From Thalassiosira profunda (Eukaryota > Bacillariophyta > Thalassiosirophyceae > Thalassiosirales > Thalassiosiraceae): a stretch of 32,416 nucleotides of DNA. Below are positions 1 to 32,416 of this stretch, piece by piece. Made by a program: the position numbers and the translations under genes. A model generated the notes under the pieces. It was not told the origin of the DNA. It made no database searches and saw only the letters and a program-made list of their open reading frames with translations. How positions within the stretch are numbered: the stretch's first letter is position 1; each line of letters opens with the position of its first letter. The stretch lies in NCBI GenBank assembly GCA_036939355.1, contig JALLAP010000163.1, positions 1 through 32,416 of the forward strand, written 5' to 3'.

Positions 1-1931
1 ACCAGCTGGAACGCGTCCGGCCGGTCCTCCGGCCAGTACTCGTGGCACGCCTCGATCACCGTCGCCAACGCATCGCCCGCGGAGCTTTCGCGATAAGAAT
101 CTGGTATCTTCAGTGGGAAGCCCTCGATTATGTTGTGTATACGGTCCTCCTGTTCGTGCCTCTCCCACACCCGTCGACCGGTCAGGAGGGAGTAGTACAC
201 GTTCCCCAGGCTGTAGATGTCAACCTTCTCCGATATTGGACCGTCCACGTTCTCCTCTGGCGAGCGCAACGTACCCTCGGCGGGCCGGCCGTTCCGCCAG
301 CCGCAGTACCTACCGTGCTTGTCGTCCCACAGCAGTGGTTCTGCGCGATTAAAGTCCACCAGCTTGATCTTGCCGTCCGCGCCCACGAAGAACTGACCGA
401 GCTGGACGTCGACGTGGGCTATCGGGCCGCCAGGATGTCCGTGCAATGCGGCTATGCACCGTGCCATCTCGAGGGCCATGACGAGCTTCTCCTCGGGCGA
501 GATGTGGGGGTTGAGTGGCTTTTGATCCCTTTCGCTGTCGTCTTCCGCTTCACCGTGATCGCCATCACCTTCAACATCGTGTTGTTTCCTCTCGCTCTTC
601 CTCCTCTTTCCTCTATCTCTCCGCCGCACGAACTCCCTGGGAGAGAAACCGTCCGTCGGAGTCACCAAGTCTTCCACATTGCCTGCTGCGAACTCGAACA
701 CCGAGCTCTGGGCGCAGTGAGCGTAAATGTCGACGGCGTGCGGCGATTCGTGCAGCAATTCTATGACCATGGCGTCCATCCTCATGTACTCCTGGTACCT
801 GAACGGGGTTATGTCGTGGGGGTCGTACCCCCAGCCGTCGTCGTCTGACATTCCGTCCTCGTTGCGGTACAAGTTTTTCATGATCTTGAACACAACCTTG
901 TCCCAGTCCAAGGCAGATCGTTGCGTTTTGCCGTCTTTGGCGTCATCGCTCACGTTGTCCGATGAGGGGAAGTGAGACTGGAACAGGAACGCGTCGCGGT
1001 AGTGCCCCGAGCCCAGGTACCTCGAGAGTCTGCCCTCCTCCCTCATCCTCTCGCCCTCCTCGCCCACCAGAAAGCTGTACGTGCTAAACCCCGCGTGGAA
1101 CTCGTTGCACGTCGGGTGGTACATCCGATGCCACTCCGGCCTTCGACAGACGGCGTCGTCCTCCCCCGCGGCGTAGTTCCCGCTGTTCATGTCCTCCCAC
1201 TCCTCCTCCGAGTACAGGTCGCTCCGCCACTCGCCCTCGCGGTAGCTGTGCGGCGCGTCCAACTCCTCCTGCCTCATCCCCATGCCCTTGGTGCCCCGGG
1301 ATCGATCGTCGTCGTACGCGTAGTATTCTTCCAGTTGGTCATCGTCAGAATATAAATGCGGCTCGTCCGAAAGCTCGAACGCCGCCTCGATGAAATCATC
1401 GTCCCCACGCTCCCTCCCCTCATCGGGGTACACCTTCGAGCTCTCGAGCGCTTCGTATGTCGCGTCCCGGTAATCATCGGCGGAGTAGATGACGTCGTCC
1501 ACCATGGCGTACGGCAGGAGCTGCTCCCGCCACTCCCTCGGGTTGTCGAACGGCGCCGTGCGGAGCATGCCCTCGAACGTCCTCCTCGCGCCCGACTGGC
1601 CATCGCCGTATCGATAGTGCGGCGGCTCGAGGAAGGCGGCGTCGTCGTCCTCCCTCCGCCACAGCAGCGGCCTCCGAAATGGCATCGCGCCGTCGTCGTC
1701 GTAGCACTGCTGCAGCGCCGATGCGAGGAGCCGGGCGGACGCTGCCGCGAGGAGGGCGGCGTCGCACACGCGCGGCCTCGTTGCACCGCGGCGGCGACGT
1801 TGCCGTCGGTGCACCTCGCCACCCTGGACAGCAGGCGACGGCGCGGGCCCCGCCGGCGACGACGACGATGCCTGCCGCCTCCTCCGGGGGACGCCGTCGC
1901 CCCTCCAGGCGCTTGTGGATCCGTCCGTCAT
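1..1931 (-). CDS. Divergent protein kinase-like protein, partial (C-terminus off the left edge)
   Basis: An unbroken minus-strand frame of 643 codons starts at ATG 1931, just after an in-frame TAG, and runs past base 1. Residues 1 to about 300 are low complexity, first Arg/Ser/Ala-rich and then very acidic. A kinase fold is visible from about residue 315: a beta3-like lysine (K349 in VVFKIMKN), a helix-C-like stretch followed by SPHAVDIY, a catalytic loop IAHVDVQLGQF (H506, D508), a metal-site motif VDFNR (D526) and an SPEE in place of APE. HRDLKPxN has become HVDVQLGQ and DFG has become DFN, so the usual catalytic-loop Lys and Asn are replaced. Diatoms have a family of such DFNR kinases, from memory. 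The substrate is unknown, and it may be an atypical or weak kinase. It lies head to head with the aldehyde dehydrogenase gene, 227 bp apart. Confidence 0.8.
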   Translation of the reverse strand, partial: MTDGSTSAWRGDGVPRRRRQASSSSPAGPAPSPAVQGGEVHRRQRRRRGATRPRVCDAALLAAASARLLASALQQCYDDDGAMPFRRPLLWRREDDDAAFLEPPHYRYGDGQSGARRTFEGMLRTAPFDNPREWREQLLPYAMVDDVIYSADDYRDATYEALESSKVYPDEGRERGDDDFIEAAFELSDEPHLYSDDDQLEEYYAYDDDRSRGTKGMGMRQEELDAPHSYREGEWRSDLYSEEEWEDMNSGNYAAGEDDAVCRRPEWHRMYHPTCNEFHAGFSTYSFLVGEEGERMREEGRLSRYLGSGHYRDAFLFQSHFPSSDNVSDDAKDGKTQRSALDWDKVVFKIMKNLYRNEDGMSDDDGWGYDPHDITPFRYQEYMRMDAMVIELLHESPHAVDIYAHCAQSSVFEFAAGNVEDLVTPTDGFSPREFVRRRDRGKRRKSERKQHDVEGDGDHGEAEDDSERDQKPLNPHISPEEKLVMALEMARCIAALHGHPGGPIAHVDVQLGQFFVGADGKIKLVDFNRAEPLLWDDKHGRYCGWRNGRPAEGTLRSPEENVDGPISEKVDIYSLGNVYYSLLTGRRVWERHEQEDRIHNIIEGFPLKIPDSYRESSAGDALATVIEACHEYWPEDRPDAFQL

Positions 1932-2158
1932 GATCTTGTGGCGTGTGTTTGCTATCTAATGGCGATCTTCATCTACATAGGTTCAACCCCAACATTTGCA
2001 AAACATATTTTCTTGTTAGGGTATCGTACGGTATCAATGTACGATAGCTTTTTACTTAATACCAATATCAAAATTTCTGCAAATATTATTCAGGTTGACC
2101 CTAAGTGGGGGCTTGGGTGGTACTTTTGGGGGCGAGAGGAGGTGGAGGCACTCCCGCC
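1932..2158. promoter_or_regulatory. Divergent intergenic promoter region, kinase / aldehyde dehydrogenase
   Basis: This 227-bp gap separates two oppositely directed start codons and must hold both promoters if the gene models are right. It is clearly more AT-rich than the flanking coding DNA. It contains a perfect inverted repeat, TATCGTAC at 2022-2029 and GTACGATA at 2039-2046, separated by 9 bp. No TATA box could be assigned with confidence. Confidence 0.5.
2022..2046. repeat. Perfect 8-bp inverted repeat with 9-bp spacer
   Basis: The arms TATCGTAC (2022-2029) and GTACGATA (2039-2046) are exact reverse complements. The repeat lies about 110 bp from either start codon in the AT-rich divergent promoter. 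It could be a dimeric transcription-factor site, but that role is inferred from position only. Confidence 0.5.
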
Positions 2159-4033
2159 ATGAGGCTCCTACGTCCCGCGCTGCTGCTCTCCGCGTCCAAA
2201 GTATCCCCGGCGTTCGTCGTCGCGTCCGCGAGGGGTCGGACAGCATTCTCTATCCGTGGCTCGAGGGGCGCGCTCACATCTTGTGCGCATTATTTGCAAA
2301 AACAGCCACCCATCACGCGACCTCCAGGGAGGAGGGGCGCGTTCCCATCTTGTGCACATTCTTTGCATCGACGCGGCAAATCGACGCTCGCGATGACGGC
2401 TTCGGATGCCAACCTCCTGGAGTACACACCCGTCGCATCCATCCCTGGAATCGTCGACGAGGCACGAGAGGCTAGCAACTCTCGCATGGCACATTCATAC
2501 GAGTTTCGGATGACACAACTGCGCGGCCTGCAAAGGCTCGTCGAGGATAACGCCGACGCACTATCTGCCGCCATTGCAAAAGACCTGGGACAGGGGCCCA
2601 TCTACGCGGAAGCGTTCGAGCTGAACCTGGCCGTGGGCCACGCGCGCCACGCCCAATCCAATCTGCGGGGGTGGATGGCCACCCGGCGCAAGCCCACGCC
2701 CTTTCCCGTCAACCTGAACATTCCTGTGCATTCCGAATTGAGCCCGAATCCCCGGGGCGTGGCACTGATATTGACCCCGTGGAACCTGCCCGTGCAGATG
2801 AGCCTCAACCCGCTTGTCAACGCATTGGCCGCTGGAAATGTCTGCGTTCTGAAGATGTCGGAACGGAGCGTCCATTGTACCAGATTGCTGACGCAATTGC
2901 TGACGAGCGGGGAGTACGTCGATCGCCGCGCGGTACGGGTGATAAACGGGGGCGCCGACGCGGCGACCGCGCTCCTCGCGCAGCGGTGGGATGCCATCAT
3001 GTACACGGGGGGAGGGAAGGTGGGGCGGATCGTGGCTGAAGCTGCAGCAAAGAATTTGACGCCGGTGCTCCTGGAATTGGGAGGGAAGAATCCCGCCTTC
3101 GTCACACGGAATGCCGACATCAAGTCGGCCGCGATGCGGCTGGCGTGGGGCAAGATTTCTGGCAATGCGGGCCAGATGTGCATATGCCCAGACTATGTGC
3201 TCGTGGAGGAGGCGGTGAAAGAGGAGTTCGTCGCGGAGCTCTGCAGCTACATGGATCAGATGTATCCCGTCTCGTCGTACGCTTCGAGAGACGGAGGTCG
3301 TGGCGACGTCGGGAGAATGATATCGGTGGAGCACGCCCGGCGGGTCGTCGGCCTCGTCGATTTCACATCAAAGACAATCTACGGCGGCAAACATCACGAC
3401 GTGGAAGACCGGTTTGTTGCGCCAACGATTGTGGAGGCCGCCACCGACTCCACAGTCATGAAGGAGGAGATATTCGGACCGATCCTGGCCATCGTGACGA
3501 AACCAAACCTTGATTCGGCCATTGGATTCGTCAACCAGCACTACACATCGAAACAAGAGCACCCACTCGTGCTCTACATCTTCTCCAGATCAAAGGACGA
3601 GCAACGAAGGATAATGGAGTCGGTACCGTCCGGAACCTGCGGCATCAACGAAGTGTTGAAGCAAAGCGCCAATTACCACATGCCGTTTGGCGGGGTCGGC
3701 GCATCGGGGATGAACGCCTACTACGGAAAGAGCGGATTCGACTTCTTCTCGCACTACCGGGGCACGCTCGCCGGAAGCAATTTCAGCACGTGGAAGTGGG
3801 ATCCGTCGGTATGGATGGTCCACCCTCCGTACACACCAAACAAACTGCGGGCCTTTCGGCTTGTAAGCAAAGTGCCAGTACTGTTGGGCAGGATCAGAGC
3901 CATCGTTCCGTTTGCAAAAGTGGCTCTGCCGATTGGGTTTCTTCTGGCCTGCGGAGTCAGCAACAATTTAATGGATGCGGTGCTCGAGCTGAACCTCAAG
4001 ACGGTCTTGCGGTGGCTTTCTCCGAAGATATAG
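2159..4033 (+). CDS. Aldehyde dehydrogenase, ALDH3 / fatty aldehyde dehydrogenase type
   Basis: The 624-residue product oxidises aldehydes, probably medium- or long-chain, to acids using NAD(P)+. Visible motifs in order are LTPWNLPVQ and VLKMSERS (cofactor binding), YTGGGKVG, ELGGKNPAF with general base E306, GNAGQMCICPDYV with catalytic C341, and EEIFGPILAIV. The GQMCICPDY context is typical of class 3 enzymes. A hydrophobic tail segment (about residues 587-600, VALPIGFLLACGV) resembles the membrane anchor of microsomal fatty aldehyde dehydrogenases. ATG 2159 is the first ATG in the frame; the frame upstream has only non-ATG codons. The first 78 residues precede the conserved domain and hold a 23-residue in-frame repeat, so translation may instead begin at ATG 2393-2395 (MTASDANLLEY). 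It converges with the MYND gene, 113 bp away. Confidence 0.93.
   Translation: MRLLRPALLLSASKVSPAFVVASARGRTAFSIRGSRGALTSCAHYLQKQPPITRPPGRRGAFPSCAHSLHRRGKSTLAMTASDANLLEYTPVASIPGIVDEAREASNSRMAHSYEFRMTQLRGLQRLVEDNADALSAAIAKDLGQGPIYAEAFELNLAVGHARHAQSNLRGWMATRRKPTPFPVNLNIPVHSELSPNPRGVALILTPWNLPVQMSLNPLVNALAAGNVCVLKMSERSVHCTRLLTQLLTSGEYVDRRAVRVINGGADAATALLAQRWDAIMYTGGGKVGRIVAEAAAKNLTPVLLELGGKNPAFVTRNADIKSAAMRLAWGKISGNAGQMCICPDYVLVEEAVKEEFVAELCSYMDQMYPVSSYASRDGGRGDVGRMISVEHARRVVGLVDFTSKTIYGGKHHDVEDRFVAPTIVEAATDSTVMKEEIFGPILAIVTKPNLDSAIGFVNQHYTSKQEHPLVLYIFSRSKDEQRRIMESVPSGTCGINEVLKQSANYHMPFGGVGASGMNAYYGKSGFDFFSHYRGTLAGSNFSTWKWDPSVWMVHPPYTPNKLRAFRLVSKVPVLLGRIRAIVPFAKVALPIGFLLACGVSNNLMDAVLELNLKTVLRWLSPKI
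2265..2367 (+). repeat. Two 34-bp direct repeats, 69 bp apart, in the ALDH N-terminal region
   Basis: Copies at 2265-2298 and 2334-2367 match at 30 of 34 positions and share the core CATCTTGTGC(G/A)CATT. The 69-bp period is 23 codons, so the encoded segments RGALTSCAHYLQ and RGAFPSCAHSLH also repeat. The core also occurs in the promoter of the small gene at 9671-9991 (near 10177-10190), which raises the option that this is 5' regulatory DNA rather than coding sequence. Confidence 0.75.
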
Positions 4034-4146
4034 CGCAACGCGCGTGGAGCTTCCGTGGTTGTGGGAATGGTGCTGCAACGAACGCGCTTGTGACCTTATC
4101 TAATGAAAGTGATATCTATCGAAAGCAGTGCATCAATGCCAAAAAC

Positions 4147-5997
4147 CTACTTCTGCTCAACCAGAGCCGATTCTAGACCCTCCAAGCGCGCCTCGAACGT
4201 CGTCTGCGGGGATTTCGATTCGATCTCGGCCACCACGGAGTGTGGGATGACTTTCTTTACTCCAAGCGCTTTCTTTCCACCATCTCGGGTCGCGAATCCG
4301 TAGTGTAACGGCGAGATGAATGCGCATTCTAAATCGCGGAGGACATGATCATCGCAATACAGCGGGCGAATCTTGGGCGGATAGACTTCAAAGTGCACCG
4401 CGACGGCCAGTGTGTGATCTTCCTCTTTCATTGCTCGCAGAGTTCCTATGTTTCGCTTAACGAACCTGCAGCCGTTCATCATCAAGTTTCGGCGATGGGT
4501 ATTGCACCTTTTGAGCTCGGTTGCATTGCTTCCCTCTCCCTTCAGCCCTCCACAGCAATGGCTATGCCCCACACCCCAACTTTCTGTTTGGCATGCAGCT
4601 GAGCAATAGCACTCGATCATACAGCCTTGGCAGAAACGCAGCAAGTTCCTGTCAAAGGTCTTGAGGCAGTTGCAGCAAATGGGGGTGCCGTAGTCGACCG
4701 CATCTTCAATGACCGAACAAATGGCATTGGATCGATCTGATTGACTTTTCCGCAGCGGGCCCAAAGCCTCCAATATCTCATATTTCCTCCCACGAAGGGC
4801 GCGCGATGTCTTGCTGTGCCCCGCCATTGCGTAGAGTCCCTTGGCAATCGCGTAGGCATCATCAGCAGCAAATTCCATATTGCTTTCATCGTGAACGTGA
4901 TCACTGGTGAGAACTTCCAGCAATCCAGCACGAATTGCAGCCGCGTATCTGCTGTCAATTGGTTGGACATGCTTGTACTCTCTATCGAGGCCAAGGATTG
5001 GGCACATCATGCCCGTTGCAAATCGAGCTGAGCCGCGCCTCCCAATATCGATTACCGCTTCAATCACATGCGCATCAACGTAGTCTTTGTCCAGTAGCAA
5101 GGTGTAAATGTGGCTCATAATCAAGTCCACATCCTGGTGCTCGTAACCGACCATGCGAACCAGTCCAACAACTGTCGAATCAAGGCATTCTGGATCGTTG
5201 CTCAAAAGAGGAGCACACGCTATCTGCTCTATTGGATTGGGGAGTGATAACCCCTCTCCCTCCAACTGATCCTGGGCATCAATAACAGTACCAATGACTT
5301 GTTGAGCGCCATGGCAGACGTTCTGGTGGAAAACATCTGGTTGTTGGAGGAACCCAGCCTCCGCCACCATGTCCGTCCGGCTTACACTCCAGCAGGAAGC
5401 CTGGGCAACAAAGGGAAGGAGGCCTTTGTACGCAATCATCTCCGCAAACCCTCTTCTCGACTGCTTCGTGATGCAATGAACCAGCTCGAAGAAGGGCGAC
5501 AGGCACATGTACCAAATCGTGTTGCTTTGAAACAACTCCCTCTTGCTGTTGGTAATGCCCTCAACGACCGGACCGAGGGATTTCGCCACCTCAAACAGAA
5601 CGTCGTCTGGGCACCCATCGTGCCGAACCATCAGCCGGAGAATGCCCAACCAGAGGAAAGGTACTTCGATGCCTTCCCCCACATCACACTGGGCAGGCAC
5701 TACAGCAGGTACGGATTTGTCGCGGCACTTGTCGAAAAAGAAGAGGAGAGTAGTGTGGAAGCTCTTCTCCAAAAACTTGTCCCTCAATTTTCCCCCCTTC
5801 CGAGGGTCCGAGAGTCTGCGAACGATCTCCCGTAGATCCGCAGTATAGTTGCGGTGGATGTTATTTGCTTTTCTCTGCCCCTGCTCCTCGAACGATGGCG
5901 GCTGCTCCCCCGCCTTTGATTCCTTGCGAGCTGCCTCCTCCTCGCATTTCTGCTTGGCCTTGCGCTGCTTGCCGCGGTCCTTCTTCCGCGACGGCAT
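4147..5997 (-). CDS. MYND zinc-finger protein, MPSRKKD family, 616 aa
   Basis: The 616-residue product begins with MPSRKKDRGKQRKAKQK, a basic leader shared with the two smaller MYND proteins in this window. Residues about 30 to 430 are mostly helical and without a domain I can name; they could be armadillo/HEAT-like but I cannot show it. The MYND finger spans about 441-482, with a CxxC pair, a second CxxC, an ECYCSAAC zinc knuckle and a closing HxxxC. MYND fingers bind two zincs and usually mediate protein-protein contacts. About 134 residues follow the finger, unlike the two paralogues where the finger is near the C-terminus. There is no SET domain, so a methyltransferase role is not supported. 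The start ATG 5997 is fixed by the shared leader. The gene is divergent from CDC48. Confidence 0.85.
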   Translation of the reverse strand: MPSRKKDRGKQRKAKQKCEEEAARKESKAGEQPPSFEEQGQRKANNIHRNYTADLREIVRRLSDPRKGGKLRDKFLEKSFHTTLLFFFDKCRDKSVPAVVPAQCDVGEGIEVPFLWLGILRLMVRHDGCPDDVLFEVAKSLGPVVEGITNSKRELFQSNTIWYMCLSPFFELVHCITKQSRRGFAEMIAYKGLLPFVAQASCWSVSRTDMVAEAGFLQQPDVFHQNVCHGAQQVIGTVIDAQDQLEGEGLSLPNPIEQIACAPLLSNDPECLDSTVVGLVRMVGYEHQDVDLIMSHIYTLLLDKDYVDAHVIEAVIDIGRRGSARFATGMMCPILGLDREYKHVQPIDSRYAAAIRAGLLEVLTSDHVHDESNMEFAADDAYAIAKGLYAMAGHSKTSRALRGRKYEILEALGPLRKSQSDRSNAICSVIEDAVDYGTPICCNCLKTFDRNLLRFCQGCMIECYCSAACQTESWGVGHSHCCGGLKGEGSNATELKRCNTHRRNLMMNGCRFVKRNIGTLRAMKEEDHTLAVAVHFEVYPPKIRPLYCDDHVLRDLECAFISPLHYGFATRDGGKKALGVKKVIPHSVVAEIESKSPQTTFEARLEGLESALVEQK

Positions 5998-6888
5998 GAC
6001 GACAAATTACGTGGCAATAAATCTACCAGCAGCCACCGCCGCTCCGCAGGAATAATGCGGGCTCGATGTAACAGAATTGCTCCCCACGCCGCTGCGTGCA
6101 CCAAAAAATGACGAGGTCGCCCGGCCGAATCCCGCGATCGCAATACGCCTAAAAACGACTGCGTTGCTGTGAATTGTTTGACGAGTTGTTGGACGGGCAT
6201 TAGGCGGCCACCGCGGCGGAGGGAATGGCAACGTGGCGGTTGCGGTGCGGGGGGAAGAAGATGAGGGACGGAAGGCAGGGGCAGGGCGAGGACGAGAGGA
6301 GGTGGTGAAAAAGTCACACGCGTGATGAGAGTCGTGAGGAAATAATTCACGTGACTGTGTAGACCGACTTACACGTGGACACTTCCCAAGAACACGCACC
6401 TCCACCAAGCGGCAAGGTGCGGGCGGCGTTGACAACTAACCATAATATATACATCGTCCGTCGTGGGAGCGGAGGGCATCGACTGGTGAGCGATTTGCAA
6501 CCCGGGCCGTCTTTGGGACACCAAGGGCGGCCTACTTTTTCCAGTGGACATTTGAGATCGGCCCGACGGGCGACGCGCAACGCCCGGCATCTGATGTGGA
6601 TGCTCTCCATTCCGGCTGCGTGCGACATCGTCGCGCATCTGTGCCGCCGGGGGATCCGTTGGCGATTGGAATTGCTCGATGTGCATATGATGTGCACAAA
6701 AATGTGGGCGACCGACGCGCCAGGGTTGCAAATGAAACTGTGCTTGCAGATCTAACACCTTCTGTTCTTCTCTGCCCATCAAACATCGAAACGCCCCTCC
6801 ATTGGCTCTTTGTCCAGCAACCAAACTCGAGGAAATACGTGGAAAGGAGAAGCCCATTCCTCGGAGGACAGCACCAAAGCAAAGCATC
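5998..6888. promoter_or_regulatory. Divergent intergenic region, MYND gene / CDC48
   Basis: This is 891 bp without a convincing gene. A few short open frames exist on both strands but none shows a recognisable motif. It holds two palindromes close together, CACGCGTG at 6317-6324 and TCACGTGA at 6347-6354, which resemble bZIP/bHLH sites. A GATGTGCATATGATGTGCAC stretch lies near 6677. Nothing else could be supported. Confidence 0.5.
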
Positions 6889-9573
6889 ATGAGGCTCGGC
6901 GTGGCGAGCCTGTCGGCGGCCGCGGCCCTATCGCTCCTGGCGGAGGCCCGCAGCGGCGGGAGCCCGTTCGGGATATCCCGCCGCGCCCCCTCCTTCGGGC
7001 GCCGCGGGGCGATGGACCACGCCACCGCGGCCCTAACTCAATCGACCAACTCGCTCTTCGTCCGGGGCGGATCCGACGAGGACGCCGACCCCGACGCGGC
7101 CGAAGAGAAGCTCTACCTCCCCGGCCTCCTCGAGGCGTCCGTCTCCGGAAAAGGTTCCCCCGCCGCGGCTTCGTCGGACTACACCGTCAGCCTGTCGGCG
7201 TCCAAGGCGAAGGAATTGGGCGTCAAAGCGGGAGACACAGTGGCCGTCGTGGGACGCCGTCGCCGCGCTTCTTATGCCACCGTCGCCGTGGCCAAGATGG
7301 CCAGCGGGAATGTGCGATTGAAGCACAACCTCGCGAGCAATTTGCGGGTAAGGGACACCGACAAAATCAAGGTGGTCAAACTGGGCGGAAGCGACACCGA
7401 GGAGGGGTACCACACCGGGGACATGGCGTTGCTCAACTCGAAGCCCGCAGCGGTGGCGGGGGCGACGTTCGCGCCCGTCAAGGACAGCTTGCACGCGCTC
7501 GAATTGAGCGAGGGCGGGGACGAGGTTGCCGAGGAGGAATTGTTGGAGCGGTTCGTGGCACCGTATTTGAACGTGGAAGAGGGTGGGGTGTTGGCGAAGG
7601 AGGGCCATTCGCTGGTATTGACGGACGCGAATGGGGCGACGCTGGAGTTCATCGTGGGGCACTTGGACGCCGACGGCGCCGCGGAGGATGAGGCCGAGGG
7701 AGATAGTGAATCTGCGCCCGCCGGACTCATCGACGCGTCCACCGCCCTCATCGCCGGAGCCCCCGTCGACCGCCCCGCCGTCGGCCTGGGCTACGACTCC
7801 GTCGGCGGCTGCGGCAAGGCCATCACCCTCATGCAGGAACTCGTCGAGCTCCCGTTGCGCTTCCCCGAACTATGGACGACGGCCGGCGTCCCCACGCCCA
7901 AGGGGGTGCTGCTCCACGGTCCTCCGGGGTGCGGCAAGACTTTGATCGCCAACGCCCTAATGGAGGAGACCGGGGCTCACGTGGTGATCATCAACGGGCC
8001 GGAGATCATGGCGCGGAAGGGAGGAGAGAGCGAGGCCAACCTGCGCCAGGCCTTCGAGGAGGCCCAGCAAAAGAGTCCCGCGATCATCTTCATGGACGAA
8101 CTGGATTCCATCGCGCCCAAACGTGACCAGGCCCAGGGGGAGACGGAGAAGCGCATCGTGTCCCAGCTCCTGACGCTGATGGACTCCCTGAAAGCCGATT
8201 CGAACGTCATCGTCATCGGGGCGACGAACCGCCCCAACGTCATCGAGAGCGCGCTCCGTCGTCCGGGGCGGTTCGATCGCGAGTTGGAGATTGCGATTCC
8301 GGACGAGGACGGACGGCACGAGATTTTGCAGATCAAGATGAAGGACATGAAGTGCGATGCGGACGTGGATCTGTTTCAGATTGCAAGGGACACGCACGGC
8401 TTCATTGGGGCGGATTTGCAGCAGCTCACGCTCGAGGCGGCGCTGGAGTGCATTCGGTGCAACATTGAGAACTTCGACGTGGATTCCGAGGAGCCGATTC
8501 CGGACGAGGCGCTGGATCGAATGGTCGTGACGAACGAGCACTTCATGCACGCGCTGGGGGTGTGCGACCCGAGCACGCTGCGCGAGAACAAGGTCGAGGT
8601 CCCCGACGTCAAGTGGGAGGACATCGGCGGCCTCGAGGACACGAAGCGCGATTTGCAGGAGATGGTCCGGTATCCCATCGAGCACCGCGGCCTCTTCGAG
8701 AAGTTCGGCATGGAGGCCTCGCGGGGCGTCCTCTTCTACGGACCCCCGGGGTGCGGGAAGACGCTCATGGCCAAGGCCATTGCGAACGAGTGCGGGGCCA
8801 ACTTCATCTCGGTCAAGGGCCCCGAGCTTCTGAACGCGTGGTTCGGCGGGTCGGAGGCCAACGTCCGCGACCTCTTCGACAAGGCCCGCGCGGCGAGCCC
8901 GTGCATCTTGTTCTTCGACGAGATGGATTCCATCGCGCGCGCCCGTGGCAGCGGCGGCGGCAGCTCCGACACGAGCGACCGCGTCATCAACCAGATCTTG
9001 TCGGAGATCGACGGCATCGGCTCCGGAAAAACGCTCTTCATCATCGGCGCCACGAACCGCCCCGACATTTTGGACCCCGGTATCATGCGCCCCGGCCGCC
9101 TCGATCAGCTCATCTACATCCCGTTGCCGGACTACGAATCGCGCATGTCCATCTTCAAGGCCAACCTCCGCAAGAGCCCCGTGGCCGACGACGTCACCTT
9201 CGAGCTCCTCGCCGAGGTCACCGACGGCTTCTCCGGCGCCGACATCACCGAGATCTGCCAGCGGGCCGCGAAGAACGCCATCCGCGAATCGATCACGGCC
9301 GAGATCGAACGGCAGCGCCGCGTCGAGGCGGGCGAAATGACGCAGGAGGAGGCGGACGCGCTGCCGGATCCGGTGCCATACATCACCCGGGCGCACTTCG
9401 AGGACTCGATGGGGAAGGCGCGGCGGTCGGTGACCCCGGACATCGTGGCGCAGTACGACGAGTTCTCGGCCAAGAGCAAGGCGAAGTGGGTGGCGGGCGA
9501 GGACGACACGGCGTACGATATGGACAAGGCGGCCGAAGAGCAGGCGCGGGAGGATGCCCTGTTGGCGGGTTGA
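6889..9573 (+). CDS. CDC48/p97 AAA ATPase with signal-peptide-like leader, probable periplastidal (SELMA) type
   Basis: The 894-residue product is a two-ring AAA unfoldase. ATG 6889 is the first ATG of the frame. Residues 1-20 ([20 protein letters not shown]) look like a signal peptide and are followed by an Arg/Ser/Gly-rich transit-like stretch. The CDC48 N domain begins near residue 105. D1 has Walker A GPPGCGKT (344-351) and Walker B DE (D403/E404). D2 has Walker A at 618-625 and Walker B D677/E678, with pore aromatic WF kept in [14 protein letters not shown]. Canonical WFGES reads WFGGS here, and the D1 pore loop is shortened to MARKGGES. The C-terminus ends [12 protein letters not shown] and lacks the usual acidic tail with its terminal Tyr. 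Diatoms use a symbiont-derived CDC48 in the periplastidal space to import plastid proteins. The leader, with Arg rather than an aromatic residue after the predicted cleavage site, fits that location. Confidence 0.93.
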
Positions 9574-9670
9574 GACCGGAATATATAGTAATGCCTAAGT
9601 AGCTAGATGCAATCTCAGTGTTTATTTGTTCTCTCTCCGTGCCCATTCAATAACACTATCTGGCGCCCTC

Positions 9671-9991
9671 TCAGTGATGCTTCTTGCCGTGCGACGATTT
9701 GATCGAACTCTTGGAGCAATGGGACGACCAAGAAGACCCGACCGAGCTCTTGGAACTCTTGTGAGAGCAGTGCGAATGCTTGTGCGACGACTTGCGAGAG
9801 TCGACGGAGCTGCCGCGGCTACTGCAGGACGAGGCGAACGAGTCCTCGAAGCTGTCCCGGCGAGAGTCCTGGCACTCATCGCGACGGCCCTCCTTGCGTC
9901 CGCGGCGTTCCTGGCGACGTTCTTTGCGCTCTTCGCGGCGCTCCTGGCGCTTCTCCTGGCGGGCGTGGCGGCGGTCGGCAAAGCGGGTCAT
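9671..9991 (-). CDS. Small basic Ser/His-rich protein, MTRFADRRH family, lacking the LOR domain
   Basis: The 106-residue product begins MTRFADRRHARQEKRQER, continues with Arg/Glu repeats, and ends in a Ser/His/Lys-rich tail (SSHKHSHCSHKSS, final HGKKHH). Its first 9 residues, its RQEKRQER block and its GSSVDS-HKHSHCSHKSS block recur in the divergent neighbour at 10798, at DNA level too, so the two are paralogues. This copy has an extra Arg/Glu-rich stretch (about residues 20-58) and no LURP-one-type domain. Only 97 bp separate its stop from the CDC48 stop, leaving no room for the missing domain. The frame stays open upstream of ATG 9991, but the neighbour's start and matching ATG context fix this start. 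Function is unknown; a disordered, nucleic-acid-binding or metal-binding peptide is possible. Confidence 0.75.
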   Translation of the reverse strand: MTRFADRRHARQEKRQERREERKERRQERRGRKEGRRDECQDSRRDSFEDSFASSCSSRGSSVDSRKSSHKHSHCSHKSSKSSVGSSWSSHCSKSSIKSSHGKKHH

Positions 9992-10797
9992 GGTTGTAGT
10001 TTGATGATTGAGTTCGAAGATGTGGAAAAGTTTAGATGGGAATTGGTGTGGCGGCGAGAATTGTGTCGTTGATTTGGGTGTCGCTTGAGTAGAGGTGGGG
10101 AGGCGTTCTAGTAGTGCTAAAGGAGGAGCTTCTTTGGCGGTGAGTTGCGAGGTTGTGGCTTTGGATTTTATGAGCACATCTTGTGCACACATTTCTCTAC
10201 GGTGATGTTGCTAATTGCAGTTGTTCCAAGCAACCAAACCCGCCCTGCTGGCGACCGATCCCGCTTTTGGTCAGACTGATTCTGTGACCGCGGCTGGTCG
10301 TCATTGCTTTGAGTGGAGCATTCCAAGAGCAAGATGAAGTGTGGATAATCCTTCGCAGAGGCCTGAAAGTCGACGCTGCGAAGTCTCTGTGCAGCTTTTG
10401 CGCCTCGAAGCCTCTCGATCGGGCTTCACGCCTCTCACTCCTCTCGCGCCGCGCCTCCTCGACGCGGCGGCCTCTCAATCAATTGGGATCATCAATCAGA
10501 TGAATCGATCTGGCCAAAGGCGGGATCGGCTCGCCTCTGCGGGCTGCCGACAGGCTGGCGGGTTTGGTTGATGCGGCCGCATTGCAAATGAGCACGAGAT
10601 GTGTGCTCATAAAATCCAAATCGACAACCTCGCAACATCGACGCCAACCTTAACCCTCCACACGCCCTCCAGCACCCGCTCTTCCACCTACTACTTCATC
10701 TCCTTGACGCCGAAAGCACAACGGCCACCTATTCTCTCCACCGCCAGCGACACCTTTTGCACCACCACTTCTCCTTCAACAACTACTATCATCAATC
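9992..10797. promoter_or_regulatory. Shared divergent promoter of the MTRFADRRH pair with mirrored boxes
   Basis: This 806-bp gap lies between two paralogous start codons and carries an inverted pair of boxes. On the left, 10144-10182 (GTTGCGAGGTTGTGGCTTTG and onward) and 10231-10244 (CAACCAAACCCGCC). On the right, the reverse complements are at 10597-10636 and 10557-10570. The boxes lie about 153 and 253 bp before the left ATG and about 162 and 241 bp before the right ATG. The near box includes CTCATAAAATCCAAA and ACAACCTCGCAAC. The spacing and conservation suggest promoter elements copied with the gene. Confidence 0.7.
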
Positions 10798-11517
10798 ATG
10801 ACTCGTTTCGCCGACCGCCGCCACGAACGCCAGGAGAAACGCCAGGAACGCCGCCACGGCCGCCGCGGCAGCTCCGTGGACTCTCACAAGTCCTCTCACT
10901 CGTCGCACAAGCACTCGCACTGCTCCCACAAGAGCTCTGCTAAGAGCTCGGTTGCTTCTTCCTGTTCCTCCACGTACTCCTCGGACTCTGACTCCTCCGA
11001 GGCCTTCAACAACACCTACGTGATGCGCGAGAAGCTCCTCACCTTTGGCGACGACTTCAAGATCAAGAAGGCGAGCCACCGCCGCGGAGGACGTACGGGA
11101 CACACCGAATTCTACGTCGACGCCAAGAAGCTGCGCGTCCGCGACACGATCAAGTTCCGCAAGGAGTCTCGCCACGGGGACGTGCTGTACGAGATCCAGG
11201 AGCGCAAGCTCCGCGCCCGCGACGCCATGACGATCGAGGACGGCAACGGCAAGAAGGTGGCCGAAATCAAGAAGCGCAAGGTGGGCGTGGTCCGCGAGAA
11301 CTTCGTCGTCAAGGTGAAGGGCGATCGCGATTGGCAGATCCACGGATCGGTCCTCGACCACGAGTTCAAGGTGAAGGAGGGCGGAAAGACGATCGTCGAG
11401 GTTCACAAGAACTGGGTGACGCCCATCAAGGATGCCTACTTCATCGACGTCGACTACGACGATCAGGCTTTGGCTTTGGCCGTGGTGTGCGGCCTCGAAA
11501 ACCTGGCGGATGACTGA
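10798..11517 (+). CDS. LURP-one-related (LOR / tubby C-like) domain protein with basic Ser/His-rich N-terminus
   Basis: The 239-residue product has two parts. Residues 1-70 hold MTRFADRRHERQEKRQER and a Ser/His/Lys-rich stretch shared with the divergent neighbour. Residues 72-236 read as a LURP-one-related beta-barrel: NNTYVMREKLLTFGDDFKIK, then short strand-like repeats (VRDTIKF, YEIQERKLRARDAMTIEDG, KVAEIKKRKVGVVRENFVVK, WQIHGSVLDHEFKV) and a final DYDDQALALAVVCGLENL helix, as in tubby C-terminal-like folds. LOR proteins in plants relate to defence and scramblase-like proteins share the fold; the molecular role here is unknown. ATG 10798 is followed by a conserved leader. It converges with the second MYND gene. 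Confidence 0.85.
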   Translation: MTRFADRRHERQEKRQERRHGRRGSSVDSHKSSHSSHKHSHCSHKSSAKSSVASSCSSTYSSDSDSSEAFNNTYVMREKLLTFGDDFKIKKASHRRGGRTGHTEFYVDAKKLRVRDTIKFRKESRHGDVLYEIQERKLRARDAMTIEDGNGKKVAEIKKRKVGVVRENFVVKVKGDRDWQIHGSVLDHEFKVKEGGKTIVEVHKNWVTPIKDAYFIDVDYDDQALALAVVCGLENLADD

Positions 11518-11812
11518 GAGAGATGATATGCTGCAATGACAATGATTGGGCATCGCACAAATAGCATCGCTGTCGATGGGAGAAATCTGGGGTGAACTAA
11601 TCGAATAGGAAGAAGCAATACTGCCCCTCTGCATCTCTATCATGTGCTCTGTCCTCGTCGTTCGTCCACTCGGTCGCCCCTGGCCCCTGGCGGTTGAGAC
11701 CGGAATAATGCCATGGTATGCACTAGATTCGTTTCAGTACAATGTTGTAACTCCGGCATGCAACACGCAAGGGAGTTCATTCGGCGGGCGGCATCGACAC
11801 AAGTGATGCCGT
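11518..11812. other. Convergent gap with a fragment resembling the CDC48 3' end
   Basis: This is 295 bp between two stop codons. At 11691-11710 it reads GGCGGTTGAGACCGGAATAA, nearly identical to the sequence across the CDC48 stop codon (about 9566-9586), and both are followed shortly by AATGCC. A short copied fragment is the simplest explanation. No gene is visible. Confidence 0.45.
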
Positions 11813-12541
11813 TCATCCCCCCTTCTTCTGCGTCTTCGCCTGCTCTCTGACTCGCTTGCAATTCTCTTTGTGCCGGGGCCAACCTGCCGCGGCGCAGGAT
11901 TCGGAACAGTATTGCTGTCTTTCACAGCCAGTGCATATCAAAAAGGTGCTGCGTGGCTTTCTCTCGTGGCATTCAGGGCAGAAGCTCGTTCTCTGCTTCG
12001 ATTGCACCTTCTCCCACAACCCGTCCAGGCAGGAACAGGGAATGCGGTCGCGGTAAAACTCCACCAGCCCCCGCTCGCAACCCAATGCGACATCTCTTTC
12101 CCTCATGACAACTTCTTTATCCCTCGTATCGAACCAAGTATCATAGTTTTCAAGCAGCGTGAGAGCCCCAGCAACTCCGCCAGCGGCCCTTTTCCCTTCG
12201 CCATTGTTGTCGTGCGTCGAGAGCATTCTCCTGCCAAGCAGCACCTCCACTCCATCGGTCAGAAGACCTGAAATAATACCAACGCGATTGATCGAGTCTT
12301 GCCAAACCTCCGAATGCATCGTGACGACGCTACCCATCGCGGCCATGGCAGCATGCGTCATTCGCATATTCGGATGAAATGAAACGTATTCGTCATCAAT
12401 CTTTTCGCCCCAGCTTTCAAGGAAGTCGTCCAGGAAGATCTGGCAGTCACGAGGCACAATGCTGCTGCTGCCATGCGTGCAATTGGCTTTTGCCTTCCTC
12501 TCCCTCCGCTCCCTCCCCTTGTCCTTCTTTCGCGACGGCAT
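11813..12541 (-). CDS. MYND zinc-finger protein, MPSRKKD family, 242 aa
   Basis: The 242-residue product begins MPSRKKDKGRERRERKAKAN, followed by about 165 residues of helical sequence with no domain I recognise and a MYND finger at about 188-228 (CPECHERK, CTGCERQQYCSESC, closing HKENC). The last 14 residues are basic. It is intact and closely related to the broken copy at 30413: both share RDKEVVMRERDV and IPCSCLD blocks, a 45-bp stretch in the finger is identical at DNA level, and the 5' flanks (about 12541-12640 here) are also recognisably alike. It serves as the reference reading frame for that copy. Probably a protein-protein interaction module; partners are unknown. Head to head with the PRORP-like gene. 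Confidence 0.85.
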   Translation of the reverse strand: MPSRKKDKGRERRERKAKANCTHGSSSIVPRDCQIFLDDFLESWGEKIDDEYVSFHPNMRMTHAAMAAMGSVVTMHSEVWQDSINRVGIISGLLTDGVEVLLGRRMLSTHDNNGEGKRAAGGVAGALTLLENYDTWFDTRDKEVVMRERDVALGCERGLVEFYRDRIPCSCLDGLWEKVQSKQRTSFCPECHERKPRSTFLICTGCERQQYCSESCAAAGWPRHKENCKRVREQAKTQKKGG

Positions 12542-13302
12542 TTTATCCCGTCGGTGACGCGGGGAGGAGGGCGCGCCACGACACGACGCTCACAAGGCTC
12601 TGAGGCGAAGAACCCCCGAGCAGATTTATCCCCACTCGGCGCCTCCAGTAATAAGACGGAAGATGAGCGTCCGTGTTGTCCAGGAACAGGGGACGAGGAG
12701 GGAGCAGGCGGCGGGCGGGGATGGAGACAGGCGCCAGTAGCTAGGCGCAGGCGCAGCGGAGCAGGGGAGGAGGGAGTGAGGGAGGACGCAAAAGAGGAGG
12801 GAGATAGGGAGAGAGGTACGTAACAATGTACGTCGTACATTTCTTCTCGAGCTTCTCGAGCCCGGCCAGAGTGCGCCACCAAAGCCCAAAGGTGCAGCGC
12901 GTAGCAGCGCTTGGCCATTCATCTATGTTGATGGCGGGTGAAAGAGCATGCTGCATTGCCTTATCGCGAGGAGGGTCGCCAGAGGTCACCGCTGGTCCCT
13001 TCAAAATGGCGTCGGGCTCAACAATTCAACCAGGCCGCGCGGGGTGGCCGAGCAATGGGAGGTCTTGGGGGGCGCTAGATGCTGCTGGCGGCCTTGCTAT
13101 GTGGGCGGATCCGCCGCCGCTCCGCGAGAGGGGGGCTTGCTTAGACCAGCCCTCAAAATTGCCGTTCGGAGTTTCTGGCGGGAAAAGATTCATTTAGCGA
13201 CAATGATATCGCTCATCCTCGGGCTCCGCCCGGAGCAGGGGAAAGAGCACCACGCACGGCCAAGACAGCGCGGGCGCTGATACGCTTGGCCTGGAAGCGA
13301 GC
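12542..13302. promoter_or_regulatory. Divergent intergenic region, MYND gene / PRORP-like gene
   Basis: This 761-bp gap contains the left copy of a ~70-bp direct repeat (12944-13011), whose right copy overlaps the proposed start of the PRORP-like gene. The stretch next to 12541 resembles the 5' flank of the MYND copy at 30413. Short open frames are present on both strands without recognisable motifs. No RNA gene was seen. Confidence 0.5.
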
Positions 13303-13369
13303 ATGCTGCGTTGGCACCCGATGAGGAGTGCCGCCACCAGAGGTCGCCGCTGGTCCCTTCGAAATGGCG
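12944..13369 (+). repeat. Direct repeat pair of ~70 bp (12944-13011 and 13299-13369)
   Basis: Both copies start GAGCATGCTGC and end with CGCTGGTCCCTTC(A/G)AAATGGCG, with an internal AGAGGTC(A/G)CCGCTGG block. The left copy is 68 bp and the right is 71 bp, with small differences between. Each contains an ATG followed by an Arg-rich open frame (MLHCLIARRVARG and MLRWHPMRSAATRG). The right copy would encode the first residues of the PRORP-like protein if ATG 13303 is used. Confidence 0.8.
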
Positions 13370-15917
13370 GCGATGCCCGCTGCTCGGCGATTTGCAATTA
13401 TGATGGCACAATTCCCAGCCATCACCCGATGGCCGCATTCGTTGATAGCAGCCCGTGGTCGATCAGAAGTGCAGGGGCTGCATCCCAGCGCTGCGCGTTC
13501 AGTGGCGTTTCCCTCGCCCCCGAGGAATCGCCCCACCTCTCGCAGCCCTTCCACGGATACCGAACGAGGTTGCGCGCGTGCTGCAAATGTGGGGACGCGG
13601 AGGGAGCGCTGGACTTGATCCGCCGGGCGCGGGGGCGATCCTTATCCCCCTTCAAGGCGGACGATTACATGCTGGCGCTGGTGTCGCTGGCGGAGGGCGG
13701 CCATTTCGGGTGAGCGCTCCGCGCATATTATTTTGCGCCGCATTCTTGTGTGGGTTGCTACTGTTGCTTTTAGCTGTGCATATCTTATGCTCATATTATG
13801 TATATCATAATCATTCGATGCACCGAATAAGCGGGGAGAATGGGGCTGAGCTGTTCAATGAAATTGCGTCGGACATTGACCTCGCTTCGCGGGCGTGCGA
13901 GATCTTGCCAGAGTCGGCGTTGAGGTTGCACAATTCGCTCACAAAGGCATTCGGAGATGTTGAATCAACAACAGAGCAAGGGCACGAGGAGGGGAAACAA
14001 AGGGAGCGCATTCCATTCAGAGATAGTCCCGTAAATGGCGACAAGGTCGTCTCCTGCCGGGCGGAAGTGGATCCACGCAAAAGACGGTGTCCAGTCACCG
14101 ACGTGATGCTGTCCTCCAGCACAATCGAACCAGAGAAGAGAAGGCAAATGCTGGAAGAAGTGGTGGCATCGGGAGGAAAGCAGGCCTTGCTGGTTGTGGA
14201 ACTGAGCAACTTTGCAGATTGGATGAACGCAAGAAAAGGCCCATCGTTCACTGCTATCATCGATGGAGCGCATGTCGATGATATTGGGACAATGGTGTCC
14301 ACATTGAAGGAGCGTGAGCGTTTTAGGGTTGTTGGGCCGGCGGCAAGACGCGAGCGCATCTTAGTTCTCTTGCCGAAAGATAGACGTGTGTCGAAGACGC
14401 TGATGAGAGCAGCAGCGCGGAATAGAGTGTGCATTTACACGGTTCCTCAAGGGCACGAAGACTTGTTCTGTGCATTTGCAACGCTGTTGGGTTTGAAGCA
14501 AACGCAGCATCGGAGCGCTGAAACCGGCCCTATCTTGATATCTGGCAACACATTCGAAAGCCTGCCAACGTCAACCAGTGAAATGGTTCGCTGCCGATAC
14601 ACCGCTGCCGATGTGGCAAATGGGAAACTGCCTCGGAGCGACCCATTATCGAGTGTGCAGGCAATCAATGCTGCAAAGAAGCCACGTCATATTGCGTTCT
14701 CGATGCACGAACGGCAAGCAGTTTACCGAGACTTGCTGGAGCTTGTGCCGGAGGCGGTGGCAATCGAGCTGACGAAATTTGCTGAGTATTTGAACACGAG
14801 AGAGGGACGCCCCTTCACAATCATCTTGGACGGGGCAAACGTGGGCGACATTCGCAATTTGGTGTCTCGCCTCGAGAGGCACAATGGTTCGTTGGAGCAC
14901 GTCCTATGCGTCTTTCCGGAGAAGAACCGGTACGCTCGACAAGCGGCCAAGAGCATGAAAGGCAACACCCAGAATTGCTTTTACATGGTCCCGGATGGGC
15001 TGGAAGACGATCTTTTCTGCTTGGTGGCAACGCTCGTGGATCAAGAAAGGTCCTACAACAAATATCCGGGGCCGAGAATGCGAACGCTGTTGATAACGAA
15101 CGATCGCTTTCGGGATCACAAACAGTACGTCCGTGATAGGGCGCTTTTCCGCAAGTGGTACGCATGCCACTGTTCCAGTCACATTGATGCCGGAAGAAGG
15201 AAACGACTTCCCAAGGACTCTAATGTGTTCAAGCCGAGGATCGAGAGCACGGACGATGACATGCAGGCTAGGCAAACAACTCCATTCTCTCCGGATCAGT
15301 TAGAGCAAATGACCGAAGATCTGCTGGATCTAGCGAAGGAGAGATCGCAAGCAGAGAATGAGCTTGGGCGTTTCGTCGATTTTATGAGTGCCCGAGAAGG
15401 CCATCCATTTACGGTCATTCTAGACGGAGCCTTCGAGGACGTTGAGTTGATGCTATCGGATCTCGAGGAAGAAGGCGAATGCCCGTTGGTGTTGTTTGAC
15501 ACACAAGTAGCATCCGAGAGGCAGGGAGTCATCTACCGCCTGCAGCGCAGGGGCAACTTCTACGTCATCCCCGAGTCGTACGACGCAAAGTTGTTTTACG
15601 TGATGGCCACTCTGGTCGATCAGAAACGAGCACACAGCAACACAAGCCCGGAGCCTGTGTGTCCGATGTTGGTGACGAAGGAGAAGCTCATCGAACGGCA
15701 GCAGAACGTGATGGATCCAGCGCTCTTTCGGGAGTGGCGCCGGCATCACTATTACAAACAAGGAGACGGAATGCTGAACTTCCTTCCTGTGCTGAGGAGA
15801 CGGATCGAGTGCAACGACAGGCCGAGCAGCAACGGCGGAAATGCGTCGACGGTGTGGCACTTTCCCGTGTTCGATTGGAACATCAATGAAAGATACGTTG
15901 TGCGGTTGCCCTGCTGA
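13303..15917 (+). CDS. PRORP-like protein-only RNase P with three tandem NYN domains (one intact)
   Basis: Exon 1 is 13303-13709 and exon 2 is 13832-15917; the 122-nt intron begins GTGAGC and ends AATAAG, giving 830 residues. PRORPs remove 5' leaders from pre-tRNA. Exon 1 ends with a PPR-like helix pair (CKCGDAEGALDLIRRAR and following). A half zinc site follows (RCPVTDVML, C222). Then come three NYN copies. NYN1 has IIDGAH (D280) but only one acid in HEDLFC and GN for the last acid. NYN2 has LDGANVG (D469), LEDDLFC (D528/D529) and ITNDRFRDH (D560): all four catalytic acids. NYN3 keeps LDGAF (D667) but has YDAKLF and VTKEK. The C-terminus WHFPV...RLPC (H812, C830) matches the closing zinc ligands of PRORP. 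PPR content is short for the family. Start may be ATG 13429 instead; the exon join is inferred. Confidence 0.82.
13710..13831 (+). other. Inferred intron of the PRORP-like gene
   Basis: The PPR-bearing frame meets TGA at 13711, right after the donor GTGAGC, and the NYN frame opens downstream. Joining 13709 to 13832 restores one frame (phase 2) without a stop. An alternative acceptor TTTTAG at 13771-13773 has a better pyrimidine tract but leads to a stop codon within 12 codons. Confidence 0.65.
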
Positions 15918-16063
15918 CCGCCGGACGAGCTGGAGACTGATCTCTAGCAAGCGTGTGCTGTCTGGCAGCTTGCTCCTCTTGGCTCCTCTCCTCTTTTATC
16001 CTCCCTACGTAGGCGCAAAAGTACGTATAGGTAGTTAAAAGTTAGGAGGTTGGCAGCATTTTG

Positions 16064-16094
<31 letters not shown>

Positions 16095-16291
16095 CTGCGC
16101 CTGGCTGGCTCTTTGGACCCCCGCGCGGTCAAATAGCACCCATCGTCGCAGAGGCAGGGCTGCCAACGATTGGGGGGCAGCGAGGGGGTCGCAAATCGCC
16201 GTCGAAATCGGCCCTAACTTGCCGACCAACGAGCACGCGCGGTGCACTCACCCAACGCAAAGTCCAACACATACCCAAACAAACCAAAACC
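15918..16291. other. Intergenic region, PRORP-like gene to tepsin-like gene
   Basis: This 374-bp gap joins two genes on the same strand and must contain the end of one transcript and the promoter of the next. It holds a (GAC)9 microsatellite at 16068-16094. I see no gene or clear promoter motif. Confidence 0.5.
16068..16094 (+). repeat. (GAC)9 microsatellite
   Basis: Nine perfect GAC units sit about 200 bp upstream of the tepsin-like start codon. The repeat lies in an untranslated position in the chosen gene model. Confidence 0.9.
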
Positions 16292-19200
16292 ATGGACAAG
16301 GCCGCCCTCGTCCGGGCCACCGAGTCCTCCGCGGCCCCCACCCCGGGCTACCTCTACAACGACATTGCCAAAACCCTCACGTCGCCGCAAACCTGCGCCG
16401 ACACCCTCTCCTTCCTCGTGAACCGCCTCTCCAAAACCAATCCCCACACCAAAAAGAAATCGCTCAAGGTGCTGGCGAAGATTGTCGGGCATCCCGCGAG
16501 CCGGGGGACGATGAAGCGGTGCGTCGCCCAGACGCCCGGGGCGGTGGGGGCGATCAAGGAGGCCATGGCGTACCGGGGCAAAATGGACGCGGTGACGGGA
16601 GACCAGTGGAACGTGGAGGTGCGGGAGGCGGCCAAGGAGTGCCTGGAGGCGGTGTACAGCGACGCCGGCGACGGGGGCGGGGGAGGGATGCCCGGGGGAG
16701 GACAACTGCAGGGCGGGGGCATGGCGGGGCTGGGGTCGAATGGTGCCAGCATTGGCGCGGGCTACGGCGGCCAGGGCGGCGGGGGGTACGGAGCCCAGGG
16801 AGGGGGAGGGGGGTACGGCGCCCCCATGGGCGGACCTTCCGGCTCCGGCTACGCCTCAAACTCGGGGGGCTACGGCCCCTCCTCCGCCGCCTCGTCCGGG
16901 GGGAGCATGGAAGGCATCGGAAATCCCATGTTCGCCGATCCCCGCCTCGCCCAACAACAAGCCGCGTCCTCGAAGATGGGACAGCTGGGAGAAATGGCCA
17001 AGGACGTGGGCGGGGCGATGCTCGAGATGATCAAGGATCCGCTGGCGAAGAGTGCGTCGGGAGGGGTGCCGGGGCCGGGGGGTCCGGGCGGTGGTGTGGG
17101 AGGGATGCCGGGCTATGGCGGGCCGAGTGCGCGGCCCGATCCGGTGAGTTTTGTTTTGATTGCCGGGTGGAATTGTGTTTTTGTTTGAGGCATCAATTCA
17201 GTGGAGATGCGTCAAAGGCCGCCCTGGGGGGGGGCTGGTTCTGGTGTTGATGGGGGACTGCCGGTCTTCGATTGGGGGATCGGGACTGTGGCATGCCGGA
17301 TTGCCGGTGGGCACGTTTGTTTTGGCATTCCGGGGCGGAGCTTTGTCGCCTCTTTCGTTGATTTTCTCCGCGCTCACGCCTGTTGCTCGCTTCCAACGAC
17401 ACAATTGGGATCAGTACGCCCAACCTCCGGGGCGGAGCAACCTGGCCCTGCAAACCGGCGGACAGTGGACCATGGCCTCGAACCGCGGCCCCCACGCCGT
17501 CGGATCGGCGGGCAATGCCGTGGCGCCCCCGTCGGCCACCTCGGGGGAACCGTCCGCGTACGACCGGGCCCGCCAGGGCGGGCCGGCCTTCGGGTGGGCG
17601 GCCACCGGCGGCGGCGGGGGCGCTCCGCCCCCCGCGGCCGCGGCGCCGGCGGCGCCGACGGGGGTGGGGGGATCGTGGGCCGGCGCCCCGGCGGCCCCGC
17701 CGCCACCGCAGCAGCAGTACGGGGGGCCGGCGAGCGTGGCGTCGCAGGCCCGGCAGCCCCCGGCCGCGAACCCCGCGGCGGTGGTCCCCGCCGGCGGAGG
17801 GTATGGCCACACCGGCGCCGCGTCAAGCGGGGGCGCGTACGAAAAAAACCTCATCGCCGAACTCTGCCCGCCCGGGGGGATGAAGGCCGAGCCCCCCGCC
17901 GACAAGCTCGCGGAATTCGCCGCCGCCGTGCCCTCGTTGGACCCCGACCTCGTCTGTCCCGCGTTGCTCGATGCCCTCGAGGAGGGCAATCCGTGGATCA
18001 TGCGGGCCAAGGCCCTTTGTGTGATTGAGACGGTGCTTAAGGCGGAAGCCGAACGGGGGGACGCGCGCGCGTACGCCGACTTTTTCCACGCGTGCGCGGA
18101 GGAGATTGCCCCCCTCGCGGACCACGCGCGGGCGAGCGTGAAGGGCCCGGCGAAACGGGTGCTGGACGCGCTGGGCGTCGAGGGCGGGGCGGCGGCGGTG
18201 AACGGCGCGAGTGGGAGCGCACACGCAACCGTTGCAGCGGCGCCGACGAATTTGCTGGACTTTGATGCGCCGGCGGCCCCGGCCGTGGCGGCGCCGCCAG
18301 TGGCGGAGGCGGTGGCGCCGACCGCCCCGGCCGGCGACTCGCTGTTCAGCGGATTGAACACCAAGGCGGCCGCGCCATCTGCCGCTGCGGCGGCCCCTCC
18401 GGCCGCGCCGCCGGCGACGCAGGACGATTTGCTCGGCGGACTGGGGAGCGAGCCCTCCGTTGCAATGCCCGACCCTGCGGCGGCCGCTCCGGCGGCCGTA
18501 AATGGCACCGCGCCCGGGGGAGATTTGTTCGGAAACATGAATGTCAAGAGTGATGCGCAAGGTGAGTGAAAGAGCCCCCGTACAAAACCGCGAGTCTCCA
18601 TTTTGAAAATTCGAATTGAAAATTTTGAACTTTTGAAAATTCGAACTCCGATTTGAAAATCTTTGCTTTTTGTTCTCACTTTGTCGTTTCCTGCAGCGCC
18701 CGCAGCCGTGCCCTCCGGCGCGCCGGCGCCCACACCGACGCAGCCCGCAGGCGCCGCCCCTCCCGCGGTGCCCGGATCGGCCTTCGGCTTCCTGAACTCG
18801 GCGCCGACCTCGCCCGGCGCCCCGCCGGCGCCGACCCAAACCCCCGCCTCCCCCTCGGCGAAGTCGTTCGACCCCCTCCTCAGCATGGGAGCCGGAGGGC
18901 CGCCCGCCGTGTCTCCCGGCAACGCTCCTGTTTCGCCCACGCCCAGTCAGATGGCGCAAATGCAGCAGATGCAGATGGCGTACCAGCAGAACATGATGCG
19001 GATGCAGCAGCAGATGGCGCAGATGCAGATGGCGAGCCAACAAATGGCCGCCTATCCGCGGCAGGGGGGCGCTCCGGGCATGGGAGGGATGCCCCCGATG
19101 CCGCTCCAGGGAACGCCCGGGACGCCCACGACGGCGAAGCCGCCCGTCATGGGGGCCAACTACATGCGGCAGGTGCCCGGCGTGGCGGGGGACAAGATGA

Positions 19201-19292
19201 GTTCGTTCTCGTTCTTGGGATCGGAGCCGAAGAAGCAGGAGACGCGCGCGTTCGATTTTGTGCAGGACCAGGTGAAGGACGAGAAGAAGTGA
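16292..19292 (+). CDS. Tepsin/MTV1-like ENTH-VHS clathrin adaptor, three exons
   Basis: Exons are 16292-17143, 17415-18561 and 18697-19292, with GTGAGT donors at both introns and CAG acceptors; the product is 864 residues. Residues 1-115 form an ENTH/VHS-like helical domain (ALVRATESSAAPTPGYLYND, KSLKVLAKIVGHP, REAAKECLEAVY). A Gly-rich linker follows. A second helical domain lies at about 425-525 (NLIAELCPPGGMK, NPWIMRAKALCVIE, GPAKRVLDALG), like the VHS-type domain of tepsin and plant MTV1. The C-terminal part is Ala/Pro-rich with clathrin or adaptor peptides (NLLDFD, DSLFSGL, DDLLGGLG, GDLFGNM, FDPLLSMG) and a Met/Gln repeat stretch. Tepsin is an accessory of the AP-4 coat; MTV1 acts in vacuolar sorting at the trans-Golgi. 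Intron 1 could instead end at 17201, which adds 71 in-frame residues. Confidence 0.82.
18601..18660 (+). repeat. AT-rich imperfect tandem repeat inside intron 2 of the adaptor gene
   Basis: TTTTGAAAATTCGAA occurs at 18601-18615 and 18631-18645, a 30-bp period, with related TTGAAAAT units between and after. It sits wholly inside the 18562-18696 intron. Confidence 0.75.
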
Positions 19293-19376
19293 TGTGTGGA
19301 AATAGAACGGTGGTTTTGGTGTGGCAATGGCTCGGATATTAAGTATTAACGCGAGTCAGTCTGTTTAAGCATTCAT

Positions 19377-22300
19377 TCACCGGGAACGTTTCGTGGCATT
19401 GGCAGCCCCGGCAATATCGATATTGTGCGTCCGCAACAGCCTGTCGGCCACCGCCGTGGCGCCCCACGATGAGTAATGCGCAAATGCCTGCGCAAAGCAT
19501 TCGTTGGCGGCGGAGGTCATGCCAAGAGCCGAACGATGCTTTCCCAGCAGCTCGTAGGCCAGGGCCAACTCGTGCACGTTGCCGCGATCCCGGGAAGCCT
19601 GGATCGATTCCCCGTACATTTCCCACGCCGCGTCGTGCTCGCCGATGGAGGCGTGGTATTCCGCGTTCAGCAAGAGCAACTTATTTCCGAACACGGCCGC
19701 GGCGTTGCCTGCCCATTTCTTCACTTCGCCGAGGGCCGTTTTGCCGTCTTCCAGTCTTTGATCGTCGCCCAGCTTTCGATACAGTTGGAACTTGACGAGG
19801 CCGCGGAAGAACACATGGTAGATGCGATAGATGGTGGGCATGTTGGCTGCCGGCAGGATTGCCGAAGCGAGGCTGGAAGACTCTTCGGCAGACTCGTAGT
19901 CTCCTCTCCAGAAATGGATCAATACGTTGAACACGTGGCTGCTCTGGAGTATGTGCATGTCCTTCGAAGATTTGGCTTGACCCTGCAGGTCTTTCATGTT
20001 GGCTATGGCGCCCCCGAACACGGACGAAAAGTAATGTCCCGGTCTGCCAGTCAATTCTACCATCAGCGCATTGTCCAAGAGTGCACATTTCGTGGCATGC
20101 GGCGAGTGTTTGGACTGATTGAGTGGAGGGTGAAGAGAAGGTTGCATCAGGAAATGGAGACAGGTGAATGAGATGCACACAGGCAGTATAAAGACACGCA
20201 CCAGCAATTCCAGGCGTTGTTCGGAGGCCTGCTGAATCAGCGAGAGGTTCTCTCCGGCCAAGAGTTTAAACCGCCAACTCGTTTGCAGTGCCATCATAGC
20301 GACGTCAGTGTTTCCCATCTTCATTGCGCCTTTGTGGTACTCAAGGAGGTTCTTGGATATGTCTCGCGCGGGAGAGAACCAAATGTCTATCGCAAGGTAC
20401 TGCAAACAGCCAAAGAAAGAAGGTGAGAAGGCACAAGGATGCGTTTGAATCAGAAGGAAACCGCCCAGTGCTTACCAAGGCTATATTGGGGCGGTCCTCA
20501 AACCTTTTGATTGCATTGGATTCATTGATGGCGTGCTGTTTCTGCACAATCGCTCTGACAGCGTCTGCCCAGTACCGCCCCGCAGCGTAATCGCCTGCGG
20601 TGAAAATCTAGCAAACAAAGAAATGTGAGGGTGGCAGGCATGTCATGTGAGATGAAAATTGCGGCGCATAGACACCCACCTTCAGCATTGCAAAGATAGA
20701 GAATGCCATTGTCGACTCAATTGCGATTCCTTCTTGAAACGAGTACTGCATCATCTCACAAGCTATGATCGGCAGCATGGGAGAGGACGAGTTGTAGCAC
20801 GATTGGAACAAGCAGTCCACAATCCTTATCACCTCGTGAACCGAAGGTTCTATGGTCTTTTCGCACAATTGACACATCTGATCGATGCTGTATTGAGACG
20901 CAATGGCATCAGTGCTCGACAACGCTTTCATGGTGTCTTGGATTGTTGGAGAAGTTGGAATGTCAAAGTCAAGCCTGCGCAGAATCTCCAGTCCCCTTGC
21001 AATGCATTCCTCGTGCCGCCCGGATGTGTACAATGCCTTCAGAAGAGTCTGTTGCACTGCCAGGGAATCCTTCAGGCTTGCACGCTTTGCAACCTCATCG
21101 GCATATGATGCGACGTCGTCAGCTTCGCCAAGGGATGATGAGGCAATGGCTGCACCCTGATGCAATGCAAGACACAGCATTGGGTTGCTAAGCCAGCATT
21201 CCTGCCATAAAAAGGTGATGCCCTTCGAGAAGTAATGGCGGGCAGCGTGGAAGTCTGACTGAAGCAGTGATTTTCTCCCAGCAGCGAGGTTGCAATTCGC
21301 CACCTTTTCCCTCTGAACGTGATTGTAGTAGTCGCGGCACCCAGCGGAGTTGAGCTGATCACACGCTAGGCTAATGATGGAGGCGGATATGCTCTGTCCA
21401 CCAAAGAACTCCCAATCATGCAAATTCATCGTGCCCAGGCCAGAAGTCAATTGGTCGATCGATGTAGATTCATCGGCAGCAGCCACTGTTACCAGGAACT
21501 CGCCCAGCTCCAGATGCAGCACCTCCCTCTCTGCCATCGGAACACTCTCGTACACCGCTTGCAGAATGAGATCGTGCGCGAACATAAAAATCGGTCCGGC
21601 TCGATCGAGGATGCCTTGCTCGACAAAGTCATCGAGGGCAGATACGATTCCGGCTTCAAACTTTTCCAGGATCCGGAGCAACGAAAGGTCTGAGTGCATG
21701 CCAAAGCAGGACAGTATTCGCAAGACGCGCTGAGACGCCGGCGGCAAGGATGATATGTTGGAAACAATCAGCGCAGCCACGCCGTCTCCCGTTTGCAGCA
21801 TGTTGATGCGGTCTTGATCCCAAGAGAAACATCGCAGTTTTGGACTGTAGGCGATGAAGGAATCGCGAATGAGGGAGTTGAGTAGCTCGACGACAAAGAA
21901 AGCGTGGCCCGAAGTCTTCTTCTGGACAGCATCGGCGAGTTCGTCGACGCATCTTCTTGGTAGACGAAGCTCCATCATCAGCATGTCGCCGATATCGTGT
22001 TTCGACAGGCTCGAAACCTTGATCCTTGTCGTGTTGATGTTGCTGGTCATCATTTGGAGGTACGCCATTTGAATGGCGAGTGGGTGATTGTCTCCAATTT
22101 CGTTGTCTCGGAACAGGCCAGCGAACAAGCATCGGCGACTGATGTGCTTCAGCCCCCCAAGATTGACCAGCAGCTCGCTGAGAAGAGTGAGCGTTGGCTT
22201 GTCCGCCCACTGCAGGTCGTCGCAACAAATGGCCAAGAACCAATTTGAGTCCAATACTGCCTCGATGACCTTGGATAGCGAAAACACCAGCTGCCGTTCG

Positions 22301-24444
22301 TTTCCATCGCCCAGATAAGGATGCGTCAACGGCCGTTCAAATAACAACGAAAGGCTCGGTAGGAAGTCTGCCACCGAGGACAGGCCTTCCAAGCCAACTG
22401 ATTCTGCAATGGCCTTTGTTGCACAACGGCTGTAAGCGACATCCGAGGGGTTCCTGCTCTGTTTCATCGTCACCAAGTGGGAGATCAGCTGGTCGAACAT
22501 CGCGGAGAGAATTCTCCTCGATGCATGCTCCAATCCTCGCTCAAACTTAGCTTTGATGACGACCCACCCCGAGCTTTGCAGGGCGTCGCCAAGGGCGTGG
22601 ACTAGGCGCGACTTCCCGCTGCCTGCAATACCCGAGACGAATACAGTCTCGACAACATCGAAATTACTCGACCGATTGGTAGAGTCGGCCATCCGCCGGG
22701 TCACCTCGAGAAGGGCCAACGACTCTCTCTTTCTGCCGTAGTTCGCTCGCCCAAACACAGGCGCAGTCGAGTCGGAATCGTGCAAAAAGACCCGAGGGTT
22801 GGAAAGCATCTGCTCGAGGTCGCGCGCCACATCCCCCAGCGACGCGAACGTGGACTCTGTCTCGGACATCAGGTCGGACAGCAACCGGCAGATCGACACG
22901 GGGAACTTCCCCCCCGCGACCAGCTTGGAAAACGTCGATTCGTCCATAGAACGGAACCGCCGCGCCAGCTGCTCCATGATGTCCAACTCTCCCTCCGGCG
23001 AAGGGGATTCCGCCAGCAGGTCCGGCGGGGGCGGTTCGCCCCCCGCAAAGACGGAATACAGCAGACGCCCGAGGGCGCGCCGGGCCGTCGGCGCGTCGAC
23101 GCGCCCGCGGCGCACGTGCGGGGCCGGCTCCACCCTCCATCGGCCGCCCGCGCCCCCGTTTTCCCGGCGGACGACGAAGTCGTCCAATTGCGCGGCGTTG
23201 ACGCACGTCCCCAAAGTGGAATCGTCGAACGCACGGGCGAGGGCGAGCGCCACCCGCGCCGCGTTCTCCACTCCTTCGCTACCACCGACCGAGCGCCATC
23301 CCGACCGAACGAACGCCGTCAGGGTCGTGGGAAAGCCGTTTGCCGTCCCGCCGTGCTCCACGTAGAAAGAGGTTGGAGAAGCGGCCGGAGGCTCGGAGGG
23401 TCGTTTCGGCACCGCGCCATTCGATGGACGCGCCGAGAGGGTAGGAGAGGAATGCGCCGGCAGCTTCCCGTCCGAGACGGAGGCCGCTCCGGTCGGAGGC
23501 TGGACATCGTCCCAGCGGCCGACATCGGGCGGCCGGTCTCCGTTGCAATGGGCCGCGGAATTTGCCCGCCACTCGTCCAGGGATATGGGCTCCAAGTCGT
23601 CCTCCCCCCCGGCCGCCTCCCCGTCGAGCCACGCGAGGTCGAGGTCCACGGCGTCCATCCCCCCCGCGGCGGCGAACGGGTTCCCCCCCGCGGCGCGTTC
23701 CGGCGGAGGCGCCCCCGCCCCCGAGCGGGCCTCCCCCGCAGTCGTCGCCCCCGCCTCCCGCTCCCGGAAGCGGTGCATGACCTTCTCCACCGCCGCGTCG
23801 AAGTCCACCTCGATCCACGCCCGGTCGGCCATCCCCGCCGCCTTCCCCTGTGTCGCTCCGTTGGCGTTGCTCGCTGTGCGGCGGGGATCCTCCGCCAGGA
23901 ACCGCCCCCCGCGGCCGCGGACGTCGTTCACCACATCCTCGGCCACGCGGCGCTTGTCCGATCGCGCCGACGCGGCGAAGACCGGCTTCCGGGCGCGGAC
24001 GGCGGCGCGGAGGGCCGCGTTGCCCGGGTGGCGGGCGATGGCGTAGCCCCGCCCGAAGAGCTGCCGGCGATGTTTTTAGCAATGGGAGGATCGTGAAGCA
24101 ATCAATATGCTGATGGGATCGTGAGACACAAGCGCGCCCATCGTCGGACTTACCACGTCGTTTTGGCTGGGGGCGGTCGACGCCGCCTTCACGCCGTCCT
24201 CCTGCAATTTGCGATTGTTATTGACGGGGTGGGGAGATGAGTGCACGTGTGTTGTGAATGTCCAAGTTGAATCTGTATTCATAGCATAGCAAAAGAGACC
24301 GCGAATTTGCAAGGGCGGCGAGGTTGCAATAAATGCGCTACAACAGTTCGCACTCACATCGTTGCGGAGGCCCGCCCCTCCTCCCATTTCCGCCATCGAC
24401 GACGACGGACGACGATCCGGGCGGTCGCCGTCCCAAGGCGCCAT
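19377..24444 (-). CDS. DUF6824 - AAA (predicted ATPase) - TPR protein, six exons
   Basis: Exons on the minus strand are 24444-24358, 24201-24154, 24060-20680, 20607-20476, 20399-20202 and 20114-19377. All junctions are phase 0 with GT-AG borders, giving 1527 residues. Exon 2 and the start of exon 3 form a DUF6824 domain, common in diatoms: NDVLFGRG, HPGNAALR, KRRVAEDVV, GGRFLAED, AWIEVD. Residues about 240-420 have a weak kinase C-lobe look (RALGRLLYSVFAGG) but no catalytic motifs. An AAA/STAND-type ATPase follows, with Walker A GIAGSGKS (522-529) and Walker B ICCDDLQWAD (about 655-664). The C-terminal half is helical, TPR-like (GDYAAGRYWADAV, GEHDAAWEMYGES, LALAYELLGKHRSALG). This resembles large signalling ATPases of bacteria and diatoms; the input is unknown. 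An alternative start is ATG 24396 (MAEMGGG). Converges with the adaptor gene, 84 bp away. Confidence 0.85.
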
Positions 24445-25054
24445 CCTCGATATCGTAGTCTAGTTTGGTTGTTCGCCCTCCCTACGTACGCTGCTAGCGG
24501 CTTCGTCTCTAGCGTCTACTTCATCGACTCTCGTCGACCTCTCCTCGCGGCTGTTTCGTTTTCTCTCCTCTCCAGCTCCGTCATCTGTCTCTGTCTCATG
24601 CTCAAACTTCTCGAACAGATGCACAAATCCCGTTGAGGCGCCCGCCGAGGCAGGAGGCAGGCGAGGAGAAGCCGACCCAGTCTTGACAAAAAGTCGTCGT
24701 TTTATTTGTCTTTGCTCGCTCTTCTTCGAGCTGTGTTCCAGCCTTCGTTCCAGGCAGCGCTGCCTCGCCGCTCAGCCTCGCCGCAGCTTCGCGGCGAGGC
24801 GAGTTGTCCATTGTTTCCGTCGCTGTGATTGCTGCGGCCGCGTGCCGCAGCTTCGCGGCGCGAGGGAGGCTTTTGTCTTCCCCCCGAAGAAAGGTGCGCA
24901 GAGGGGTTAATAATTTTAATTAGGGTTAATCATCACGTGATAACCTCACGCGTGACAACCTCATCGTCACGTCCGCCGGCCGTCCGCCCAGCTTCCAAAA
25001 TGACGCAGTGCTGGCCTCCTACGATATTGCCCCGACAGCCCCCCTCCCCCAACC
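24445..25054. promoter_or_regulatory. Divergent intergenic region, AAA-TPR gene / PPR gene
   Basis: This 610-bp gap has no recognisable gene. It contains two hairpins with the same AGCTTC loop at 24775-24800 and 24841-24862. About 100 bp before the PPR start, an AT-rich stretch (TTAATAATTTTAATTAGGG) is followed by two palindromes, TCACGTGA at 24933-24940 and TCACGCGTGA at 24946-24955. These resemble the pair upstream of CDC48. Confidence 0.55.
24775..24862. repeat. Two related GC-rich hairpins with identical AGCTTC loops
   Basis: The first hairpin has perfect 10-bp arms, GCCTCGCCGC (24775-24784) and GCGGCGAGGC (24791-24800). The second (24841-24862) has 8-bp arms with one G-U pair. The 16-bp core GCCGCAGCTTCGCGGC is identical in both. 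Role unknown. Confidence 0.7.
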
Positions 25055-28000
25055 ATGCACAGGGCGGCGCTCCTCCGTCGGCGGGCGGCGGCGTCGCTGG
25101 TGCGCCCGGCCGGCGGTCCGGCGCGGGCAGAAGCGGCGCCCCGGCTCGGGACTGCGCCGCGGCATCGCCCTCCGATTTGCCGCCGCGGCGAAATAATAAT
25201 ACGCAGGCGGTACGGGGCCCATTCGTCCACCGGCGAGGCTATTGCCCCCCGCAGTGACGTCCTCGCGGCGGCGACGTCCCTCGCAAATCCGCCGGCCGGG
25301 AAAAATGCCCACGATCCCGCCGAACCACAACAACCACCGCCGACCCCCGACGGCCGCCTCTCGGGACGGCAGCGCGCCCTCCTCGAGCACACCGCGTCCA
25401 TCCTCCCGCCCCTCGAAGAACGGCCGCCGGGATCGCTCTCGCCGTCCCAACTGGTCGAAATTTCGAACGGCATCGACGCCTGGATTTCGACCGGGGAGCA
25501 TAGACACCTGGGCGCCGCGCAGGCCGAATTGCTAATCAGACGGCTCATCGTGGAAAAGGGCGGGGGACGGAGCCTGCTGACGGACGAGGAGAGGGGGCGG
25601 CTGGTGCCGTCCGACCGGGGCGCGGGAGGCACCCCCGCGGAGGCGGGAGGGGAGGCCATCGCGCTGCGGAAGAATCCCCACGTGGCGTGGGAGCTGTACC
25701 GCCTCCGCCCGTTCGTCGCCCACCTCGACGCCCTCTATGCGGGAATGGAGTTTGTGGACCGCATCCTCGGCCTCCTCGACCTCTTCGAGGAGGAGTACCA
25801 CGCGGAGGATGAATTTCCCGGAAGTCCCGACGACGAGATCCGCTACAAGGACCTCGTCGCGGCGCTGTGCGATAGAGGTACTCCCCACGCGGCCGCGGCG
25901 GCCGAGCGAATCTTGCATCGGTTCGAGGAGCATTTGGCGCGGCGGCCGCACTATCACTCCAATCCCCCGGGGGCGGAGACGTACAACAACATCCTCACGG
26001 CGTGGCGCCGCGCCGGGATCCGGGGCGCGGCGTATCCCCCCGGGACGGCGCCGCCGTACGATCATCACCCCCACCCCTGCTCCAATTTGCTGGAGGAGAT
26101 GCTGGAATTGTACCGGGGCGATCCGCGGGGGAGGGCGCGGATGCGCCCCGACTTTTTGACGTTCAACACGGCGATATCGAGCTTGAGCGGGATGCAGGCG
26201 GGAATGGCGGGGCGGGGGACGGACGAATACCACCGGACGATCGGAAAAAGATGTTACGAGCACTTGATGGGCATGCTCGAGATGCACAACGAAATAGGTG
26301 CGGCGTGCGCCCCGGACCTCGTCACGTTCTCGACCGTCATCAACACCCTGGGACGGGGGAAGGATCGGGGCGACGAGGCGAGAGCAAGGGAGGTCCTCGG
26401 GGCGATGTTGCGCCTGAGCGGCGTGGCGGACGGCGAGGAGGACAACGTCGCCGACTTTCCCTACGACGTCGTGCCCCGGAACATGCACTTCAACATCGTC
26501 CTGTCCCTCATGTCCGACAAGAAGCGGGCGGACGACGAGGCCCTGGGCAATGCCAAGCGGTACGTCGGCATCATGGAGGATCTGGGGCGGAAGGAGCGGG
26601 AGGGGCAAAAGCACGCGGGGAACCTCCCGCACACGGCGTCGGGGGAGGTCCACGACAATCCCTTCCCGGAGGCGGCCGCGGACGCGGAGGCGCGGCGGCG
26701 GGGCGCCCGCGGGAGCAGCGCCCCGGACATCATCACCTACAACACGCTCCTGACCATCGCGGCGCGGGCGGGACGGCCGGCCGCGGCGGAGGGCATCCTG
26801 GACGGCATGATCGAACGGGCCGCGGCGGGCGCGTCCGACGTGAAGCCGAACACGGACTCGTTCAACACGGTCCTTTGGGCGTGGTCGAAGGAGAAGGGGC
26901 GGCGGGGGAAGTCGCCAGGAAAACCAAGGGCGGAGAAGCTCCTCCTGCGGATGCAGGAAATGGCGGACGACGGAGACGCGAGCGTCCAACCGGACCGGGT
27001 GAGCTTGACGACGCTCATCAATGCCGTCAAGTCGGGGGCGACTCCGCACGGGGCGGAAGAGATCGTGAAACGGATGGAGGCCAACGACAATCCCGACTTG
27101 CGGCCGGACACCATTTCCTATACTTCGTTGGTACGGTGTTGGATTGACAGTGGACATGCCAATATGGCCGATCGGGCGGAAGAAATTGTCGAGCACACAA
27201 ATCGACGGTACAAGGAGGGCTTCGACGAATGCAAACCAGATGTTACTCTTTACAATGTTGCCATGGATGCCCTCGCAAAGAGTGGACAGCGCGACGCCGC
27301 AGAACGCGCAGAAGCACTGCTGAACCGCATGCTGGATCAATACTACGCCGGAGAGTCCAACCTGGCGCCAAATACGCAAACATTCGCAACGGCCATCCAG
27401 GCTTGGGCGCGATCGAGCAATCCACACGGCGCCATGAAAGCCGAGAAGCTGCTGCGAACGATGCACCAGTTGGAAGAAACGGGGCTCAGCGTGGCGCCCA
27501 ACACCATTGCCTATTCCACCTGCATCATGGCGTGGCGGAGAGTGGGAGGCAGCGAAGCCGGCGAGCGCGTGAATGCACTCCTGCGGAAGATGGAGGAATC
27601 CGAGGAGAGGGGCCTGACTTCGATGAAGCCGAATTGCATGACGTACACCAACGCTATGGAAGTGTGGGTGAGAAGTCAGCGGCCGGATTCGCTCGAGAGG
27701 GTCGAGGAAATACTCCAACGCATGATGGCACGGTCGGATCGAGGCGAATCGGAGTCGGCGCCCACAACGACGACGTTCAACGTCGTCATGAAGGCCATCC
27801 AGCACAGCCCCCATCCAACGAAGCACCAAAAGGCGGAGCGGCTGCTGCATCGCATGAAGGAATTGCACAAACGCGGGGACAGCGCAGTCAAGCCGGACAC
27901 GATCACCTACAATTCGTTCTTTTCCGCGTGCGCCATGACGAGGGGCAACGCCGAGACGAAAATCAATGCGTTCTCCGCGCTCCTGTCCGCCCTGATCGAA

Positions 28001-28363
28001 CTGCAAGAGCACGCGCATCTGCGCCCCGACCTTTACACCTGGCCGGCCGTTTGGAAGGCCACCCGCAACCTCCTGGACACGCGACGAGATGCGACGCATG
28101 TGACGTGGATCAACCGCATATTCGACCTGACCATTCAGAGCGGCTTCGTGAACGAGTACCTGTGGAACAACCTGCGGAACAATCTCCCGGCGGAATATTT
28201 GCAGAAGAGGCTCGGCGCGACGGGGAGCATCAACGACATTACGGTGCACGACCTGCCGCCCGAGTGGACTTGCAACGTGAGGCTAGGGAAGAAGGACGAT
28301 GCCAAGAAATCGAGAGACAAGCCGAAGCGAGGGCACCGTCGGAAAGAAGCTGATCAATCCTAG
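25055..28363 (+). CDS. Large pentatricopeptide repeat (PPR) protein, likely mitochondrial
   Basis: The 1102-residue intronless product carries many PPR motifs from about residue 305 to 970, for example TYNNILTAWRRAGIRG, TFSTVINTLGRGKDRG, ITYNTLLTIAARAGR, DSFNTVLWAWSKEKG, ISYTSLVRCWIDSGH, TLYNVAMDALAKSGQ, TFATAIQAWARSSNP and TYTNAMEVWVRSQRP. Several repeats are longer than the 35-residue plant norm, with acidic or Gly-rich inserts between helices. PPR proteins bind organellar RNA and act in its processing, stability or translation. Residues 1-60 are rich in Arg and Ala with almost no acidic residues (MHRAALLRRRAAASLVRP), typical of a mitochondrial presequence. The C-terminus is basic (KKDDAKKSRDKPKRGHRRK). 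There is no SMR, DYW or NYN domain. ATG 25055 directly precedes the presequence. Confidence 0.92.
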   Translation: MHRAALLRRRAAASLVRPAGGPARAEAAPRLGTAPRHRPPICRRGEIIIRRRYGAHSSTGEAIAPRSDVLAAATSLANPPAGKNAHDPAEPQQPPPTPDGRLSGRQRALLEHTASILPPLEERPPGSLSPSQLVEISNGIDAWISTGEHRHLGAAQAELLIRRLIVEKGGGRSLLTDEERGRLVPSDRGAGGTPAEAGGEAIALRKNPHVAWELYRLRPFVAHLDALYAGMEFVDRILGLLDLFEEEYHAEDEFPGSPDDEIRYKDLVAALCDRGTPHAAAAAERILHRFEEHLARRPHYHSNPPGAETYNNILTAWRRAGIRGAAYPPGTAPPYDHHPHPCSNLLEEMLELYRGDPRGRARMRPDFLTFNTAISSLSGMQAGMAGRGTDEYHRTIGKRCYEHLMGMLEMHNEIGAACAPDLVTFSTVINTLGRGKDRGDEARAREVLGAMLRLSGVADGEEDNVADFPYDVVPRNMHFNIVLSLMSDKKRADDEALGNAKRYVGIMEDLGRKEREGQKHAGNLPHTASGEVHDNPFPEAAADAEARRRGARGSSAPDIITYNTLLTIAARAGRPAAAEGILDGMIERAAAGASDVKPNTDSFNTVLWAWSKEKGRRGKSPGKPRAEKLLLRMQEMADDGDASVQPDRVSLTTLINAVKSGATPHGAEEIVKRMEANDNPDLRPDTISYTSLVRCWIDSGHANMADRAEEIVEHTNRRYKEGFDECKPDVTLYNVAMDALAKSGQRDAAERAEALLNRMLDQYYAGESNLAPNTQTFATAIQAWARSSNPHGAMKAEKLLRTMHQLEETGLSVAPNTIAYSTCIMAWRRVGGSEAGERVNALLRKMEESEERGLTSMKPNCMTYTNAMEVWVRSQRPDSLERVEEILQRMMARSDRGESESAPTTTTFNVVMKAIQHSPHPTKHQKAERLLHRMKELHKRGDSAVKPDTITYNSFFSACAMTRGNAETKINAFSALLSALIELQEHAHLRPDLYTWPAVWKATRNLLDTRRDATHVTWINRIFDLTIQSGFVNEYLWNNLRNNLPAEYLQKRLGATGSINDITVHDLPPEWTCNVRLGKKDDAKKSRDKPKRGHRRKEADQS

Positions 28364-28823
28364 TAAGGGCAAGCGCCGTACCCTCTAAAGCTAGCTCAAT
28401 TCAAGCCAAGACGAGTATTCCTTTTTTCGGCTTGACAAGTCTCCACATCGTGAATTCATTGAATTCATAGCTCAATGTTGCTTCTCAATAGATGTGAACT
28501 CTGGGTTGCCCGCGTACTTATGGCCATTTGCGGAAAACTGATCATTCCTCGCTGGTTCATCTTCCAGATCCCATGAGATGCAAGGTCGCCGTGCTGCGTC
28601 TCTCAAGAGTATCATTCGAGGCTCATCTCTTGAGCTTGATGGGGCGGCTTCGTGGAGCCCTTGCAGCAGGTACCACTGCCGAAGACCGATTCGCGAAGGA
28701 GAGTGCATCATCGTCGACACTTCTACACGGATGTTGCAACGTTTCGTTTTGCTCAGTGCTTCCTCTTTCCCGTCACACCGTTCAAAGCATTGCAAATATG
28801 CACGTTGCCAGGCACTGTTTCCA
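28364..28823. other. Convergent 3' intergenic region
   Basis: This 460-bp gap lies between the PPR stop and the hydroxylase stop. A minus-strand open frame of 120 codons (28472-28834) is present but overlaps the hydroxylase 3' end and shows no motif, so I do not call it. Nothing else is visible. Confidence 0.5.
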
Positions 28824-29865
28824 TCATCGTGCATCTTTCTCCTGCTTCAACCTTCTTCGGACCTCCCTTACGTCGGGATTCGTCCCAAACACATCGTCTA
28901 ATTGCGGCACCGCAAACGCGTACCAATATTCGTCGGACACCCGATGATGCCGCATGTGATGGTCCCTGGTCCTCGTGAACCATTGCGTAAACCTCGACAC
29001 TGCCGCCGTCCTCGCTCGAGATAGCACATCCTTTGACGGGGATTGGGGTATTGTCGGAGGCTTCACCTTCGTGTGGACGATGTAGTGGCTGAATTCGTAA
29101 GCAAGCCCTGCAAGTGCGTATCCAACCGTGGCGCTCAAGCAGAGATGCCACNATGTAGTGGCTGAATTCGTAAGCAAGCCCTGCAAGTGCGTATCCAACC
29201 GTGGCGCTCAAGCAGAGATGCCACGGCAACGCCGCCTTCAACAACAGATGGGCGACGAAGAGCCACCCCAGCAACAGCTCGGGCGGATCGATCGACACGT
29301 GGAAGTAATTCCTCTCGTGGTGGGCGCGGTGAATGGCCTTGCCCGCCCAGTCGAACGGCGAGTGGAGGAGGGCGCGGTGGAAGAAGTATTCCTGCACCCA
29401 CCAAACGACCACGCTGCTTGCGAAGATGGCCGTCTCGGCGACGGAGGGGGGCGCCGGCACGTGCAATCGCGTGTAAATAAAACCCAATATGGACAGGAGG
29501 ACCAATGGCGGCCCCGGATCCTCGACAAAGAAGCGATGGAGGGCTTGCGGCCACGAGGAGGGGACTGTCTCCTCGGCCTCAGGCTCGACCTCGCTCGATC
29601 CTCGCGATGCCGGCCCTTCTTCGTTGATTATGCATTTTGCACCAGTCAGCTCGGATTGCAAGGGCAGTATGTCAGCGTCTGCCCGCTCGATCACCGGGGA
29701 GGCGACGCCCGCTCGCCCTTGGAACAGCGCCGTGCCCTCGGCACGGAAGGAATGCAACGCGCGAGGGAGGAGGCCCGCTCCTCCCGAGAAACCGTCGGCG
29801 GGGCGCGCCAGGGCGAGGGCGACGACCGCGGCCGCCGCCGCCGAAGCAGCGCTGGGGTGTTTCAT
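28824..29865 (-). CDS. Fatty acid hydroxylase superfamily protein, plastid-type leader, broken by an assembly join
   Basis: Two minus-strand frames belong to one gene split by a duplicated 72-bp segment around the N at 29152. Dropping 73 bases gives a single 322-codon frame. The protein has the di-iron histidine boxes of the membrane hydroxylase/desaturase superfamily: HRALLH (163-168), HRAHH (179-183), HYIVH, and DHHMRHH near the C-terminus, with about four hydrophobic segments (LVLLSILGFIY, AIFASSVVVWWV, LLLGWLFVAHLLL, TVGYALAGLAYEF). It ends with LDDVFGTNPD, like other family members. Residues 1-25 look like a signal peptide ending PADG before FSGGAG; Phe at that position is the diatom plastid import signature. 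Substrate (fatty acid, sterol or carotenoid) cannot be told. The break is an assembly artefact rather than a pseudogene. Confidence 0.85.
29080..29224. repeat. Identical 72-bp duplicate flanking a single N (unmerged contig overlap)
   Basis: 29080-29151 and 29153-29224 are identical and separated only by the N at 29152. The frame is correct only if one copy is removed. This is the signature of two contig ends that overlap but were joined with a placeholder base. Confidence 0.95.
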
Positions 29866-30412
29866 CTCGACGCAACTTCGAGAGGAGGGCGGAGGGAGAG
29901 GTGTATGTGGGCGTTAGCTAGCTGGGGTGCGGGTGGAAAGTTGAACCAAAAAGATCCACGCACGAAATATCGCTGAACTGTCGCCAAGGTGTTCTAGCGA
30001 TTAATAGCGAGTCTTGGATTTTCCATTTTCCGTTCGTTTTCCGTTTTCGTTTTCCCCGCCCCGCCCTCCGCCCGCGCTGCGCTGCTCGTAGCCTGGTCCC
30101 TGGTCCCCCGCTCCCTTGTTCCTCTCCCGCGGCGTCCACGGGCGAGCGGTGGGGATTGCTGAGCCCGTTTGAATCGGGGCGGCGGCGCAGAGAAAAGAGT
30201 TGCAAATTATTGCAACAAATCTCGTGTCCTCAGGTGTCCGCGGAATCTGCTCGGGGATAGGTATCTTCGCCTCGGCCTTTGAGCGTCGGTCGCAGCGCCG
30301 CTCCTCCTCCAGGTCAGCCTGTGGATATTTTATGAGGCGGTTCTCTGCGCGCGGCTCGTGGTACATAGCCCGCCCGGCATCTCCCTGCGCCTGCGCTGTC
30401 ACCGACGATAAA
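29866..30412. promoter_or_regulatory. Divergent intergenic region, hydroxylase / MYND copy
   Basis: This 547-bp gap contains a pyrimidine- and purine-skewed low-complexity stretch (about 30015-30070). From about 30243 onward it resembles the 5' flank of the MYND gene at 12541: AATCTGCTCGGGG, TCTTCGCCTC, TTGAGCGTCG, and GTCACCGACG just before the ATG. An additional ~80 bp lies between these blocks here. Confidence 0.6.
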
Positions 30413-31164
30413 ATGCCGTCGAGAAAGAAGGACAAGGGGAGGGAGCGGAGGGAGAGGAAGGCAAAAGCCAACTGCAGGCATGGCTCCACCGAAACGCTGC
30501 CGGCATACGACTGCGAAAGATTCGTCGGTGAATTTCGTGCATTGTTTTGGGTGAATTTCCTGCATTGTCTCAGCATGCGGTCGGCCAACCTAACATGCGA
30601 ATATCGACTACTGCCTTGGACGCGATACGCAGTGTGGCGAAAAAGTATCCGGGAGTCTGGCACGACGCCGCCAAACGCGACCTGATTAAGGCTGAGCTTG
30701 TGTGCAACGGAGCGTCCATGATCCTCGACATAACTGATGCACATGCGGCGCTAATGGGTTCCGGTGGAATAGCAGCGGCAATCACGACTCTCGAAGCCTG
30801 TGACTCTTCAACTTCTCCGCTTTTGAGAGATAAAGAAGTTGTCATGAGGGAAAGAGACGTCATATTCGGCTGCGATAAGGGCATTGTGGAATTTTACCGG
30901 GAGCGGATTCCCTGCTCCTGCCTGGATGAAAAATGGGAGAAGGTGCGATCTCAGCAGAGGACGAGCCTCTGTCCTCAATGCCACGAGAGAAAGCCACGCA
31001 GCACCTTTTTGATATGCACTGGATGCGAGAGACAGCAATACTGTTCCAAAGCCTGTGCTGCGGCAGGCTGGCCGGAGCACAAAGAGGTGTGCAAGGAGTG
31101 CAAGCGCGCGCTTAAGGGGGCAAAGACGCGCAGTAGAAGGGGGGATGGACGGCAGCAAGGATAA
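30413..31164 (+). pseudogene. MYND zinc-finger protein copy frameshifted by a 23-bp tandem duplication
   Basis: The copy begins MPSRKKDKGRERRERKAKAN, as in the intact gene at 11813-12541, and runs in one frame to about 30550. The homologous sequence (QPNMRISTTALD, RDKEVVMRERDV, IPCSCLDEKWEK and the MYND finger CPQCHERK...CTGCERQQYCSKAC) continues in a different frame to the stop at 31162-31164. At the switch, GTGAATTTCGTGCATTG (from 30528) and GTGAATTTCCTGCATTG (from 30551) are two copies of a 23-bp unit, 19 of 23 matching. Losing one unit joins the frames. The second unit starts GT and ends AG (30551-30573) and removing it as an intron would also restore the frame, but 23 nt is too short for a normal intron; a 50-nt intron at 30524-30573 is a further option. 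A recent pseudogene or a mini-intron gene. Confidence 0.75.
30528..30573 (+). repeat. 23-bp tandem duplication inside the MYND copy
   Basis: Units 30528-30550 and 30551-30573 match at 19 of 23 positions. Since 23 is not a multiple of 3, the duplication shifts the frame by one. The differences between the units show it is not brand new, or that it predates some of the drift. Confidence 0.85.
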
Positions 31165-31241
31165 AAGTTCGATTTGCGATATGATTGTCGTGACATTCCG
31201 CCAAATGGCCAACCATTACATACGTGCCCGCTTCCCTGGAT

Positions 31242-32416
31242 TTACTTCTGACCCGAGCAGACCGTCAGCCTCGAAACTTCTTCTTTCAACGTCTTCACCT
31301 GCATTTGGAGGTTGCGATTCTCTGTCTCGAGGTTGTTCATTCTAGCAGACAGCCTCACTCTCTCTGCCGATGGGAAGCCGAACAATGCGGCCACGTTCCA
31401 CTGCCGGACGAGCTCGTAAACGCAATGCTCTCTTTTGCGGTCCGGGTAGTTTGCAAAGAAAGTAAGGACACGCGGCATCAGCTTGACATCATACTCCAAA
31501 AATGGGTCAATGTTGAAGCTGCTGCCGCAATTTGTCACATCATGGGCATTGCTTGCAAGATCGAAGATTTTACGGCGCCACCTGCTTCTGAGGGTAGACT
31601 GGTGGTGGTTTCTATTGGCGCAGAAAGCCTGCTTCCATTGCTGCGTTTCTTTCGTGTCCATATAAACATACCGAAGCGTGTGATTGGAGGAGTACATTTG
31701 CTCCAGGCCCGAGGTGTCATAAACAAGCTTCTCGAACGCTCCCCATCCCTTCACGGTAATTCGTCGGTTGCGTGCCAAATCCAATGTGTGAAGCGAGGAA
31801 TTCTCACGGAGAGCAGCGCACAATATCCTCACGCATTCATTGTCGATGGCGTTGAGAAAGAGTTCGAGCTTCTCGAGCTTTGATTCCTCATGGCTAAGGA
31901 TGCTGGCCAAACTTCGGCAGACTTCCCGGCCGACCCAACACCTCTGAATAGCAATCGTCTTCAACTGAGTTGGATTCAAAACACCCAGCAAGTTCCCTAT
32001 CGACGCGTGGTCGCCGATATCTAACTCCATCAATGTGAGATTCATGAGCTTTGCCCCCGCTATTCCCGACCCCAAGTGCCCCAATTCCGCTGCACCAACT
32101 CGCATGTGTTCGATTGTAAGAGTGTGCAACAATGGGGCTTTCTCGAGGTACGCTGACATGTACTCCCAGTCCTGGAGGGTCAGTCTGACACGGGAACCGC
32201 GATCAATAGCTTCGATCGGAGCATCGTAAGTAATTTCCAACTCTCTTAGTGCGTGATTTTGTTGGAACGGTCCCTGAAAAATGAGCCACATCGACTGAGG
32301 CCTCTCTTCCGACAGCGTCAGTGAGAACTTCCTCGGGCCGGGTACGCAGGTTGCAAGGTAGCTGCCCAATTGCATCTTGCCCTCGTCGCTCAAGACTTGA
32401 TGAAAATTGTAGGTCC
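31242..32416 (-). CDS. Diatom-type leucine-rich repeat protein, partial (N-terminus off the right edge)
   Basis: About 390 residues are visible; the frame is open to the window edge and has no ATG before KMQLGSY, so the start lies outside. Repeats of the ribonuclease-inhibitor kind occur through the first two-thirds: NHALRELEITYD, APLLHTLTIEHM, GAKLMNLTLMELDIGD, TQLKTIAIQRCWVG, SKLEKLELFLNAID, SSLHTLDLARNRRITVKGWG. A conserved tail follows, with SSNHTLRYVYMD and LMPRVLTFFANYPDR, a layout I know from large LRR families in Thalassiosira. It ends in a short coiled coil with heptad spacing (MNNLETENRNLQMQVKTLKE). Probably a protein-interaction scaffold; no catalytic domain is seen. Converges with the MYND copy, 77 bp away. 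Confidence 0.85.
   Translation of the reverse strand, partial: TYNFHQVLSDEGKMQLGSYLATCVPGPRKFSLTLSEERPQSMWLIFQGPFQQNHALRELEITYDAPIEAIDRGSRVRLTLQDWEYMSAYLEKAPLLHTLTIEHMRVGAAELGHLGSGIAGAKLMNLTLMELDIGDHASIGNLLGVLNPTQLKTIAIQRCWVGREVCRSLASILSHEESKLEKLELFLNAIDNECVRILCAALRENSSLHTLDLARNRRITVKGWGAFEKLVYDTSGLEQMYSSNHTLRYVYMDTKETQQWKQAFCANRNHHQSTLRSRWRRKIFDLASNAHDVTNCGSSFNIDPFLEYDVKLMPRVLTFFANYPDRKREHCVYELVRQWNVAALFGFPSAERVRLSARMNNLETENRNLQMQVKTLKEEVSRLTVCSGQK

Follow-up and report, generated by a model that had tools for sequence, protein, structure and literature searches.

A gene of PRORP descent in Thalassiosira profunda with three predicted NYN units, one of them carrying a complete catalytic set

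The accessible part of a 2024 review describes PRORPs as remarkably similar, all sharing one tripartite layout (PMC10941002). A gene in the window analyzed here, a 32,416-nucleotide stretch of Thalassiosira profunda DNA, raises the question of what a member of this family does with three NYN nuclease units. Sequence comparison establishes PRORP descent, three units and one complete catalytic set for its predicted product. At a probability of roughly 0.55, we read the gene as a diatom PRORP paralog in which the NYN unit was tripled inside a split central domain, with the middle copy (NYN2) serving as a specialized RNase with a single active site. No multi-NYN PRORP is named in the titles or abstract openings of the open-licence literature searched, which agrees with the statement of the first-pass annotation, made from the letters alone, that it knew of no such layout.

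Gene structure and PRORP kinship

The gene (13303-15917, forward strand, as are all its parts) consists of two exons, an open frame with one GT..AG intron, and the residue numbers and coordinates first assigned to it are exact for the spliced product of 830 residues. Exon 1 (13303..13709) encodes an arginine-rich N-terminus and the beginning of a residual PPR region, and the splice keeps the 830-residue frame across a 122-nt intron (13710..13831, GT..AG), a junction that is also read across by the T. profunda protein ACHAXT_009063 (P0002). Exon 2 (13832..15917, stop codon included) follows from the open reading frame and the splice. A 36-nt direct repeat, 92% identical, occurs at 12979-13014 and 13337-13372, 358 nt apart, with its second copy within exon 1.

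The proposed PRORP-like descent was borne out at the sequence level, as the exon-2 protein matched the Pfam PRORP family with 66.2 bits (E 4.4e-18; cut-off, 39.1). Searched by itself against PDB sequences, the protein reached an E value of 0.067 at best. NCBIfam matched neither the exon-2 protein nor any of the three segments that hold the units, PPR matches remained below threshold (Pfam E 0.015, NCBIfam E 0.0055), and Rfam (gathering threshold) and ARAGORN found nothing within the window. Furthermore, a PRORP profile of 631 positions, built from 22 single-NYN relatives trimmed to their last 640 residues, matched the protein three times in overlapping stretches (positions 198-418, 387-565 and 369-628). 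Positions 1-197, most of the profile's PPR part, were unmatched, and a large share of the PPR region appears to be absent from the predicted protein. The layout first claimed, three NYNs in a split central domain, stands, with an apparently shortened PPR region that had been overlooked.

The halves of the zinc-binding-like central domain were located by alignment with relatives: the first, with C222, at approximately 14022..14129, and the second at 15840..15914, where a WHFPV motif contains H812 and V825 occupies the place at which relatives frequently carry Cys. Of the zinc residues named at first (C222, H812 and C830), the first two align with those of relatives; C830 is rejected as a ligand, since V825 aligns with the relatives' Cys and P0002 has Arg as its last residue. 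In Arabidopsis PRORP, the first zinc Cys pair is spaced as CxxC. Pattern reading of 134 relatives found the first-half Cys motif in 107 and not in 27 (CxxC in 0 of the 107), the WH motif in 132, and, at the last Cys place, Cys in 81, Val in 26 and other residues in 6, with 21 unread. Compared with the three Cys and one His reported for the PRORP zinc site in the accessible part of the review (PMC10941002), the site here is incomplete: C222 and H812 align, and Val stands at the last Cys place.

Three NYN units and their catalytic residues

Between these halves lie unit 1 (approximately 14130..14624), unit 2 (14697..15245) and unit 3 (15279..15824, both also approximate), each opening with a linker helix; units 2 and 3 carry a further segment after the NYN that is part of the repeat. 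Pairwise BLAST, with composition adjustment off and E values that refer to single comparisons, related NYN1 to NYN2 (33% over 110 columns, E 2e-18), NYN1 to NYN3 (30% over 113 columns, E 9e-10) and NYN2 to NYN3 (35% over 152 columns, E 6e-24). Against an NYN profile of 88 relatives with a single DGAN-type motif, hhalign covered positions 1-181 of 181 in all three, with probabilities of 97.7% (NYN1), 99.9% (NYN2) and 99.5% (NYN3) versus at most 0.2% in 11 controls (shuffled, reversed and other segments). With the same relatives, hmmsearch matched NYN2 (5-176) and NYN3 (2-174) nearly over their full length and NYN1 only at 6-34; Pfam searches of the isolated units placed NYN2 above the cut-off (2.5e-10) and NYN1 (0.003) and NYN3 (0.01) below it. 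NYN1 is the weakest unit by sequence, yet the whole NYN profile is covered in its hhalign match. The NYN region of a Thalassiosira exigua protein, ACHAWF_011666 (P0124), matches the window protein three times, so the repeat comprises the linker helix and the NYN, with the halves of the central domain outside it.

The fold comparison suggested by the first-pass annotation pointed the same way for NYN1, whose model resembles a PRORP NYN: its best Foldseek matches were Arabidopsis PRORP1/2 and human PRORP (MRPP3), at low TM-scores (0.32-0.35 by query), a single match reaching E <= 0.001. Modeling of the exon-2 protein in full gave low confidence (pLDDT 47, pTM 0.33), insufficient for searching by fold. 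It is important to consider that the unit to which MAFFT assigned the NYN of the relatives (1, 2 or 3) varied with the input set; the alignments on NYN1 (A5) and NYN2 (A7) were selected from sets chosen to give those placements, and two in which the repeats faced other regions of the relatives (A3 and A6) were excluded from folding.

In the alignments, only NYN2 presents the four conserved Asp of PRORP NYNs, D469 (codon 14829..14831), D528 and D529 (15006..15011) and D560 (15102..15104). NYN1 retains two of the four (D280, E345, D346, N375; MAFFT) and NYN3 one (D667, A721, K722, E753), so the view that the middle copy alone is catalytically complete holds. All four Asp occur in P0124 and in 133 of 135 other aligned NYNs, the remaining 2 having gaps there. 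The triplication had been recognized from the start; a shortened loop common to all units had not. The loop after DGAN measures 7 to 14 residues in the 135 other NYNs and 2 in NYN2, NYN3 and P0124, and the MAFFT alignment has a matching gap in NYN1, for which loop and residues rest on MAFFT because hmmalign misplaced this unit past its first Asp. Since this loop is shortened and a Cys replaces, after DD, the Trp carried by relatives, NYN2 may depart from standard PRORP action. Net charges are +6 for NYN1, +5 for NYN2 and -10 for NYN3, against an average of -1.8 (s.d. 3.6) in 135 relatives; the acidity of NYN3 disfavors RNA binding by this copy.

Relatives and origin of the triplication

The relatives search comprised the 120 listed of 287 matches, and P0002 is not within the 120. 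With the 88-relative profile (E < 0.01), 123 of 125 proteins, a count that includes the 88 used to build the profile and leaves out the PRORP gene on contig C414, have a single NYN, and the window protein and P0002 have three each. A further 13 (P0124-P0136) show one NYN region each, that of P0124 as three consecutive profile fragments; P0126 and P0132 have additional NYN stretches at E 0.12 or worse. In all, the count for the same tandem gave P0002 with three NYNs and 136 single-NYN proteins among the matches listed.

P0002 is the closest relative found, with a like triple-NYN layout and 97% identity over the exon-2 query. Its annotation begins at the equivalent of M43 in the window protein, and it ends in Arg where the window protein ends in Cys. 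From M43 onward, 24 alignment columns differ, 11 of them in residues 386-455 and 13 from 737 on; residues 43-385 and 456-736 are free of differences. P0002 and the single-NYN T. profunda PRORP P0003 have the same longest-contig figure (2,042,256).

P0124 shares with the window protein the 2-residue loop, a DDLFC motif, a reduced PPR region and a similar C-terminus, but it has one NYN and falls below the Pfam PRORP cut-off (31.1 bits against 39.1). Its residues 376-668, 568-713 and 543-752 match residues 91-377, 448-607 and 621-829 of the window protein, and its residues 1-375 have no convincing counterpart there (one match, E 0.17). In the tree, NYN1-3 and P0124 lie on one side of a branch opposite 34 relatives (support 83/81, not starred); NYN1 pairs with P0124 (98/83, flagged for long branches), and the AU test (p 0.15) does not reject a clade made up of NYN1-3 that excludes P0124. 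These details are uncertain because the end branches are very long. P0124 may resemble the pre-triplication state, or a line that lost copies. An origin by joining of unrelated NYNs is disfavored, as every unit has the shortened loop (MAFFT) and the units fall with P0124 on one side of that branch.

More PRORP genes occur in the same genome, on contigs C95, C158 and C414, and these, like the T. exigua relative, had escaped the earlier reading, which was right about the kinship. Their presence makes the triple-NYN protein probably a specialized paralog and unlikely to be the sole RNase P of the cell. The genes on C95 and C158 are single-NYN PRORP genes that closely resemble each other, each adjoining a very similar long, putatively cysteine-synthase-like reading frame, and perhaps represent the two haplotypes of a single gene or a recent duplication. 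Absences from the assembly mean little, since its 21.8 Mb fall short of the 58 Mb given for T. profunda in the accessible part of the source (PMC12159174). Elsewhere in the window, an MPSRKKD-like stretch is common to three frame regions, 4147-5997 (-), without a Pfam match at E 0.001, 11813-12541 (-), with a MYND finger (Pfam), and 30200-31164 (+), and a PPR protein of 1102 residues is encoded at 25055-28363 (+).

Possible function and comparison with known PRORPs

Under the preferred reading, the NYN unit of a diatom PRORP paralog would have expanded by tandem duplication, within the split central domain, to a total of three. NYN2 would be an endoribonuclease that depends on metal and has a single active site, and NYN1 and NYN3 would be pseudonuclease modules that contribute to RNA holding or to the protein's shape and might offset lost PPRs. 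The protein would be organellar and have a more restricted range of substrates than the genome's single-NYN PRORPs. A more speculative extension, which we consider doubtful, is a nuclease built on one chain, with an inactive NYN on either side of the active copy; these two would grip RNA in place of the lost PPRs, an intramolecular counterpart of the oligomers that protein-only RNase Ps form elsewhere.

A functional RNase P that matures the 5' ends of pre-tRNA like other PRORPs, in which the extra NYNs are tolerated or helpful, would fit the four Asp of NYN2 and the Pfam PRORP match; it appears unlikely given the unmatched profile positions 1-197, which make up most of the PPR part, the shortened loop in all copies and the presence of further PRORP genes in the genome. 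The degenerate NYN1 and NYN3 and the long branches of all three copies could also indicate a pseudoenzyme or decaying paralog whose NYN2 Asp set is a leftover. This is improbable in view of the open frame of 694 codons (a length with a probability of about 8e-11 if bases were drawn at random at window composition), the third codon position being least conserved in 3 of 3 unit pairs, and the residues unchanged relative to P0002 (43-385 and 456-736), although the last may merely reflect a very close strain. The protein is deduced from DNA alone, but an assembly or gene-model artefact, with separate genes or a chimera taken as one, is very improbable, as a single continuous frame spans all units, the longest exact inter-unit match is 10 nt, the gene contains no N, and the T. 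profunda record P0002 repeats the layout on a contig of 2,042,256 bases with the 24 differing columns noted above.

The specialized-paralog reading describes an unusual variant of the known PRORP family with a predicted nuclease role. A triplication that arose naturally and keeps a single complete active site, together with a single-NYN relative, offers a route to ask what extra NYNs do, and also how far a PPR domain can shrink. Single-NYN diatom PRORPs (P0003, P0076 and others) share the central domain, the NYN and the WHFP end with the window protein but have one NYN, a loop of 7 to 14 residues and a longer PPR region. According to the accessible parts of the sources, Arabidopsis PRORP1/2 and MRPP3 have four active-site Asp (PMC4919922), as NYN2 does, and are tripartite with one NYN (PMC10941002), whereas the window protein departs from this single-NYN plan with three units.
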